The notes under the pieces: generated by a model
Database searches by the model: none
What the model saw: only the letters and a program-made list of their open reading frames with translations
Told to the model about the DNA's origin: nothing
Shown: positions 1 to 64,000 of the stretch, piece by piece
Position numbering within the stretch: the stretch's first letter is position 1
Layout: each line of letters starts with the position of its first letter
Translations under genes and position numbers: made by a program
Origin: an uncultured Clostridia bacterium
GTDB taxonomy: Bacteria > Bacillota > Clostridia > UBA1381
Length of the DNA stretch: 64,000 bases
Direction: 5' to 3'
NCBI GenBank assembly: GCA_947624165.1
Contig: CANQJC010000001.1
Coordinates: 62,001-126,000 of the forward strand

Positions 1-1125
1 TTTCGCGTGGCAAATGCAAAAATAACACAGCTTTTTGAACGATTTGACAGCATCGAGGACATATATTTTTCTAAAAGCTATAATAATATATACGGCATAG
101 GCGAAAAAGAAAAGGCTCTTCTCGCCGACAAGGACACGTCCAAAGCGGAACGCGTCCTTGAACAAACCGCGCGGCTGCGGGGAAAAATCATCGTATACGA
201 CGACGAGTGTTATCCCGAGTTGCTCAAGCAAATGCCGGATGCTCCTTATGTTCTGTACGTTATCGGAAAAATTCCCGAGCTTGACAAGGTGCTTACAATA
301 GGCGTTGTGGGTACGCGCCGTACCACCGAGTACGGAACCGTTGTTACGGAGCGCATATGCCGGGACCTCGCCAAAGAAGGCGCGGTGACGATAAGCGGAC
401 TGGCGGCGGGTATAGACGCGGTGGGCGCGTGGTCGACGATAGAGCAGGGAGGTATCGCCGTAGGCGTAACGGGCTGCGGTCTCGACGTTGTGTACCCGCG
501 TGAAAACGCCGAGCTTTACACCGCTATGGCGCGGCAAGGCTGTATCATGACGGAATTTCCGCCCGGCACTCCTCCGGCAAGGAATAATTTTCCCGTAAGG
601 AACAGAGTGATCGCAGGGTTATCGCGCGGAGTGCTCGTAACGGAAGCACCGGCTTCGAGCGGCGCGCTCATAACAGCGCGTTACGCGCTTGAAAATAACC
701 GCGACGTATTTGCCGTCCCGCGCGACGTCACGGATACGGCTTATTCGGGAACAAATCTTTTAATACAGCAGGGCGCGAAGCTCGTGTGCGGCGCGGAGGA
801 TATATTGAATGAATATCCTTACGCGAGAAAGATAGAGCCTAAAAAAGAAAACGCCGTGAAGCGTAAAGCGGACGAAAAACGCCGAGACGTGAAAAAGGAC
901 GCGCCCGACGCTCCAAAGAGCGTTATCAAAGGCGAAAGGTTCGGGTCGCTCAATGATGAAGAAAAAAATATCGTCGAGCTTCTTGCGCGCGGCAATATGC
1001 ACATAGACGAAATATCAAGACAGACGCTTATACCTGCGGGAGACGTAAACACAAAGCTTGTAATGCTTGAAATGAAAGGGTTTGTGAAGCGTCTGCCCGG
1101 GGGAATATATCAGATAATAGTATAA
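1..1125 (+). CDS. dprA: DNA processing protein DprA (5' end cut by window edge)
   Basis: DprA (Smf) protects incoming single-stranded DNA and loads RecA onto it during natural transformation. The Rossmann-like core is clear: GVVGTRRTTEYG, then GLAAGIDAVGA, GCGLDVVYPREN and PPARNNFPVRNRVIAGL. A lysine-rich linker leads to a C-terminal winged helix (about the last 60 residues). The frame is open to the left edge. The GTG at 7 has no visible ribosome site, and family members have roughly 25 more N-terminal residues before the segment LFERFDSIEDIYF, so I treat the gene as truncated by the window. The stop lies 13 bases before topA, so the two are probably co-transcribed, the usual dprA-topA order of Firmicutes. 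Confidence 0.95.
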   Translation, partial: FRVANAKITQLFERFDSIEDIYFSKSYNNIYGIGEKEKALLADKDTSKAERVLEQTARLRGKIIVYDDECYPELLKQMPDAPYVLYVIGKIPELDKVLTIGVVGTRRTTEYGTVVTERICRDLAKEGAVTISGLAAGIDAVGAWSTIEQGGIAVGVTGCGLDVVYPRENAELYTAMARQGCIMTEFPPGTPPARNNFPVRNRVIAGLSRGVLVTEAPASSGALITARYALENNRDVFAVPRDVTDTAYSGTNLLIQQGAKLVCGAEDILNEYPYARKIEPKKENAVKRKADEKRRDVKKDAPDAPKSVIKGERFGSLNDEEKNIVELLARGNMHIDEISRQTLIPAGDVNTKLVMLEMKGFVKRLPGGIYQIIV

Positions 1126-1138
1126 AGGGGAGAAAAAT

Positions 1139-3214
1139 ATGGCAGGGAAGAAATTGCTTATTGTTGAGTCGCCGGCAAAGGCGGGTACCATAAAAAAATA
1201 TCTTGGCAAGGACTATAACGTACTCGCGTCCATGGGTCACATCATCGATCTGCCGAAAAGTCAAATGGGCGTAGATATCGAAAACGATTTCACGCCGAGA
1301 TATATCACGATAAGAGGAAAGGGACAGCTGCTCAGCCAGCTCAAAAAGGAAGCAAAAAAAGCGGACGCCGTATATCTCGCGACCGACCCCGACCGCGAAG
1401 GCGAAGCGATAAGCTGGCATCTGGCGAACGCGCTCAATATCGACCCTCAGTCGGACTGCCGCGTAACGTTCAACGAAATTACAAAAACGGCTGTAAAAAA
1501 CGCGATCAAAAGTCCGAGGAAAATAGATATGGATCTCGTGGACGCTCAGCAGGCGCGCCGCGTTTTGGACAGGATAGTGGGTTATACGATAAGCCCCATA
1601 CTTTGGGAGAAGGTAAAGCGCGGTCTGAGCGCGGGACGCGTACAGTCCGTCGCGACGAAGCTCATATGCGACCGAGAGGACGAAATAGAAAATTTCACGC
1701 CGCAGGAATATTGGACGATAGAGTCGCTTCTTGCGGATCCCGCGTCAAAAAAGGAATTTACGGCGAGGTATTACGGCGAGAACGGTAAGGAGAGGAAGCT
1801 TTCCAACGCTTCCGAGACGAAGGAAATTACGGACGATTTAAAGAACGCCGAATTTATAGTGGAAAGCGTAAAGCGCGGACAGCAGAAACGCAATCCGCAG
1901 CCGCCGTTTACCACAAGTACGCTCCAGCAGGACGCGTCAAGGAAATACAATTTCCAGGCGGCAAAGACAATGCAAATCGCCCAGACGCTCTATGAGGGCG
2001 TGAATTTGGGCGGCAGGATCGGCTCGATCGGTTTGATAACGTATATGAGAACGGATTCGCTACGTATTGCGGACGACGCGCAAAAGGAAGCCGTGGAATA
2101 TCTTACAAGGGAATACGGCGCGGAATATGTAAATCCGAAGCAGTACAAAACGAAAAGAAACGCGCAGGACGCGCATGAAGCGATACGTCCCACGTCGATA
2201 AACATAAAGCCTATCGATATCAAGGATAAGCTGACGAACGACCAGTACAGACTGTACAAGCTGATTTGGGAGCGTTTTGCGGCAAGTCAGATGGCGAGCG
2301 CGGTATACAATACCATGCAGGTGACGATCGACGCGAACGGACACACATTTAAGGCGAACGGTTCAAACGTAAAGTTTAAGGGTTATATGACCGTGTACGT
2401 CGAATCCGGCGAGGAAAAGGAAAAGAAGGAAAAAATGCTTCCTCCGCTTGAGGAGAATAAAAAACTTACGCTCAAAAACACCGAGGAGAAGCAGCACTTT
2501 ACGCAGCCGCCGGCGCGTTATACCGACGCGACGCTCATAAGAGAGCTTGAGGAAAACGGAATAGGCAGACCGTCCACCTACGCGCCTACCATTTCAACTA
2601 TCGTTTCGCGCGGATACGTCGTAAGGAACAAGCGTCAGCTTATCCCCACGGAGTTGGGCTTCGTCACATCCGAAATCATGAAGAATAATTTCTCCGACAT
2701 TGTAGACGTGGAGTTTACAGCCGGAATGGAGGAGGAGCTTGACGAGGTCGAAGAAGGCACGGTCGAGTGGAAAAAGGTACTCAACGAATTTTATCCGTCG
2801 TTCAAGCGCAGTCTTGACAAGGCGCAGAAGAATGTCGAAAAGATCAAGATAAAGGACGAGGAATCCGACGTCGTATGCGAGAAGTGCGGCAGAAAAATGG
2901 TATATAAGCTGAGTAAATTCGGTAAATTCCTCGCCTGCCCGGGTTACCCCGAATGTAAAAACACAAAAGCGATACGCGAGGAGACCGGCGCGAAATGCCC
3001 AAAATGCGGCGGCGAGATACTTGTGAAACGGTCGCGCAGAGGAAAGGTTTATTACGGGTGCGAAAATCTGCCGAAATGCGATTTTATGGCATGGTATATG
3101 CCGCTAAAGGACGAGGTATGTCCCAAATGCGGCGGACTGTTACTGAAAAAGACCGGAAAATCCGGCAAGATATTCTGTTATAACGAGGATTGCAAATACG
3201 AGCGCAAAATTTGA
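1139..3214 (+). CDS. topA: DNA topoisomerase I
   Basis: Type IA topoisomerase that relaxes negative supercoils. The N-terminal Toprim domain begins KKLLIVESPAKAGTIKKYLG and has the acidic triad region DPDREGEAISWH. The catalytic tyrosine is in GLITYMRTDSLR (about residue 303). The C-terminus carries three four-cysteine zinc ribbons (about residues 580-691), the third written CPKCGG...CYNEDC. At 691 residues it has the usual length of Firmicutes TopA. The start at 1139 follows an AGGGGAG ribosome site. It sits between dprA and trmFO in the classical order dprA-topA-trmFO. Confidence 0.97.
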   Translation: MAGKKLLIVESPAKAGTIKKYLGKDYNVLASMGHIIDLPKSQMGVDIENDFTPRYITIRGKGQLLSQLKKEAKKADAVYLATDPDREGEAISWHLANALNIDPQSDCRVTFNEITKTAVKNAIKSPRKIDMDLVDAQQARRVLDRIVGYTISPILWEKVKRGLSAGRVQSVATKLICDREDEIENFTPQEYWTIESLLADPASKKEFTARYYGENGKERKLSNASETKEITDDLKNAEFIVESVKRGQQKRNPQPPFTTSTLQQDASRKYNFQAAKTMQIAQTLYEGVNLGGRIGSIGLITYMRTDSLRIADDAQKEAVEYLTREYGAEYVNPKQYKTKRNAQDAHEAIRPTSINIKPIDIKDKLTNDQYRLYKLIWERFAASQMASAVYNTMQVTIDANGHTFKANGSNVKFKGYMTVYVESGEEKEKKEKMLPPLEENKKLTLKNTEEKQHFTQPPARYTDATLIRELEENGIGRPSTYAPTISTIVSRGYVVRNKRQLIPTELGFVTSEIMKNNFSDIVDVEFTAGMEEELDEVEEGTVEWKKVLNEFYPSFKRSLDKAQKNVEKIKIKDEESDVVCEKCGRKMVYKLSKFGKFLACPGYPECKNTKAIREETGAKCPKCGGEILVKRSRRGKVYYGCENLPKCDFMAWYMPLKDEVCPKCGGLLLKKTGKSGKIFCYNEDCKYERKI

Positions 3215-3245
3215 CGCGGAACGCGGTCGGATCAAGGAGAATGGT

Positions 3246-4550
3246 ATGGTAAAAGTCATAGGAGCCGGACTTGCCGGCTGTGAAGCGGCGTGGCAAATCG
3301 CGAAAAGGAATATTGACGTGACGCTTTGCGAGATGAAACCGTATAAATTTTCACCGGCGCACAGTAACGCCGACTTCGCCGAGCTTGTATGCTCAAATTC
3401 ACTGAAGGCAAGCAGGATAGAGAACGCGTGCGGACTTCTGAAAGAGGAAATGCGTTTGTTCGGATCGCTCGTGATGGAAGCTGCCGACGCGACCGCCGTA
3501 CCCGCCGGCGGCGCGCTTGCCGTGGATCGCGCCGCGTTTTCACGGTACATAACCGAAAAGATAGGATCAAATCCGCTTATACATATCTCGCGCGGCGAGG
3601 TGTGCGGCATTGATACGGACGAGTACACAGTGATAGCGACGGGACCGCTCACGTCGGACGCGCTCGCAAAGGAAATTGCCGAGATGACGGGCGTTGGATC
3701 CCTTTACTTTTACGACGCAGCCGCGCCGCTCGTGACGGCTGAAAGTATAGATGAAGATAAGGTTTTCCGCGCGTCGCGTTACGGCAGAGGTACGGACGAT
3801 TATATAAACTGTCCTATGACCGAGGAGGAATACGATGCGTTTTACACCGCCCTTACGGACGGTGAAACGGTGCCGCTCAAGACTTTTGAAAATCAAAAGG
3901 TTTTCGAGGGCTGTATGCCGATAGAGGTAATGGCGAAACGCGGACGCGAAACGCTGACCTTCGGACCTCTCAAGCCCGTGGGACTTGTGGATCCGAAAAC
4001 GGGCCGCGACGATGCTTACGCCGTGGTTCAGCTGCGCAGGGACAACCGTGAAGGCACGCTTTACAATATGGTCGGTTTTCAGACGAATCTGAAATTCGGC
4101 GAGCAGAAGAGGATATTCTCAATGATACCTGGGCTCGGCAGCGCGGATTTTGCTCGTTTCGGCGTAATGCACAGAAACACATACATCGACTCGCCGCGTA
4201 TTTTGGACAGGTACTATCGAATGAAAAAATTCCCGAAGATTTTTTTCGCAGGACAGATAACGGGCGTGGAGGGATACGTCGAAAGCGCGTCGAGCGGCAT
4301 AATAGCCGGATACAATTTGGCAAAGCTGCTTTCGGGCGGGGAAATGCTTGAACCCGACGCGAGAACGTGTATCGGCGCGCTGCCGCTGTACATATCAAAC
4401 GGCGCAAACAGCGTGTTCCAGCCTATGAACGCAAACTTCGGAATTATCGAAGGACTTGAGGAAAGAGTCAGAAACAAACAGGACAGATACGGTAAGATAG
4501 CGCGTCGCGCGCTTGATATAATAAAAAAACAATTAAAAACGGAGGAATAA
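3246..4550 (+). CDS. trmFO: methylenetetrahydrofolate--tRNA (uracil-54-C5)-methyltransferase TrmFO
   Basis: Folate- and FAD-dependent enzyme that makes ribothymidine at position 54 of tRNA. The N-terminus has the dinucleotide fold VIGAGLAGCEAAWQIAKR and the TrmFO signature segment FAELVCSNSLKA (about residues 45-56), which contains a conserved cysteine. The C-terminal half contains FAGQITGVEGYVESASSG, typical of GidA-like FAD proteins. Length is 434 residues, normal for the family. The start at 3246 is preceded by AAGGAGA about five bases upstream. It lies 31 bases after topA, and a lipoprotein gene follows after only 2 bases, so the three are likely one operon. Confidence 0.96.
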   Translation: MVKVIGAGLAGCEAAWQIAKRNIDVTLCEMKPYKFSPAHSNADFAELVCSNSLKASRIENACGLLKEEMRLFGSLVMEAADATAVPAGGALAVDRAAFSRYITEKIGSNPLIHISRGEVCGIDTDEYTVIATGPLTSDALAKEIAEMTGVGSLYFYDAAAPLVTAESIDEDKVFRASRYGRGTDDYINCPMTEEEYDAFYTALTDGETVPLKTFENQKVFEGCMPIEVMAKRGRETLTFGPLKPVGLVDPKTGRDDAYAVVQLRRDNREGTLYNMVGFQTNLKFGEQKRIFSMIPGLGSADFARFGVMHRNTYIDSPRILDRYYRMKKFPKIFFAGQITGVEGYVESASSGIIAGYNLAKLLSGGEMLEPDARTCIGALPLYISNGANSVFQPMNANFGIIEGLEERVRNKQDRYGKIARRALDIIKKQLKTEE

Positions 4551-4552
4551 AA

Positions 4553-4957
4553 ATGAACAAAAAAATAATTTCTGTAATTTTGGCGATGATGCTGACGGTA
4601 CCCGCTCTCGCGTCCTGCGGCGGCAACAAGACGGACGAAGACGGCTCGGACGTGAACGTAACGGAACAACAGGATGAAGTAATGCCCACGTTCATGTACT
4701 TTGTATCCAACAGCGACGCCGATTTCGACGCTGCGAACAAGGTCGTTGACGAGCTGAAAGACGAATACGACGGCAAGGTAAACTTTAACATCATCAATAT
4801 CGATGAGAATCCCGACGCTGTAAACAGTTTCCCCGTACAGGGACAAACGCCGATGCTCATCATGCTGAATACGTCGAACGACATTTCCGCTCTGTCGCCG
4901 AAATGCTCCGACAAGGAACAGCTTAAAGCGGCGATCGACGCGGCTTTTGAAGGCTGA
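4553..4957 (+). CDS. lipoprotein with thioredoxin-like fold lacking the CXXC motif
   Basis: A 134-residue predicted lipoprotein. A hydrophobic signal sequence ends in the lipobox ALASC, so Cys22 should be lipidated and the protein should face outward on the membrane. The rest follows the thioredoxin pattern: a strand FMYFVSN, a helix, KVNFNIINIDENPDAV (compare the VDVDENP strand of thioredoxins) and a cis-proline-like segment QGQTPMLIML. The position where thioredoxins have WCGPC reads SNSDAD, so there are no redox cysteines. I infer a structural or binding role, function unknown. It starts 2 bases after trmFO and a strong terminator follows it. Confidence 0.8.
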   Translation: MNKKIISVILAMMLTVPALASCGGNKTDEDGSDVNVTEQQDEVMPTFMYFVSNSDADFDAANKVVDELKDEYDGKVNFNIINIDENPDAVNSFPVQGQTPMLIMLNTSNDISALSPKCSDKEQLKAAIDAAFEG

Positions 4958-4965
4958 CGATACCG

Positions 4966-4997
4966 AAAAACGCTTTCGCATATGCGGGAGCGTTTTT
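4966..4997 (+). terminator. intrinsic terminator after the dprA-topA-trmFO-lipoprotein operon
   Basis: The arms AAACGCT and AGCGTTT enclose the palindromic stretch CGCATATGCG and are followed by a run of five T. It lies 10 bases past the lipoprotein stop and before gpr, so it should end the upstream operon. Confidence 0.85.
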
Positions 4998-5046
4998 GTG
5001 TATAATAAAATAACGCTTTCACTTTGAAGCAAAAGGAGATTTTATT

Positions 5047-5916
5047 ATGCAGAATATACGAACCGACCTCGCCGTGGAAGCTCATGAGATGAGCAAAAGA
5101 GAAGCGAAGAACTCCGCTTCCGTCGACGGAGTGATTTCCGACGTTGAAAAAAAGGGCGATATAACCGTGACGCGCGTCAAAATAACAAACGACAACGGAA
5201 GCAGGACGCTCGGAAAGGCAAAGGGTACTTATATCACGATCGACGCGCCCAATTTAAAATACAGTCTCGAGACGTATGAGCGCGCGTGCAGCGTGATCGC
5301 GGAGGAAATACGAGGATTGACTAAAATCGACAGCGACACGCTTACGCTCGTCGTCGGATTGGGGAACCGCGAAATAACGCCTGACGCGCTCGGGTCGAGC
5401 GTCGTGTCGAAGCTTTTGATAACGCATCACATAAAGGAATGCTCGGATAACGAAATTTTCGGCGAGAATATAAGCGGCGTATGCGCTATCGCGCCGGGCG
5501 TTTTGGGAACGACCGGCATTGAAACAGCCGATATAATCAGAGCCGTGTCAGAAAAGGTAAAGCCGCAGCTTATAATCGCTGTGGACGCGCTTGCCGCCGC
5601 GGATATCGAACGCGTGAGCAATACCATACAAATATCGGACGCGGGTATCCAGCCGGGCGCGGGCGTCGGGAACAATCGCGACGGACTTAACGAAGAGACT
5701 ATCGGGATAAAGGTCATAGCTATCGGAGTGCCGACAGTGATCGACGCGGCGACGATTTCAAAGATAAAAATACCGAAGGAGCTTTCGCCGCTTATGGTCA
5801 CAACAAAAGATATCGATCTTGTCATCGAACGCGCGGCAAAGACCGTGGCTAACGGTATAAATCTCGCGCTGCACAGCCGTTTGACGCTCAGAGACGTCGA
5901 AAGCTATGTGAGTTGA
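5047..5916 (+). CDS. gpr: germination protease GPR
   Basis: GPR is the aspartic-like protease that cleaves small acid-soluble spore proteins during germination. It is made as a zymogen in the forespore. The N-terminus contains IRTDLAVEAHEM, matching the conserved start of the family where the propeptide is removed. Also visible are VVGLGNREITPDALGSSVV, IAPGVLGTTGIETADI and IQPGAGVGNNR. The length (289 residues) is somewhat shorter than that of Bacillus GPR because the propeptide region is short. An AAGGAGA site precedes the start. In Bacillus the gene is read by forespore sigma factors; I could not identify a convincing sigma-G promoter in the short upstream gap. It is evidence that the host forms endospores. 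Confidence 0.95.
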   Translation: MQNIRTDLAVEAHEMSKREAKNSASVDGVISDVEKKGDITVTRVKITNDNGSRTLGKAKGTYITIDAPNLKYSLETYERACSVIAEEIRGLTKIDSDTLTLVVGLGNREITPDALGSSVVSKLLITHHIKECSDNEIFGENISGVCAIAPGVLGTTGIETADIIRAVSEKVKPQLIIAVDALAAADIERVSNTIQISDAGIQPGAGVGNNRDGLNEETIGIKVIAIGVPTVIDAATISKIKIPKELSPLMVTTKDIDLVIERAAKTVANGINLALHSRLTLRDVESYVS

Positions 5917-5973
5917 CATATGGCATGTCATGGAGTAAAATAACAATATAAAAAAAACGAAAGGGAAATGTAC

Positions 5974-7230
5974 ATGGAAATCTTGAACATAAACGACAAT
6001 ATAAGTCTGTATTCCATACCTATGAAAAAATTGAAAACGTCGTCCTTGGGCGTGTATATACATCGTCCGCTGTGCGAGGAGGAAGCGTCGGCGAACGCGG
6101 TGCTGCCTTACGTGATGAAGCGCGGCTTCGGACTATGCCCGAACGCCAAGGCGGTATCGGACTATTTGGAAAATCTTTACGGCGCGTCGCTCGGCGCGGG
6201 AGTGCTCAAACGCGGAGACGACCATATTATTTATTTTTCCGCGGAGACCATTTCCGATAAATACGCTCCGCAGGGCGAATGTCTTGTTGCCGATACGGCG
6301 GAGCTTATGATGTCGCTGCTCTTTGAACCGCGCGCGTTTGACGAGGAGAATGTGGAACGCGAAAAGAAAAACGCCGTCGACAGGATAACTGCGGAAATAA
6401 ACGATAAAAGACAGTATGCCCAGCTTCGCTGCTGTGAGGAAATGTGCAAAGACGAGAGCTTCGCTCTGTCGCGTCTGGGAACAAAGGACGGCGTGGACGC
6501 GCTCAACGCCGAAATTCTTAAAAAAAGATATGAGGAAATAATAACGTCGTCGCCGATATACATTTACGTGTGCGGCGACGCCGATATAAACGCCGTTGCC
6601 CAACGTATACGCGCGTACGCGTCGAAGCTTACGTTCAAGCCCGCGTCGATGCCGAAGGAAAAGATTTTCGAAAGACACGGCGACGTTCGGCGCGTGACCG
6701 AAAACATGGACGTTGTGCAGGGTAAGCTTTGTATGGGATTCAGAACAGGCACGCCGTCCGACGACGGGGACTATATTCCGCTTACTGTCATGAACAGCAT
6801 ATTCGGCGGCGGCGCGCACTCAAAGCTTTTTAACAATGTGCGCGAAAAGCTCAGCCTGTGCTATTATGCGTCAAGCAGTATCGTGAGAAGCAAGGGTCTC
6901 ATGTTTGTCAATGCGGGTATAGAGTTTTCAAATTTCGACAAGGCGTACAATGAGATCCTTGTTCAGCTCGACGCGGTAAAAAACGGCGATATATCCGAGT
7001 TTGAATTCGAATCGTCCGTGAACGCTTTGATAAATCAGCTTGAATCCTATAACGACGATCAGAACGCCATGCAGATCTTCTGCATGGGCGAAAAAATTTC
7101 CGGCACGAATTACAGTATAGACGACATGAAGGAAATGATTCGCCGCGTGACGATAGAGGACGTGAAACGCGCCGCCGCCAAGACTGAGCTTGACACGGTG
7201 TACTTTCTTGCCGGAAAGGAGGAAAAATAA
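5974..7230 (+). CDS. ymfF: M16-family peptidase-like protein, YmfF type (inactive partner)
   Basis: A 418-residue protein of the insulinase/M16 superfamily. It resembles the non-catalytic member of the YmfF/YmfH pair of Bacillus, which has been linked to EF-P modification; that role is known from the family and not shown here. It lacks the HXXEH zinc motif; the matching region reads VMKRGFGLCPNAKAV. The C-terminal half has the M16 fold signature GGGAHSKLFNNVREKLSLCYYASS. I start it at 5974 and not at the ATG at 5968, because AAGGG at 5961-5965 is only two bases from the first but eight from the second. Its stop overlaps the ymfH start by one base (TAATG), which implies translational coupling. 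Confidence 0.88.
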   Translation: MEILNINDNISLYSIPMKKLKTSSLGVYIHRPLCEEEASANAVLPYVMKRGFGLCPNAKAVSDYLENLYGASLGAGVLKRGDDHIIYFSAETISDKYAPQGECLVADTAELMMSLLFEPRAFDEENVEREKKNAVDRITAEINDKRQYAQLRCCEEMCKDESFALSRLGTKDGVDALNAEILKKRYEEIITSSPIYIYVCGDADINAVAQRIRAYASKLTFKPASMPKEKIFERHGDVRRVTENMDVVQGKLCMGFRTGTPSDDGDYIPLTVMNSIFGGGAHSKLFNNVREKLSLCYYASSSIVRSKGLMFVNAGIEFSNFDKAYNEILVQLDAVKNGDISEFEFESSVNALINQLESYNDDQNAMQIFCMGEKISGTNYSIDDMKEMIRRVTIEDVKRAAAKTELDTVYFLAGKEEK

Positions 7231-8519
7231 TGGATATGCGTCATATAAAAAACGAGCTTACCGGCGAGGAAATGTACTTCGGCAAACATTCGTCGGGTCT
7301 GGGCGTATACGTAATACCGAAAAAAGATTACAGCAACACCTTTGCGATTTTCGGCACGAGATACGGATCGGTCGATTCGGAATTTATTGTCCCCGGTGAG
7401 AAGGACGTGACGAGCGTGCCGGACGGAATAGCGCATTATCTCGAACATAAGATGTTTGACCAGCCCGACGGCAGCAACGTGTTCGATAAATTTTCAAAGT
7501 ACGGCGGTAACGCGAACGCGTTTACTTCGTTTAACATTACCGCTTACCTTTTCAGCGCGACCGCGAACGTGGAGGAAAATCTTGCCGCGCTCATAGATTA
7601 CGTGCAGTCGCCGTATTTTACCGAGGACAGCGTGAAAAAGGAACAGGGGATAATCGGACAGGAAATACGTATGTATGACGACAGCGGAAGCTGGAAGCTG
7701 TTTTTTAACCTTCTGAACTGCCTGTACAAGAACCACCCCGTCAAAAAAGAAATCGCGGGAACGGTTGAAAGTATAAGCCGTATAACGCCCGAGCTTCTTT
7801 ATAAGTGCTACAATACCTTCTATAATCTTTCAAATATGTCGCTCGTAGTAGTCGGGAACGTCGACGTTGATAAAATCGTTAAAGTGACGGAGGACGGTAT
7901 CAAGAAAAACGAGCCGTTTTCCGAGGAGATAAAAAAGATTTACCCCGACGAGCCGGACGAGACAGCCAAGCAATTTGCCGAGCAAAGCTTAAGCGTCGCG
8001 TCGCCGCTGTTTATGATTGGATTCAAGGACACGGACACGGGCTTCGGCGGCGAAAATCTCCTAAAGAAAAGCATCGAAATCAATATTCTCCTGAGGATAC
8101 TTTTCGGCAAAGGCTCGAAGCTGTACACGGAGCTTTACGAAAAAGGACTTATAAACAATACCTTCTCATTCGACTACACAATGCAGCCGTCCTACGCGTA
8201 CTCTGTGCTTGAAGGTGAAAGCGGCGACCCGAAGGACGTGTACGCCGCCGTTAACAAAGAGATCGAACGCGTGAAAAAAGAGGGGTTGAGCGAGGACGAT
8301 TTCAATAGGATCAAAAAGGTGATGTGGGGCGAATATATACGCTCCATGAACGACGTTGAAGATTACGCCGTGACGTTTATCCAGTATTTGTTTATGGACA
8401 TAGACTACTTTAATTATTACGACGTGTACAAGCAGGTAACGTTCGACGACGTAAAAAAACGTTTCGAAAAACATTTTGTCACGGAGCGTTCCGCGCTTTC
8501 GATAATAAATCCCGTATAA
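7230..8519 (+). CDS. ymfH: M16-family zinc metallopeptidase, YmfH type
   Basis: Partner of the preceding gene, 429 residues. Near residue 70 it has the inverted zinc motif in GIAHYLEHKMFDQPDG (HXXEH), then NAFTSFNITAYLFSATAN. A downstream glutamate in EQGIIGQEIRMYDD is the likely third zinc ligand. M16 enzymes of this type act as two-subunit peptidases with one active (this gene) and one inactive subunit (the gene before). One-base coupling to ymfF supports a heterodimer. Three copies of a GGGGACACTAAAA repeat begin two bases after its stop, followed by a terminator shared with ylbJ on the other strand. Confidence 0.9.
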   Translation: MDMRHIKNELTGEEMYFGKHSSGLGVYVIPKKDYSNTFAIFGTRYGSVDSEFIVPGEKDVTSVPDGIAHYLEHKMFDQPDGSNVFDKFSKYGGNANAFTSFNITAYLFSATANVEENLAALIDYVQSPYFTEDSVKKEQGIIGQEIRMYDDSGSWKLFFNLLNCLYKNHPVKKEIAGTVESISRITPELLYKCYNTFYNLSNMSLVVVGNVDVDKIVKVTEDGIKKNEPFSEEIKKIYPDEPDETAKQFAEQSLSVASPLFMIGFKDTDTGFGGENLLKKSIEINILLRILFGKGSKLYTELYEKGLINNTFSFDYTMQPSYAYSVLEGESGDPKDVYAAVNKEIERVKKEGLSEDDFNRIKKVMWGEYIRSMNDVEDYAVTFIQYLFMDIDYFNYYDVYKQVTFDDVKKRFEKHFVTERSALSIINPV

Positions 8520-8520
8520 C

Positions 8521-8578
8521 GGGGACACTAAAACTCCGCTCGGCGGGGACACTAAAATAAAAAATGGGGACACTAAAA
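8521..8578. repeat. three copies of the 13-bp repeat GGGGACACTAAAA
   Basis: Exact copies lie at 8521-8533, 8545-8557 and 8566-8578, with unequal spacers of 11 and 8 bases. They fill the gap between the ymfH stop and the shared terminator. Similar short GGGGACA-type strings occur around REP-associated (Y1) transposases in other bacteria, so this may be a remnant of such an element; that link is inference. No transposase is present. Confidence 0.8.
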
Positions 8579-8607
8579 GAGACGCTCAAATCAAGCGTCT
8601 CTTTTTT
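8575..8607. terminator. bidirectional terminator between ymfH and ylbJ
   Basis: An inverted repeat AAAAGAGACGCT / AGCGTCTCTTTT with a seven-base loop, with T runs on both strands. It can end ymfH transcripts (plus) and ylbJ transcripts (minus). It overlaps the last copy of the GGGGACACTAAAA repeat and the 3' end of ylbJ. Confidence 0.85.
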
Positions 8608-9676
8608 GCTGCTTTATCATCTTTACGTAAAGCGCGACCGCTACGCCTATACACAGCGCGACCGCCGACAGAGCCGTTAGCGTCTCGAAGACGGACGCTG
8701 CGGCGAACGAACGGCTTATCGACGGCTCAAATACCGCTTCGGTAATGGGATTTAAGCGAAGATAAATAAACATATACAGTCCCGCGATTATTCCGTGAAG
8801 TGCCTTTCCGACGATATACGGAAGCAGACTGAGATTATATTTCGCTATCACAGCCATGACCTGAGCGTGGACGCTTATACCGGCGAAGCCTACTATGACA
8901 GACGTAAGTATGAGCTTTTGCGTCATCGGGATATCAAGTCCGGCGATGTTGACCGTTCCCGTGACAAATTCGCTCAGCCCCGTCAGAAATGCGCCGAAGG
9001 CACCGTTTACGGGAATAAAGTCCGTTACAAGTCTCGATAGCACGCTGAAAAGCAAAACCGCTCCGCATACGGTCAAAATACTGCGTATTCCGTTTTGCAG
9101 CGCGATATTGAATATTTCGCCGACGCTCCTTTCCGGCGTCGTCATTCTTGTCGGCGGCGCGCTGTGTCTGTTTCTTCCGTAGAAGCGGAAAAGAATACCC
9201 ACGGTCAGCGCGGCGAGTATGTGCGACGCGTACAGTGCCGCGCCGCAGCGCATATCGGCGTACAGTGCCGCGCCGACGGACCCTAAAATAAAGAGCGGAC
9301 CCGAGTTGTTACAGAACGCAAGCAGACGCTCCGCTTCTGTTTTGGAAAGGTAGGCGTTCTCGTACAGCTCGCCCGCCGTGACCGCTCCGAGAGGGTAGCC
9401 GCTCACAATACCCAGAATGAACGCGCTGCTTCCGGCGGGACTTACGCGGAAAAGCGGATACATACAAAAGCGGAACGCTTTTGCCAACAGCTCGCAGAAG
9501 CCTGAATAGATCAGTATGCCGGAGCAAACAAAGAACGGAAACAGCGTCGGCACTATCATTTCAAAACAGATATTGAGCGCGTCTTTGGCGTAAAGCGCGG
9601 CATTCTGCGCCCGCATAACGAACAATATTACGGCGCACACGGCGAACGACCATATCAGCATTCTTTTAAGTTTCAT
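8591..9676 (-). CDS. ylbJ: sporulation integral membrane protein YlbJ
   Basis: A 361-residue polytopic membrane protein of the nucleoside-recognition (Gate) family, YlbJ type, which is needed for a stable spore cortex in Bacillus and is made under sigma-E. Visible features are a first membrane segment LIWSFAVCAVILFVM, MIVPTLFPFFVCSGILIYSG, the conserved FILGIVSGYPLGAVTAGELYE, and FCNNSGPLFILGSVGAALY. The start at 9676 follows AAGGAG with good spacing. On the minus strand upstream, CATATAAT (9709-9716) matches a sigma-E type -10, but I cannot match a -35, so the promoter is only suggested. It is divergent from yqfC, another sporulation gene. Confidence 0.92.
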   Translation of the reverse strand: MKLKRMLIWSFAVCAVILFVMRAQNAALYAKDALNICFEMIVPTLFPFFVCSGILIYSGFCELLAKAFRFCMYPLFRVSPAGSSAFILGIVSGYPLGAVTAGELYENAYLSKTEAERLLAFCNNSGPLFILGSVGAALYADMRCGAALYASHILAALTVGILFRFYGRNRHSAPPTRMTTPERSVGEIFNIALQNGIRSILTVCGAVLLFSVLSRLVTDFIPVNGAFGAFLTGLSEFVTGTVNIAGLDIPMTQKLILTSVIVGFAGISVHAQVMAVIAKYNLSLLPYIVGKALHGIIAGLYMFIYLRLNPITEAVFEPSISRSFAAASVFETLTALSAVALCIGVAVALYVKMIKQQKRDA

Positions 9677-9777
9677 TTTTCATTTCTCCTTCTCGTCCCG
9701 TTTATAGAATTATATGATTAGTTTTTGGTACTTAAAACCGTTTGATTTTCATAAATTATATTCGGGAGCTGATGTAG

Positions 9778-10047
9778 ATGAAAAAAAGCTTTTCGGAAAT
9801 ATTATCGGACGCATGGGGCGTGCCGAAGGACGTTATCATGAATATCCCGCGTATGACGATTTCCGGCAATAAAGAAATATATATAGAAAACCACAAGGGC
9901 ATGATTTTATACACCGATACGGAAATTCGCCTTGCCACGGCTGCGGGGAGCGTCCGCATACTTGGGAAAAACCTTTGTATTAAGCGTATACGCGCGGAGG
10001 ACGCGCTTATTTTCGGCGATTTTTTATCCTTGGAGTACCAAAACTGA
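9778..10047 (+). CDS. yqfC: sporulation protein YqfC
   Basis: An 89-residue protein of the YqfC family, always found next to yqfD. The conserved pattern is visible: DVIMNIPRMTISGNKEIYIENHKGMILYTDTEI, then the end LSLEYQN. The start at 9778 is preceded by GGGAG. In Bacillus the pair is a sigma-E target; here CATAAATT at 9750-9757 might be a -10 but the match is poor. It is the first gene of the yqfC-yqfD-phoH-ybeY-era-yqzL-recO run, with 15 bases to yqfD. Confidence 0.93.
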   Translation: MKKSFSEILSDAWGVPKDVIMNIPRMTISGNKEIYIENHKGMILYTDTEIRLATAAGSVRILGKNLCIKRIRAEDALIFGDFLSLEYQN

Positions 10048-10062
10048 AAAAGGGAGCAAAAA

Positions 10063-11262
10063 ATGTTTAATAAGTTCTTTAAATTTCTGTTCGGATATGT
10101 TATAATAAGAATATACGGCAGGGGAGCCGAAAGATTTTTAAACATCTGTCTGCGCCGCGGCATGGACGTATGGGACGTTTTTCCGCGAAAGAACGGCATT
10201 GAAATGAAGCTGTCCGTCGACGCGTTCAAGCGTATCCGTCCCGTCGCGTTCAAGTGCGGCGTTAGGGTAAAGATGCTTGAAAAACGCGGACTTGTCTTTA
10301 CGGCGCGCCGATACGGAAAAAGATACGCGCTTTTCGTGTCGATCCTGCTTGCGGTAACGCTTTGTTTCGTTTCGTCACAGTTTATATGGCTCGTGGAAAT
10401 CAACGGCGCGGAAAAAAGCGATATAGACGATATAATTGCTTCGCTCGATTCCGTCGGAGTGAGGAGCGGCGCGTGGAAGGGTTCGCTTCCCGACGGAGAC
10501 GAAATGAAACGCGCGATAATAAACGGGTCGGATCATATCGCGTGGGCGTGGGTCTATATCGAGGGCGCGAAGGCGCGCGTCGAAATATACGAGAGTATAA
10601 TCCCGCCGGTCGTACTCGACAGAGAAACGCCTTGCGACGTCGTTGCGTCCTGCGACGGCGTTATAAAAAAAATCAACGTAAAAAACGGTGAGGGGCTTTT
10701 AAAGGAGGGCGACGCGGTAAGCGCGGGAGACGTTATAGTGTCGGGCAGGGTACCCGTGTACAAAGAGGATAAGCCGGAGGAATATATGTTCGTCCATTCC
10801 ATGGCTGACGTTGAAGCGTACACATCGGAGAAGAAAACGGGCGATTACAAGCTGTATTACGAGTCGAGAACGCCGACGGGAAGGAGAGGACGGCGGCTGT
10901 CGGTAGAGTTTTTGGGGAAAATATTCCCGCTGCCTTTTTTCGGCGGCGGCTACGAAAATTTTGACAGCGAGGAAAGACGGCATGAATTGTATATCCCGTT
11001 TTTCGGCTACACCGGCGTCGCTCTCGACGTGATAGAGTATGACGAGGTGAACGTCAATCGGGAACCGATAAGCACGGAAACGGCTCTCGAATTTGCAAAA
11101 AACGATCTTGAGGGAAAAATATCAAAAGAACTAACGCCGATGAGCGTGCTGACAGACGAGAAACTTGAATACGAAAAAACAGATAATGAAACAATAAGAG
11201 TGACGCTGGAGATGAATTTTGTCCGCAATATAGCCGTTGAACAACCGCTCGGCGGCGAATAA
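10063..11262 (+). CDS. yqfD: sporulation protein YqfD
   Basis: A 399-residue membrane-anchored protein of the YqfD family. The N-terminal cytoplasmic part (about residues 1-85) is followed by a membrane segment LFVSILLAVTLCFVSSQFIW (about residues 90-110). A long outer domain follows, containing INGSDHIAWAWVYIEGAKAR, the family hallmark, and CDGVIKKINVKNGEGLLKEG, which resembles a biotinyl-lipoyl-like half-barrel. Length matches Bacillus YqfD (398 residues). In Bacillus, loss of YqfD impairs sporulation. The start follows AGGGAGC. phoH follows after 20 bases. Confidence 0.94.
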   Translation: MFNKFFKFLFGYVIIRIYGRGAERFLNICLRRGMDVWDVFPRKNGIEMKLSVDAFKRIRPVAFKCGVRVKMLEKRGLVFTARRYGKRYALFVSILLAVTLCFVSSQFIWLVEINGAEKSDIDDIIASLDSVGVRSGAWKGSLPDGDEMKRAIINGSDHIAWAWVYIEGAKARVEIYESIIPPVVLDRETPCDVVASCDGVIKKINVKNGEGLLKEGDAVSAGDVIVSGRVPVYKEDKPEEYMFVHSMADVEAYTSEKKTGDYKLYYESRTPTGRRGRRLSVEFLGKIFPLPFFGGGYENFDSEERRHELYIPFFGYTGVALDVIEYDEVNVNREPISTETALEFAKNDLEGKISKELTPMSVLTDEKLEYEKTDNETIRVTLEMNFVRNIAVEQPLGGE

Positions 11263-11282
11263 TATAAAGGAGAGGGAAATTT

Positions 11283-12263
11283 TTGATAAACAGACAGATA
11301 GAAGTGCCGCAGAACGTCGACTTGTCGTCGTTGTTCGGCAGCTTTGATGAAAACGTGAGAATGCTCGAAAAGGCACTTTCGGTGAATATAGCGGCGCGCG
11401 ACAACGCGCTGCGCCTGACGGGCGAGGAGGATAACGTCGAAAAGGCGGCGCAGGTCGTGAATCTTTTGATGCAGATACTCGAGCGCGGAGAAACGATCGA
11501 CAGCCAGAGGATACTTTACGCGATCGCGATGGTACAGGAAAACGGCGGGATCGACATCAAGCTCATGGGCGACGACTGCATAGCGGTAAGCGCGAAGGGA
11601 CACCCGATAAAAACAAAAACTCTCGGTCAGAAGAAATATGTCGAAGCGATCGAGAATAATACGGTCATATTCGGAATCGGTCCGGCGGGTACGGGTAAGA
11701 CGTATCTTGCGGTGGCAAAAGCCGTAACCGCGCTTCGCAGCAAGGAAGTGAGCCGCATAATACTTACCAGACCGGCGGTAGAAGCGGGGGAAAAGCTCGG
11801 ATTCCTGCCGGGAGATTTGCAGAACAAGGTGGATCCGTATTTAAGACCGCTTTATGACGGTATGTACGAAATGCTCGGCGGCGAGGGCTTCCTGCGTTAT
11901 CAGGAAAAGGGAGTTATTGAGGTCGCGCCGCTTGCGTACATGCGCGGACGGACGCTCGACAATGCGTTTATCATTCTCGACGAGGCACAGAATACGACGC
12001 CGGAGCAGATGAAAATGTTTCTTACGCGCATAGGTTACGGCTCGAAAGCTATCGTTACGGGCGACATAACGCAGATAGACCTTCCGGGGGAAAAACGCTC
12101 CGGGCTTAAGGAAGCGGTAAAGATACTTAAGAATATCGAGGGTATCGCCTTCTGCACGTTCACAGACAAGGACGTTGTGCGCCACCCGCTCGTACAGCAA
12201 ATCATCAAGGCGTACGCGAAGTACGACGAGGAACAGGAACGGAGAAAAAATAAGAGGAAATAA
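11283..12263 (+). CDS. phoH: PhoH family ATPase (YbeZ type)
   Basis: A 326-residue PhoH/YbeZ P-loop ATPase. The Walker A is GPAGTGKTYLAVAKAV (about residues 138-153). RPAVEAGEKLGFLPGDLQNK and YMRGRTLDNAFIILDEAQNT (Walker B) follow, then a sensor region TGDITQIDLP. Members are proposed to work with YbeY in ribosome or RNA processing, and ybeY begins one base after its stop. The start is TTG at 11283, chosen because AAAGGAGAGGG lies just upstream and there is no ATG in range. In Bacillus, yqfF lies between phoH and ybeY; it is missing here. Confidence 0.95.
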   Translation: MINRQIEVPQNVDLSSLFGSFDENVRMLEKALSVNIAARDNALRLTGEEDNVEKAAQVVNLLMQILERGETIDSQRILYAIAMVQENGGIDIKLMGDDCIAVSAKGHPIKTKTLGQKKYVEAIENNTVIFGIGPAGTGKTYLAVAKAVTALRSKEVSRIILTRPAVEAGEKLGFLPGDLQNKVDPYLRPLYDGMYEMLGGEGFLRYQEKGVIEVAPLAYMRGRTLDNAFIILDEAQNTTPEQMKMFLTRIGYGSKAIVTGDITQIDLPGEKRSGLKEAVKILKNIEGIAFCTFTDKDVVRHPLVQQIIKAYAKYDEEQERRKNKRK

Positions 12264-12264
12264 C

Positions 12265-12780
12265 ATGGTTGACGTAATAATTGAAAACGAACAGGATAAG
12301 GTGGAGTTTACTGACGACTGCGAAAGAGCGGTACGCGACGTGTGCGCGGCGGCTTTGAACGAGGAGGAGTGTGATTTTAACGCGCAGATCAGCGTGACCG
12401 TCACAGACGATGAACGCGTGCGCGCCGTCAATCTGGAACAGCGCGGGATCGACCGCGCGACCGACGTTTTGTCTTTTCCCATGCTTGAATTTGACGAGAA
12501 CGGAACGGCGGACGGCGAATATGAAACGGACGGGGATTATATCATGCTCGGCGACATAGTAATATCGGCTGAACGCGCGCGCGAACAGGCGAACGAATAC
12601 GGACACAGTTTCCTCAGGGAGATATCGTTTTTGACGGCACATTCAATGCTGCATCTTTTGGGGTATGACCACGAGGAGGAGGACGAGGAGAGGATAATGT
12701 TCAAAAAACAGGAGGACATTCTTTCTTTATTGGGAATAACAAGAGATATAGGAGAAATATATGAAAAAGAAAAATTTTAA
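12265..12780 (+). CDS. ybeY: endoribonuclease / rRNA maturation factor YbeY
   Basis: A 171-residue YbeY homologue, a zinc-dependent protein needed for 16S rRNA 3' end maturation and ribosome quality control. The signature HSMLHLLGYDHEEEDE carries the three zinc-binding histidines (H-x3-H-x5-H). Upstream parts fit as well (VNLEQRGIDRATDVLSFPM). The frame is open further upstream, inside phoH, but ATG 12265 has AGAGGAAA before it and gives the family-typical length. The 3' end overlaps era by 20 bases; dgkA and cdd, usually between these two genes, are absent. Confidence 0.96.
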   Translation: MVDVIIENEQDKVEFTDDCERAVRDVCAAALNEEECDFNAQISVTVTDDERVRAVNLEQRGIDRATDVLSFPMLEFDENGTADGEYETDGDYIMLGDIVISAERAREQANEYGHSFLREISFLTAHSMLHLLGYDHEEEDEERIMFKKQEDILSLLGITRDIGEIYEKEKF

Positions 12781-13657
12781 ATCCGGCTTCGCGGCGATAA
12801 TAGGTATGCCGAACGTCGGCAAATCGACGCTTCTCAACGCGATAGTCGGGCAGAAAATAGCAATCATATCGGATAAACCGCAGACGACGCGAAACAAAAT
12901 ACTCGCGATTTATTCCACGGACGAGGAACAGATAATATTTACGGATACGCCAGGTATACACGACCCGCGCAACAAGCTGGGAGAGTATATGGTAAATGTC
13001 GCAAACGACAGTATGGACGGCACAGACGTGCTTATATTCGTCGTCGACGCGAGCAGGCGTATACAGGACATGGAAAGACGGATCGCGGAGAATATATCGA
13101 AATGCGGCGCGCCGTGCATACTTGTTTTGAATAAGGTCGATCTGATGCGTAAAGAGGAGCTGCTGCCGATAATCGCGGATTATTCGAGCATACACGAATT
13201 TGATTCGATCGTACCGATAAGCGCGAAAAGCGGCGACGGAGTCGATATCCTGATCCACGATATCGAGGATTACCTGACGTTGGGACCCGAATTTTATGAT
13301 TCAGATATGGTAACGGACCAGCCGGAAAAACAGATCGCCGCCGAAATAATACGCGAAAAACTGCTGTGGCTGCTCGATAAAGAGGTGCCGCACGGAATAG
13401 CGATCGAAATTACCAAAATGCAGGAGAAACCCAAGGTAACAAGTATTTACGCGACGATCTACTGCGAAAAAGCGTCGCACAAAGGGATCGTCATCGGCAA
13501 AAACGGCGAAATGCTGAAGAAAGTCGGGACGATGGCGCGTGGAGACATTGAGAAAATGCTTGACAAAAAAGTCTACCTCGAGCTTTGGGTAAAGGTAAAG
13601 CCCGACTGGAGAAACAGCGACTTTTTGATCAAGAATTTCGGTTACTCGAACGAATAG
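12761..13657 (+). CDS. era: GTPase Era
   Basis: Essential GTPase that binds 16S rRNA and helps 30S assembly; 298 residues. G1 is GMPNVGKSTLLNAIVG, G2 is KPQTTRNKI, G3 is DTPG and G4 is NKVD. The C-terminal KH domain contains ASHKGIVIGKNGEMLKKVG. The start at 12761 lies inside ybeY and follows AGGAGAAAT. YqzL and recO follow, the conserved Firmicutes order. Confidence 0.97.
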   Translation: MKKKNFKSGFAAIIGMPNVGKSTLLNAIVGQKIAIISDKPQTTRNKILAIYSTDEEQIIFTDTPGIHDPRNKLGEYMVNVANDSMDGTDVLIFVVDASRRIQDMERRIAENISKCGAPCILVLNKVDLMRKEELLPIIADYSSIHEFDSIVPISAKSGDGVDILIHDIEDYLTLGPEFYDSDMVTDQPEKQIAAEIIREKLLWLLDKEVPHGIAIEITKMQEKPKVTSIYATIYCEKASHKGIVIGKNGEMLKKVGTMARGDIEKMLDKKVYLELWVKVKPDWRNSDFLIKNFGYSNE

Positions 13658-13739
13658 AAAATAGTGTCAGTATAACCGCTGAAAAAATGAAAAACATAAG
13701 CATATACGTATAACACTTGTTTTTTCGGAGGGTATTACT

Positions 13740-13889
13740 ATGAGTGAGCTTGGCAGAATTTCATGGGAAACGTTTGCGCGGACGGGGAACATAGAAGCGT
13801 ACCTTTTATATAAATCAACCGCTGAATTTGAGATGCAAGAGGATAAGAAGGAGACATGGCACAAGTCAGAGCAAGAGGCATTATCATAA
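13740..13889 (+). CDS. yqzL: YqzL family small protein
   Basis: A 49-residue ORF between era and recO. It contains the segment SWETFARTGNIEAYLLYK (about residues 8-25), which matches the conserved core of the YqzL family (W-x-x-F-x-x-T-G-N-I-x-A-Y-L-L-Y-K), and it sits in the same place as Bacillus yqzL. A TCGGAGGGT ribosome site lies about 7 bases before ATG 13740. The last 34 bases overlap the start of recO in another frame. Function is unknown in the family. Short length makes it easy to miss. Confidence 0.88.
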   Translation: MSELGRISWETFARTGNIEAYLLYKSTAEFEMQEDKKETWHKSEQEALS

Positions 13890-14596
13890 AGCAATCCGAC
13901 TACGGGGAAGGACACAGAATGCTTAGCATATTTACCGAAGAATACGGCATTGTCAAGGCTGTAAGCTACGGTGTAAAAAAGACAAAAAGCAGAAGCGCGG
14001 CGGCGAGCCAGTTTCTTTCATACGGCGATTTTAACCTTTACCGAGGTGAGAACAAGGATATAATGACGCTCAACAGCGTAGACACGTTAGACGCGTTTTA
14101 TCCGATTTCGGAGGATATAAAAAAATTATCGCTGTGCGTGTATCTGTCCGATATAACGTACTGTCTGCTTGGGATGAACAATCCCGACGCAAGGATACTG
14201 CACCTGTTCCTGAACAGTATTTACGCGCTCGCTTACCGCGCTGAGAGTACCGATAAGGTCAAGGCGGTGTACGAATTGAAGCTTATGTGCGCGGGGGGAT
14301 ATATGCCGCTTCTTCGCGGCTGCTCCGTGTGCGGCGGCGAGGAGTACGCCTTCGACCTGCTGCGCGGTACCACGGTATGCCGCAAATGTGCCGGAGCGGA
14401 CTCTATAAAGCTCAGCACACCCGTATGGCGCGCGCTTGAATACATATGCTCGTGCGACGACAAAAAAATGCTCTCGTTTAACGCAAGCGACGACGTTATC
14501 GAGAAGGTAGGGAGCATAACGGAACGGTATATAGCCGAACAGACGGAACTGCATTTTAAAAGTCTCGACTACTACAAAGCGATGTTAATAATGTAA
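13856..14596 (+). CDS. recO: DNA repair protein RecO
   Basis: A 246-residue RecO, which with RecR helps RecA load on SSB-coated DNA. The N-terminal OB fold begins VRARGIIIKQSDYGEGHRMLSIFTEEYG. A four-cysteine zinc site is seen in GCSVCGG...TTVCRKCAG (about residues 158-181). ATG 13856 has AAGAAGGAGAC just upstream and lies inside yqzL, so the two are probably coupled. It is the last gene of the cluster; the next gene, rpsT, has its own promoter. Confidence 0.94.
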   Translation: MAQVRARGIIIKQSDYGEGHRMLSIFTEEYGIVKAVSYGVKKTKSRSAAASQFLSYGDFNLYRGENKDIMTLNSVDTLDAFYPISEDIKKLSLCVYLSDITYCLLGMNNPDARILHLFLNSIYALAYRAESTDKVKAVYELKLMCAGGYMPLLRGCSVCGGEEYAFDLLRGTTVCRKCAGADSIKLSTPVWRALEYICSCDDKKMLSFNASDDVIEKVGSITERYIAEQTELHFKSLDYYKAMLIM

Positions 14597-14696
14597 CGCG
14601 CCGGACATGGTTTACATAAAATATACTGTTCATGTGCAAAAATATACCCGGCTTTTGGTTAAAATAGATAAATCAGCAAAAAAAAATAAAAAAAAC

Positions 14697-14725
14697 TTGC
14701 AATTATAAAAACCTTGTTGTATAAT
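14697..14725 (+). promoter_or_regulatory. sigma-A promoter of rpsT
   Basis: TTGCAA at 14697-14702 and a perfect TATAAT at 14720-14725, spaced by 17 bases, 40 bases before the rpsT start. Confidence 0.85.
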
Positions 14726-14765
14726 AGTACGGTATTATAGATTAAATTACCGGAGGTGTACAAAA

Positions 14766-15029
14766 GTGCCAAATATTAAGTCGGCGAAGAAAAGAGTTAA
14801 GGTTACGGAAAAGAAAACTCTTATCAATCTGTCACACAAGACTGCGCTTAAGACGGCTATCAAGAAGTTTGAAGCCGCTGTTTCGGCAGGTGACAAGGAT
14901 AATGCTAAGACACTTTTCAACGAGGCTTCAAAGAAGCTTGACCAGAGCGTCAGCCGTGGTATCATTCACAAAAACAATGCCGCGAGAAAGAAGTCTCAGC
15001 TTGCTCTTAAGCTTGCAAAATTAGCGTAA
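14766..15029 (+). CDS. rpsT: 30S ribosomal protein S20
   Basis: An 87-residue, lysine- and alanine-rich protein that binds 16S rRNA at the body of the 30S subunit. The start [15 protein letters not shown] and the helix [19 protein letters not shown] are typical of S20. The start codon is GTG at 14766, with the strong site GGAGGTG eight bases upstream. Codon use differs visibly from its neighbours (many CTT, GCT, AAG codons; few rare ones), as expected for a highly expressed gene. It has its own promoter and a strong terminator, so it is a single-gene unit. Confidence 0.97.
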
Positions 15030-15037
15030 AAAGAAAT

Positions 15038-15065
15038 GCCGCCCAAAAGGGCGGCTTCTTTTTTT
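15038..15065 (+). terminator. rpsT terminator
   Basis: GCCGCCC / GGGCGGC stem with an AAAA loop, followed by TTCTTTTTTT, starting 9 bases after the rpsT stop. Confidence 0.93.
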
Positions 15066-15113
15066 GCTCGATCGGCGCGGAGTATTTTTCACGCGTCGTT
15101 CACGCAATAAAAT

Positions 15114-15142
15114 TTGACAAGCGCGTCCAAAAATGATATGAT
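15114..15142 (+). promoter_or_regulatory. sigma-A promoter of galM
   Basis: TTGACA at 15114-15119 and TATGAT at 15137-15142 with a 17-base spacer, 32 bases before galM. Confidence 0.8.
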
Positions 15143-15174
15143 TTTTACATTGAAGTATTGAAAGGAATGATAAT

Positions 15175-16218
15175 ATGTCGATAACAAAAACGGAATACGG
15201 CAAAATGCCGTCCGGCGAGACGGTATTCTCGTATTTGCTCGATAACGGCAATATTTCGGCGGAGATACTCACATACGGCGGTATAGTGCGCCGATTGTGC
15301 GTGCCGGACGCGGACGGTAAAAAAAGAGACGTTGTGCTTGGAAGGGCTTCTCTTGAGGATTACCTTCACAACGACGGATATCTCGGCGCGCTTATAGGCA
15401 GACACGCGAACAGGATCGCCGGCTCGCAATTCGAAATAAACGGCACGACGTATCATGTGGGGGTAAACGAGGGCAGTAACAGCCTTCACGGCGGAATTAT
15501 CGGTTTTGACAAAAAAATATGGACGGCAAAAGAGGACGATTCCGACGAGCCGTCTCTGACTCTTTCGCTCGTGTCGCCCGACGGCGACGAGGGTTTCCCC
15601 GGAGAGCTTAACGTAAATGTCATATATTCACTCACGCGCGAGAACGCGCTTAAAATCGATTACGCCGCCGTATGCGATAAGGATACCGTCGTCAATCTTA
15701 CAAATCATTCGTATTTTAACCTTTCGGGACATGATTCGGGAACGATAGACAATCAAATACTTAGTATAAATTCCATGTTTTACACTCCCAACAACGCCGA
15801 GTGTATGCCTACCGGCGAGGTATTGTCGGTCAAGGACACGCCGTTCGATTTCACGGAGCCGAAAAAAATAGGACGCGATATAGATTCGGATCACGCTCAA
15901 ATCATGATGTTCGGCGGTTACGACCACAATTTCGCGATAGAGGGACGCGGATACAGGCTTGCCGCGTCAGCCGTGTCGGAGGAGAGCGGCGTGTGTATGG
16001 AGGTATATACCGATAAGCCCGCACTCCAGCTTTACACGTCGAACGGATTGAAGGAGGGCGAATACAAGGACGGTGCAAGATACGGCAAACACTGTGCGTT
16101 CTGTCTTGAAACTCAGTATTTCCCCAACGCTATGGCGCACAGCCATTATCCGTCTCCTATTCTCAAAAAGGGAGAGGAATACCGCTTCACGACGGAATAT
16201 CGTTTCAGCGTAAAATAG
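15175..16218 (+). CDS. galM: aldose 1-epimerase
   Basis: Interconverts alpha and beta anomers of hexoses such as galactose; 347 residues. Family motifs are in order: YLGALIGRHANRI, NSLHGGIIGFDKKIW, NLTNHSYFNLSGH (the catalytic histidine), GYDHNFAI and CLETQYFPNAMAH (the catalytic glutamate). No signal peptide is present, so it is cytoplasmic. No other galactose genes are nearby. The start follows GAAAGGA. It has its own sigma-A promoter, and the next gene also has one. Confidence 0.94.
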   Translation: MSITKTEYGKMPSGETVFSYLLDNGNISAEILTYGGIVRRLCVPDADGKKRDVVLGRASLEDYLHNDGYLGALIGRHANRIAGSQFEINGTTYHVGVNEGSNSLHGGIIGFDKKIWTAKEDDSDEPSLTLSLVSPDGDEGFPGELNVNVIYSLTRENALKIDYAAVCDKDTVVNLTNHSYFNLSGHDSGTIDNQILSINSMFYTPNNAECMPTGEVLSVKDTPFDFTEPKKIGRDIDSDHAQIMMFGGYDHNFAIEGRGYRLAASAVSEESGVCMEVYTDKPALQLYTSNGLKEGEYKDGARYGKHCAFCLETQYFPNAMAHSHYPSPILKKGEEYRFTTEYRFSVK

Positions 16219-16224
16219 TTACGA

Positions 16225-16253
16225 TTGACTAACATATATTGTTATGGTATACT
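16225..16253 (+). promoter_or_regulatory. sigma-A promoter of the aminotransferase gene
   Basis: TTGACT at 16225-16230 and TATACT at 16248-16253 with a 17-base spacer. A small inverted repeat ATAACG/CGTTAT lies in the predicted 5' leader (about 16270-16290). Confidence 0.75.
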
Positions 16254-16313
16254 TATTAGCATAGACCGCATAACGTAACGTCTGCGTTATCGGATTGTAT
16301 GGAGGGTTTTATA

Positions 16314-17597
16314 ATGACATATAGGGAAATGACAAAGGAACAGCTTTGCGCGGAACGCGAAAAGGTCAGTGCAAAATACGAGGAGCTGAAAGCAATGGGA
16401 CTTAAGCTCGATATGTCCCGCGGCAAGCCGAATACCGAGCAGCTCGATATATCGATGGAAATGATAGACACGCTTTCACGCTCGCACGAATTGGTCGGCG
16501 AGCAGGGTGTGGACTGCCGCAATTACGGCGTGCTTGACGGTATAATAGAAGCAAAGAGACTTTTAAGCGCGATGATAGAATGTCCCGTTGACAATATCAT
16601 AATATACGGAAATTCAAGCCTTAACGTGATGTACGATACGGTCGCGCGCTCCATGACGCACGGAGTTATGGGGTCGACCCCGTGGGCGAAGCTCGATAAA
16701 GTAAAATTTCTCTGTCCTGTCCCGGGCTATGACCGTCATTTTGCAATAACGGAGTTTTTCGGAATAGAGATGATAAACATACCGATGACGGACGAAGGTC
16801 CCGACATGGATATGGTTGAGGACTTGGTTTCAAAAGACGCGGCGGTAAAGGGAATATGGTGCGTCCCCAAATATTCAAACCCTTCGGGAATTACATATTC
16901 TGACGAAACGGTAAGGAGATTTGCCAATTTGAAGCCCGCCGCCGAGGATTTCAGAATATACTGGGACAACGCATACTGCATACATCATCTCTATGAGGAC
17001 AGACAGGATCATATTCTTGAGATACTCGATGAATGTGCAAAGGCGGGAAATCCCGATATGGTTTTCAAATTCTGTTCGACTTCGAAGGTCACGTTCCCCG
17101 GCTCGGGTATAGCGGCGATCTCCGCGTCAAAGGCGAATCTTGAATTTATAAAGAAGCAAATGGCGGTTCAGACAATAGGACACGACAAGCTCAATCAGCT
17201 TCGACACGCGCGTTTCTTCGGCAGCTTCGAGGGAATGCTTGAGCATATGAAGAAACACGCCGCAATTATCAGACCGAAGTTCGAAGCCGTACTTAACACG
17301 CTCGAAGCCGAATTGGGCGGTCTCGGCATAGCGAAATGGACGCGACCGAACGGCGGCTATTTCATAGGCTTTGACACAATGGACGGCTGCGCGAAAAAGG
17401 TGGTAAGCATGTGCAAGGACGCCGGAGTTATAATGACCGCGGCGGGCGCAACTTATCCTTACGGACGCGACCCTCATGATTCGAACATTCGTATCGCGCC
17501 GACGTATCCCTCCGCCGACGAGCTGAAACAGGCGTGTGAGATATTTGTCACATGCGTTAAACTGGCGAGCATAGATAAGCTTCTTGAAACGGCGTAA
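16314..17597 (+). CDS. PLP-dependent aminotransferase (MocR/AspC-like)
   Basis: A 427-residue fold-type I aminotransferase most like the family of stand-alone MocR-type aminotransferase domains, often annotated as aspartate aminotransferase. The start region MSRGKPNTEQLDIS, CVPKYSNPSGITYSDETV (the N-P-x-G motif), the aspartate in YWDNAYCIHHL and the PLP lysine in FCSTSKVTFPGSGIAAIS are visible. There is no DNA-binding domain. ATG 16314 is preferred over 16299 because GGAGGG at 16301-16306 is properly spaced from it. The substrate cannot be told from sequence; aspartate is the best guess. Confidence 0.88.
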   Translation: MTYREMTKEQLCAEREKVSAKYEELKAMGLKLDMSRGKPNTEQLDISMEMIDTLSRSHELVGEQGVDCRNYGVLDGIIEAKRLLSAMIECPVDNIIIYGNSSLNVMYDTVARSMTHGVMGSTPWAKLDKVKFLCPVPGYDRHFAITEFFGIEMINIPMTDEGPDMDMVEDLVSKDAAVKGIWCVPKYSNPSGITYSDETVRRFANLKPAAEDFRIYWDNAYCIHHLYEDRQDHILEILDECAKAGNPDMVFKFCSTSKVTFPGSGIAAISASKANLEFIKKQMAVQTIGHDKLNQLRHARFFGSFEGMLEHMKKHAAIIRPKFEAVLNTLEAELGGLGIAKWTRPNGGYFIGFDTMDGCAKKVVSMCKDAGVIMTAAGATYPYGRDPHDSNIRIAPTYPSADELKQACEIFVTCVKLASIDKLLETA

Positions 17598-17605
17598 AAT
17601 ATTTT

Positions 17606-17634
17606 ATGAGCATTCTTTACGGATGCTCATTTTT
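17606..17634 (+). terminator. terminator after the aminotransferase gene
   Basis: ATGAGCAT / ATGCTCAT stem with a nine-base loop and a short TTTT tail. Confidence 0.75.
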
Positions 17635-17637
17635 ATG

Positions 17638-17666
17638 TTGAAAAATTCGTTTCCGTTTGATATAAT
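17638..17666 (+). promoter_or_regulatory. sigma-A promoter of the glycerophosphotransferase/GT2 pair
   Basis: TTGAAA at 17638-17643 and TATAAT at 17661-17666, with a 17-base spacer, 39 bases before the gene. Confidence 0.78.
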
Positions 17667-17705
17667 AATTATATATATACGTATGCGTGAAGGGAGGGGA
17701 CGGAG

Positions 17706-18890
17706 ATGAACGCGAGGCTTTATTTGAAAAAATCGCTTCGGTATTCTTATTGCGCCGTGAAATACCTGGCGGCTGTCGCAGTCGCTCCGTTTCTGAAACG
17801 GCGGGACGAGTACGCGGATCTATGGCTGATATCCGAGCGCGGCATAGACGCGCGCGACAACGGGTATTATTTGTTTGAGTACATAACCGAAAACAAAAAG
17901 GATATAAATATTGCGTATGTAATAAGCAAAACGTCGCACGACCGCGAGCGCGTGGCGAAGCTGGGAAAAATAATAGACTACGGTTCCTTCAAGCATTTTA
18001 TCGCCATGATACTGTCGAAGGTGAAGATAAGCACGCATATAATGGGATACACTCCGTACATAGATTTTTTTGTCCGCGCCGATAAGCTTGGACTTGTCAA
18101 GGGAAAGAAAATATTCCTCCAGCACGGGATCATAAAAGACGATTTGCCGTATCTCTACAACGACCATGTGAACATAGATTTGTTCGTAGTCTCGGCGAAG
18201 CCGGAGTATGAATATATAAAAAATAATTTCGGATATCCCGAAGGCGTCGTGCGTATGCTCGGTCTGTGCCGCTACGACGACTTGTATAAAATAGATTCGC
18301 CCTCGAGGAAAATACTTGTAATGCCGACGTGGCGTTACAACCTGAACGGAGCGAATAAGCGCGAATTCGAGGAGAGCGAATACTATAAGGCGTTTTCGTC
18401 CTTGCTCAAATCCGAACGGCTTGCGCGTATACTCGAGGAGTACGACTACGAGCTGCTTTTTTATCCGCATATCGAAATGCAAAAATTTATAGACTGCTTC
18501 GAGGGAAACGGCAGAGTGAGCGTGAAATCCTTCGACGACTGCACGGTCCAGGAGCTTCTGATAAATTCAGACGTGCTCATAACAGATTTTTCAAGCGTGT
18601 TTTTCGACTATGGATATATGGAAAAGCCGATGATTTTTTATCAGTTTGACGAAGAGGAGTTCCGCAGGAACCATTACGGAGAAGGATATTTTTCATATGC
18701 GTCGGACGCGTTCGGCGACGTTGTGTACACGGAGGACGCCGTCCTTGACTCGCTTGAAAAAATACTCCGAAACGGCGCGCGTATCGAGGATAAATATCTT
18801 GACAGAATAAATTCATTCTTCACGCTCAGAGACAAAAGTAACTGCGAACGCAATTTTGAAGCCATAAGGAATGTACTTGACAGGGGTTAG
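17706..18890 (+). CDS. CDP-glycerol glycerophosphotransferase family protein
   Basis: A 394-residue member of the TagB/TagF family, which moves glycerol- or ribitol-phosphate from CDP donors to wall teichoic acid or similar cell-surface polymers on the cytoplasmic face of the membrane. Motifs: KIFLQHGIIKDDLPY (catalytic H-G), MPTWR, FYPHIEMQKF, and LITDFSSVFFDYGYMEKPM followed by FYQFD. It starts after GGGAGGGGACGGAG. A GT2 gene follows after three bases, so the pair likely decorates one surface polymer. No tagO, transporter or CDP-glycerol synthesis gene is in the window, so the acceptor is unknown. Confidence 0.88.
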   Translation: MNARLYLKKSLRYSYCAVKYLAAVAVAPFLKRRDEYADLWLISERGIDARDNGYYLFEYITENKKDINIAYVISKTSHDRERVAKLGKIIDYGSFKHFIAMILSKVKISTHIMGYTPYIDFFVRADKLGLVKGKKIFLQHGIIKDDLPYLYNDHVNIDLFVVSAKPEYEYIKNNFGYPEGVVRMLGLCRYDDLYKIDSPSRKILVMPTWRYNLNGANKREFEESEYYKAFSSLLKSERLARILEEYDYELLFYPHIEMQKFIDCFEGNGRVSVKSFDDCTVQELLINSDVLITDFSSVFFDYGYMEKPMIFYQFDEEEFRRNHYGEGYFSYASDAFGDVVYTEDAVLDSLEKILRNGARIEDKYLDRINSFFTLRDKSNCERNFEAIRNVLDRG

Positions 18891-18893
18891 ACT

Positions 18894-19904
18894 ATGGAAA
18901 AAGTAAGCGTTATAATTCCCGTTTACAACATGGAGGACAACATCGAGGAGGGTCTGGGCTGCGTGACGAGCCAGACGTATGAAAATCTTGAAATAATAAT
19001 TATTGACGACGGCTCAAAGGACAAGACCTATATGAAATGTCTTGCCGCCGCGGACAATGACAGGCGTATAGCGGTATTCGGCAAGAACAACGAGGGTCCC
19101 GGCAAGGCGCGTAATTTCGCGCTTCGTAAGGCGACAGGCAAATATGTCTACTTCTTCGACATGGACGACTATATTAAACCGAACGCGATCTCGCGTCTCG
19201 TCGAGACGATGGAGAAAACGGACGCCGACCTTGTCGCCTGCGGATTCGATATGTTTGACGGAAAGAAAATCACACGTACTGTCAAAAAAATCGACGCGGT
19301 ATGCGATACGCCGAGCGCGATGAACGATTATTCCGAATATATGCTCATGTACGGAGAGAAGGGTATACAAGGCGCGCCGTGGTACAAGCTGTACAAAATG
19401 AGTATAATACGCGAAAACGGCATAGAGTTTCCGCCGATACGCTACGGCGAGGACGACGTTTTTATCGCCGAATACGTAAAATGCACGAAGCGTTTCGCGC
19501 TTATAAGCGACGTGCTGTGCCGCTATTATATAAACAACTGCCGTCGTTTTTGGGATAAGTACAGATTTGATATGTTCGACACGGCTGCCGAGCATACGCG
19601 CTTGATGCTTGAGACGGTATGTAAGTGGAATCCGTCGGATATCGAGACGCGCAGCGTCGTGTACCGCGATTATTTTCAGAAAACGTTTTCGAGCCTTTGC
19701 TCGCTGTTTAATCCGTATACGAAAATATCGCCGAAACGCAGAATGGAACGTATAAAAGTGATATCGGACACGTTTGCCGCGCAAACGCCCGATGACGATT
19801 TCGGAGTGGATCATCCCGTTTTCACCGCCATGAAACGCGGGAAATACAAGAAAATTTATATACGTATCCTGCTGCACGTCACACGGCACAGATTTGACAC
19901 ATAA
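18894..19904 (+). CDS. glycosyltransferase family 2 protein
   Basis: A 336-residue GT-A fold glycosyltransferase. The N-terminus is VSVIIPVYNMEDNIEEGLGC. The nucleotide-binding region is IIIIDDGSKD, and the metal-binding DXD is in YFFDMDDYI (about residues 83-91). A second acidic motif, RYGEDDVFIAEYV, is at about residue 180. No membrane segments are seen. It begins 3 bases after the glycerophosphotransferase gene and ends at a shared terminator. The sugar and acceptor cannot be named from sequence; surface polysaccharide or teichoic acid is likely from context. Confidence 0.88.
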   Translation: MEKVSVIIPVYNMEDNIEEGLGCVTSQTYENLEIIIIDDGSKDKTYMKCLAAADNDRRIAVFGKNNEGPGKARNFALRKATGKYVYFFDMDDYIKPNAISRLVETMEKTDADLVACGFDMFDGKKITRTVKKIDAVCDTPSAMNDYSEYMLMYGEKGIQGAPWYKLYKMSIIRENGIEFPPIRYGEDDVFIAEYVKCTKRFALISDVLCRYYINNCRRFWDKYRFDMFDTAAEHTRLMLETVCKWNPSDIETRSVVYRDYFQKTFSSLCSLFNPYTKISPKRRMERIKVISDTFAAQTPDDDFGVDHPVFTAMKRGKYKKIYIRILLHVTRHRFDT

Positions 19905-19906
19905 CA

Positions 19907-19934
19907 AAAAACGGACTGAAGCTCAGTCCGTTTT
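19907..19934. terminator. bidirectional terminator between the GT2 gene and carB
   Basis: AAAACGGACTGA / TCAGTCCGTTTT with a three-base loop, lying between two convergent genes; A and T runs on both sides fit termination in both directions. Confidence 0.9.
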
Positions 19935-19937
19935 GTT

Positions 19938-22900
19938 TTATTTTATATCGGACAGCGACACGACGTTGACCGATTCGGACGTGTAACGCTTTTCCATTAC
20001 GTCTGTCAGCGCGGTCACGGTGTCGAGACTTGTCATGATAGTAACGTCGCATTCTATCGCCGTGCGGCGTATTTTAAAGCCGTCGGAATGAATGTCGTTA
20101 CCCTTTTTCGGTATGTCGATTATTAGGTCGATCATGCCGCTCCTGATTACGTCCAGAACATTCGGCACGCCCTCGGAAATTTTCTTTGCCGTCTGTACGG
20201 GTATTCCGTTATCGCTTAGGAGCTTCGCCGTACCCGACGTGGCTATGAAGCTGCATCCGAACGCGGCGAATTTTTTCGCGATCGGCAGGAAATTTTCCTT
20301 ATCAAGGTCGCGTACCGTAACAAGAATTGTCGAACGCTCCTTCGGTATCGTCGTACCGGCAGCCACGAATCCCTTGTACATCGCTTCCGTAAAGCTGTGT
20401 CCCACGCCCAGCACCTCGCCTGTGGAACGCATCTCGGGACCGAGACTGACCTCGACCTGCGGCAGCTTTTCCGTCGAGAATACGGGTACCTTTATGGCGA
20501 CGGTATTCGTCTGCTTGGCGATACCCGTCGAATATCCCATTTCCTTCAGCTTTTTGCCGAGCATTATATTGGTTGCGATGTCGATAACAGGCACATTCGT
20601 CACCTTAGTTATATAAGGCACGGTACGGCTTGAACGCGGGTTGACCTCGATGATGTACAGCTCGCCGCGGAATTCTATGAACTGAATATTTATCATGCCT
20701 ATAACTTTAAGCTCGATCGCTATTTTGTATGTGACGTCGACGATTTTATCGATTATGTCGTTCGTAAGGTTCTGCGGCGGGTATATTGAGATAGAGTCGC
20801 CGCTGTGTACACCCGCTCTTTCGAGATGTTCCATAATACCGGGTATAAGCACGTCCTCGCCGTCGCATATCGCGTCGACCTCTATTTCGCGGCCGCCGAG
20901 ATAACGGTCGATAAGCACGGGGTTTTTCGAATCCTTGGCGAAAGCGTCGGTCAGATAGCGTACAAGATCGATTTCGTTGCGCGTAATTTCCATACCCTGA
21001 CCGCCGAGTACGTATGACGGACGAACAAGAAGAGGATATTCGAGCTTACCGGCTTCTTCGACGCCCTCCTTGACGCTCCATACCGCTTTACCCTTCGGAC
21101 GCTTTATGCCGAGCTTTTCGAGCATTTCGTCAAATTTTTCCCTATCCTCCGCTTCGTCGATGTATTTCGGCTGCGTACCGAGTACGGGTACGTTCATCTC
21201 GTCGAGGAAATTCGCGAGCTTTATCGCCGTCTGACCGCCGAACTGGAGGATTACGCCGCTCGGTTTTTCGAGAAGAATAATGTTGTAAACGTCTTCTTCC
21301 GTGAGCGGTTCGAAATACAGCTTGTCGGAGGTGTCAAAATCCGTTGAGACTGTCTCGGGATTGTTATTTATGATTATCGTTTCAACGCCCGCCTTTTCGA
21401 GCGCGAGTATACTGTGTACGGAGCAATAGTCAAATTCTATACCTTGACCTATGCGTATCGGACCCGAACCGATAACTATTACCTTCTTCCTATCCGAGGG
21501 GAAGGACTCGGTCGTATCGTCGTAGGTCGAGTAGTAATACGGCGACACGGCTTCAAATTCACCGGCGCACGTATCGACCATTTTGTAAACGGGAGTAACG
21601 CCGAGCTTTACGCGCAGATCGAATACGTCGTTCGCGCGGCAGCCGGTAAGCTCGGCTATGCCCTTGTCCGAGAAGCCCATTTTTTTGTACCTTTTGAGAG
21701 TGTCTCGGTCAAGGTCGCCGAGCGTGAGTTTTTTCAAATCCTCCTCCGCGTCGACTATATTCTTTATCTTTTTGAGGAAGAACGGATCCATACCCGTTAT
21801 TTCCGCAAGCTTTTCCATATTATAATTACGCCGTATCAGCTCGGCAAGGTCGAATAAGCGTTCATCGTCGGGGACGATAACGCGCTGTTTAAGCTCGACG
21901 GTCGAACGTTCCTTCGACGATTTTCTTTCAAGCGTAAACTGACCGATCTCGAGCGATCTTACGCCTTTGAGCAGCGACGCTTCGAACGTGTTGCCGATAG
22001 CCATGATTTCACCCGTCGCCATCATCTTTGTGCCGAGACTGCGCTTCGCGCCGAAGAATTTATCGAACGGCCATTTCGGTATTTTGGTAACGATATAGTC
22101 GATCGTCGGCTCAAAGCACGCGTATGTTTTACCCGTAACGGCGTTTTTGATTTCGTCGAGATTGTATCCGAGAGCGATTTTTGCCGCTATCTTGGCTATC
22201 GGATATCCCGTCGCCTTTGACGCGAGCGCGGACGAACGGCTCACGCGCGGGTTTATTTCAATAACGGCATAATTAAAGCTTTCGGGATCGAGCGCGAACT
22301 GAACGTTGCAGCCGCCCTTGATTTCTATTGAGTTTATAATGTCAATTGCGGCTTTCCGAAGCATCTGATATTCCTTGTCGGCAAGCGTCAGCGACGGAGC
22401 CACAACTATCGAATCGCCCGTATGTACGCCGACGGGATCGACGTTCTCCATCGAGCACACCGTTATACAGTTACCCGCGCCGTCGCGCATTACTTCAAAT
22501 TCAATTTCTTTCCAGCCCTTAATGGATTTCTCGAGAAGAACCTGACCGACGCGCGAAAGGTGAAGTCCCTGAGACAGGATCGTTTCAAGCTGCTCGGGAT
22601 TCTCTGCGATGCCGCCGCCCGTACCGCCGAGAGTGTAAGCCGGACGGACGATCACGGGATAGCCTATCTGCTTAGCGAAGGCTATGCCGTCATCGAGATT
22701 CGTTACGATTTCGGACGGCGCGACGGGTTGGTTTGTACGTTCCATAAGTCTCTTGAAGCTGTCGCGGTCCTCACCCTCCTTTATGGACGGTATCGACGTG
22801 CCGATAACCTTCATATTGTATTTTTCAAACACTCCGTTGTCATAAAGCTCACAGGCGAGATTCAGACCCGTCTGACCTCCCATACCGGCGATGATCGAGT

Positions 22901-23150
22901 CGGGACGCTCCTTTTGTATGATTTTTTCGACGTACTCCGCCGTCAGCGGTTCTATATACGTCTGATTTGCCATGCCGCGGTCGGTCATTATCGTAGCGGG
23001 GTTGGAATTGACGAGGACAACGTCTATTCCTTCTTCCTCTATCGCGCGGCAAGCCTGCGTGCCGGAATAGTCAAACTCCGCAGCTTGACCGATTACGATT
23101 GGACCGGAGCCTATCACGAGAACTTTTTTTATACTTTTATCTAATGGCAT
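19938..23150 (-). CDS. carB: carbamoyl-phosphate synthase large subunit
   Basis: Makes carbamoyl phosphate from bicarbonate, ammonia and two ATP for pyrimidines and arginine. The 1070 residues show the duplicated ATP-grasp plan: [20 protein letters not shown] at the N-terminus and [19 protein letters not shown] at about residue 555. An oligomerisation domain lies between. The C-terminal MGS-like allosteric domain (about 935-1070) includes [20 protein letters not shown]. It follows carA on the minus strand after a 91-base gap that holds two hairpin repeats. No other pyr or arg gene lies nearby. Confidence 0.97.
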
Positions 23151-23175
23151 AGTAATCCTCCGTTCTTAAATTTGT

Positions 23176-23239
23176 GGGACGGGCGGCCGATGACCGCCCC
23201 TGCGTTGTATTGGGAACGGGCGACCGATGACCGCCCTAC
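23176..23239. repeat. two tandem palindromic repeats (REP-like) between carA and carB
   Basis: Two related copies are seen on the plus strand, about 36 bases apart. The first, 23176-23203, has the core GGGCGGCCGATGACCGCCC. The second, 23212-23239, has the core GGGCGACCGATGACCGCCC. Each can fold into a GC hairpin with the loop CCGATGA. They lie inside the carA-carB transcript. Short GC-rich dispersed palindromes of this kind are common in Firmicutes genomes; only these two are in this window. Confidence 0.8.
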
Positions 23240-23241
23240 AA

Positions 23242-24291
23242 TTATATTTCCTTTAGAAATCTGTCAAACAGCCAGCCCGTATCCAAGGGACCGGGGGAGG
23301 CTTCGGGGTGGAACTGTACGCTCATGATAGGAAGCGTTTTATGGCTTATACCCTCGCATGTCCCGTCGTTTACGTTCACGAACGTTTCCTCAACGTCGTC
23401 GGGCAGGTCGGAGACTATATAATTGTGATTTTGACTCGTGATAAAAACGTTTCCCGTTTTCAGGTCCTTGACGGGGTGGTTGCCGCCGTGATGACCGAAT
23501 TTAAGCTTTTTTGTCTTTGCGCCGAGCGCGAGACCGATGATCTGATGCCCCATGCATATACCGCAGATAGGGATTTTGCCGATAAGCTTTTTGACCGTCT
23601 CGACGGTGCCGGGCGCGTCGAGCGGATTGCCGGGTCCGTTCGAAAGAAATACGAGATCGGGCTTTACGCTCATTATCTTTTCCGCGTCCGTGTCGGCGGG
23701 GAATACCGTCAGCTTACAGTCTCTTTTTACAAGATCGCGGACGATACCCTGCTTCGCGCCCATGTCTATGAACGCCGCATGACGGGAACCTTTTTCGTTG
23801 ACCGTGTATATTCCGTCCGCTGTCGTGCTCATTATCACGCGGCTGTTATCGAGTGAATCCATAAGGATTTTTACGTCCTCGTCGCGCGGCTCGCCCATCA
23901 TTATAACGCCTTTCATCGCGCCCACGTCACGTATGATTTTCGTAAGAGCACGCGTGTCTATGCCCTCCAGACCCACGACGCCCTGCTGCGCGAGAAAATC
24001 CGCGAGGTTCATTTCGTTTCGGAAATTGGAAGGGAAGTCGCATTTTTCTCTTACGACCAACGCTTTTAAATTTGCGCGGTTCGCTTCCATGTCCTCAAGG
24101 TTTATCCCGTAGTTACCTATAAGAGGAAAAGTCATCGTGACGATCTGCCCCGCGAACGACGGGTCCGTGATCGTTTCCTGATAGCCCGTCATACCCGTTG
24201 TGAATACGACCTCGCCGACGATGTTTTTCTCCGCGCCGAACGTATCTCCGACAAACCGCGCGCCGTTTTCAAGAATAAGCTGTGCTTTCAT
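23242..24291 (-). CDS. carA: carbamoyl-phosphate synthase small (glutaminase) subunit
   Basis: Supplies ammonia from glutamine to CarB; 349 residues. The N-terminus KAQLILENGARFVGDTFGA and VVFTTGMTGYQETITDPSFAG are typical of CarA. The class I glutaminase domain holds the nucleophile in ICGICMGHQIIGLALG (about residue 243), KFGHHGGNHPVKD and the catalytic His/Glu in VQFHPEASPGP. The start at 24291 has AAGGAG upstream; this site overlaps the stop region of an upstream 42-codon leader ORF. The gene lies downstream of a strong terminator hairpin in its own leader, so transcription attenuation is likely. Confidence 0.97.
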   Translation of the reverse strand: MKAQLILENGARFVGDTFGAEKNIVGEVVFTTGMTGYQETITDPSFAGQIVTMTFPLIGNYGINLEDMEANRANLKALVVREKCDFPSNFRNEMNLADFLAQQGVVGLEGIDTRALTKIIRDVGAMKGVIMMGEPRDEDVKILMDSLDNSRVIMSTTADGIYTVNEKGSRHAAFIDMGAKQGIVRDLVKRDCKLTVFPADTDAEKIMSVKPDLVFLSNGPGNPLDAPGTVETVKKLIGKIPICGICMGHQIIGLALGAKTKKLKFGHHGGNHPVKDLKTGNVFITSQNHNYIVSDLPDDVEETFVNVNDGTCEGISHKTLPIMSVQFHPEASPGPLDTGWLFDRFLKEI

Positions 24292-24306
24292 ATAATTTCT
24301 CCTTGC

Positions 24307-24435
24307 TCACATAAAAAACAGCAACGCCGCCGAATCGGCAACGTTGCCTGTAAATGAATTACCTTTTAAATTGAAAATAAAAAATGAAGGAATACGAGAA
24401 CGACCTTGCTCACAACGATAAACGCGCGAATCCAT
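24307..24435 (-). CDS. candidate leader peptide of carAB (42 residues)
   Basis: This ORF begins with ATG at 24435, 6 bases after a strong GGAGGAGA site, and ends with TGA at 24307-24309, 15 bases before carA. Its first 14 residues read MDSRVYRCEQGRSR, with four arginines. It then crosses a T-rich stretch coding FF-I-F (24362-24390) and runs straight through the carA leader terminator, so its last codons are the terminator's T run. This plan resembles the 44-residue pyrBI leader peptide of E. coli. The arginine codons would also fit arginine sensing by ribosome stalling. No homologue is known to me; the coding status is inferred from the ribosome site and placement. Confidence 0.6.
   Translation of the reverse strand: MDSRVYRCEQGRSRIPSFFIFNLKGNSFTGNVADSAALLFFM
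24313..24347 (-). terminator. intrinsic terminator (attenuator) in the carA leader
   Basis: On the minus strand GCAACGTTGCCG pairs with CGGCGGCGTTGC (12 pairs, two of them G-U) around the loop ATT, followed by TGTTTTTT. It lies about 110 bases after the predicted transcript start and 22 bases before the carA start, wholly inside the leader ORF. Confidence 0.85.
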
Positions 24436-24465
24436 GGCACTCTCCTCCTTCAATCTATCTCAGAT

Positions 24466-24494
24466 ATTATAGCACCGCCCTTTATGATTGTCAA
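24466..24494 (-). promoter_or_regulatory. sigma-A promoter of carAB
   Basis: On the minus strand a perfect TTGACA (24489-24494) and a perfect TATAAT (24466-24471) are spaced by 17 bases. The transcript should start near 24459, giving a leader of about 170 bases with the peptide ORF and terminator. Confidence 0.88.
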
Positions 24495-24584
24495 CACGTT
24501 TCAAAAATTTAGTGCAGGTTTATTATAATTGTTTTTGTCGTTCGGCATGCGTTTGTAAACATTTTATAAAAATAAAAAAACATA

Positions 24585-24613
24585 TTGACAACCGAACGGC
24601 GTAAGAGTATAAT
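24585..24613 (+). promoter_or_regulatory. sigma-A promoter of glnK-amtB
   Basis: A perfect TTGACA (24585-24590) and a perfect TATAAT (24608-24613) with a 17-base spacer. The leader to the glnK start is about 170 bases. A strong unregulated promoter followed by terminators suggests control by antitermination. Confidence 0.88.
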
Positions 24614-24642
24614 AACACCGAAGTCAGAAATTCGGCACAACG

Positions 24643-24683
24643 GCGTGTTTGCGTGGGATATCCCACCGCAGACGCGCTTTTTT
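24643..24683 (+). terminator. leader terminator A upstream of glnK
   Basis: GCGTGTTTGCG pairs with CGCAGACGCGC (two G-U pairs), extended by TGGGA/TCCCA past a bulged C, followed by TTTTTT. It is preceded by a small hairpin CCGAA/TTCGG (24618-24635). It would stop transcription about 60 bases after the start. Confidence 0.85.
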
Positions 24684-24722
24684 GTTTCGAACGCGGCTCA
24701 AAAATTTTAATTTAAACACAAA

Positions 24723-24760
24723 GACGTGTTTGCCGATTTAAACGGCGGACGCGTCTTTTT
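24723..24760 (+). terminator. leader terminator B upstream of glnK
   Basis: GACGTGTTTGCCG pairs with CGGCGGACGCGTC (13 pairs, three G-U) around the loop ATTTAAA, followed by TTTTTGTTT. It shares CACAA...CGTGTTTGC and GACGCG with terminator A 80 bases upstream, so the two look like a tandem duplication. The glnK start lies 30 bases further on. Confidence 0.85.
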
Positions 24761-24789
24761 GTTTAATAAATGAAAGGGGAGATTTTGTC

Positions 24790-25140
24790 ATGGCTGAAAT
24801 GACGAAAATCGAAATTATCACCAGGCAGAGCAAGCTTGAGGAACTCAAGGAAGCACTCAACGAGATCGGCATAAACGGTATGACCGTGTGCAACGTCCTC
24901 GGCTACGGAGTACAGAAGGGACAGAAGCATCAGTACAGAGGAGTTGAGTATAACGTCGATTTGCTGCCGAAGGTAAAAGTGGAAATGGTAGTATGCACCG
25001 TTCCCGTGGAGGACGTTGTGAATACGGCGATATCCGTTTTGAGAACGGGCGAGATAGGCGATGGAAAAATCTTTATTTCTCCCGTGTCGAGAGTAATCAA
25101 GGTCAGAACGGGCGAAGAAGACAGAGAAGCGTTACTTTAA
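24790..25140 (+). CDS. glnK: nitrogen regulatory protein P-II
   Basis: A 116-residue PII signal protein that binds ATP/ADP and 2-oxoglutarate and blocks the ammonium channel. The N-terminus is TKIEIITRQSKLEELKEALN. The T-loop HQYRGVEYNVDLLPK keeps the tyrosine that is uridylylated in proteobacteria. The C-terminal part GEIGDGKIFISPVSRVIKVR matches the PII signature. The start has AAAGGGGAGA upstream. It is the first gene of glnK-amtB, 29 bases before amtB, which assigns it to ammonium transport control. Confidence 0.96.
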   Translation: MAEMTKIEIITRQSKLEELKEALNEIGINGMTVCNVLGYGVQKGQKHQYRGVEYNVDLLPKVKVEMVVCTVPVEDVVNTAISVLRTGEIGDGKIFISPVSRVIKVRTGEEDREALL

Positions 25141-25169
25141 GGACTATATATTTTGGAGGTTGATTGATT

Positions 25170-26456
25170 ATGAGTACGGAATTATTAACCGCTGCCGTCG
25201 ATTGTTTCTGGTTATTTTTCGGCGGCGTACTGGTATTCTTTATGCAGACGGGCTTCACCATGGTCGAAGCCGGCTTCACAAGAAGCAAAAACACAGGTAA
25301 TATTATAATGAAGAACATTGTCGACTTTATGTTCGGTTCAATTGTTTATTGGCTTATCGGCTACGGACTTATGTACGGCAAAGGAAACGGATTCATCGGT
25401 ATTCCGTTCGGCGATATGTTCATGAACGGTATGGCCGGCGCGGCAAACGTCGATTATACGGCACTGTTCTTCCAGACGGTATTCTGCGCGACGTCCGCGA
25501 CGATCGTTTCGGGCGCGGTTGCGGGCAGAACGGACTTCAGAGCTTACTGTATTTACAGCGCGTGTATTTCGCTCTTTATATACCCGATCGCGGGTCACTG
25601 GGTATGGGGCGGCGGCTGGCTCAGCGAAATGGGCTTTCATGATTTTGCGGGTTCCGCTATCGTTCATATGCTCGGCGGTACGATGTCGTTTGTGGGCGCG
25701 GCTATCCTCGGCCCGAGAATCGGCAAATACAACAAGAACGGAAAGCCGAACGCTATCCCGGGTCACAATATTCTTATCGGCGCGCTCGGAGTGCTTATAC
25801 TGTGGGTAGGCTGGTTCGGATTTAACCCCGCGTCGACGGGCGGTCTTTCGGACGGCGGCGTTGACGTTGCTGCAAAGGTATTTATTACCACAAACCTCGC
25901 GGCGTGTGCCGCTGCTATCACGGCGATGTTCTTTACATGGATCCGTTACGGCAAGCCCGACGTGTCGATGACGCTCAACGGTATCCTCGGCGGTCTCGTT
26001 GCGATCACCGCGCCGTGCGACGTCGTATCTCCGCTTGATTCGGTTATTATAGGTGTTGTGGGCGGCGTGCTGATGTGTCTCGCGATACCGTTTATCGACG
26101 CGAAGCTCAAGGTCGACGACCCCGTCGGCGCGATCAGCGTACACGGCGTATGCGGACTTTGGGGAACGATCGCGGTCGGCTTGTTTGCAAGCGACCCCGC
26201 GCTTCTCGGAGACAGCTTCCTTCCCGGACTTTTCTACGGCGGCGGTTTCCACGCTCTCGGCGTTCAGGCACTCGGTGCGGTATGCCTTATAGCATGGGCG
26301 ACGATCATGTCGGGTCTGCTGTTTACGATACTTAAGAAGGCTCATATCCTGAGAGCGAAGCCCGAAGACGAAATTAAGGGTCTTGACTCCACGGAGCATG
26401 GTCTTGCGTCGGCTTATCCCGATTTTGTAAAATCATACAACGAAAACATAGGTTAA
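25170..26456 (+). CDS. amtB: ammonium transporter AmtB
   Basis: A 428-residue Amt/Rh channel with about 11 membrane helices. The N-terminal helix WLFFGGVLVFFMQTGFTMVE, the segment GFTRSKNTGNIIMKNIVDF, and the twin pore histidines in SAIVHMLGGTMSFVG and AISVHGVCGLWGTIAVG are visible. A cytoplasmic C-terminal tail of about 35 residues ends the protein and is the usual GlnK contact. I use ATG 25170, nine bases after GGAGGT; a TTG two codons earlier is less likely. A terminator follows 35 bases after the stop. Confidence 0.96.
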   Translation: MSTELLTAAVDCFWLFFGGVLVFFMQTGFTMVEAGFTRSKNTGNIIMKNIVDFMFGSIVYWLIGYGLMYGKGNGFIGIPFGDMFMNGMAGAANVDYTALFFQTVFCATSATIVSGAVAGRTDFRAYCIYSACISLFIYPIAGHWVWGGGWLSEMGFHDFAGSAIVHMLGGTMSFVGAAILGPRIGKYNKNGKPNAIPGHNILIGALGVLILWVGWFGFNPASTGGLSDGGVDVAAKVFITTNLAACAAAITAMFFTWIRYGKPDVSMTLNGILGGLVAITAPCDVVSPLDSVIIGVVGGVLMCLAIPFIDAKLKVDDPVGAISVHGVCGLWGTIAVGLFASDPALLGDSFLPGLFYGGGFHALGVQALGAVCLIAWATIMSGLLFTILKKAHILRAKPEDEIKGLDSTEHGLASAYPDFVKSYNENIG

Positions 26457-26488
26457 TCTCTTTTAACAAAGATTTTAATATACCCCCT

Positions 26489-26516
26489 CGAAGGACCGCG
26501 TTTCGCGGTCCTTTTC
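26489..26516 (+). terminator. terminator after amtB
   Basis: AAGGACCGCG / CGCGGTCCTT stem with a TTT loop, followed by TT and pyrimidines. Confidence 0.85.
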
Positions 26517-26525
26517 CCTTACGTG

Positions 26526-26555
26526 AAAAAACCGCCCTTGCATATAGGGCGGTTT
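26526..26555 (-). terminator. terminator after rqcH
   Basis: On the minus strand AAACCGCCCT / AGGGCGGTTT with a short loop and a TTTTTT run, 7 bases past the rqcH stop. Confidence 0.88.
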
Positions 26556-26561
26556 AACGCG

Positions 26562-28307
26562 TTATTCTTTTATCGGATTTTCGGGCGTAACATATATCGT
26601 ATTGTACCCCTCGTATATGACCATACCGGGTTTCGCGCCGTTCGGCTTACGCACGTTCTTTATACGCGTATAATCCACCGGCACCTGCGACGAAGAACGC
26701 GCCTTGGAGTAGTACGCCGCCGCTCTTGCCGCTTCCTCTATCGAGGAACGCGGAACGTCCTTGTTTACGCCGAGCTTTATTATGGCGTGCGAGCCGTGTA
26801 TGTTTTTCGTATGGAACCACAGATCGGACGAGTTTGCGAATTTGAGCGTGAGATAGTCGTTTTGAGTGTTATTTTTGCCAACATATACGTCGAAACCGTC
26901 GGACGTGACAAAGTGCAGCGGCTTCGGCGGTGACTGCTTGGCGCGCTTTTTCTGACCTCGACCTTTTCCCGCGTACCCCTGCGCGGCAAGCTCCGCGCGT
27001 ATCGCGTTCAAATCCTCGTCGTTTTCCGCGTTTTCGACGGCGGTAAGCGTGCTTTCAAGGTATTCAAGCTCGCTTTGACCGCTTTCGATTTGTTTTGCCG
27101 CTTCGACGAGAGCGGTTTTTGCTTTTGAGTATTTTTTATAGTATTTCTGCGCGTTTTGAGACGGCGTAAGACGCGGGTCGAGCGCGATACTTACCGTCGG
27201 CGCACCCTCCTCGTAATAATTCTGCGCGTCGAAGGAATCCTGCCCCTGCTTCAGAGAGTGCAGATTTGCCGTGAGCAGATCGCCGTATATCTTGTATTTG
27301 TCTCTGTTTTCGGATTCCGACACAGTCCTGGCGAGTATGGCAAGCTTTTTTGATATACGTTCCGTGTTCGTATTTATAAGCTTTACGAGATCCGCGCTTT
27401 TTTGTCTCATTCTTTCCTGCATGTCGCGCGTTATAAAAAACGCGTCGAGCATCTCGCTTACGCCGTCGTATTTCCTCACTTCCGCAAGCGTTTCGTATTG
27501 ACCGATCGGCGTAACGCTGAAATCCATCGGCTTGCCGGACGCGGCGTTCAAAATCACGCACGGCGAAAAGTTCCCTTCGCGGACGTCGCGCGCGAGACGC
27601 GTGAGCGAATACAATATTTTGTTTTTACCGCTGTCCGTGAGCGCGGCACAGTGTACGTCGGTAGTGTGCATCGCGTCGTACACTATCTCGCGCGCGGTAA
27701 GCGGACTGATACCGCCGATACATGAAAGGACAGCCTTGTCAGCGGAGGACGCGGCTGAGAAATCGACGCTCGCCGTTTCGCGTATGTCGGTCAAATCCGT
27801 TTTTCCCTGCGGCGGCGGCGCGGTGTAGGTAAGCCCCGGCATTACCTGCCTTACGGAGCTTATCGTGAAATCAATATGCTTTATACAATCTATTATTTTC
27901 ATATCGGCGTTCGTAAGGATAATATTTGAATGTCTGCCCATGATTTCGGCGATAAGATATTTTGTCGTGAGGTCGCCAAGCTCATCGTAGCTCTCCACGG
28001 ATATCCTGATTATTCTTTCAAAGCCCTCCTGCTCCACGGCGGTGATTTTTCCCCCGCCTATATGCTTTCTGAGAAGCATACAAAACATCGGAGCCGATAT
28101 CGGGTTCTTTTTTGCCGCTTTGGTAAGATGTACCCTGGGATGCGCGCTCGAAGCCGACAGAACGAGCCTTACGTTTTCCGTGAGGAGACGTATATTTATT
28201 GTTATTTCGTCCTTTTCCGGCTGGTATATTTTATCTATGCGCCCGTTTACCAGCTTATGCGACAGCTCGCCGGTAAGCGCGCGGACCGTTACTGCGTCGA
28301 ATGCCAT
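26562..28307 (-). CDS. rqcH: Rqc2/NFACT family protein RqcH
   Basis: RqcH binds stalled 50S subunits with peptidyl-tRNA and adds alanine tails that mark nascent chains for degradation. The 581 residues begin MAFDAVTVRALTGELSHKLV, the NFACT-N start, with INIRLLTENVRLVLSASSAHPRVHL. A coiled-coil region lies at about residues 370-440. The NFACT-R domain contains DLWFHTKNIHGSHAII, DVPRSSIEEAARAAAYYSKA and VDYTRIKNVRKPNGAKPG. I place the start at 28307, where GGAGGACAC precedes it; the frame runs further upstream but without a family match. Confidence 0.95.
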   Translation of the reverse strand: MAFDAVTVRALTGELSHKLVNGRIDKIYQPEKDEITINIRLLTENVRLVLSASSAHPRVHLTKAAKKNPISAPMFCMLLRKHIGGGKITAVEQEGFERIIRISVESYDELGDLTTKYLIAEIMGRHSNIILTNADMKIIDCIKHIDFTISSVRQVMPGLTYTAPPPQGKTDLTDIRETASVDFSAASSADKAVLSCIGGISPLTAREIVYDAMHTTDVHCAALTDSGKNKILYSLTRLARDVREGNFSPCVILNAASGKPMDFSVTPIGQYETLAEVRKYDGVSEMLDAFFITRDMQERMRQKSADLVKLINTNTERISKKLAILARTVSESENRDKYKIYGDLLTANLHSLKQGQDSFDAQNYYEEGAPTVSIALDPRLTPSQNAQKYYKKYSKAKTALVEAAKQIESGQSELEYLESTLTAVENAENDEDLNAIRAELAAQGYAGKGRGQKKRAKQSPPKPLHFVTSDGFDVYVGKNNTQNDYLTLKFANSSDLWFHTKNIHGSHAIIKLGVNKDVPRSSIEEAARAAAYYSKARSSSQVPVDYTRIKNVRKPNGAKPGMVIYEGYNTIYVTPENPIKE

Positions 28308-28370
28308 TGTGTCCTCCGATTTTACAAAAATTTGAAAATTGTCCTGAAAATGAACCGTTTTCCTTAATAT

Positions 28371-28399
28371 AATATAACATACGCGCACGAAAAAAACAA
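28371..28399 (-). promoter_or_regulatory. candidate promoter of rqcH
   Basis: On the minus strand TTGTTT (28394-28399) and TATATT (28371-28376) are spaced by 17 bases; A/T-rich surroundings lower confidence. Confidence 0.5.
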
Positions 28400-28407
28400 T
28401 AAAAACA

Positions 28408-28436
28408 TTGACTTATGCATTTATTTATGATAGAAT
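28408..28436 (+). promoter_or_regulatory. sigma-A promoter of the stalk-domain protein gene
   Basis: TTGACT (28408-28413) and TAGAAT (28431-28436) with a 17-base spacer, 35 bases before the start codon; it is divergent from the rqcH promoter. Confidence 0.7.
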
Positions 28437-28471
28437 AAATACGAAATATATATCTGTTGGAGGGATATGAT

Positions 28472-29821
28472 ATGAAGAAATTAACGGCTGCCGCTGTCGG
28501 AGCGGCATTGTTTATGTGCGTGTCCGCAAGCGCGGGCGCGGCGGGAAGAATGGCTGCCGTAACCGATAAAATCGCGGACGATTCCGAAATACATATACTG
28601 TATAACGACAGCATAGTACAATATGAGGACGTAAAGCCCGTCAACACCGACGGAAGGGTTATGATACCGTTTAGAGCCGCACTTGAAAATATGGGTGCGA
28701 CTGTCGATTATGACGACGCAAACAGACTTGTTACGGCGAAAAAGGGCGATATCACAATATCCTTTACGCTTATGGACGACACAATATATATCGACAAAAA
28801 CGGTGTATCTTCCACAATAACGATGGACGTTCCGATGATAATCGTCGAGGACAGAACGCTCGTACCCATACGCTTTATGTCGAACGCGCTCGACATGCAG
28901 GTCGGCTGGGACGGCGAGACGGAAACCGTCATTATAATGGATTACGACGATTACTTCGTCGATCTGCCGGATGTAATGCCGAACATGACGAAGCTTTTGC
29001 AGCTCAAGGTCCCGACGTATACGAAAAAGGAAACGGTTTTTGACGCGTCCGTTTCGTATGACGCAGCCCTTGCAAAGCTCAACGCGGGAATTTCGGGAAC
29101 GGCGTCGGGTTCGCAGGGCGAGGGTAACGCCGACATCAAGCTGAGCGTAAACACCGGCGTTGTAAATATTGACGGAGAGAACGTAAAGGCAGTTTACAAG
29201 GACGGGATCATTTATATAAACAACGAGGCGGTTTCAAAGCTTGCCGCGGAGAAAACGGGACAGCCCGCGTCCGAATGGTGCAGCATAGATATAAACAAAT
29301 TTATCGACTCAATGGACGTTTTCGGCGTGGACAAGGCTGTGTTCAGACAGATCATGCTCGGCGGCACGGACGCGGAGGACTTTAAGGACGCCGTAATGTC
29401 GAACGTGAGCCTTGACGGCGACGCCGATATCGACACCGCCCTGAAAGTCGCCATGCAGTTTGACATTTACGAGGAAATAGACAAATTTGTCAGCGTTACG
29501 GAAGGTGAAAACGGAACGTACCGCGCAGAGATAAAAATGTCGAACGACGACTTTATAAACCTTATCTCGTCGATGGTAGGGGAGCTTACGCCCGAAGAGG
29601 TACGCGAGCTGAAGGACACGATGTCCCTTGACGTATCCTCGGTAAGCGAGTTTAACGCCGATTCGATAAAGACGGAAACGTATTTAAAGACGAGCGTGAA
29701 TATGGACGGCGCAAAAACCGATATTACGGTCAACGTCACGCTGACCGGTTCGAACGAGAACGGCGCGTCCGCGCAGATCCCTGCGTCAAGCGTTGACATA
29801 ACAAATCTTTTGATTGGCTGA
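28472..29821 (+). CDS. secreted stalk-domain (copper amine oxidase N-like) protein
   Basis: A 449-residue exported protein. The signal peptide KKLTAAAVGAALFMCVSASA should be cleaved after about residue 23. Residues about 35-150 form two halves of the copper amine oxidase N-like stalk domain: GRVMIPFRAALENMGATVDY and RTLVPIRFMSNALDMQVGW. The rest (about 150-449) is acidic, rich in Asp and Ser, with no domain I recognise. Stalk domains usually hold proteins at the cell surface; there is no copper oxidase catalytic domain. ATG 28472 is used because GGAGGG lies seven bases upstream. The gene has its own promoter and terminator. Confidence 0.82.
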   Translation: MKKLTAAAVGAALFMCVSASAGAAGRMAAVTDKIADDSEIHILYNDSIVQYEDVKPVNTDGRVMIPFRAALENMGATVDYDDANRLVTAKKGDITISFTLMDDTIYIDKNGVSSTITMDVPMIIVEDRTLVPIRFMSNALDMQVGWDGETETVIIMDYDDYFVDLPDVMPNMTKLLQLKVPTYTKKETVFDASVSYDAALAKLNAGISGTASGSQGEGNADIKLSVNTGVVNIDGENVKAVYKDGIIYINNEAVSKLAAEKTGQPASEWCSIDINKFIDSMDVFGVDKAVFRQIMLGGTDAEDFKDAVMSNVSLDGDADIDTALKVAMQFDIYEEIDKFVSVTEGENGTYRAEIKMSNDDFINLISSMVGELTPEEVRELKDTMSLDVSSVSEFNADSIKTETYLKTSVNMDGAKTDITVNVTLTGSNENGASAQIPASSVDITNLLIG

Positions 29822-29861
29822 AGGCGGCAGACCCCGCTTTTTTGACGAACGACATTAAACG

Positions 29862-29899
29862 AAAATACCGTATAATACGCGTTATACGGTATTTTTTTT
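29862..29899 (+). terminator. terminator after the stalk-domain gene
   Basis: A 14-base inverted repeat AAAATACCGTATAA / TTATACGGTATTTT with a six-base loop and a run of eight T. Confidence 0.92.
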
Positions 29900-30033
29900 G
29901 TGCGGAAGTATAAAAAAGCAAAAAAATAAAATTTTTTTTGAAAAAAGAGTGTGCAAAACGAAATAAATGTGTTATAATGATTAAATAATGGGTTATTATG
30001 CCTATATACAAACCGAAACAGGGAGAGAAAACA

Positions 30034-30912
30034 ATGCTCAGAAGTATGACCGGGTACGGCAGACGCGAAGCCGTAATGAACGGGAAAAAAATACTTGCGG
30101 AAATAAAATCCGTAAATCACAGATATTCCGATTACAACATAAAGGTACAGCGGCACCTGGGATTTCTTGAGGACAGAATAAGAAAGTACGTTTCGTCCTA
30201 TATAACGCGCGGCAAGACGGACATATACGTAAACGTCGAGAATTACGAGACAGCCGAAAAGGAAATCAGATTAAACCGCGCCGCCGCACAAAACTACATA
30301 GACGTTCTGCGGGAGCTTCGGGACGAATTCGGACTTCGCGACGATATATCGGTTATGAGCGTCGCGCGCAATTCGGAGATTTTCAAGACGGACAGGATCG
30401 AGGAGGACGAGGAAGCCGTATGGGAATGTGTGAAACCCGTTCTTGACGGCGCGATAGAGGATTTTGTCGCCATGCGTTCGCGCGAGGGCGAGAGAATACA
30501 AGAAGATTTGTGCGCGCGGATAGAGTATATGAGCACTCTTGTGAAAAAGATAGAGGAACGTTCTCCGCAAACCGTCAGCGAGTACAGCGACAGACTGTAC
30601 GCAAAGATAAAAGAGGTACTCGACGGCAGAGAGATAGACGACGCGCGGATACTTACCGAAGTTGCGATATATGCCGACAAGGTAGCCGTGAACGAAGAGA
30701 CGGTGCGTCTTGCAAGCCATTTTTCGGAATTTGGGGAGATAATCTCGAGCGGCGAACCCGCCGGACGCAGACTTGACTTTTTGATCCAGGAAATAAACCG
30801 CGAGGTGAATACGATCGGTTCAAAAGCGGGCGACATAGAAATAGCGAAAACGGTCGTAACGCTCAAAGGCGAGATAGAAAAGCTGCGCGAGCAGATACAG
30901 AATATAGAATAG
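30034..30912 (+). CDS. yicC: YicC/YloC family endoribonuclease
   Basis: A 292-residue YicC-like protein; the E. coli and Bacillus members act in RNA turnover as endoribonucleases. It begins MLRSMTGYGRREAVMNGKKI, the family start, and ends with DFLIQEINREVNTIGSKAGD. I use ATG 30034 (after GGGAGAG) since the upstream Met at 29998 adds residues not found in the family. It opens the yicC-remA-gmk-rpoZ-priA cluster common in Firmicutes. TATAAT at 29973-29978 may be the -10, but the -35 is weak. Confidence 0.93.
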   Translation: MLRSMTGYGRREAVMNGKKILAEIKSVNHRYSDYNIKVQRHLGFLEDRIRKYVSSYITRGKTDIYVNVENYETAEKEIRLNRAAAQNYIDVLRELRDEFGLRDDISVMSVARNSEIFKTDRIEEDEEAVWECVKPVLDGAIEDFVAMRSREGERIQEDLCARIEYMSTLVKKIEERSPQTVSEYSDRLYAKIKEVLDGREIDDARILTEVAIYADKVAVNEETVRLASHFSEFGEIISSGEPAGRRLDFLIQEINREVNTIGSKAGDIEIAKTVVTLKGEIEKLREQIQNIE

Positions 30913-30925
30913 CAGGTGATTTCAG

Positions 30926-31192
30926 ATGAAGCTCATAAACATAGGCTTCGGCAACATGGTAAACGCGGAACGCGTAATAGCTATCGTAAGCCCCGATTCC
31001 GCGCCGATAAAGCGAATAATCCGCGAAGCGGAGGACAAGGGGAATCTCATTAACGCGACATACGGCAGAAGAACGAGAGCCGTCATTGTGACGGATTCCG
31101 ACCATATAGTTCTCTCGGCACTTCAGACCGAAACCGTCGCGTCGAGACTTGGCGCGGAAACAGATACGGAAGGAGTACGCGCCGATGAGTAA
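30926..31192 (+). CDS. remA: RemA family regulator (DUF370)
   Basis: An 88-residue RemA-like protein. RemA of Bacillus is a ring-forming DNA-binding activator of matrix and osmoprotection genes. Visible are [40 protein letters not shown] and [20 protein letters not shown], which contains the conserved arginines. The start follows CAGGTGA, and it overlaps gmk by 8 bases. Its usual place between yicC and gmk supports the call; whether it controls matrix genes here is unknown. Confidence 0.93.
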
Positions 31193-31787
31193 AGGGATTT
31201 TATTCGTAATGTCGGGACCGTCCGGCACGGGTAAGGGAACGATATGTTCCAGACTTCTTGATAATAAAGAGAACGACGTTTTCCTGTCTGTGTCGTCGAC
31301 CACGCGCGAAAGGCGCAAGGACGAAATCGACGGGGTGACGTATAACTATACCACGACGGAGCATTTCAAGGAAATGATAGACAACGGAGAAATGCTCGAA
31401 TACGCCGTGTATAACGGCAATTATTACGGCACGCCGAAACACGCCGTCGAAACGACGCTTGACACGGGACGGAGCGTTCTTTTGGAGATAGAGCCGCAGG
31501 GCGCGCTCAAAGTAAAGAAAATATTTCCCGAAGCGACGCTTATCTTCATTTTGCCGCCGTCAATGGCTGAATTAAAGGCACGGCTCGAGGAGAGGGGACG
31601 CGAAACGCCCGAACAGATCGCCGAGCGTCTCGATGCGGCGAAATGGGAAATGGAACAGTCACGGTTGTACGACTGTGTTTTTGTTAACGACGACCTTGAC
31701 GACTGCGTGAAGGAAGTCGAGAAATTTATGCGCGACAAGATGGAAAAGAAACGTCTTGTCGAGGAACTGTTAAACGAAAAATATTAA
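31185..31787 (+). CDS. gmk: guanylate kinase
   Basis: Phosphorylates GMP to GDP; 200 residues. The P-loop [15 protein letters not shown] is at about residues 10-24. The GMP-binding segments [19 protein letters not shown] and YGTPKHAVE follow, with [18 protein letters not shown] 31185 is used: AAGGAG lies upstream and the start overlaps the remA stop. The frame extends upstream but that part matches remA in another frame. Confidence 0.96.
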
Positions 31788-31805
31788 AATCGGAGGAATG
31801 CTATT

Positions 31806-32117
31806 ATGATGATCAAACCCGGAATTTCAGAACTTTCCAAATGTGTCGACAGCCGTTACACGCTTGTGACCATGGCTGCGAAGCGCGCGAGAATGATAGG
31901 CGAGGAAAATGCGAAGGACGACGAATATAACGGCGCGGAAAAACCCGTATCGGTCGCCGCGGAGGAAATACTCTCCGGCAAGGTGAGCTATATTCGTTCC
32001 GAAGCGATAGAACGCGCAAAGGCATGGGCTGACGAAAAGGCGGCGGCTATACTTTCGATGAATTCCTCCGATATCGGAGATACGGAGAACGAGTACGGCG
32101 CGGAGGATTCCGAATAA
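31806..32117 (+). CDS. rpoZ: RNA polymerase omega subunit
   Basis: A 103-residue omega subunit that helps assemble RNA polymerase. The segment CVDSRYTLVTMAAKRARMI is the family core, followed by KPVSVAAEEILSGKVSYI. The final 25 residues are acidic and variable. It lies between gmk and priA; the coaBC gene commonly found between rpoZ and priA is not here. The start follows CGGAGGA. Confidence 0.94.
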   Translation: MMIKPGISELSKCVDSRYTLVTMAAKRARMIGEENAKDDEYNGAEKPVSVAAEEILSGKVSYIRSEAIERAKAWADEKAAAILSMNSSDIGDTENEYGAEDSE

Positions 32118-32130
32118 TTAAGGTGATAAT

Positions 32131-34566
32131 ATGATTGCGAAGGTTATCGTGGATTGCAGGTCGAAGAACGTCGATCGTATGTTCGACTATCTCGTGCCTG
32201 AGGAAATGGCAGACTCTCTGCAAATCGGCAGCAGAGTTTTGGTGCCGTTTTCGTCCGGCAACAGAGAGGTGGAGGGCTTTTGCGTCGGATTTTCCGAAAA
32301 AAGCACCGGAGTAAAGCTAAAATCCATAATAAAATCCGCAAACGACATACCGGCGTTCGACGCGGATATGCTTGAGGTCATCGAATGGATGAGAAAAAAG
32401 TATCTCGCGTCTTACCTCGATATTATACGCGCCGTCGTTCCGGCGGGGACCGCGCTAAAAAGCGAAGAATGGATAATTCTCGAGAACGTCTCTTTGCAGA
32501 GATCGTCCTCGAGAGAAAAAATCATTGAAATTATACAGGATAACGGCGGCGGTATTGAATATACTACATTAAAGGAACGAATGAACAAGGACGTTTCATC
32601 CGTCGTGCGCTCTATGATAAAGGACGGCGTACTTCGCCGCGAATACCGCTCGTCCGCTGCGGTGAGCGATAAAAAAATCCGATACGTGCGTCTCACGGTA
32701 AGCGGCGACGACGCGCGCGCAGCGGCAGCGTCGCTTGTAAGGAAAGCACCCGTTCAGTCGCGTATGCTCGATATCCTTGCTTCGGTACGCGTTTTGCCTA
32801 CGGTCGATTTGCAGAAAATGACAAACGGCTCCTCGAACGCGGTGAACGCGCTCGAAAAAAAGGGGCTGTGCGAAATTTACGAAGCGCAGACGAGACGAGA
32901 CCCATACAAGGGAAGAACCTTCAAAAAAAGCGAAAAACTGCCGCCGACGGAAGAGCAGAAAACGGCGATAGACGCCATAACGAAATCGGAAGAAAACGGT
33001 TTGGGCGGCGTGTTCTTGCTTCACGGCGTGACGGGCAGCGGTAAAACGGAAGTTTTTATGCAGGCGATCGAGCACACTGTAAACATGGGGAAAAGTGCCG
33101 TTATGCTTGTGCCGGAGATATCTCTTACACCTCAGATGGTATCGAGATTCATGTCGCGTTTCGGAGAAAGAATCGCGATTTTCCACAGCGCGCTGTCTCT
33201 CGGCGAGAGATACGACCAATGGAAAAGGATAAAAACGGGCGGCGCGGATATTGTGATAGGCGCGAGAAGCGCGGTTTTCGCTCCCCTTAAAAATATAGGT
33301 ATCATAATAATGGACGAGGAACATTCCGATACGTACAAGTCCGATATGACGCCGCGCTATCATGCGCGGGACGTGGCGATTTTCCGCGCGCGTCAATCGG
33401 GCGCGGCGGTCGTGCTTGCGTCGGCAACTCCGAGCGTGGAGAGCTATTATAAGGCGAGCGCGGGAGAATATAAGCTGCTTGAGATGAACACGCGCTTCAA
33501 TAACAATAAAATGCCGGACATTTACGTTGAGGATATGCGTACCGAGCTAGCGCGCGGCAACAAAAGCATGCTTTCCGCGCGGCTTTACAAGGAAATAAAG
33601 AAAAATCTCGAATCGGGCGAACAGACGATCCTGTTCCTGAACAGACGCGGATTTTCGTCGTTTGTCTCCTGCCGTACCTGCGGTTACGTACCTCAGTGTC
33701 CCAATTGCAGCATTTCACTTACGTACCATAAATTCGGCAATAATTTAAAATGCCATTACTGCGGATACGCCGCGCCGAACTACACCGTTTGCCCCGAATG
33801 CGGAAGCAAATATATACGCTATTTCGGAGGAGGTACGCAGAAGGTCGAGGAGGAAATACATAAGCTTTTCCCGGACGCGACCTCGATACGTATGGATATG
33901 GATACGACAGGGAAAAAGCAGTCGCACGAAAAAATACTCTCAAGATTCGAAAAAGAAAAAATCGACGTACTTATCGGTACACAGATGGTTGCGAAAGGGC
34001 TTGATTTCGAGAATGTGACGCTTGTGGGAGTAATAACGGCTGACACAATGCTTCACCTGCACGATTTTCGCAGCGGAGAACGCACCTTCGCGATGCTCGA
34101 ACAGGTTTCGGGACGCGCGGGTCGCGGAGGTAAAGAGGGACGCGCCGTCATACAGACATACACGCCGGAGCACGAAGCCGTGAAGCTTGTGACGACGCAT
34201 GATTACAAGGAATTTTACAAAAACGAGATCGCCGAACGCCGTCTTATGTGGTATCCGCCGTTCTGTTCGATGATAAGCGTTCAGTTTCAGGGCGCGTCCG
34301 ACGAAAAGACGTCGCGGACGTCTCGGTATTTCGTCAAAGCACTCGGCGACATAAAACAAATGGGACAGAAGATACAAGTGCTGGGACCGATACCGTCTTT
34401 TGTGTCAAAAATTAAAAACAAATACAGATGGCAGATAATTTTTAAATGCGAGGACGGAGACAAACTCGGAGAAAGTCTTCACGATGCGGAAAAAAAGTGC
34501 AGGAGCAGCAAAAACTGCGAAGGCGTTTCGATAGTTATCGACAAGTCCCCGAGCATGATTTATTAA
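32131..34566 (+). CDS. priA: primosomal protein N' (PriA helicase)
   Basis: 3'-5' helicase that restarts stalled replication forks; 811 residues. The N-terminal DNA-binding domain starts AKVIVDCRSKNVDRMFDYLV. Helicase motifs are Walker A LLHGVTGSGKTEVF (about residue 300), DEEH in IIIMDEEHSDTYKSD, and LASATPS. Eight cysteines form two zinc sites in SCRTCGYVPQCPNCS and CHYCGYAAPNYTVCPECG. The start has AAGGTGA upstream. def follows after 14 bases. Confidence 0.96.
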   Translation: MIAKVIVDCRSKNVDRMFDYLVPEEMADSLQIGSRVLVPFSSGNREVEGFCVGFSEKSTGVKLKSIIKSANDIPAFDADMLEVIEWMRKKYLASYLDIIRAVVPAGTALKSEEWIILENVSLQRSSSREKIIEIIQDNGGGIEYTTLKERMNKDVSSVVRSMIKDGVLRREYRSSAAVSDKKIRYVRLTVSGDDARAAAASLVRKAPVQSRMLDILASVRVLPTVDLQKMTNGSSNAVNALEKKGLCEIYEAQTRRDPYKGRTFKKSEKLPPTEEQKTAIDAITKSEENGLGGVFLLHGVTGSGKTEVFMQAIEHTVNMGKSAVMLVPEISLTPQMVSRFMSRFGERIAIFHSALSLGERYDQWKRIKTGGADIVIGARSAVFAPLKNIGIIIMDEEHSDTYKSDMTPRYHARDVAIFRARQSGAAVVLASATPSVESYYKASAGEYKLLEMNTRFNNNKMPDIYVEDMRTELARGNKSMLSARLYKEIKKNLESGEQTILFLNRRGFSSFVSCRTCGYVPQCPNCSISLTYHKFGNNLKCHYCGYAAPNYTVCPECGSKYIRYFGGGTQKVEEEIHKLFPDATSIRMDMDTTGKKQSHEKILSRFEKEKIDVLIGTQMVAKGLDFENVTLVGVITADTMLHLHDFRSGERTFAMLEQVSGRAGRGGKEGRAVIQTYTPEHEAVKLVTTHDYKEFYKNEIAERRLMWYPPFCSMISVQFQGASDEKTSRTSRYFVKALGDIKQMGQKIQVLGPIPSFVSKIKNKYRWQIIFKCEDGDKLGESLHDAEKKCRSSKNCEGVSIVIDKSPSMIY

Positions 34567-34580
34567 AGAGGTGTTTAGTA

Positions 34581-35030
34581 ATGGCTATACGTGAAATAAG
34601 AAAAGAGGGCGACGAAATCCTTTACAAGAAGTGTAAGGAAGTAAAGAATTTTGATAATAAGCTTCACATACTTCTTGACGATATGTACGATACTATGAAG
34701 AAAAACGAGGGCGTCGGACTTGCCGCGCCGCAGGTCGGGATTTTGAAGCGCGCGGTCGTGATCGACGCGGGAGAAGGTTTGGTCGAGCTTGTCAATCCCG
34801 TAATTCTGGAGGAAAGCGGAGAACAGACGGGAAGCGAGGGCTGCCTGAGCGTTCCCGGCGTTTACGGGGAAGTGACAAGACCCAACAAGGTCGTCGTTAA
34901 GGCTCAGGACCGTAACGGGAACTGGTTCAAGATGACGTGCGAGGAGCTTATGGCGCGCGCCGTCTGTCATGAAACGGAACATCTCGACGGCAAGCTTTTT
35001 CTTGAACGCGTAACGAAATTTTTGGATTGA
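34581..35030 (+). CDS. def: peptide deformylase
   Basis: Removes the formyl group from nascent proteins; 149 residues. The three motifs are GVGLAAPQVG, EGCLSVPG (the metal-binding Cys) and CHETEHLDG (HExxH). The third motif has T-E where most members have I-D, which does not change the metal ligands. I start it at 34581 after AGAGGTG; the frame is open upstream inside priA. It pairs with fmt 13 bases downstream, which adds the formyl group. Confidence 0.95.
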   Translation: MAIREIRKEGDEILYKKCKEVKNFDNKLHILLDDMYDTMKKNEGVGLAAPQVGILKRAVVIDAGEGLVELVNPVILEESGEQTGSEGCLSVPGVYGEVTRPNKVVVKAQDRNGNWFKMTCEELMARAVCHETEHLDGKLFLERVTKFLD

Positions 35031-35043
35031 CGGAGATATAGAC

Positions 35044-35976
35044 ATGAAAATACTTTTTATGGGTACGCCCGACTTTGCCGCCGCCGCGCTCAGAACGCTT
35101 GTGAACGCCGGCGAAAACGTGGTCGGAGCGGTTTCCCAGCCGGACAGACCGAAGGGAAGGGGACATAAAACCGTACCGACGGAGGTGAAGATCGCCGCCG
35201 AAGAAGCGGGGATACCTGTTTTTCAGCCGTCAAATCTCAAGGACGGCGGTTTTATGGACGTGCTTGACGCTCTCAAGCCCGACGTGATCGTCGTAGCGGC
35301 ATACGGCAGGATATTACCCGAATATATTATAAATTATCCAAAGTACGGATGTATAAACATTCACGCGTCGCTCCTGCCCAAATACAGGGGAGCGGCACCG
35401 ATACAGCACGCCGTAATGAACGGCGAAAGCGTCACGGGCGTTACGACCATGCTGATGGACAAGGGACTTGACACTGGCGATATGCTTATGAAGGAGGAAA
35501 CGCAGATAGGCGAATACGAAACGTCCGACGAGCTTTTCAAGCGTCTCGCGCAGATCGGAGGGCGGCTCATGCTCAAAACTCTCGAAGCTCTCTCGGACGG
35601 CAGCGTAAAGCCCGTTCCGCAGAACCACGAGGAACATACCTACGCGCCCATGATTTCCAAGGAAACGGGACGAATCGACTGGTCCAAGAGCGCGCGTGAA
35701 ATATCAAAGCTCATATGCGCGATGAATTCCTGGCCCATGGCAAGTACCGAATATATGGGTGAAACGCTGAAAATAGCGGAAGCAAGAGTGTCGGACGACG
35801 AATCGGACGAGTCTGCCGGAACGATACTTTCTCTCGATAAGGGAAAGGGTCTTAAAGTTTCATGCGGTAAAGGAACGCTCTATATCGTCTCGGCGCAGTT
35901 TGCCGGAAGCAGGAGAATGAACGTTGAAGATTACGCGCGCGGACACAATATAGAAATCGGACAGGTATTGAAGTAA
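35044..35976 (+). CDS. fmt: methionyl-tRNA formyltransferase
   Basis: Formylates initiator Met-tRNA with 10-formyl-tetrahydrofolate; 310 residues. Visible are ILFMGTPDFAAAALRTLV, the catalytic NIHASLLPKYRGAAPI (Asn/His) and GVTTMLMDKGLDTGDML (with the catalytic Asp). The C-terminal OB-like domain covers about 205-310. The def-fmt pair is conserved in order. The start follows ACGGAGAT. Confidence 0.96.
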   Translation: MKILFMGTPDFAAAALRTLVNAGENVVGAVSQPDRPKGRGHKTVPTEVKIAAEEAGIPVFQPSNLKDGGFMDVLDALKPDVIVVAAYGRILPEYIINYPKYGCINIHASLLPKYRGAAPIQHAVMNGESVTGVTTMLMDKGLDTGDMLMKEETQIGEYETSDELFKRLAQIGGRLMLKTLEALSDGSVKPVPQNHEEHTYAPMISKETGRIDWSKSAREISKLICAMNSWPMASTEYMGETLKIAEARVSDDESDESAGTILSLDKGKGLKVSCGKGTLYIVSAQFAGSRRMNVEDYARGHNIEIGQVLK

Positions 35977-35988
35977 GGAGGAAGGAAT

Positions 35989-36684
35989 ATGCTTGGATTA
36001 TACGGCTTTTTTGATCCGACATACGTATTGGTAATCATTTCTTTTGCCCTGACGCTGTTCGCGTCGTTCGGCGTTAAGGCGACTTTTTCAAAATATAATG
36101 AGATACACAGCTCAACGGGACTTACCGCGGCTATGGCGGCAAGAAGAATTCTTGACGCGAACGGACTTCAAAATATACGGATAGAGCATACGGCGGGCGA
36201 GCTTACCGACCATTACAGCCCGAACGAGGACGTAATAAGACTTTCGGATTCGACGTACGATTCCTCATCCGTGGCTGCGATAGGCGTCGCGGCGCACGAG
36301 TGCGGACATGCCATACAGCATAAAGTCGGATACGTACCGATAAAAATCCGAAACAGTATAGTCCCCGCGGTAAATTTAAGCAACGCCTTGTCAATGCCGC
36401 TGTTTATAATCGGCATTATATTTGGCTTCACACCGCTCCAGCTTGCCGGCGCGATCCTTTTCGCCATGGTGCTCGTGTTCCAGCTTGTGACGCTTCCTAC
36501 CGAAACAAACGCTTCGCGCCGCGCCATGAAAACGCTTGAAAGCATGAATATGCTTGAAGGCGACGAGCTTGTCGGCGCGAGAAAAACGCTTATCGCGGCG
36601 GCTATGACATACGTTGCGGCTGTTGCGTCGACCGCGCTTCAATTCCTGCGTCTGCTGATGCTTGCGAACCGAAGGAGACGCTGA
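35989..36684 (+). CDS. yugP: membrane zinc metallopeptidase (YugP family)
   Basis: A 231-residue predicted membrane protease of the YugP/Zn_peptidase_2 family. It has an N-terminal membrane segment, the zinc motif AAHECGHAIQHK (HExxH, about residue 103), and two hydrophobic segments near 130-170 (PLFIIGIIFGFTPLQLAGAI). A more distal motif TLPTETNASRRAMKTL is typical. Substrate is unknown. It lies between fmt and rsmB, a position common in Clostridia. The start follows AAGGAGGAAGG. Only two bases separate it from rsmB. Confidence 0.9.
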   Translation: MLGLYGFFDPTYVLVIISFALTLFASFGVKATFSKYNEIHSSTGLTAAMAARRILDANGLQNIRIEHTAGELTDHYSPNEDVIRLSDSTYDSSSVAAIGVAAHECGHAIQHKVGYVPIKIRNSIVPAVNLSNALSMPLFIIGIIFGFTPLQLAGAILFAMVLVFQLVTLPTETNASRRAMKTLESMNMLEGDELVGARKTLIAAAMTYVAAVASTALQFLRLLMLANRRRR

Positions 36685-36686
36685 CG

Positions 36687-37934
36687 GTGTCCGCGAGAGA
36701 AACCGCGCTGAAGATAATATACGACATTGAATTTAACGGCGCGTATTCAAACATGGCACTGAAAAAGTCGATACCAAAGGACATGGAAAAACGCGAAAAG
36801 GCACTTGTGACCGCACTTGTTTACGGCGTTATCGACAAAAAGCTTACGCTCGATTACGTCATATCGCAATTTTCAAAGCTTAGGATAAACAAGCTGTCGA
36901 AATATATTTTGATAATACTCCGTATGGGACTGTACCAGCTCATGTTTATGGACAAAATACCGAACAGCGCGGCTGTAAACGAAAGCGTAAGACTTGCGAA
37001 GAAATACGGACACGGTGCGTCGGCGGGATTCGTGAACGGAGTTTTGAGGACCGCGTCCCGTTCGGAAATCGAATATCCGAGCGACGGGAACGAGTTTCTG
37101 TCGGTACGCTATTCGTTCCCGCTTCAATTATGCGAAAAATGGGTAAAGGATTTCGGGTACGGCTTCGCTGAGGAGTTGCTGAAGTCTTTTGAAGAAACGC
37201 CCAAGCTGTACTTAAGACCGAACAGATTGAAAACGACCGCGGAGGAGCTTCTTTCAAAGCTCGGACGCGGAGGGAGGGTCGTCGGTGATATGATAGTGAC
37301 GGACGAGGGCTTCGACGTGTCGGACGACGAGTTGTTCAGACGCGGTTATTACACGGTGCAGGATCCGGCGGCATACGGCGCGGCTCGGACGCTCGCGCCG
37401 CGGGAGGGCGACACGGTGATAGACGTGTGCGCCGCGCCGGGCGGCAAAACGACCGCCATGGCTGAAATGATGAACGACACGGGAAGGATATATGCGTTCG
37501 ACATATATCCTCATAAAACCGAGCTTATCAATAAAAATGCCGAAAGACTCGGCATAACTATCATAGAAACCGCCATAAAAAACGGCTGCGAATTTGACGA
37601 ACGCTTCTCGGAAATCGCGGACAGGATCTTATGCGACGTACCGTGTTCGGGACTTGGGATCGTGCGGCGTAAGCCTGAGATAAAATGGCGCGCCGCAGCA
37701 AATACGCTTCCCGAGACACAGCTTGAAATACTGTCGAACGCCGCGCGTTACCTCAAAATCGGAGGGGAGATCGTCTATTCCACCTGCACGGTCGAACGCG
37801 GTGAAAACGAAGGCGTGACCGACGCGTTTCTCAATGGAAACAAGAATTTTTCAAAACTTTGCGAAAAGACCTTCTATCCGCATATCGACGGCACGGACGG
37901 CTTTTATATATGCAAGATGAAAAGGGTAAAATAA
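36687..37934 (+). CDS. rsmB: 16S rRNA (cytosine-967-C5)-methyltransferase
   Basis: A 415-residue RsmB/Sun. The N-terminal NusB-like domain (about 1-130) is followed by the methyltransferase domain with the SAM motif VIDVCAAPGGKTTAMAEMM. The two cysteines of this class are in CDVPCSGLGIVRRKPE (catalysis region) and YSTCTVERGENE. The start is GTG at 36687, preceded by AAGGAGACG. The rlmN gene starts immediately after its stop. Confidence 0.94.
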   Translation: MSARETALKIIYDIEFNGAYSNMALKKSIPKDMEKREKALVTALVYGVIDKKLTLDYVISQFSKLRINKLSKYILIILRMGLYQLMFMDKIPNSAAVNESVRLAKKYGHGASAGFVNGVLRTASRSEIEYPSDGNEFLSVRYSFPLQLCEKWVKDFGYGFAEELLKSFEETPKLYLRPNRLKTTAEELLSKLGRGGRVVGDMIVTDEGFDVSDDELFRRGYYTVQDPAAYGAARTLAPREGDTVIDVCAAPGGKTTAMAEMMNDTGRIYAFDIYPHKTELINKNAERLGITIIETAIKNGCEFDERFSEIADRILCDVPCSGLGIVRRKPEIKWRAAANTLPETQLEILSNAARYLKIGGEIVYSTCTVERGENEGVTDAFLNGNKNFSKLCEKTFYPHIDGTDGFYICKMKRVK

Positions 37935-38954
37935 ATGATTGACTTAAAAGATTTCGAATATAAGGAGCTTGAGGAATACATACAGTCTTTGGGCGAGAAG
38001 AAATTCCGTGCCGAGCAAATTTTCTCATGGCTGCATAAGGGCGTGCAAAGCTACGCCGAAATGACAAATCTTCCAAAGACGCTCCGCGAAAAACTTGAAA
38101 AAGAGACATATGTCTCCACGCTCAAAATCCGCGAGAAATACGTTTCAAAGCTCGACGGCACAGTAAAGTACCTGTTTGAGCTTCCCGACGGAAACTGCAT
38201 CGAAAGCGTTGTGATGCGGTATCATCACGGATTGACGATATGTATATCCAGTCAGGTGGGCTGCCGCATGGGCTGCCGATTCTGCGCTTCAACGATCGGC
38301 GGTCTGTACAGGAGCCTTACTGCGGGAGAAATACTGAATCAGGTGATTTTCGCGTCGAAAGACGTGGGCGAAAGAATAAGCAACATTGTAATGATGGGCA
38401 TAGGCGAACCGCTCGATAACTATGACAACGTAATTAAGTTTTTGCATAACGTAAACCATGAAAAGGGTATTTGCATAGGGTACAGACATATTACGCTGTC
38501 AAGCTGCGGTATAGCGGATAATATAAACCGTCTTGCGGACGAAAATCTTCCGATAACGCTCACGATATCTCTTCACGCGCCGAACGACGAGGTGAGAGAT
38601 ACGATCATGCCGATAAATCGTAAATACAATATAAGCGCGCTTCTCGATGCGTGCGGGTATTACGCTAAAAAGACCGGCAGGAGGATAAGCTTCGAGTATT
38701 CGCTTATAAGCGGCGTGAACGATTCAACCGCTCATGCCGAAGAACTCGCCAAGCTCGTGAAAGGGCTGCACGCCCATGTAAATTTGATTCCCGTAAACAA
38801 AGTCGAGGAACGAAGCTTCAAAAAGGGAAGCAGAGAAGAAATAGACGCTTTCCGCGATAAGCTTACGTCGCTCGGCATTAACGCTACCGTTCGCAGAGAA
38901 TTGGGAGCCGATATTCAAGCTTCCTGTGGACAACTGCGGAAAAAGGTGCTATAA
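37935..38954 (+). CDS. rlmN: dual-specificity RNA methyltransferase RlmN
   Basis: Radical SAM enzyme that methylates adenine 2503 of 23S rRNA and adenine 37 of some tRNAs; 339 residues. The cluster motif is CRMGCRFCAS (CX3CX2C). MMGIGEPLDNYDNV and LAISLHAP-like TLTISLHAPNDEVRD follow. The C-terminal catalytic cysteine is in QASCGQLRKK. It starts at the base after the rsmB stop, so the two rRNA methylases are coupled. Confidence 0.96.
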   Translation: MIDLKDFEYKELEEYIQSLGEKKFRAEQIFSWLHKGVQSYAEMTNLPKTLREKLEKETYVSTLKIREKYVSKLDGTVKYLFELPDGNCIESVVMRYHHGLTICISSQVGCRMGCRFCASTIGGLYRSLTAGEILNQVIFASKDVGERISNIVMMGIGEPLDNYDNVIKFLHNVNHEKGICIGYRHITLSSCGIADNINRLADENLPITLTISLHAPNDEVRDTIMPINRKYNISALLDACGYYAKKTGRRISFEYSLISGVNDSTAHAEELAKLVKGLHAHVNLIPVNKVEERSFKKGSREEIDAFRDKLTSLGINATVRRELGADIQASCGQLRKKVL

Positions 38955-38999
38955 TACAGAATGAAGAAATATTGAATTGAAAAGAGGTGAATTGCGAAC

Positions 39000-39746
39000 A
39001 TGAAATTTGGTGCGATTACCGATATAGGAATGCACAGAAAAATCAACGAGGACAATTACTATGTCAACGAAAGCGATGTGTTTCCGTATGCGATAGTGGC
39101 GGACGGTATGGGCGGACATCAGGCGGGCGAGATCGCCAGCATGATGGCTGTGGACATAATCGAGGAATATCTTGCAAAGAATCTCAGCGAAGAGCTTGAC
39201 TACGTGGAAGCGGGAGAGGTTATGCGTCAGTCGTTCATATCAGCCAACAGTATCATCTACAATTATGCGAAAAACCATTATAAAATAATGGGAATGGGAA
39301 CTACCGCTACGCTCGCGCTTATTTACCGCGGCAAGCTTATAACGGCTCATGTCGGCGACAGCAGAGCGTATTACATCGCTGACGGGACGATAACGCAGGT
39401 CACAAAAGACCATTCCTACGTTAACGAACTGTTGATGCGCGGCGAAATAACGCCCGAAATGGCAAAAAATCATCCGAAAAAAAATTACATAACACGCGCT
39501 ATGGGTGCCGAAGACACGCTAAAGGTGGACATAACCATAAAGCCGTACAACGGAGGAAGGGTCGTGCTGTGCAGCGACGGACTCACCAATTTTGTAAGCG
39601 ATGAAGAAATCATGGCGTATATTTCAAGAGAAAAACCGCTGGACACGAGTTGCGAAGAACTCGTCGCCCTTGCAAATTCGCGCGGCGGCGCGGATAATAT
39701 AACTATTGTGGCTTTGGAAAGGGAGAAATGCGATAATGAACAGTGA
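39000..39746 (+). CDS. stp: PP2C-type serine/threonine phosphatase
   Basis: A 248-residue PrpC/Stp1 phosphatase that reverses PrkC phosphorylation. Metal-binding motifs are INEDNYYV, VADGMGGHQAGEIAS, and GDSRAYYIADGTITQVTKDHS; VLCSDGLTNFVSDEEI and GGADNITIVAL supply the remaining aspartates. It overlaps prkC by 11 bases. The pair stp-prkC-rsgA-rpe-thiN is standard in Firmicutes. Confidence 0.95.
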   Translation: MKFGAITDIGMHRKINEDNYYVNESDVFPYAIVADGMGGHQAGEIASMMAVDIIEEYLAKNLSEELDYVEAGEVMRQSFISANSIIYNYAKNHYKIMGMGTTATLALIYRGKLITAHVGDSRAYYIADGTITQVTKDHSYVNELLMRGEITPEMAKNHPKKNYITRAMGAEDTLKVDITIKPYNGGRVVLCSDGLTNFVSDEEIMAYISREKPLDTSCEELVALANSRGGADNITIVALEREKCDNEQ

Positions 39747-41838
39747 TAATTTAACGGGAATAACACTTGCAAATAGATATGATATGCTCGAAAAAATCGG
39801 TACGGGCGGTATGGCTACGGTGTATAAAGCCAAAGACACGCTTTTAAACCGCAACGTTGCCATAAAAATACTGCGTGATTCGCTTGAAGACGAAAAGAAC
39901 GTGGTATCAAATTTTATAAAGGAGGCGCAGTCCTCCGCAAGCCTTGTACACAATAACATTGTGTCCGTATACGACGTCGGCGAGGAAAACGGACTTAATT
40001 ATATGGTCATGGAGTACGTTGACGGAATAACCCTGAAAGAATACATAAAGCAAAACGGCGCGCTGCCTTGGCAGGAAGCGTGCGATTTTGCGATACAAAT
40101 CGGACAGGGAATAAGCGAGGCTCATTCGATAAATATAATACACCGCGACATAAAACCTCAAAATATACTGATGACGAAGGATAAGACGCTTAAGGTAACG
40201 GACTTCGGTATCGCGCGCGCGGTCGCGGGCGAAACGACGGTCGTAGGCGGCAGCGCGCTTGGCAGCGTGCATTATATTTCGCCGGAACAGGCGCGCGGCG
40301 GCTATACCGACGCGCGAAGCGACATATATTCTTTGGGTATCGTCCTTTATGAAATGCTCACGGGCAAAGTGCCGTTCGATGGCGACACGGCTGTGAGCGT
40401 CGCGCTGATGCACCTCGAGAAGGAGCCGGTAAACGTAAAGGTCATTAACCTTGACATACCGACCGATTTGGCGTATGTGACGATGAAGTCCGTGTCGAAG
40501 GAACCGTCCGCGCGTTACCAGAGCGTGCAGGTGCTGCTTGACGACCTTCACGCCGTACTTGCGGACGAGCCGCTTCCGAGCCGCGAAGCGAAATACAGAA
40601 AAACAATGTCAGAGACGGAACAGGAAAGCGACGACGATTACGACGTTTTGGACGAGGTCGACGACGATATCGCCGAGATACCTGAAGATATTGAGATCGG
40701 TGAAGACGATATGGAGCAGCGCGGACGCTCAAACAGGAAAACAGAGGTAAAGAAAAAGAACCAAAAACAGAAAAAAGAGGACAGAATAGCGGTCGTGCTC
40801 GCCATATCGACCATCGTTGTCGCCGCGCTCGTCGCGCTTGCCGTATATTTCGGAGTAAATATGAGCAAGGAAGCGAGCGTACCCGACTTTACCAATATGA
40901 CGATAGAAGAAGCGACTGCTGCGGCAAATAAGGAAGGACTTAAAATTGCGGACGAGATAGAGTATTCGCTCTCCGATACGGTCGAGGAAAACCGCGTAAT
41001 ATCGCAGAATCCCGAAGCCCGCAAGATAGTGAAGAAGAACAGTGAAATAAAGCTTGTCGTTTCGATAGGCTCGTCGGGCGGTAATATTTCCGCGCCGAAC
41101 GTGGTAAACAAGCTGTTTGACGAAGCCGTTGCCGAAATAATAGGCGCGGGTCTTAATTATACGGTACAGGAGGAAAATTCGGACGAGATAGCCGCAGGAT
41201 ATATAATTCGTCAAACCCCGCTTGCGGGAACAAAGCTTACGCAGAACGACACAATAAACCTGCACGTCAGCAAGGGCAGCGCGAACGCGCAGCCTACGGC
41301 AGCCGCGGAAACTGTGTCCGTACCGAGCATAATCGGTCTCGGCAGAGATCAAGCGGAAGCGACGCTTCGCGCGAACGGACTGGGGCTGGGAAACGTGTCG
41401 AGAAAAGCTTCCACCGCCGCCGAAGGCACGGTAATATCGCAAAGTCCCGATTTGGGCAAGAGCGTGCCTAAAGGCTCGTTCGTAAGCGTTGTTCTGTCGC
41501 GCGGACCCGAAGCTGAAACGCCGCAGACTGAAACAAACGCACAAAACGAAACTCCGCAGAATGAGAATAATGAATCTCAGCAGAACGAGCCGGAGACTTC
41601 GGGTGAAGATAATGAAAGCTCGGAGATGTCGACGCGTACCTTTACGGTCAAGATACCCGACACGGCGAACGACACGGTAAACGTGGAGATCGTCGTGAAC
41701 GGCAGGACCCATTACAGCGGCGTTCACTCAAAGTCCGAGGGGACCGTCTCTCTCGACATAAAGGGATCGGGTACGGCTGAGGTACAGGCGTATATCGACG
41801 GAAGCAAGGTAAGCGACAGAACAATAAACTTTAACTAA
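39736..41838 (+). CDS. prkC: serine/threonine protein kinase with PASTA domains (PrkC/Stk1)
   Basis: A 700-residue membrane kinase that senses peptidoglycan fragments and controls growth and, in spore formers, germination. The kinase domain (1-270) has IGTGGMATVYKAKD, Lys44 in VAIK, Asp138 in HRDIKPQN and DFG at 156. A charged linker (290-350) precedes one membrane helix (351-373). Three outer PASTA domains follow (about 380-600), starting VPDFTNMTIEEA, APNVVNKLFDEA and VPSIIGLGRDQA. A Gln/Asn/Glu-rich linker then leads to a small C-terminal beta domain (about 640-700), not part of the PASTA repeats. The start is ATG 39736, inside the stp 3' end. Confidence 0.95.
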   Translation: MNSDNLTGITLANRYDMLEKIGTGGMATVYKAKDTLLNRNVAIKILRDSLEDEKNVVSNFIKEAQSSASLVHNNIVSVYDVGEENGLNYMVMEYVDGITLKEYIKQNGALPWQEACDFAIQIGQGISEAHSINIIHRDIKPQNILMTKDKTLKVTDFGIARAVAGETTVVGGSALGSVHYISPEQARGGYTDARSDIYSLGIVLYEMLTGKVPFDGDTAVSVALMHLEKEPVNVKVINLDIPTDLAYVTMKSVSKEPSARYQSVQVLLDDLHAVLADEPLPSREAKYRKTMSETEQESDDDYDVLDEVDDDIAEIPEDIEIGEDDMEQRGRSNRKTEVKKKNQKQKKEDRIAVVLAISTIVVAALVALAVYFGVNMSKEASVPDFTNMTIEEATAAANKEGLKIADEIEYSLSDTVEENRVISQNPEARKIVKKNSEIKLVVSIGSSGGNISAPNVVNKLFDEAVAEIIGAGLNYTVQEENSDEIAAGYIIRQTPLAGTKLTQNDTINLHVSKGSANAQPTAAAETVSVPSIIGLGRDQAEATLRANGLGLGNVSRKASTAAEGTVISQSPDLGKSVPKGSFVSVVLSRGPEAETPQTETNAQNETPQNENNESQQNEPETSGEDNESSEMSTRTFTVKIPDTANDTVNVEIVVNGRTHYSGVHSKSEGTVSLDIKGSGTAEVQAYIDGSKVSDRTINFN

Positions 41839-42711
41839 ATGAACAGTACGGTCGGAACTATAATAAAAGGAATAGGGGGCTTTTACTATGTAAAAGTCTC
41901 CGAAAACGTATACGAATGTAAAGCGCGCGGCGTACTCAGGAAACAGCGTGTCACACCGATGATAGGCGACAGAGTCGCGATATGTCTCGACGGCGAAAAG
42001 GGGAGCATAGAGGAGATATTTCCGAGGAAATCATATCTTATACGCCCGCCTGTGGCAAATATAGACACAATGGTCCTTGTCGCCGCGTCAACAATGCCCG
42101 AGTCGAACACATTCACGATAGACAAAATGCTCGTCAATGCGGAGATAAGCGGCGTCGAGCCTGTTGTCTGCGTAAATAAAACGGATATAAAAAACGGCTC
42201 TTATCTCGAAGAGATTTATTCGAGCGCGGGATATAAGGTCTTTTGCCTGAGCGCGGAGACGGGAGAGGGGGTCGGCGACCTCACGGATTATCTGCGCGGC
42301 AGGACGAGCGCGTTCGCCGGACTTTCCGGCGTTGGTAAATCAAGTATTCTGAGCATAATTACCGAGGACAGTCTTGAAACCGGCGGCATATCGGAAAAGA
42401 TAAGCCGCGGCAGACATACGACGCGTCACGTCGAACTGTTCGAGATGAAGGACGGCGGTTTTGTGCTCGATACGCCGGGCTTCAGCTCGCTTGAGGTGGA
42501 AGGGATCAAAGCGGACGATTTGCAGGATTTTTTTCCCGAGATGTCCGGCGTGAGGGAAAAGTGCCGTTTCCGCGGCTGCTCGCACATAAACGAGCCGGAC
42601 TGCTTCGTAAAGGAAATGCTTAAAAACGGAGAAATGGCTCCCTCGCGATATGAAAGCTACGCGGAGCTTTACAATAAACTAAAAACAATAAAGGAATGGG
42701 AAAAGAAATGA
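41839..42711 (+). CDS. rsgA: ribosome small subunit-dependent GTPase A
   Basis: Circularly permuted GTPase for late 30S assembly; 290 residues. An N-terminal OB fold is followed by G4 CVNKTD, then G1 GLSGVGKSSILSII, and G3 DTPGF. The C-terminal zinc knuckle is CRFRGCSHINEPDC. The start directly follows the prkC stop, and its own stop overlaps rpe (ATGA). Confidence 0.96.
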   Translation: MNSTVGTIIKGIGGFYYVKVSENVYECKARGVLRKQRVTPMIGDRVAICLDGEKGSIEEIFPRKSYLIRPPVANIDTMVLVAASTMPESNTFTIDKMLVNAEISGVEPVVCVNKTDIKNGSYLEEIYSSAGYKVFCLSAETGEGVGDLTDYLRGRTSAFAGLSGVGKSSILSIITEDSLETGGISEKISRGRHTTRHVELFEMKDGGFVLDTPGFSSLEVEGIKADDLQDFFPEMSGVREKCRFRGCSHINEPDCFVKEMLKNGEMAPSRYESYAELYNKLKTIKEWEKK

Positions 42712-43340
42712 TACTTGCTCCATCTATACTTGCGGCTGATTTCGGTATTCTGGCGGAGCAGATAAAGCGCGCGGAAAAAGCGGGCGCGCAATGGCTGCAT
42801 ATAGACGTTATGGACGGACGGTTTGTGCCGAATATATCATTCGGTCTGCCGGTCGTAAAATCAATACGCAAATACACAAACATGTTTTTCGACGTTCATC
42901 TCATGATAGAGGAACCCGAAAAATATATAGACGCGTTTATCGACGCGGGCGCGGACGGCGTGACGTTTCACATTGAAGCGGCAAAGGATCCGTCGGCCTG
43001 TATAGATATGATCAAAGGACGCGGCAAAAAGGTCGGGATATCGATAAATCCCGCCACGCCCGCGGAGGATATCAAGCCGTACATAGACAGGATAGATATG
43101 GCACTCGTAATGAGCGTCGAACCGGGGTACGGCGGTCAGTCGTACATGGACGGGGTGAACGAAAAGATAAGAGAACTGCGTTTATACGCGGGACAGGATT
43201 TCCATATAGAGGTCGACGGAGGAATCGTAAGGGATAATATATGCGCCGCACTGGACGCGGGCGCGGACGTTATAGTTTCGGGTACGGCGGTTTTCGGCGG
43301 CGACATAGAAACTTCGGTAAAGGAATTGCTTGAGATATGA
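42708..43340 (+). CDS. rpe: ribulose-phosphate 3-epimerase
   Basis: A 210-residue TIM-barrel epimerase of the pentose phosphate pathway. It begins ILAPSILAADFGILAEQIK; metal and catalytic residues are in HIDVMDGRFVPNISFG, FDVHLMIEEPEKYI and MSVEPGYGGQSY; the phosphate site is in EVDGGI and VSGTAVFGG. ATG 42708 overlaps the rsgA stop and gives the family N-terminus; ATG 42696 would place the ribosome site too close. Confidence 0.96.
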   Translation: MILAPSILAADFGILAEQIKRAEKAGAQWLHIDVMDGRFVPNISFGLPVVKSIRKYTNMFFDVHLMIEEPEKYIDAFIDAGADGVTFHIEAAKDPSACIDMIKGRGKKVGISINPATPAEDIKPYIDRIDMALVMSVEPGYGGQSYMDGVNEKIRELRLYAGQDFHIEVDGGIVRDNICAALDAGADVIVSGTAVFGGDIETSVKELLEI

Positions 43341-43945
43341 GAGCTGTAATTATCGGTAACGGACAGATAAACGATTATGAATATATAAAAAGTAAAATCC
43401 GCTCTGCGGATTTTATAATATGCGCCGACGGCGGTTATAATCACGCGCTGAAAATGGGAATTACGCCCGATATCCTTATAGGCGACCTCGACAGCGCGGA
43501 GAATATCGGCGCGGGTATAGAGAAGCTGCGTTATCCCGAAAGAAAGGATTTCACTGACGGAGAGCTTGCCATAGATTACGCGCTCAAAAAGGGATACGGC
43601 GATATACTTCTCCTCTCGATGACCGGCGACAGAGCCGATCATACGATCACCGACATACTCCTGATGACAAAATGCGCGAACGCGTGTATGATAGACGATA
43701 ACAATGAGATTTATATACTCAGAGACAAACTGAAAATCGAAGGTAAAAAAGGCGATACCGTTTCAATAGTCCCGATAGGCGGCGATGTTTCGGGAGTTAC
43801 GACCGAAGGATTGGAATATCCGCTTGACCGCGAAACGCTTTATTTCGGCGCGAGCCGCGGCGTAAGCAACGTGATGAACGAGGATGGATGCGCTATAACG
43901 GCTGAAAACGGGATTGCCTTGGTTATAAAGGTGAGAAACGTATGA
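43337..43945 (+). CDS. thiN: thiamine pyrophosphokinase
   Basis: Turns thiamine into thiamine diphosphate with ATP; 202 residues. Motifs are FIICADGGYNHALKMGITPD, LIGDLDSAENI, KDFTDGELAIDYAL and SMTGDRADHTI. The C-terminal beta domain contains GDTVSIVPIGGDVSGVTTEG. It overlaps rpe by four bases and the next gene by four bases (ATGA), so it is tightly coupled. No thiamine riboswitch or other thiamine gene is near. Confidence 0.94.
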   Translation: MRAVIIGNGQINDYEYIKSKIRSADFIICADGGYNHALKMGITPDILIGDLDSAENIGAGIEKLRYPERKDFTDGELAIDYALKKGYGDILLLSMTGDRADHTITDILLMTKCANACMIDDNNEIYILRDKLKIEGKKGDTVSIVPIGGDVSGVTTEGLEYPLDRETLYFGASRGVSNVMNEDGCAITAENGIALVIKVRNV

Positions 43946-45078
43946 ATGAAATGATATATCTCGATAATGCCGCGACGACAAAACCGTGCGCACAAGCGAC
44001 GGACGCGCTCTTAAAGGCGGCGCGCTGCTTCGGAAACCCGTCGTCGTTGCACGGCGTGGGGCTTGAAGCGGAGAAGCTTGTCGAGGAAAGCAGAAAAACT
44101 GTCGCGTCGCGGCTTGGCGTATCAAGCTCCGACATTCTTTTCACGTCCGGCGGCACCGAAGCGAACAATACGGCTGTTTTCGGCGCGGCATATGCGAAAA
44201 AAAGGCTTGGGGAACGCGTAGTAACAAGCAAAATCGAGCACCCCTCCGTGCTTGAAGCGTTCCGCAGACTTGAGAAGGAAGGCTTCGACGTAAGGTATAT
44301 CGGCGTAAATTCGGACGGCATAATAAAGCTTGACGAGCTTGAAAAGGAACTTGACGAGAAAACGACGCTCGTAAGCGTCATGCACGTCAATAACGAAACG
44401 GGTGTCATACAGCCGCTCGCCGAGATCAAACGCCTTATCGAAAAAAAGGCTCCGCGCGCCGTTTTTCATTCGGATTGCGTGCAGTCGTTCGGCAAAATCG
44501 ACGTAAACGCAAAAAAAATCGGCGCGGACATGATAACCGTCAGCGCGCACAAGATACGCGGCTTCAAGGGTACGGGCGCGCTTTATGTGTCCGATATGCG
44601 TATGATCCGTCCGCTTCTCTGCGGCGGCGAGCAGCAAAGAGAAATGCGCCCGGGTACCGAAAACGTCGCGGGTATACTTGCATTCGGCGCGGCTGTGAAG
44701 GAGTGCGGCGGCGACGCCGCTCGTTTTACGCGTCTCAGGGAGCTTATGAAAGCGCGGCTTTCTTCGATAAGCGATATGAAGATAAACGGCTCCGATGAAT
44801 TTAATTCAGGCTCAATACTGAACGTTTCTTTCGCGGGCATAAAAGCGGAGGTGCTTCTGCACGCGCTCGAAGCGAGGGGCGTATACGTTTCGTCCGGCTC
44901 GGCGTGTTCGTCGCATAAACCGCAGCCGAGCCATGTGCTTACGGCTATGGGTCTCGGACGCGCCGATATCGAAGGCGCGGTACGTATAAGTTTTGATGAA
45001 ACCACGACCGAGGAGGAAACGGAAGCGGCTGCCAAAATCATAGCCGAAGAAACAGCCTTAATAAGGAGATATATGTAA
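43942..45078 (+). CDS. cysteine desulfurase (NifS/IscS-like)
   Basis: A 378-residue PLP enzyme that takes sulfur from cysteine as a persulfide. It begins IYLDNAATTKPCAQATDALL. The PLP lysine is in TVSAHKIRGFKGTGALYV, and the active cysteine is in SSGSACSSHKPQPSHVL. GGEQQREMRPGTENVAGI is also conserved. It is directly followed by thiI with no spacer, which suggests it feeds sulfur to 4-thiouridine synthesis, as NifZ does in Bacillus; that assignment is from context. Confidence 0.92.
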   Translation: MNEMIYLDNAATTKPCAQATDALLKAARCFGNPSSLHGVGLEAEKLVEESRKTVASRLGVSSSDILFTSGGTEANNTAVFGAAYAKKRLGERVVTSKIEHPSVLEAFRRLEKEGFDVRYIGVNSDGIIKLDELEKELDEKTTLVSVMHVNNETGVIQPLAEIKRLIEKKAPRAVFHSDCVQSFGKIDVNAKKIGADMITVSAHKIRGFKGTGALYVSDMRMIRPLLCGGEQQREMRPGTENVAGILAFGAAVKECGGDAARFTRLRELMKARLSSISDMKINGSDEFNSGSILNVSFAGIKAEVLLHALEARGVYVSSGSACSSHKPQPSHVLTAMGLGRADIEGAVRISFDETTTEEETEAAAKIIAEETALIRRYM

Positions 45079-46257
45079 ATGAAGGAAATAATTCTTGCGA
45101 AATACGGAGAAATAATCTTAAAGGGCGGGAATCGTCCGAGATTCGAAAATATACTCATGAGCAATATAAAAAACGCCCTGAGGAACGTTGCCGAAACACG
45201 GATCAGACTGGCTCAGGCGACCGTTTACGTTGACGTTGAGGACAGCGGTATGATCGACGTCGTTATGGAAAGATTGTCGAAGATTTTCGGTATAGTTTCG
45301 ATAACGCGCGCGGCTGTCTGCGAAAAAGATATAGAGGATATAAAGACGACGGCAAGGGAATATTTGAAAAACGACTTGACGGACGGAAAACGTTTTAAGG
45401 TCGAAGCGAAACGCTCCGACAAAAAATTCCCGCTCAACTCTCCGCAGATATGCACGGAGGTCGGCGGTTTCCTCGACGACGAGTTTGAGGGAATAATCGT
45501 CGACGTACACGAGCCCGATGTGACGGTCAAGGTGGAGATACGCGATTATTCGGCGTATGTGTACGCCGACCAAAACAAGATACAAGGACAGGGCGGTATG
45601 CCGATAGGCACCGGCTCCAAGGCTACTCTCCTTCTTTCGGGAGGAATAGACAGTCCCGTTGCCGGACATATGATAGCGAAGCGCGGAGTTGAAATCGACG
45701 CGGTAAACTTTTTCTCGTTCCCGTATACGAGCGAAAGAGCCAAAGAAAAGGTAATTTCTCTCGCGGGTATAATCGCGCGGTACACGTCGAAAATAAATTT
45801 GTATATCGTGCCGTTTACGGAGATACAGCTTCAAATACGCGACAAGTGTCCCGAGGAGCATATGACGCTCGTGATGCGCCGCTTCATGATGCGCATAGCG
45901 GAGCGTCTGGCGTATGACCATAAGTCAAAGGCACTTATAACGGGTGAAAGCGTGGGACAGGTCGCGAGCCAAACGCTTGCCGCTCTCGACGTGACCAATT
46001 CGGCCGTCGATATGCCGATACTTCAGCCGCTTATAGGAATGGATAAATTGGAGATAATAAGACGCGCGGAGGAGATCGGTACCTACGAAACCTCCATTCT
46101 GCCTTACGAGGATTGCTGCACGGTATTCACGCCGAAGCACCCGACGACCAATCCGAAACGCGAGAATATCGAAAAGAGCGAGCGCGCGCTCAATGTCGAG
46201 GAACTCATTGAAGCCGCGCTGGCAAATATCGAAAAAATAGAAGTTTATCCCGATTAA
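45079..46257 (+). CDS. thiI: tRNA 4-thiouridine synthase
   Basis: Makes 4-thiouridine at tRNA position 8; 392 residues. The N-terminal ferredoxin-like and THUMP domains cover about 1-165. The PP-loop is LLLSGGIDSPVAGHMIAKRG. A conserved cysteine segment EDCCTVFTPKHPTT lies near residue 355. There is no C-terminal rhodanese domain, as in most Firmicutes ThiI, which take sulfur directly from the adjacent cysteine desulfurase. It begins right after that gene's stop. Confidence 0.95.
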   Translation: MKEIILAKYGEIILKGGNRPRFENILMSNIKNALRNVAETRIRLAQATVYVDVEDSGMIDVVMERLSKIFGIVSITRAAVCEKDIEDIKTTAREYLKNDLTDGKRFKVEAKRSDKKFPLNSPQICTEVGGFLDDEFEGIIVDVHEPDVTVKVEIRDYSAYVYADQNKIQGQGGMPIGTGSKATLLLSGGIDSPVAGHMIAKRGVEIDAVNFFSFPYTSERAKEKVISLAGIIARYTSKINLYIVPFTEIQLQIRDKCPEEHMTLVMRRFMMRIAERLAYDHKSKALITGESVGQVASQTLAALDVTNSAVDMPILQPLIGMDKLEIIRRAEEIGTYETSILPYEDCCTVFTPKHPTTNPKRENIEKSERALNVEELIEAALANIEKIEVYPD

Positions 46258-46316
46258 ACGTCTCGCGCCGCGTTACAGTCCGATAAACGGTACCGAACGA
46301 ACAAAACGCAAGAAAA

Positions 46317-46349
46317 ATGCTTGCAAAAGACAAGCATATAATATATAAT
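46317..46349 (+). promoter_or_regulatory. recA promoter with an overlapping inverted repeat
   Basis: TTGCAA (46321-46326) and TATAAT (46344-46349) are spaced by 17 bases. The perfect inverted repeat ATGCTTG-N7-CAAGCAT (46317-46337) covers the -35 and most of the spacer, so a bound repressor would block polymerase. The usual Gram-positive SOS box (GAAC-N4-GTTC) is not seen; only half-site-like GAACGAAC lies upstream (about 46295-46302). Confidence 0.65.
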
Positions 46350-46390
46350 TAAACCATAAAAATTATATATAAACGAGAAGGAGAAAAATA

Positions 46391-47485
46391 ATGGCAAAGT
46401 CAGAAAAGGAAAAGCCGCAGGTAATAAAGATGACCGACGCGGATGAAAAGAAGAAAGCACTTCAATCAGTTTTCCATGTTATCGAAAAGGAATACGGCAC
46501 GGGCAGCATAATGAAGCTCGGAGACGTAAGCGTTTCAAACGTCGACGCGATCTCCACGGGTTCGCTTACGCTCGATATGGCTTTGGGTGTGGGCGGTCTC
46601 CCGAGAGGACGAATAATAGAAATATACGGCCCCGAATCGTCGGGTAAAACGACCGTCGCGCTCCACGTTGTCGCCGAAGCGCAGAAGCTTGGCGGCGAAG
46701 CCGCGTTTATCGACGCGGAACACGCGCTCGACCCCGTATACGCGAAAAACCTCGGCGTTGACATAGACAATCTTATCGTCTCGCAGCCGGATACGGGCGA
46801 ACAGGCACTTGATATCGCGGAAGCACTCGTAAGAAGCGGCGCGCTCGACGTGATCGTAATCGACTCGGTCGCCGCTCTTGTGCCGAAAGCCGAAATAGAG
46901 GGTGAAATGGGCGACGCGCACGTGGGACTTCTCGCAAGACTTATGTCGCAGGCGTTAAGAAAACTGACCGCGATAATTTCGCGTTCGGGTACTGTCGTTA
47001 TATTCATAAATCAGCTCCGCGAAAAGGTGGGAGTAATGTACGGCAATCCCGAAACAACTCCAGGAGGACGCGCGCTGAAGTTTTTCTCTTCCGTTCGTCT
47101 CGACGTTCGCCGCGCCGACGTAATAAAGAACGGCACGGAAATCATAGGAAATAAGACGAGGGTTAAGGTTGTCAAGAATAAGGTCGCACCGCCTTTTAAG
47201 ACCGCAGAATTTGATATTATGTACGGCGAGGGTATATCAAAAGAAGGAAATATTCTCGATTACGCTGTTGAAAATAATATAATCAAGAAATCCGGCGCAT
47301 GGTTCAGCTACAACGGTGAGAAAATAGGACAAGGACGCGACAACGTAAGGAAGTACATGGTAGAAAACAAGGAATTCACAGCCGAAGTGGACGCTAAGGT
47401 GAGAGAGCTTCTGAAGAACGGTCACTCGTTTGCACCGTCGTCCGGCGACGCTTCGTCCGATGAAGAAAATGCTCCGACGGAGTAA
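46391..47485 (+). CDS. recA: recombinase A
   Basis: Forms filaments on single-stranded DNA for strand exchange and SOS induction; 364 residues. Walker A is [15 protein letters not shown], Walker [21 protein letters not shown], and loop L2 follows [20 protein letters not shown]. The C-terminus ends in an acidic tail ([10 protein letters not shown]). The start follows AGAAGGAGAAAA. No recX or cinA flanks it. It has its own promoter after thiI. Confidence 0.98.
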
Positions 47486-47591
47486 GGCTCTCGGCAAAAA
47501 GCTCCGATGTGCAAATACACAAAAAAAGTCTTGATTGAATAATCCTATAAGTTAATATTAACTAAAATTTAAGACAAAAGTGAAAAAAACA

Positions 47592-47620
47592 TTGACGCGG
47601 AGCAAAATTTTTAGTATTCT
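47592..47620 (+). promoter_or_regulatory. promoter of the HPr-like gene
   Basis: TTGACG (47592-47597) and TATTCT (47615-47620) with a 17-base spacer, 67 bases before the start. Confidence 0.6.
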
Positions 47621-47687
47621 AATTATATCAGAAAATAAAAATTATTGATTTAGTTTAGATGTAAATAACAGACAGGGGGCGCAATTC

Positions 47688-47951
47688 ATGGTTTCAAGTG
47701 AAGTGGCAGTTCAAAATTCGGTAGGTTTGCATGCAAGACCGGCGACATTCTTTATTCAGAAGGCGAATGAGTTCAAATCCAGCATATGGGTCGAGAAGGA
47801 CGAAAGACGCGTAAACGCGAAAAGCCTTTTGGGCGTACTATCTTTGGGAATAGTTAAAGGAACAAAGATTTCGATAATTGCCGACGGAAGCGACGAGGAA
47901 GAAGCTGTAAAGACTTTGGTTGACCTTATTGAGTCGAATTTCTCTGAATAA
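47688..47951 (+). CDS. HPr family phosphocarrier protein
   Basis: An 87-residue HPr-like protein of the sugar phosphotransferase system. The phosphorylated histidine is in NSVGLHARPATFFI (about His15), and the regulatory serine region is NAKSLLGVLSLGI (about Ser46). It could carry phosphate from enzyme I to sugar permeases or act in catabolite control. No enzyme I or HPr kinase is in the window. The start has a GGGGGCG-type site (CAGGGGGCG). It has its own promoter and terminator. Confidence 0.93.
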   Translation: MVSSEVAVQNSVGLHARPATFFIQKANEFKSSIWVEKDERRVNAKSLLGVLSLGIVKGTKISIIADGSDEEEAVKTLVDLIESNFSE

Positions 47952-47973
47952 TTTAAAATAATACGTTAATAAA

Positions 47974-48005
47974 TAACTCTGCATTTGTTATGTAGAGTTA
48001 TTTTT
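47974..48005 (+). terminator. terminator after the HPr-like gene
   Basis: TAACTCTGCAT / ATGTAGAGTTA (one G-U pair) with a five-base loop and TTTTT. Confidence 0.88.
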
Positions 48006-48041
48006 GCCTTATGGGAATAACGTCGGAAAGGGGGCGCGGAA

Positions 48042-49904
48042 ATGTTTGATTTGGAAGAAGAGCTGAAAAATTTACCGTCGGATCCCGGCGTGTACATCAT
48101 GCACGACAAGGATGACGCCGTCATATACGTCGGTAAAGCCAAGGTTTTGAAGAACAGAGTAAGACAATATTTTCAAAAAAATTCCAATCATACGCCGAAG
48201 GTGCTGGCGATGGTCTCGAATATTGCGTATTTTGAGTATATTGTGACCGACTCCGAAACGGAAGCACTCGCGCTCGAATGTAATTTGATAAAGAAATACC
48301 GACCCAAATATAACATACTCCTCAAGGACGATAAACATTATCCGTATATAAAGGTGACGATAAACGAGCCGTATCCGCGTATTATGAAGGTAAGACGTAT
48401 CGCGAAGGACGGAGCGAAGTATTACGGACCTTATGTGTCGGGCATAACGCTCAAGAATACGCTCGAGCTTGTGCAAAAGCTATTTAAGCCGCCGTCATGC
48501 CGCAGAAAGTTTCCCGACGATATACGAAAGGGCAGACCGTGTCTCAACTATCACATCAACAATTGCTTCGCGCCGTGTACGGGACGCGTCACGAAAGAAG
48601 AATACAGACAGGTTTATTTCAATATCTGCCGTTTCCTCGACGGCAATCACAAGGAGCTTCTGGAAGAACTCTCCGAACAGATGGAGGAGTATTCGAGGGA
48701 AATGAAATACGAAAAAGCGGCTGACGTGCGCGATAAAATACGCGCGGTACGCGATATAGAGGAACAGCAAAAAGTAATAAATACAGAGAAACAGGATAAC
48801 CGCGACGTTATCGCGCTTGCCCGCGACGGCGGCGTGACATTCTGCGAGGTGTTCTTCATACGCCGCGGCAAGGTGATAGGACGCGAAAACTATAAAATCG
48901 ACAATACGGCGCAAAGTCTCGATACCGAGATACTTACCGATTTTGTAAAACAGTTTTACGAAAACAGCGACTTTATTCCCGACGAGATATTGACCGAATA
49001 CGAAATAGACGACCGCGACGCGATAAGCGAATGGCTGCGCGGAATGAAGAACAGAAAAGTTACGATAACAAACCCAAAACGCGGAGAGAAGCGTCATATG
49101 GTCGAAATGGTAAAAAAGAACGCTTTTGTCGCGCTGGGTAATTATAAAATACGCGTCATGAAGGAACGCGAGAAAAATACGCTCCTGGAGGGAATGAAAG
49201 AGACGCTGCGTCTAAAATCGCTCCCGTATCGTATCGAAGCGTATGATATTTCCAATATTCAAGGCTCGGACAATGTCGGCGCGATGGCTGTATTTGAGAA
49301 CGGCAGGAGCGCGAAACGCAAATACAGACTTTTCAGGATAAAATCGTTTGAAGGCGCGGACGATTACGCCGCGATGCGCGAGGTAATATACAGACGTTTC
49401 AGACACGCGCTCGACGAGGAGGAACAAATCAAAAACGGGCTTATCGAAAAAAAGGACGCAAAATTTCTGCCGCTGCCCGATTTGATACTGCTCGACGGCG
49501 GCAAGGGACATCTTGCCGTTATAGAGGAGCTTCTTGAAATGCTCGATTCGGACGTGCCGGTTTTTGGCATGGTAAAAAATGACAGACACCGAACGCGCGG
49601 ACTTATCTCGAACGAGGGTGAAATAGAATTTGCTCCTTCCGACCCCGTTTTCAAGCTTATAACTCACATACAGGACGAGGTTCATAACGCGGCGATAACG
49701 TATCACAGGAAGCTGCGCGGAAAAATCGACTCCGAGCTTGACAAAATTAACGGAATAGGCGAAAAAAGACGAAAAGCCCTATTGACTACTTTCAAAAGTA
49801 TTGATAAAATAAAAGAAGCAACGGTCGAGGAGCTTATGACCGTCAAAGAAATGGACGGAAAATCCGCGCAGAGCGTTTATGATTATTTTCGGAGGAACGG
49901 CTGA
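48042..49904 (+). CDS. uvrC: excinuclease ABC subunit C
   Basis: Makes both incisions in nucleotide excision repair; 620 residues. The GIY-YIG nuclease domain is GVYIMHDKDDAVIYVGKAK (about residues 16-34). The UVR motif lies at about 205-235. The RNase H-like second nuclease is near DLILLDGGKGHL, and the C-terminal helix-hairpin-helix pair is GIGEKRRKALLTTF and VKEMDGKSAQSVYDYF. The start follows AAGGGGGCG. It overlaps the next gene by one base (TGATG). Confidence 0.96.
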   Translation: MFDLEEELKNLPSDPGVYIMHDKDDAVIYVGKAKVLKNRVRQYFQKNSNHTPKVLAMVSNIAYFEYIVTDSETEALALECNLIKKYRPKYNILLKDDKHYPYIKVTINEPYPRIMKVRRIAKDGAKYYGPYVSGITLKNTLELVQKLFKPPSCRRKFPDDIRKGRPCLNYHINNCFAPCTGRVTKEEYRQVYFNICRFLDGNHKELLEELSEQMEEYSREMKYEKAADVRDKIRAVRDIEEQQKVINTEKQDNRDVIALARDGGVTFCEVFFIRRGKVIGRENYKIDNTAQSLDTEILTDFVKQFYENSDFIPDEILTEYEIDDRDAISEWLRGMKNRKVTITNPKRGEKRHMVEMVKKNAFVALGNYKIRVMKEREKNTLLEGMKETLRLKSLPYRIEAYDISNIQGSDNVGAMAVFENGRSAKRKYRLFRIKSFEGADDYAAMREVIYRRFRHALDEEEQIKNGLIEKKDAKFLPLPDLILLDGGKGHLAVIEELLEMLDSDVPVFGMVKNDRHRTRGLISNEGEIEFAPSDPVFKLITHIQDEVHNAAITYHRKLRGKIDSELDKINGIGEKRRKALLTTFKSIDKIKEATVEELMTVKEMDGKSAQSVYDYFRRNG

Positions 49905-50704
49905 TGTTTAAGCTTAACAGGGTAAACGGAGTTTCGTATTATACGATCTCCTCGTTTGAGGATACGGGACTTGTCAGACACGGCTTTTCAACGCGCGAGG
50001 GCGGAGTCAGCGAGGGCTGTTACGCTTCGATGAATCTGCGGTTTCACTGTGACGACAGCCGAGAAAACGTTCTTGAAAATTATAAAATCATAGCCGATAC
50101 GCTCGGCATGGACTATAAACGCATTGTTCTTTCGAAGCAGACGCACGGGGACGTTATCCATACCGCGACGGAGCAGGACGCGGGCAACGGCGTTATACGT
50201 GAAAACGCCTTCGAGAGCGTGGATGCTCTGATAACCGATAAAAAAGGAATACCGCTCGCGACACTTTACGCGGACTGCGTGCCGTTGTTTTTTCTCGATA
50301 AAAAGAAAGGCGTTGTTGCTCTGGCACATTCGGGCTGGAAGGGAACGGTAAAGCGTATAGGTCAAAAAACAGCCGAAAAAATGAAATCTGATTACGGAAG
50401 CGACCCCAGCGACATTCTCGCCGCGATAGGTCCGTCGATACGCGAATGTCATTTTGAAGTCGGCGACGAAGTTGCCGAAATATTTATACGAGAGTTCGGC
50501 GACGATACCGCCGTCAAATACGGTGAAAAGTATCATGTTAATATGCAGAAGTCGATAATCAAACAGCTTACGGAAGCGGGTATACCGCGCGCAAATATCG
50601 ACGACTGCGGAATCTGCACCTACTGCCAAAGCGATTTTCTGTTTTCACACAGAAAGACGAACGGCAAAAGGGGAAATCTCGGCGCGTTTATTGAGCTTGT
50701 ATAG
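49904..50704 (+). CDS. pgeF: peptidoglycan editing factor PgeF (YlmD/YfiH family)
   Basis: A 266-residue multicopper-oxidase-fold protein of the YfiH family. E. coli PgeF (YfiH) hydrolyses misincorporated serine-containing UDP-muropeptides; other members act on purine nucleosides. Zinc or copper ligands are in KQTHGDVIHTA, YADCVPLFFLD and ALAHSGWKGTV, and GPSIRECHFEVG is the family signature. The start overlaps the uvrC stop, implying coupling. Confidence 0.92.
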   Translation: MFKLNRVNGVSYYTISSFEDTGLVRHGFSTREGGVSEGCYASMNLRFHCDDSRENVLENYKIIADTLGMDYKRIVLSKQTHGDVIHTATEQDAGNGVIRENAFESVDALITDKKGIPLATLYADCVPLFFLDKKKGVVALAHSGWKGTVKRIGQKTAEKMKSDYGSDPSDILAAIGPSIRECHFEVGDEVAEIFIREFGDDTAVKYGEKYHVNMQKSIIKQLTEAGIPRANIDDCGICTYCQSDFLFSHRKTNGKRGNLGAFIELV

Positions 50705-50718
50705 ATTTGGAGATTGAG

Positions 50719-52317
50719 ATGAATAGGATAAAAAAAATAACGATATACATCGTCACGGCGTGTCTCGCGGCGTCAATGTCGGGATGTGCCCTTACAGACG
50801 CGATAAAAGAAAAAATAACAAACGGCGGCGACAGCGGTTTTACCGCTGTTGAAAACAACGCGCAGAACGAGGTTTCAAACAGTATAAGCGTTGGAATATT
50901 CGATTTTGATACGTTTAATCCGCTCCTTACCCGCTCGGAAACGGTAAGAGAATGTATGCAGTTCGTGTACGAGCCGCTTTTTGACGTAAATGAAAATTTG
51001 ATGCCGGAACCCGTTCTTGCCGAAAGCTACACGGTGTCGCCGGACGGACGAACCATTGATATAACGTTAAAAAATAACGTTTTATGGCATGACGGCTCAA
51101 ATTTCAACGCATACGACGCGGCATATACGATAAAGCAGATACGTTCGGGTATCACGACGTATACGGACACTCTTGCGAATATGGCGGACTATAAGGCGAC
51201 GGGCGACTATTCGCTTCAGATAGTTTTGAATTACGCCGTGCCGAATTACGTGTCGCTGCTGACGTTCCCGATAGTGCGTTACCGCTCGGATATGAGCATG
51301 AATTCGGGATATATCCCCAACGGGACCGGCGCGTTCCGCTTCGAGACGCAGCTAAGCTCCGGCAAGATGTCATTCGCCGCGTTTGACGGCTATCATAACG
51401 GCAGACCGCAGATAGACAATTTGTACGCGTATTTGGTACCCGATTTACAAAAATACGAAACGATGTTCGAAGCCAGCGAAATAGATTTTATGACGGGCGA
51501 CACAGTCGATCTGTCCGAGTACACGCCGCGCGGCAGCGCGAAAAACAATGAGTATATCACAAATAAGCTCACGTTTGTCGGCTTCAACCTCAGGAGGGAA
51601 ATACTTTGGGGCGCGCAGACAAGGCGCGGTCTTGCGGAGCTTATCGACAAGGATTCGATCGTGAATTCGACCATTTATTCAAAGGGTGTTGCCTGCGATA
51701 TACCGATAAATCCGTCGTCGCTGTTTTACTTCGATACAAATACACGTTTCAAGACAGATGAGCTTCTCGCGCAGCAGCTTTTCGGCAACGACGGCTGGGG
51801 GCTCGACGAGGAAGGCAAGTACGTGCGCACCGTAGACGGCAAAAAACAGATTTTGTCTTTTGAAATACTTACCGATTCCGACAGCGAAGAAAAGGTCAAT
51901 ATCGCCAACGTCATCGCAGAGAATTTCGAAAATTTCGGTATAGGCGCGTCCGTAAACGCTTTGCCCTACGACGCTTATACAGCGAAAATAAATTCCGGCG
52001 ACTATGACGTAATGATAGGCGAAATGCAGATAGGCGCAAATCTCGATTTGTCTCCGCTCATTTCGTCGGGCGGGAATTACTTCGGTTATACGAATACGAA
52101 CCTCGACACGCTTGCGGGTCAGATCGGTATGACGCACGACGTTGAAGAAATGAAGGAGCTTTTTCGCCAGTACGGAGGTATGATAATCGAAGACATGCCG
52201 TTCACGCCGCTGTTTTTCAGAAAGGGAGACGTTTTTTCGAGCACGAAGGTGAAAAACGACGTTTCGCCGTCGGTGACGCGTCAATTCAGACAAATAGAAA
52301 CATGGAGCGTGAAATGA
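50719..52317 (+). CDS. solute-binding lipoprotein of an ABC transporter (family 5)
   Basis: A 532-residue extracellular binding protein of the oligopeptide/nickel type. A signal sequence ends in the lipobox SGC (about residue 21), so it is anchored by a lipid. The family 5 pattern is seen in FNPLLTRSETVRECMQFVYE, TIDITLKNNVLWHDGSNFNAYD and YTIKQIRSG. No permease or ATPase gene is adjacent, so it is an orphan that may serve a transporter elsewhere. ATG 50719 is used, 7 bases after GGAG. Its stop overlaps the next gene by four bases. Confidence 0.87.
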   Translation: MNRIKKITIYIVTACLAASMSGCALTDAIKEKITNGGDSGFTAVENNAQNEVSNSISVGIFDFDTFNPLLTRSETVRECMQFVYEPLFDVNENLMPEPVLAESYTVSPDGRTIDITLKNNVLWHDGSNFNAYDAAYTIKQIRSGITTYTDTLANMADYKATGDYSLQIVLNYAVPNYVSLLTFPIVRYRSDMSMNSGYIPNGTGAFRFETQLSSGKMSFAAFDGYHNGRPQIDNLYAYLVPDLQKYETMFEASEIDFMTGDTVDLSEYTPRGSAKNNEYITNKLTFVGFNLRREILWGAQTRRGLAELIDKDSIVNSTIYSKGVACDIPINPSSLFYFDTNTRFKTDELLAQQLFGNDGWGLDEEGKYVRTVDGKKQILSFEILTDSDSEEKVNIANVIAENFENFGIGASVNALPYDAYTAKINSGDYDVMIGEMQIGANLDLSPLISSGGNYFGYTNTNLDTLAGQIGMTHDVEEMKELFRQYGGMIIEDMPFTPLFFRKGDVFSSTKVKNDVSPSVTRQFRQIETWSVK

Positions 52318-53543
52318 TTACAGTAATTGTTGTCGGAGCGGGTGCCGCAGGACTTATGGCGGCGGGCAGAGCGTCCGAAAACGCCGATAAGGTGATTTTA
52401 ATAGAAAAGAACGACAGAGTTGGTAAAAAATTGCTCATAACGGGAAAGGGCAGATGTAATCTCACCAATTCAGCCGACACGGAAGACATGATTTCATCGT
52501 ATCCGAGGAACGGAAAATTCTTGTATTCTCCGCTCTATACTTTTTCCAATTATGATATCACGGAGCTTATGGAGCGTTACGGCGTGAAAACCAAGGTCGA
52601 AAGAGGGGGACGCGTATTCCCGGTAAGCGATAAAGCGTCGGACGTTGTGGACGCGCTGAAAAAATACGCGCTCAAGGACAACGTTACAGTGAAGCGCGCG
52701 GCGGTCAGGTCAATTATAATTAAGGACGGCGCGGTAAAAGGAGTAAAAACGAGCCGCGGCGACGTTCTTGGAGACAGGGTGATAATTTGCACGGGCGGCA
52801 AGTCATATCCGGCTACCGGCTCCGACGGTTCGGGATACGAGATAGCCAAACGCGCGGGACATACCGTAACGGAACTGAGACCGTCGCTCATACCGATAGT
52901 GACAGAAGAAAAATGGGTAAAGGAGCTTGCGGGACTTTCGCTGCGAAATGTCAGGATAACGGCATACGACGCTCGCGGCGCGAAGGTTTTTTCCGACTTC
53001 GGAGAAATGCTGTTTACGCATTTTGGGATTTCAGGTCCGCTGACGCTTTCGATGTCGGCGCATCTCAGAAATATCGGAGACGAAACTTATAAAACAGAGA
53101 TCGACATGAAAACCGCGCTTGACGACGTTCAGCTCGATGCGAGGATCAAGCGCGATTTTGAAAAATACAATAAAAAACATTTTATAAACAGCCTGAACGA
53201 CCTGCTGCCGAACGCGCTCATACCCGTTATCGTCAAGCTTTCGGGAATCGACGCGCATAAGCCGGTGAGCGAGATAACGCGCGCAGAACGCGCCGTTCTT
53301 GTCCGACTTTTGAAGCATTTGACGCTGACGGCGGTCGGTACGAGACCGATCGAGGAAGCGATCGTTACGTCGGGCGGCGTTAGCATAAACGAAATAAATC
53401 CGTCCACGATGGAATCAAAGATAGTAAAAGGACTGTATTTTGCGGGCGAGATAATAGACGTTGACGGCTACACGGGCGGCTTTAATCTTCAGGCGGCGTT
53501 TTCGACGGGATATCTTGCGGGCGAAAACGCGTCTCAGGTATGA
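52314..53543 (+). CDS. NAD(P)/FAD-dependent oxidoreductase (BaiN/HI0933 family)
   Basis: A 409-residue flavoprotein of the HI0933/YhiN family. FAD-binding VIVVGAGAAGLMAAGRAS is at the N-terminus, then KLLITGKGRCNLTNSA, and near the C-terminus GLYFAGEIIDVDGYTGGFNL. Some members reduce bile acids (BaiN), but most have no known substrate; bai genes are not seen here, so I do not assign that role. ATG 52314 overlaps the previous stop and gives the normal N-terminus. Confidence 0.9.
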   Translation: MITVIVVGAGAAGLMAAGRASENADKVILIEKNDRVGKKLLITGKGRCNLTNSADTEDMISSYPRNGKFLYSPLYTFSNYDITELMERYGVKTKVERGGRVFPVSDKASDVVDALKKYALKDNVTVKRAAVRSIIIKDGAVKGVKTSRGDVLGDRVIICTGGKSYPATGSDGSGYEIAKRAGHTVTELRPSLIPIVTEEKWVKELAGLSLRNVRITAYDARGAKVFSDFGEMLFTHFGISGPLTLSMSAHLRNIGDETYKTEIDMKTALDDVQLDARIKRDFEKYNKKHFINSLNDLLPNALIPVIVKLSGIDAHKPVSEITRAERAVLVRLLKHLTLTAVGTRPIEEAIVTSGGVSINEINPSTMESKIVKGLYFAGEIIDVDGYTGGFNLQAAFSTGYLAGENASQV

Positions 53544-53569
53544 CGGAAGCAAGGAAGGGAGACATTGTT

Positions 53570-53980
53570 ATGGAAATGGGCAGCAGAGAGGTGTGCAAGG
53601 CGGCGGTCGAGATCGCCGTTACGGATACGCGCGACGAGGAAACGCACCTAAAAGAAAAAAATCTGAGCAGAGGTATCCGTTCCGTGGCGATAGATTTCGG
53701 AAGCGAGTTTCAAACGGCGGTACCCAAAATTTTGGAACGCGCCGTCGTCGCCGCGAAACGCGAGAATGTTATCGGCTCGACGCACTCCGAGGAGGGCGCG
53801 GTGGCGGGAGCGGCGCATGAAGCGTTGCAGCAGATAGTCAACAAATGCGTCGGACTTAATCTCGGAGGTAAAATAGGCATAGCCAGATGCGGCGCGCATA
53901 TAAGCGTGTGCGTATTCTTCGAAATTGGGCTTTTGAACCTTAACGACGTTGCGATAGGCATGGGTCACAGGGTTGTATAA
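53570..53980 (+). CDS. HutP-like RNA-binding family protein
   Basis: A 136-residue protein of the HutP family found in Clostridia. Bacillus HutP binds histidine and metal and then acts as an antiterminator on hut mRNA. The segments VCKAAVEIAVTDTRDEE, VAIDFGSEFQTAVPKILERA, THSEEGAVAGAAHEAL and GGKIGIARCGAHISVCVFF are seen, and the end AIGMGHRVV keeps a histidine. ATG 53570 follows AAGGAAGGGAG with good spacing; the frame opens at 53540 overlapping the previous gene. No histidine utilisation genes are near; aroH follows after 20 bases. The RNA target here is unknown. Confidence 0.78.
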   Translation: MEMGSREVCKAAVEIAVTDTRDEETHLKEKNLSRGIRSVAIDFGSEFQTAVPKILERAVVAAKRENVIGSTHSEEGAVAGAAHEALQQIVNKCVGLNLGGKIGIARCGAHISVCVFFEIGLLNLNDVAIGMGHRVV

Positions 53981-54000
53981 ATAACGAAAGGAAAATAATT

Positions 54001-54363
54001 ATGGCAGTAAGAGCAATACGCGGCGCGACGACCGCAGACGAAAACACGCGCGAAGCGATACTTGGCGCGACGCTGGAACTTATCAAGGCGATAGAGGACG
54101 CGAACGATTTAAAGCGCGCCGATTCGATATCGATCATTTTCACCGTTACAAAAGACTTGACAGCCGTATTTCCGGCGGCGGCGGCAAGAGAATTCGGACT
54201 TAACTTTGTTCCGCTTCTCGATATGCAGGCACCCGATATAGACGGAAGCCTTGAAAGATGCATACGTATTATGATTTACATAAACACGGACAAGACTAAG
54301 GAAGAAATAAACCATGTTTATCTTCGCGGCGCGAGGGCATTAAGACCCGATTTGGCGAAATAA
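54001..54363 (+). CDS. aroH: chorismate mutase (AroH type)
   Basis: Converts chorismate to prephenate for phenylalanine and tyrosine; 120 residues. It is the trimeric AroH class: AVRAIRGATTADENTREAIL at the N-terminus (with the active-site arginine), SIIFTVTKDLTAVFPAAAAR, FVPLLDMQAPDI, and the end HVYLRGARALRPDL. It stands alone without other aromatic amino acid genes. The start follows GAAAGGA. Confidence 0.95.
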   Translation: MAVRAIRGATTADENTREAILGATLELIKAIEDANDLKRADSISIIFTVTKDLTAVFPAAAAREFGLNFVPLLDMQAPDIDGSLERCIRIMIYINTDKTKEEINHVYLRGARALRPDLAK

Positions 54364-54432
54364 TAAAGCGTGTTACGGGAAATACGGACGTTTCCGCGTA
54401 AACAGCGCGATTTATATCTGGGAGGAATACAC

Positions 54433-55104
54433 ATGAAGCATATAGCCGTAGCGGTGGACGGTCCCGCGGGAGCCGGAAAAAGCTCGGTCTCCAAGACCGC
54501 GGCGATGGATCTGGGATATACCTATATTGACACGGGAGCGATGTATCGCTGCGTGGCACTTTTTGCGATAGAAAACGGCATAGATATAAAGACCGAACAT
54601 GAAAAACTCATCAAAGCCGCTTCCTCCATAAAAATCAGTATGGAATATGCCGACGGCGCGCAGAAGGTCTCCTTGAACGGACGCGACGTGTCGGAGAGGA
54701 TAAGGCGCGAGGACGTGTCCGTCGGAGCGTCGGACGTTGCGGTTATACCAGAGGTGCGCGAGATACTCGTCAAAATGCAGCGCGATATGGCACTCGATTC
54801 AAACGTGATAATGGACGGACGCGACATCTGTACGCATGTTCTCCCCAACGCGCAGGTAAAGATATTTCTTACGGCGTCGCCGGACGAAAGAGCGCGGCGG
54901 CGGTATGAGGAACTGAGATCAAAAGGCGTAGAATGTGATTTTGAGGAAATCAAAAAAGACATTATATACCGTGACGAAAACGATTCGAACAGAAAAGCTT
55001 CTCCTCTGAAAAAAGCCGACGACGCTTTTCTTTTGGATACGACGGGGCTGAGCTTTGACGATGTTGTAAAAAAGGTAAAGGAGCTTATAAACAATGCTGT
55101 ATAA
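54433..55104 (+). CDS. cmk: cytidylate kinase
   Basis: Phosphorylates CMP and dCMP; 223 residues. The P-loop is GPAGAGKSSVSKTAAMDLGY, with YIDTGAMYRCVALFA and VIMDGRDICTHVLPNA for nucleotide binding. The lid region is SPDERARRRYEEL. ATG 54433 is used after GGGAGGAATA. It overlaps plsC by 11 bases; cmk-plsC-ispH-rpsA is a familiar order in Clostridia. Confidence 0.95.
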   Translation: MKHIAVAVDGPAGAGKSSVSKTAAMDLGYTYIDTGAMYRCVALFAIENGIDIKTEHEKLIKAASSIKISMEYADGAQKVSLNGRDVSERIRREDVSVGASDVAVIPEVREILVKMQRDMALDSNVIMDGRDICTHVLPNAQVKIFLTASPDERARRRYEELRSKGVECDFEEIKKDIIYRDENDSNRKASPLKKADDAFLLDTTGLSFDDVVKKVKELINNAV

Positions 55105-55678
55105 TATCATACGCGTTATAGCGCGCTTTGTTTTGCTTTTCGTGTTCCGTATAAGAATCAAGGGACGCGAAAATATACCGAAAGAAGGCGGCGTGATTTT
55201 CGCGTTCAACCACAGAAGCTACTGGGATCCCGTGATCGCGGGCGTTACCTGTCCGCGCCGTCTTTCGTTTATGGCGAAGGAGGAGCTGTTCAAAAATCCG
55301 ATTTTCGGAGGACTGATAAAAGGGCTCGGCGCGTTCCCGATAAGCCGAGGCAGGGGCGATATCGGCGCGATAAAGGGAGCGTTCAAAATTTTAAGGGCTA
55401 ACAATGCGATGCTGATATTTCCCGAGGGACGCCGCATAAAAGACGGAGGAAAGGCAAAAGCTAAACCGGGCGTGGCAATGATCGCGTCGCGCGCAAACGT
55501 GCCGGTAATTCCTGTATGTATATACGGCGCGTACAGATGGATGAGCAAAATAACCGTTTCTTACGGAGAACCTATATATATCGGTATGAAGAGATCCGCG
55601 CCCGATGAAATGCAGAACGACGCGCAAAAAATACTTGATAACATATACGCTCTTAAACCCGGGGTGAGCGAGAAATGA
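55094..55678 (+). CDS. plsC: 1-acyl-sn-glycerol-3-phosphate acyltransferase
   Basis: A 194-residue acyltransferase making phosphatidic acid at the membrane. The catalytic motif is FNHRSYWDPV (HX4D), and the acceptor-phosphate motif is IFPEGRRIKDGGKAK. A short hydrophobic N-terminus (VIARFVLLFVFRI) anchors it. It overlaps cmk by 11 bases and ispH-rpsA by four (ATGA). Confidence 0.93.
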   Translation: MLYNIIRVIARFVLLFVFRIRIKGRENIPKEGGVIFAFNHRSYWDPVIAGVTCPRRLSFMAKEELFKNPIFGGLIKGLGAFPISRGRGDIGAIKGAFKILRANNAMLIFPEGRRIKDGGKAKAKPGVAMIASRANVPVIPVCIYGAYRWMSKITVSYGEPIYIGMKRSAPDEMQNDAQKILDNIYALKPGVSEK

Positions 55679-57870
55679 TAAAGGTAGCGAAAACGGCGGG
55701 ATTCTGCTACGGCGTGAAACGCGCCGTCGACAGCGTTTACGCGGAAGCGGAAAAAAATAAAACTCTCGCCACGCTGGGACATTTGATACACAATCCGCAG
55801 GTTATAGCCGACCTGGAGAAAAGGGGGATCAAATCGTATGAAAGCGTGAGCGATATCCCTCCTTCCGCAGCGACGGTCATACGCGCGCACGGAGTGGGCA
55901 AGGACGTTTACGATGAACTCAATGGCAGAGAATATATAGATTTGACATGTCCGTTCGTATCAAAGATACATAAGATCGTATCCGAGTATCACGAAAAGGG
56001 TTATAAAATCATCATTGTCGGCGACAAAAACCACCCCGAAGTAATCGGAATAAACGGCTGGTGCGGCAACGACGCGCTTATCATCAACAGTCTCGATTAT
56101 GAAATCGGCGGCGATTTCGCCGAAAATGACCTCTGCGTTGTAGCACAAACTACAATAAACAGAGATTTTTTTGGTCAAATCGTACAAAATATAAAAAAAA
56201 CTTGCAAAAGTACCCTTGTTTTTGATACAATATGTAGTGCGACGAAGGATAGGCAAAAAGAGGCGGAGGAACTTTCGAGAAATTCGGATATGATGATTGT
56301 AATCGGGGGAAGAGAAAGCTCGAATACAAGAAAGCTGTTTGAAATATCGAAAAGGAATTGCCCCGTAACCTATCATATCGAAACGTTTGAGGATTTACCT
56401 CAAGAAAAAACATATAATAAAATAGGTATTACCGCCGGCGCGTCTACGCCCGGCAGTATTATCGAGGAGGTAGTAAAGGCTATGAGTGAAAATGTAAAAA
56501 ATGAGGAGAATTTTGCGGAACTGTTCGCGCAGTATGAAAGCAAAACTCTAAACAACGGGGACATTATTGACGGTACCGTCGTGGAGGTTCGTGCCAACGA
56601 AGTTATTGTTGACCTCGGTGGTTTCAAGTATAACGGACAGCTTGCGGCTGACCAGCTTAGTGATGACCCGTCACTTAAGCCGTCTGATGTTGTAAAAGAA
56701 GGCGATACAATCAAGGTTTATGTCGTAGGCGTAAACGATGGTGAGGGAAAAGTAGTTTTATCAAGAAAGAAATTGGTAGCTATGGAGAGCTGGAACAAAA
56801 TCAAAGCGGCTTATGAAGAAGGACAAATACTGGAAGGAAAAATCATAAAAGCCGTTAAGGGCGGCGTTATCGCTCTTACAGATGGTTCTCAGGTATTTAT
56901 CCCCGCGCGTCAGGCGTCAGGCAGATTTGTACAGGACCTTCAAAGTCTCGTCGGTACAACAGTTAATTATAAGATCATTGAAATCGACGAAAGAAGAAAG
57001 CGCGTGATAGGTTCCGTAAGAGTTATTATAGAAGCCGAGAGAAAGGCGAAGGAAGAAAAATTCTGGGCTGAAGCGGAAGTAGGTAAGAGATATCAGGGAG
57101 TTGTAAAATCCCTTACGTCGTTCGGCGCGTTCGTCGATATCGGCGGCGTGGACGGACTGGTTCATATCAGCGAGCTTTCATGGAATAAGATCAAGCATCC
57201 GTCGGAGGTCGTTAAGGAAGGCGATGTTCTCGACGTATATATAAAGGATATCAACGCGGAAACGAAGAAGATTTCGCTCGGATACAAAAAGACAGAGGAC
57301 GATCCGTGGGTAATAGCAAAGTCAAAGCTTAACCTCGGCGATGTTGTAAAGTGTAAGATAGTACGCATGATGCCCTTCGGCGCATTTGCGGAAATCATGC
57401 CCAACGTCGACGGACTTATCCACATTTCTCAGATCGCCGACAGAAGGATCGGTAAGCCGGAGGACGTTCTCACGATAGGCGAAGAAGTGGAAGCCAAGAT
57501 AACGGACATAAATTGGGAAGACAAGAAGATAAGCCTTTCCATACGCGCGCTTATCCCCGTACCCGAAAAGGAGGAGGAGCCTGAAGAGCAGGTTCCCGAG
57601 ATACCGCAGAAGGAAGAAGCTCTTGTGTATTCGACCGACCCCGACGTCGAGGTTGAAGAAGCAATCGAGATAGAACCTGCCGAAGAGGTTGAAGAAAAGC
57701 CCGAAGAAACAGCCGAAGAAGCGGCTGAGGAAAAAGCCGAGGAGACGGTTGAGGAAACAGTCGAAGAGACGGCTGAGGCATCGGTTGAAGAAAAGGCTGA
57801 AGAGACGGTTGAGGAAGCCGCTGAGGAAAAGGCTGAGGACGAGCCTGAAAAGAGCGATGACGCTGAATAA
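55675..57870 (+). CDS. ispH-rpsA: fused HMBPP reductase (IspH) / ribosomal protein S1
   Basis: A 731-residue fusion known from Clostridia. Residues 1 to about 269 are IspH, the iron-sulfur enzyme that ends the MEP isoprenoid pathway; the cluster cysteines are in TAGFCYGVKRAV, LTCPFVSKIHK and TICSATKDRQKEAE. Residues about 285-630 hold four S1 domains (the third begins YQGVVKSLTSFGAFVDIGG). The last 100 residues are a low-complexity Glu/Ala tail with imperfect repeats of EEAAEEKAEETVEE type. An in-frame ATG at 56482 (Met270), 11 bases after GAGGAGG, may start a free S1. Codon use after that point becomes like that of rpsT. Confidence 0.93.
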   Translation: MIKVAKTAGFCYGVKRAVDSVYAEAEKNKTLATLGHLIHNPQVIADLEKRGIKSYESVSDIPPSAATVIRAHGVGKDVYDELNGREYIDLTCPFVSKIHKIVSEYHEKGYKIIIVGDKNHPEVIGINGWCGNDALIINSLDYEIGGDFAENDLCVVAQTTINRDFFGQIVQNIKKTCKSTLVFDTICSATKDRQKEAEELSRNSDMMIVIGGRESSNTRKLFEISKRNCPVTYHIETFEDLPQEKTYNKIGITAGASTPGSIIEEVVKAMSENVKNEENFAELFAQYESKTLNNGDIIDGTVVEVRANEVIVDLGGFKYNGQLAADQLSDDPSLKPSDVVKEGDTIKVYVVGVNDGEGKVVLSRKKLVAMESWNKIKAAYEEGQILEGKIIKAVKGGVIALTDGSQVFIPARQASGRFVQDLQSLVGTTVNYKIIEIDERRKRVIGSVRVIIEAERKAKEEKFWAEAEVGKRYQGVVKSLTSFGAFVDIGGVDGLVHISELSWNKIKHPSEVVKEGDVLDVYIKDINAETKKISLGYKKTEDDPWVIAKSKLNLGDVVKCKIVRMMPFGAFAEIMPNVDGLIHISQIADRRIGKPEDVLTIGEEVEAKITDINWEDKKISLSIRALIPVPEKEEEPEEQVPEIPQKEEALVYSTDPDVEVEEAIEIEPAEEVEEKPEETAEEAAEEKAEETVEETVEETAEASVEEKAEETVEEAAEEKAEDEPEKSDDAE

Positions 57871-58013
57871 TATATAAATTACACAGAGGGCGCGGCGGTA
57901 AGCCACGCCTTCTTTGCGAAGCCGACGCGATTCGGGTGCGGCAAACAAACGAATTTCCCGCGTATCGGCGATCCTTTTTAACGTTATAATAAATGGTAAA
58001 GGAGAGAGCATAG

Positions 58014-59387
58014 ATGACAAATCTTGACGTTTTTAAGCATGAAATGAAAAACAAGGATGTAACGGTTATAGGAATAGGCGTATCAAACATTCCGTTGATA
58101 AAATATCTTGTAAAGCTTGGCGCGGTCGTTACCGCGCGCGACGAGCATACCGCAGACGTAATAGGAGACGTGTGCGCTGAGCTTGAGAACATGGGCGTGA
58201 CGCTTCGTCTCGGCGAGGATTATCTTGAAGATTTGTCCGGCAGCGTGATTTTTAAAACGCCTGGAATGAGATACGACGTGCCTGAGCTTCTCGCTGCAAA
58301 GGAACGCGGAAGCAAAATCACAAGCGAAATGGAAGTCTTTTTTGACGTATGCCCCTCGCATATTATAGCCGTAACGGGCAGCGACGGAAAAACCACCACT
58401 ACCACGCTTATCCATAAAATGCTTACGGACGCGGGCTATAAGACATGGCTCGGAGGAAACATAGGCAACCCGCTTCTCTCCGACGCGGGAGAAATGGCGA
58501 AGGACGATTGGGTCGTTCTCGAACTTTCCTCATTTCAGCTTCATACAATGAGAAAATCGCCCGAAATCGCCGTGATCACCAATATATCCCCGAATCATCT
58601 CGACGTGCATAAGGATTACGCGGAGTATATCGAAGCGAAAAAAAATATTATGATGTACCAGAAGGAGGGCGATATTCTCGTTCTCAATCTTGACAACGAG
58701 GAAACGGCAAAGCTTGTGCCGGAGACGAAAGGGGCGGTACGCACTTTTTCGCGGAGAGGAAACGCCGACGTATATTTGGACGGTAATGTCATAAAACGCG
58801 GCGAGGTCAGCGTTCTCGGCATTGACGAAATAAAAATACCGGGTATGCACAACGTTGAAAATTATATGGCGGCTATCGCAGCCGTAAGTCATCTTGTAAA
58901 CGACGATATTATAAGGAATATAGCAAGAACCTTCGGCGGCGTAGAACACCGTATAGAGCTTGTCAGAGAGCTTGATGGAGTAAAATACTATAACAGCTCC
59001 ATAGATTCAAGCCCGAACAGGACGAAGAATACTTTAAGCGTATTCTCCGAGAAAGTCGTGTTGATCGCAGGCGGTAAGGATAAGGGTATACCGTTCGATT
59101 CGCTCGGACCGTCTGTTGCGGAACACGTAAAAACGCTTATTCTTATCGGTATGACGTCAGACAAAATCAAGAAGGCGTTGTTAAAGGAAACGGCAAAGAC
59201 CGGCAAGGGAAAAGACATTGAGATAATACACGCAAGCAGCTATGAGGACGCAGTAAATACGGCGCGCGCGAAAGCTTCGCCCGGAGACGTTGTTCTTTTG
59301 TCGCCGGCAAGCACAAGCTATGACGCGTTCAAAAATTTTGCGGAACGCGGCGCGCTTTTCAAAAAATTAGTAAACGAGCTGAAGTAA
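58014..59387 (+). CDS. murD: UDP-N-acetylmuramoylalanine--D-glutamate ligase
   Basis: Adds D-glutamate to the peptidoglycan precursor in the cytoplasm; 457 residues. The ATP site is VTGSDGKTTTTTLIHKML (about residue 121), with GNIGNPLL, the NISPNHLDVHKDYAEYIEAK segment with the carbamylated lysine region, and VLLSPASTSYDAFKNFAERG at the end. It is away from a dcw cluster. TATAAT at 57985-57990 may be its -10, without a clear -35. The start follows AAAGGAGAGAG. Confidence 0.95.
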   Translation: MTNLDVFKHEMKNKDVTVIGIGVSNIPLIKYLVKLGAVVTARDEHTADVIGDVCAELENMGVTLRLGEDYLEDLSGSVIFKTPGMRYDVPELLAAKERGSKITSEMEVFFDVCPSHIIAVTGSDGKTTTTTLIHKMLTDAGYKTWLGGNIGNPLLSDAGEMAKDDWVVLELSSFQLHTMRKSPEIAVITNISPNHLDVHKDYAEYIEAKKNIMMYQKEGDILVLNLDNEETAKLVPETKGAVRTFSRRGNADVYLDGNVIKRGEVSVLGIDEIKIPGMHNVENYMAAIAAVSHLVNDDIIRNIARTFGGVEHRIELVRELDGVKYYNSSIDSSPNRTKNTLSVFSEKVVLIAGGKDKGIPFDSLGPSVAEHVKTLILIGMTSDKIKKALLKETAKTGKGKDIEIIHASSYEDAVNTARAKASPGDVVLLSPASTSYDAFKNFAERGALFKKLVNELK

Positions 59388-59388
59388 T

Positions 59389-60417
59389 ATGAGAGAACTT
59401 ATTCGGGAACTGAGCGATATGCGCGGCATATCGGGACACGAATTTTCACTTACGGACAAAATATCGGAGATGTTCAGACCGTACTGTGACGAGGTTCGCA
59501 CGGACGCGCTCGGAAGCGTAATAGCAATAAAACGATGCGGCGCGGAAAACGCGCCGTCGCTTATGCTCGATGCGCATTGTGACGAGATAGGACTTATGGT
59601 CACGTCTGTGACCGACGAGGGCTTCTTGACGTTCACAAACGTGGGCGGCGTTGACGAAAGGACGCTTCCCATGTCGGAGGTGACCGTTCACGGCTCGCGC
59701 GATTTTTGGGGCGTGATAGGGATCAAACCGAACCATCTCATCGAAACGGGAAAAACGGTAAAAATCAAGGACATGGCGATCGACGTCGGACTTGACGCGG
59801 ATTTTGTAAAAAACAATATATCGGTAGGCGACGCCGTGTCGCTTCCGCAGTCTGTCGGGGTAATTTCCGAAAAGCAGTTCAGCGGCAAATCGCTTGATGA
59901 CAGAGCAAGCGTGGCGGCTTTAATAAAGGTAATGAAGAATATATCCGAATGCGGCGCGGCGGTCGACGTATACGCCGTCGCGGCTGTTCAGGAAGAGGTC
60001 GGCTGTCGCGGCGCGAAAACAGCCGCCTACGGTATAGATCCCGATATGGCTGTCGCAATAGACGTATGTCACGCCGTAACGCCCGATAACAGCGACGACG
60101 CTTTTGAAGCCGGCTGCGGCGCGGTAATATCCGTTGGTCCGAATCTTCATCAAAAGCTTACGGACGCGCTTCTTGACACGGCGAAACGCTGCGGTATAAA
60201 GACCGAGACAGAAGCGGACGGCGGCGATACGGGTACCGACGCGTGGGAAATACAAACGGCGCGCTGCGGAATACCTACCGCGCTTTTGTCGATACCGCTG
60301 AAATACATGCATACATCGGTGGAAACTCTGGATATTTCCGACGTTGAAGCGGTAACGGAGCTTCTGACGGAATTTATAAAGGAACAAAATGGTGAAACAC
60401 AATGGCTGAGCTTTTAG
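59389..60417 (+). CDS. M42 family metallopeptidase (first of three)
   Basis: A 342-residue M42 aminopeptidase of the TET/glucanase-associated type, which forms large cytoplasmic peptide-trimming particles. All metal and catalytic residues are present: DAHCDEIG (His), KSLDDRAS (bridging Asp), QEEVGCRG (catalytic Glu and ligand Glu), AIDVCHA (Asp) and PLKYMHTS (His). It starts one base after the murD stop and overlaps the next gene by 16 bases. Substrate choice cannot be told from sequence. Confidence 0.92.
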   Translation: MRELIRELSDMRGISGHEFSLTDKISEMFRPYCDEVRTDALGSVIAIKRCGAENAPSLMLDAHCDEIGLMVTSVTDEGFLTFTNVGGVDERTLPMSEVTVHGSRDFWGVIGIKPNHLIETGKTVKIKDMAIDVGLDADFVKNNISVGDAVSLPQSVGVISEKQFSGKSLDDRASVAALIKVMKNISECGAAVDVYAVAAVQEEVGCRGAKTAAYGIDPDMAVAIDVCHAVTPDNSDDAFEAGCGAVISVGPNLHQKLTDALLDTAKRCGIKTETEADGGDTGTDAWEIQTARCGIPTALLSIPLKYMHTSVETLDISDVEAVTELLTEFIKEQNGETQWLSF

Positions 60418-61418
60418 AGCGTCTTTCCCAAGCGCGCGGAGTAAGCGGCTGCGAAGGGGATGTGCGCGGCATAATAACAGATGAAATCAAGAATATATGC
60501 GATGAAATAACCGTTGATTCCATGGGTAACGTGATCGCTTTGAAAAAAGGCGAGGATCCGTCTAAGCGTATTGTGGTGATAGCTAACATGGACGAAGCGG
60601 GATTGATCATAAGCGGGATAACCGAAAAGGGATTTCTTAAATTCAAGCTCGTCGGAAATATCGACCCGCGCAAGCTTGTTTCAAAAAGAGTCCTCATAGG
60701 CGAAGACCGAGTTAAAGGCGTTATCGGCATGAAGGCGATCCACTTGCAGACAAAAGACGAGCGTGAAAACGTGGTCGGCGCGGATAAGCTTTTCATAGAT
60801 ATCGGAGAAAACGATTTAAAATCTGCCGAAAAACGCGTAAAAAAAGGCGATTACGTCATGTTTGACACATCTTTCGAGAATATCGGAGAAAGAGTAAAGG
60901 GCAAGGCGTTGGGCAGAAGCGCGTCATGCGCCGCGCTTGTAAAAGCCTTGCGCGGTAGTTTTAAATACGATGTGTACGCCTGCTTTACCGTTCAGAAGGA
61001 GGTCGGGGCAAGGGGGGCGCAGATCGTGTCCCGCAGGATAGCCCCCGACGCGTCGCTTACCGTATGGGCTGCGGAAACCTCCGATATGTACGGCTGCAAA
61101 GAAATCGGCGGCTGTTCGCTCGGTAAAGGAGCGGCGATAGACGTTTTTGACAAGTCCGCTGTCGCCGACAGATATGTAACGGACGCTCTGGCGCGTGAAG
61201 CGGAAAAGGAAGAGATAAATATTCAAAGATGCGTTTTAACTCCGTATTCGAGCGGTATGGGCGCGTTTCAGACCGCGGGAGACGGAACGGTATGCGTAAG
61301 CGCGGCGATCCCGTGCCGCTACGAGTGCTCTCCCGTATCCTTAATGTCGCTAAGCGACATAGACGCGGTAACGGACTATATAAGCTTATTTTTAAGAAAA
61401 ATCGGAGATATGATATAA
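60402..61418 (+). CDS. M42-fold protein lacking catalytic residues (second of three)
   Basis: A 338-residue paralogue of its neighbours with the M42 fold kept along its length, but four of the five metal ligands and the catalytic base are changed. Asn62 replaces His (IANMDEAG). Gly171 replaces the bridging Asp (KALGRSAS). Lys199 replaces the catalytic Glu (QKEVGARG). Trp222 aligns with the second Asp (LTVWAAE), and Cys309 replaces the last His (PCRYECSP). The frame is intact and coupled on both sides (16- and 1-base overlaps), so it is probably made. I infer a non-catalytic subunit. Confidence 0.88.
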   Translation: MAELLERLSQARGVSGCEGDVRGIITDEIKNICDEITVDSMGNVIALKKGEDPSKRIVVIANMDEAGLIISGITEKGFLKFKLVGNIDPRKLVSKRVLIGEDRVKGVIGMKAIHLQTKDERENVVGADKLFIDIGENDLKSAEKRVKKGDYVMFDTSFENIGERVKGKALGRSASCAALVKALRGSFKYDVYACFTVQKEVGARGAQIVSRRIAPDASLTVWAAETSDMYGCKEIGGCSLGKGAAIDVFDKSAVADRYVTDALAREAEKEEINIQRCVLTPYSSGMGAFQTAGDGTVCVSAAIPCRYECSPVSLMSLSDIDAVTDYISLFLRKIGDMI

Positions 61419-62410
61419 TGGATATTCTAAATATACTCAAGGAATTGACGCGTATAAACGCGCCGTCGGGCTGTGAGAACGCCGTGAGGGAATATATTTC
61501 GTCTAAGCTTGCTCCATACTGCGACGAATTAAAAACGGACGCTCTGGGCAATCTGACGGCTCACAGAAGGGGCGCGGGGAAGAAAGTGATGTTTGCCGCG
61601 CATATGGATGAGATCGGCGTTATTGTTACCGCGGTCGACGACAAGGGTTTTATAAGATTTTCGTCGATAGGCGGGTTGACCGTGAACGAACTTCCGGGAA
61701 GACGAGTTGAATTTCCTGGAGACGTTTTCGGCGTGATAGGCGTAAACGACGAAAAGGCGTTTAAGGATAAGCCGTCTCTCGATAAGCTTTTTATCGACGT
61801 CGGCGCGAAAAACAAGACCGATGCGGAGAAGCTTGTGAATATAGGCGACGCTGCGGTGTTTACGGGAGAATTTGTAAATAACGGCTCGACCGTTATTTCA
61901 AAATCGCTTGACAACCGCGCGGGATGCGCCGTCTTGATGAAAGCGATAAGCATGATAAAGAACGATACGAACGATTTGTATTTCGTTTTTACGGCTCAGG
62001 AGGAAGTCGGACTGCGCGGCGCGAAAACGGCGGCTTATTCGATAGATCCCGATATTGCGATAGCCGTCGACGTTACCGATACGGGCGACACGCCCGGATG
62101 CGACATGTCGGCTGTCAAAATGGGCGGCGGCGCGGCGGTAAAGGTAATGGATCGTTCCGTGCTTTGCGACGCGGAAATACGCGTTAAAATGATAGAGACC
62201 GCCAAGAAATACGATATACCGTACCAGCTTGAGGTAATGACCGACGGCGGCACGGACGCGGGCGCGATACATCTGACGCGCGCGGGGGTCAAGACCGGCG
62301 GCGTATCCATACCTGTGCGATATATACATTCGCCGTCCGAAACGGCTGACGCTGCGGACATAGAAAACTGCGCGGAGCTGATACACAAATTGGCTGTATG
62401 TGAATGGTAA
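61418..62410 (+). CDS. M42 family metallopeptidase (third of three)
   Basis: A 330-residue M42 peptidase with complete motifs: AAHMDEIG, KSLDNRAG, QEEVGLRG, AVDVTDTGD and PVRYIHSP, plus GGTDAGAIH. The start is ATG 61418, overlapping the previous stop by one base (TAATG); the frame is open further upstream inside the second gene, but the family N-terminus (NILKELTRINAPSGCENAV) begins here. With its two neighbours it forms a tight three-gene unit. Confidence 0.93.
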   Translation: MDILNILKELTRINAPSGCENAVREYISSKLAPYCDELKTDALGNLTAHRRGAGKKVMFAAHMDEIGVIVTAVDDKGFIRFSSIGGLTVNELPGRRVEFPGDVFGVIGVNDEKAFKDKPSLDKLFIDVGAKNKTDAEKLVNIGDAAVFTGEFVNNGSTVISKSLDNRAGCAVLMKAISMIKNDTNDLYFVFTAQEEVGLRGAKTAAYSIDPDIAIAVDVTDTGDTPGCDMSAVKMGGGAAVKVMDRSVLCDAEIRVKMIETAKKYDIPYQLEVMTDGGTDAGAIHLTRAGVKTGGVSIPVRYIHSPSETADAADIENCAELIHKLAVCEW

Positions 62411-62423
62411 ACGGAGGAAGGAA

Positions 62424-63077
62424 ATGGCAACTTGGGGAGTACACCTTCGGGTGGCAAGAAAATTCATGAAGAAAATAGATAAAACCCACTGGCGCGAGTT
62501 TATTATCGGAAGCGTCGCGCCGGACTGCGGTTACGGCGCGAAGGACAGTTTCGGCGAATTTGTACCGCCGCCGCGCGTAACACACTGGTCGCCGAGCGGA
62601 ATGAAGCGCGACTGCCGTTATAAGGATTTTTTCAATACCTACATGACGGGAGAGAAAAACGACGATTACTGGTTTTATCTCGGCTATTATATACATCTTA
62701 TGACCGACATAATGTGGTCCGTGACGATGTATATGCCGACGCGCGTCAGATACGCGCGCGAATACGAGGAAAACAAGGAATTCTTAAAGGTGATAAAGCA
62801 GGACTGGAACGACATAGACGTAATGTATCTGCGTAAGCTTGAAGAACACCCGTCATACGATATTATACGCGGCGCGGGTGAAATTAAGGATTATTTACCG
62901 TATTACGAGAAGGGACAGCTTACGAAGCAGGTCAAGTTTATTGCCGATTATTACGAGCTTTATCCCGATGTGCCGGACAGGGAATACATATACACCAAAC
63001 CGTCCGAATTACAGAATTTTGTTGACTGCGCTTTTGAACTGCTGGTTAAAATAGTTGATAAAGAAGGACTTATCTGA
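62424..63077 (+). CDS. zinc-dependent phospholipase C-like protein
   Basis: A 217-residue protein of the zinc-dependent phospholipase C/S1-P1-like fold found in many Clostridia as small cytoplasmic proteins. Metal-ligand candidates are TWGVHLRVA (His), IIGSVAPDCG (Asp), THWSPSG (His) and GYYIHLMTDIMW (His and Asp). There is no signal peptide, unlike secreted toxin-type enzymes, so phospholipase activity is not assured. The start is ATG 62424 after GGAGGAAGG. A terminator overlaps its stop. Confidence 0.82.
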   Translation: MATWGVHLRVARKFMKKIDKTHWREFIIGSVAPDCGYGAKDSFGEFVPPPRVTHWSPSGMKRDCRYKDFFNTYMTGEKNDDYWFYLGYYIHLMTDIMWSVTMYMPTRVRYAREYEENKEFLKVIKQDWNDIDVMYLRKLEEHPSYDIIRGAGEIKDYLPYYEKGQLTKQVKFIADYYELYPDVPDREYIYTKPSELQNFVDCAFELLVKIVDKEGLI

Positions 63078-63097
63078 AGTCAGATAAGTCCTTTTCT
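63064..63097. terminator. bidirectional terminator between the PLC-like and RnfC-like genes
   Basis: AAGGACTTATCTG / CAGATAAGTCCTT with a four-base loop; it spans the last codons of both convergent genes and has T and A runs on the outside. Confidence 0.85.
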
Positions 63098-64000
63098 GTA
63101 TTTCGGAATGTTCTTTATGTCGTTGAACGCCGTGATCGCGCTTGCGGACGGCGTGACGGGCGCGGACAGATCCGCCGCGCGCTCACCCTCTACCACGCCG
63201 CCGATAAACACCGCGGCGGGGTCGGTATATCCCGCGCTTTCAAGCACGGACGATATCGACGCGCCTATACGCACGTTGAAATTTTCGGACGGAAGTATGT
63301 CGTCGCCGGAGACGGTAACGATTTTTCTTGTAACTGGCGGCGCGCCGGCGAAAGCTGCCGCCGTATTCAGAAGCGTTTCGCTTGAAAGTACAAGGACGTT
63401 TGCGTCCGCGCGTCCCGTAAGTGCCCTCGCAAGCTTATCGCTTCGGCTTTGCGGATAGCGCGCTTTAAGACACGCAAGCGTTATGTCGGTGTTGTACCGC
63501 AGCAGATATTTAAAAGCGCGGTATGTTTTCATAGTATCGTTCTCGACGGCGATAACGGCTTTTTTTACGCCGAGTACGCGCATTGAAACATAAAGTGCTT
63601 TTAATATATCCTCCGCGCCGACGCGTGCGGCAAACTGCGGCGAGGAAACGTAAGGATCGCTGTCAAAACAGCATACTATCAGACTTTCGGGAGTTTTGCC
63701 GTCGGTAAGCAAAACGTGAAGCGGCGTCGAAACGCGCGCTTCGCATATCGCGTTTTCGCGCATTATCCACAGCATTTCGCGCATAGTGAGATCGTCGGGG
63801 TTTTTGGGAGCGGATTCGGAGGGCTTTTCTTCAAAAAGCGCGTCGTTCTCAACCGTTACGAAGTTGTCCGTAACCGATATAACATTCCCCGATACGCTCG
63901 AATAAAGCGGCAATGCTTCAAAAATATCGAGATCGGCTATTTTTTGCGAGCACAAAACGCGGTCGCCCGCCTTTACAAGCGGCGTAAGCTTAACGCCGTT
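63080..64000 (-). CDS. RnfC-like / SLBB-type protein, degenerate (5' end cut by window edge)
   Basis: At least 306 codons, open to the right edge. The visible N-terminal part reads VKLTPLVKAGDRVLCSQKIA, the barrel-sandwich start of RnfC. A Complex1 51K-like Rossmann region and an SLBB-like part ending PVTPSASAITAF follow. Compared with RnfC, the glycine-rich flavin/NADH loop is replaced by WIMRENAICEARVSTPLHVL, and NGAECEPY by CCFDSDPY. The ferredoxin domain is absent: the gene stops about 20 residues past the SLBB end. It may be a non-redox relative. No other Rnf genes are in view. Confidence 0.65.
   Translation of the reverse strand, partial: NGVKLTPLVKAGDRVLCSQKIADLDIFEALPLYSSVSGNVISVTDNFVTVENDALFEEKPSESAPKNPDDLTMREMLWIMRENAICEARVSTPLHVLLTDGKTPESLIVCCFDSDPYVSSPQFAARVGAEDILKALYVSMRVLGVKKAVIAVENDTMKTYRAFKYLLRYNTDITLACLKARYPQSRSDKLARALTGRADANVLVLSSETLLNTAAAFAGAPPVTRKIVTVSGDDILPSENFNVRIGASISSVLESAGYTDPAAVFIGGVVEGERAADLSAPVTPSASAITAFNDIKNIPKYRKGLI

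Follow-up and report, generated by a model that had tools for sequence, protein, structure and literature searches.

The carAB operon of an uncultured gut Clostridia bacterium is preceded by a short leader that, judging from its sequence and by analogy with E. coli, is probably a pyrBI-type (pyrL-like) attenuator, in which a ribosome coupled to RNA polymerase would sense UTP and tie carAB expression to pyrimidine supply. The proposal builds on a leader whose anatomy, conservation, stop codon placement, operon context and tract selection are established here by sequence comparison. An earlier note, made from the 64 kb stretch of DNA analysed here (the window), had proposed a pyrBI-like leader peptide running through a terminator, and this is supported by related carA upstream regions, in which the terminator, the U-rich tract and the terminator-reaching open reading frame (ORF) are all conserved. 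The host genome (G000) is a 1.76 Mb assembly that is 82% complete. Its named relatives are uncultured Clostridia, including Candidatus Ornithomonoglobus merdipullorum (carA identity 76%), and the carA of three Monoglobus-labelled metagenome-assembled genomes (MAGs) is 64–67% identical to that of the window.

Anatomy and spread of the carAB leader

All parts of the leader lie on the minus strand. The promoter (TTGACA-17-TATAAT, 24466..24494) matches the consensus at 12 of 12 positions and has a TG 5' of the −10 box. Transcription is predicted to start about 25 nt 5' of the leader start codon, and no run of three T is found directly 3' of the −10 box in the window, the start site being a prediction only. 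The leader Shine-Dalgarno sequence, AAGGAGGA (24443..24450), was read from the sequence and is followed by an ORF of 42 codons (24307..24435, translation MDSRVYRCEQGRSRIPSFFIFNLKGNSFTGNVADSAALLFFM) with four arginines within residues 1–14. In the predicted fold, a stretch complementary to the Shine-Dalgarno region (24385..24405) provides the 3' arm of a candidate gate or pause hairpin, and a U-rich tract (approximately 24362..24390), recognised by base composition and codon choice, is a candidate UTP-sensitive pause region. The ORF then passes through an intrinsic terminator (24313..24348) with its stem at 24348–24320 and a run of six T at 24318–24313. Downstream lie the carA ribosome site AAGGAG (24299..24304, read from the sequence), carA for the small subunit of carbamoyl-phosphate synthase (23242..24291, an ORF named from its sequence) and carB for the large subunit (19938..23150, an ORF named from sequence and position). 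The 169-nt leader folds with −49.5 kcal/mol (z = −3.2), and none of 200 shuffles was as good.

Most of what the earlier note had read from the window stands, namely the perfect −35/−10 pair, the strong leader ribosome site, the 42-codon ORF, the T-rich stretch of the transcript, the four arginines among the first 14 residues, and the likeness to E. coli pyrBI in the order promoter, ORF, U-rich region, terminator and gene. Two details need correction. The terminator is located inside the ORF as claimed, with a stem of 13 pairs according to the terminator caller instead of 12, and the leader stop codon (24309–24307) does not overlap the carA ribosome site, as had been stated, but is adjacent to it, 2 nt to its 5' side.

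Divergently from carA, the plus strand of the window carries a perfect promoter that leads into a tandem of strong hairpins, both with a T run of their own (24585–24775; fold −66.9 kcal/mol, z −7.8, equalled by none of 200 shuffles). These hairpins have no Rfam match at gathering score in the window. Directly 3' of them are a P-II-like gene (24790) and an ammonium-transporter-like gene (25164), both named from sequence, and the hairpins look like a double attenuator of this ammonium operon.

Homologues of carA at E ≤ 1e-60 are present in 56 of 61 genomes. We scored 61 non-duplicate carA upstream regions (seven duplicates removed) and found the leader layout in 42, the window's own and near-identical members such as L054 and L055 included, in a sample that is not neutral since 14 regions were added for looking of interest. 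These 14 came from 80 further loci, 40 of which were viewed, yielding also 8 repeats and 18 loci that were left out; L077–L116 lie outside the sample, as do 16 order-level carA matches and L144, L179–L182 and L189. Among the 18, L042 has no upstream DNA, and the other 17, mostly from Bacilli and other Clostridia, show no such leader by eye. The 42 leaders comprise 37 from the window's family (genera g1, g4, g6, g10, g11, g12, g13, g15 and g16) and five from loci outside the sampled genomes: three Monoglobus-labelled loci, L053, and L055, whose leader resembles that of L054.

A neutral count is given by the family list, in which 45 of 70 genomes have carA at E ≤ 1e-110. With five loci at contig ends set aside (G019, G022, G034, G061, G079), 37 of the 40 judgeable loci carry the leader, and the three that do not are all from g9. 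No clear leader ORF is seen in the carA upstream regions of L024, L028 and L121 of this genus; they contain AT-rich stretches with T runs, and the attenuator of g9 may have been lost or changed. No such leader stands directly 5' of the more distant carA of five other family genomes (G017, G021, G029, G032, G035). Also scored without being counted as leaders were L019 and L118, where the contig end is too near, L031, L032 and L139–L143 from other families of the order, L134–L136 and L138 from g3 and g7, L066 and L076 from other Clostridia, and L137 (g15), which has the terminator and lacks the ORF.

The spacing of the parts recurs as well. A promoter with at least 9 of 12 matches precedes 40 of the 42 leaders, 39 of those 40 having a 17-base spacer; the exceptions are L014, truncated at a contig end, and L025, where the scanned stretch shows no clear promoter. 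From the −10 box to the start codon there are 28–36 nt (40 leaders scored), and from the start codon to the terminator stem 87 nt in the window (median 86.5, range 66–107, n = 42), with ORFs of 23–42 codons; stem starts were set by hand for L020, L051, L053 and L054–L056, and a TTG start for L051. The gap between terminator and carA is 28 nt in the window and 24–39 nt in several loci, which leaves no room for a separate promoter, and spans 24–109 nt in the correctly called leaders other than L014. In L014 it measures 203 nt, and about 150 nt of it contain repeated copies of a GTAGGGGCGGTCATCGGCC sequence. Judged chiefly by its recurrence in relatives, the layout is not a matter of chance.

Stop codon, frame and U-rich tract

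The leader stop codon ends within the terminator stem in 38 of 42 leaders, usually 2–3 nt inside and in L012, L014, L017, L018, L053 and L056 15–18 nt inside, and the ORF of the window runs right through the stem (42 nt). Of 21 leaders with TGACAATG at the start of the stem, 20 use the TGA in it as their stop codon. With one terminator caller, stop and stem overlap in 22 of 23 callable leaders, the other 19 having terminators below its threshold, as against 3 of 68 ordinary G000 genes with a terminator from a 478 kb sample; the search began 60 nt before the stop for leaders and 25 nt for genes, only L001 lying beyond 25. Placement of the stop inside the stem is what a ribosome-masking device needs.

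Among 13 aligned leader pairs, 8 of 12 internal gaps are multiples of three (9; 3; 3,3,3; 6; 3,6). Two single-base gaps occur just 5' of the stem within the window's own group (L001/L012 and L017/L012), where the ORF shifts frame and stays open into the stem. Gaps of 8 and 1 were counted for the divergent pair L131/L132; apparent 6-nt gaps in the L044 pairs reflect a shifted stop codon and are not indels. This pattern implies that the frame is kept up to the stem and not necessarily within it, and we regard the indels as moderate evidence for the frame. The open frame alone is mild evidence for translation; it stays open in shuffles with a probability of 0.24 on average, which corresponds to about 10 of 42 leaders. 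Substitutions number 33, 29 and 45 at the three codon positions (14 partly overlapping, non-independent pairs, two contributing none), and selection on the amino acids therefore looks weak. A dN/dS-like argument for the peptide fails, wobble changes being only slightly more frequent. Across the leaders compared the peptide sequence is hardly kept, and the four peptides scanned, of 42, gave no Pfam match.

By contrast with the peptide, the U-rich tract is, on the evidence of synonymous resampling, kept at the nucleotide level through codon choice. The best 10-codon window holds on average 18.1 U against 13.9 after synonymous resampling (42 leaders), and U content exceeds resampling with carA codon usage at p < 0.05 in 33 of 42. 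The Phe codons of the U windows are TTT in 105 cases and TTC in 7, compared with 284 and 324 in carA, a count made in windows chosen for U, for which the resampling is the fair test. At 30–15 nt 5' of the terminator stem, U makes up 61% of the positions (42 leaders). The motif TTNTTT is found in 37 of 42 tracts, a raw count for a motif that is expected in any U-rich tract. Many leaders also have a U run and then an A run (TTTTTAAAAA type) just 5' of the stop codon.

In its predicted fold, the ribosome site of the window leader can pair with the stretch just 5' of the U tract. Over 42 leaders, the best pairing between Shine-Dalgarno sequence and tract averages −15.5 kcal/mol compared with −12.0 for shuffled tracts, with p < 0.05 in 15 leaders and p = 0.094 for the window alone. 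When partners were swapped among one representative each of 14 partly related classes, 4 of 5000 permutations were as good as the own partners (mean gain 2.9 kcal/mol), which suggests that ribosome sites and tracts have changed together; matched partners include UAAAGG with CCUUUA in part of g1 and AAAGAGAGGA with UCCUCUUU in part of g15. The Shine-Dalgarno sequence has a predicted unpaired probability of 0.63 as long as the tract is unmade and of 0.17 once it has been transcribed, a drop seen in 40 of 42 leaders; with shuffled tracts the site closes too (0.28). We infer that the pairing closes ribosome entry once polymerase has passed, or that it acts as a pause hairpin.

PyrR control in the family

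G000 encodes a PyrR-like protein (215.9 bits) and is one of 31 genomes above cut-off among 41 scanned. The earlier note had seen no PyrR binding motif in the leader, and searches agree: PyrR RNA (RF00515) has no match in G000 at E 0.1 under strict filters, and Rfam returns no match at gathering score in the window, hence no known riboswitch or T-box. A PyrR site in the leader was looked for and none was found, and miRNA- and sRNA-type Rfam matches were discarded as far below cut-off. Elsewhere in G000, no terminator is visible in the short 5' region of a pyrR-pyrB-pyrC-pyrF-pyrK-pyrD cluster, whose genes were named by translation.

Sister genera g3 and g7 are organised differently, carA being positioned 3' of pyrC. 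RF00515 lies directly before pyrC in G088 (54.9 bits), G017 (54.8 bits) and G021 (55.9 bits; cut-off 54) and, below cut-off, in G032 (52 bits) and G035 (44 bits). A separate match of 47 bits occurs in G032 (C35). Since PyrR RNA precedes pyrC in g3 and g7 and the leader is found elsewhere, two kinds of attenuator serve genes of the same pathway within one family. G017 and G035 also have short ORFs with weak ribosome sites near terminators, which were not counted as leaders. Another 12 of 70 genomes have weak RF00515 matches (26–36 bits, cut-off 54), seven of them leader carriers (G004, G010, G014, G030, G065, G072, G078). The neighbourhoods of two of the 12 were viewed (G004 and G010), with no pyrimidine gene recognised among the neighbouring ORFs, and the weak matches are taken for chance.

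Two carA loci of other Clostridia combine features of both kinds. In L066, a weak RF00515 match (2375–2491; 31.9 bits, cut-off 54) overlaps the ribosome site of a short leader ORF that runs into a terminator, and in L076 a PyrR-like site, recognised by eye, overlaps the ribosome site of a short carA leader ORF. These leaders may be hybrids in which PyrR acts together with a leader peptide. Replacement of one sensing system by another, leader peptides included, is reported, for example at hisS (PMC2965389), and the best reading of the window's family is that the attenuator took the place of PyrR control.

Signal, mechanism and known systems

Ribosome coupling is suggested by the frame, the position of the stop codon and the lack of peptide conservation, and UTP is proposed as the signal, with pausing and antitermination as the response, from the genes in the operon, from the U-rich tract and by analogy with E. 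coli. With UTP plentiful, polymerase would pass quickly through the U-rich tract, the terminator would fold and transcription would stop before carA. With UTP scarce, polymerase would slow in the tract and the ribosome on the leader could catch up; standing at the leader stop or upstream of it, it would mask the terminator's 5' arm with its body, no hairpin would form and carAB would be transcribed. The position of the ribosome would matter in this scheme and the sequence of the peptide hardly at all. A low-UTP pause combined with a ribosome that blocks the hairpin is described for pyrL (PMC10135430), and ribosomes in E. coli affect terminators near stop codons (PMC4824070).

The nature of the signal was addressed through the genes behind the leader. 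An exact search of 70 family genomes for the commonest terminator sequence gave 22 matches (reversed control pattern, 0), 21 at carA coordinates and one before pyrC in G028; leaders with other terminators are invisible to this pattern, the window's included, which differs from it and is not among the 22. Of 391 genomes sampled from the class, three contain the pattern, and all three belong to the window's family. The G028 leader has a promoter, a ribosome site and a 21-codon ORF with its stop 6 nt 5' of the stem, and is followed by pyrC, pyrK and pyrD (named from translations). A leader common to carAB and to a pyrimidine-only operon points to pyrimidines as the signal.

This bears on arginine sensing, which the earlier note had raised as a second possibility. 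A leader of the amino-acid-sensing type, with the fate of the terminator decided by ribosomes that stall at Arg codons or at the Phe codons in the U tract, would be in keeping with the early arginines of the window peptide and the three to four in its close relatives L012, L014, L017 and L018, with the fact that carAB also feeds arginine synthesis, and with Phe as the commonest residue over the leaders (12%); moreover, uORFC-13-1, a uORF from the literature in which a U run precedes a terminator, is read as Phe-sensing (PMC8632094). However, Arg codons are not conserved in relatives, being absent from 16 of 42 leaders, and pyrC-pyrK-pyrD, which also stands behind such a leader, is unrelated to Arg or Phe; arginine sensing was rejected as the main reading for these reasons. 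In addition, ribosomes stalled 5' of the terminator would not block it, which is the opposite of what induction requires, no conserved antiterminator was noticed (without a systematic search), and an ArgR homologue in the genome could act at the promoter, so that amino acid sensing in either form seems highly improbable. We give similarly little credence to a leader with an incidental ORF that is bound by PyrR or a different protein, or by a ligand as in a riboswitch. The PyrR protein encoded in G000 and the PyrR RNA sites before pyrC in g3 and g7 would suit it, but neither the Rfam search of the window nor that of G000 for PyrR RNA found such a site, the only conserved fold seen beyond the terminator is the weak Shine-Dalgarno pairing, and the stop position is conserved.

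It is also very unlikely that the ORF is an ordinary small gene with its own terminator and that carAB is expressed, unregulated, by constant leakage. Terminators close behind stop codons are usual in G000 (41 of 68 within 12 nt), yet actual overlap of stop and stem is unusual there (3 of 68, as against 22 of 23 leaders), codon choice preserves the U tract but the peptide is poorly preserved, and the leader is tied to genes of the pathway, as the pattern matches at carA (21) and pyrC (1) indicate. Ribosome coupling could, in turn, serve a signal other than UTP: a coupled attenuator might sense the ease of leader translation, carAB following translation capacity or elongation speed, with the Shine-Dalgarno/tract hairpin, possibly together with a NusG-type TTNTTT pause, setting timely ribosome loading. 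The stronger pairing with the own tract (matched in 4 of 5000 permutations over 14 classes), the predicted loss of Shine-Dalgarno access (0.63 to 0.17, in 40 of 42) and TTNTTT in 37 of 42 tracts are compatible with this, and the B. subtilis vmlR leader has a NusG-dependent TTNTTT pause (PMC9226507). We nevertheless consider it unlikely, as the pairing arises largely from composition (p < 0.05 in 15 of 42; 0.28 with shuffled tracts), the motif is expected in any U-rich tract and the operons concerned are pyrimidine operons.

A UTP-sensing attenuator of the pyrBI type would also have to operate against the habit of its genome. A short distance between stop codon and terminator stem is a mark of runaway transcription, and in G000 this distance has a median of 10 nt and is at most 12 nt in 41 of 68 cases (simple terminator calls). 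Purine content, a criterion for runaway transcription (PMC13323073), is 54.6% over 337 G000 genes (simple gene calls), and in B. subtilis polymerase outpaces ribosomes (PMC9226507). G000 looks like a runaway-transcription genome, in which ribosomes should not keep up. Since ribosomes trail and near-stop terminators work in a genome of this type, coupling needs a strong pause of its own, which the U tract and the TTNTTT motifs could supply, by analogy with vmlR. A more elaborate scenario is possible and, to our minds, doubtful: in a family with runaway transcription, PyrR control of a pyrimidine operon may have been replaced by a local coupling device, a rigidly spaced leader in which polymerase speed would be gauged by whether a ribosome loads before the pyrimidine tract has closed the Shine-Dalgarno sequence, after which the U-tract pause would let the ribosome reach the terminator, so that coupling would be built in at one operon while being absent genome-wide.

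Compared with E. coli pyrBI/pyrL, the leader has the same order of promoter, short ORF, U-rich region, terminator inside the ORF and first gene, and in the window the ORF likewise runs through the terminator, with 87 nt from ATG to stem against 88 nt in pyrL. Unlike pyrL, which controls pyrBI, it precedes carAB or pyrC-pyrKD; most relatives' ORFs end at the 5' edge of the stem; the Shine-Dalgarno sequence is predicted to pair with the U tract, whereas E. coli has a separate hairpin before the U-rich stretch; and the host genome appears to be of the runaway type. In E. coli pyrBI, reiterative U addition at initiation is accessory and not part of the attenuator proper. Because the genes differ and the four scanned peptides lack a Pfam match, the leader is not called a homologue of the E. 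coli attenuator. The PyrR attenuator of Bacillota (RF00515) serves the same pathway and, in g3 and g7, the same genes, with a terminator before the first gene in the loci viewed; it differs in that no PyrR RNA was found in the window or in G000, where a putatively translated ORF takes its place.

Among the matches listed, the nearest published layout in a relative of Firmicutes is uORFC-13-1 of Acholeplasma, which differs in standing before aroF and being read as phenylalanine-sensing, and for which the excerpt of the source describes no ORF end inside the terminator (PMC8632094). B. subtilis vmlR and Clostridioides cplR are Gram-positive cases that combine a translated uORF, a hairpin and a terminator, but their excerpts describe ORFs of 3 codons, antibiotic-stalled ribosomes and an alternative antiterminator (PMC9226507, PMC10201436), whereas the leaders here have ORFs of 23–42 codons reaching the terminator. 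The carA motif of Polynucleobacter is likewise a conserved element directly before carA, yet it is an extended hairpin and proposed riboswitch of beta-proteobacteria, with no terminator-overlapping ORF described in the excerpt (PMC8632094). A 2010 survey, which added a histidine case in bacilli, stated that until then Proteobacteria and Actinobacteria were the only groups with demonstrated leader-peptide systems, the ermC leader being set aside as atypical (PMC2965389). For Clostridia, no pyrBI-type leader appears in the open-licence PubMed Central literature among the matches listed.

Control of the pyrBI type is a textbook case associated with enteric bacteria and with ribosomes that closely follow the polymerase. 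Such a scheme, known above all from E. coli, is unexpected in Clostridia, and a conserved counterpart there would, if true, imply an independent or transferred origin. It would also mean that a protein-sensed attenuator, PyrR, has been exchanged for a ribosome-sensed one within a single family, and would make testable a ribosome-dependent antitermination in bacteria whose polymerase normally outruns the ribosomes.
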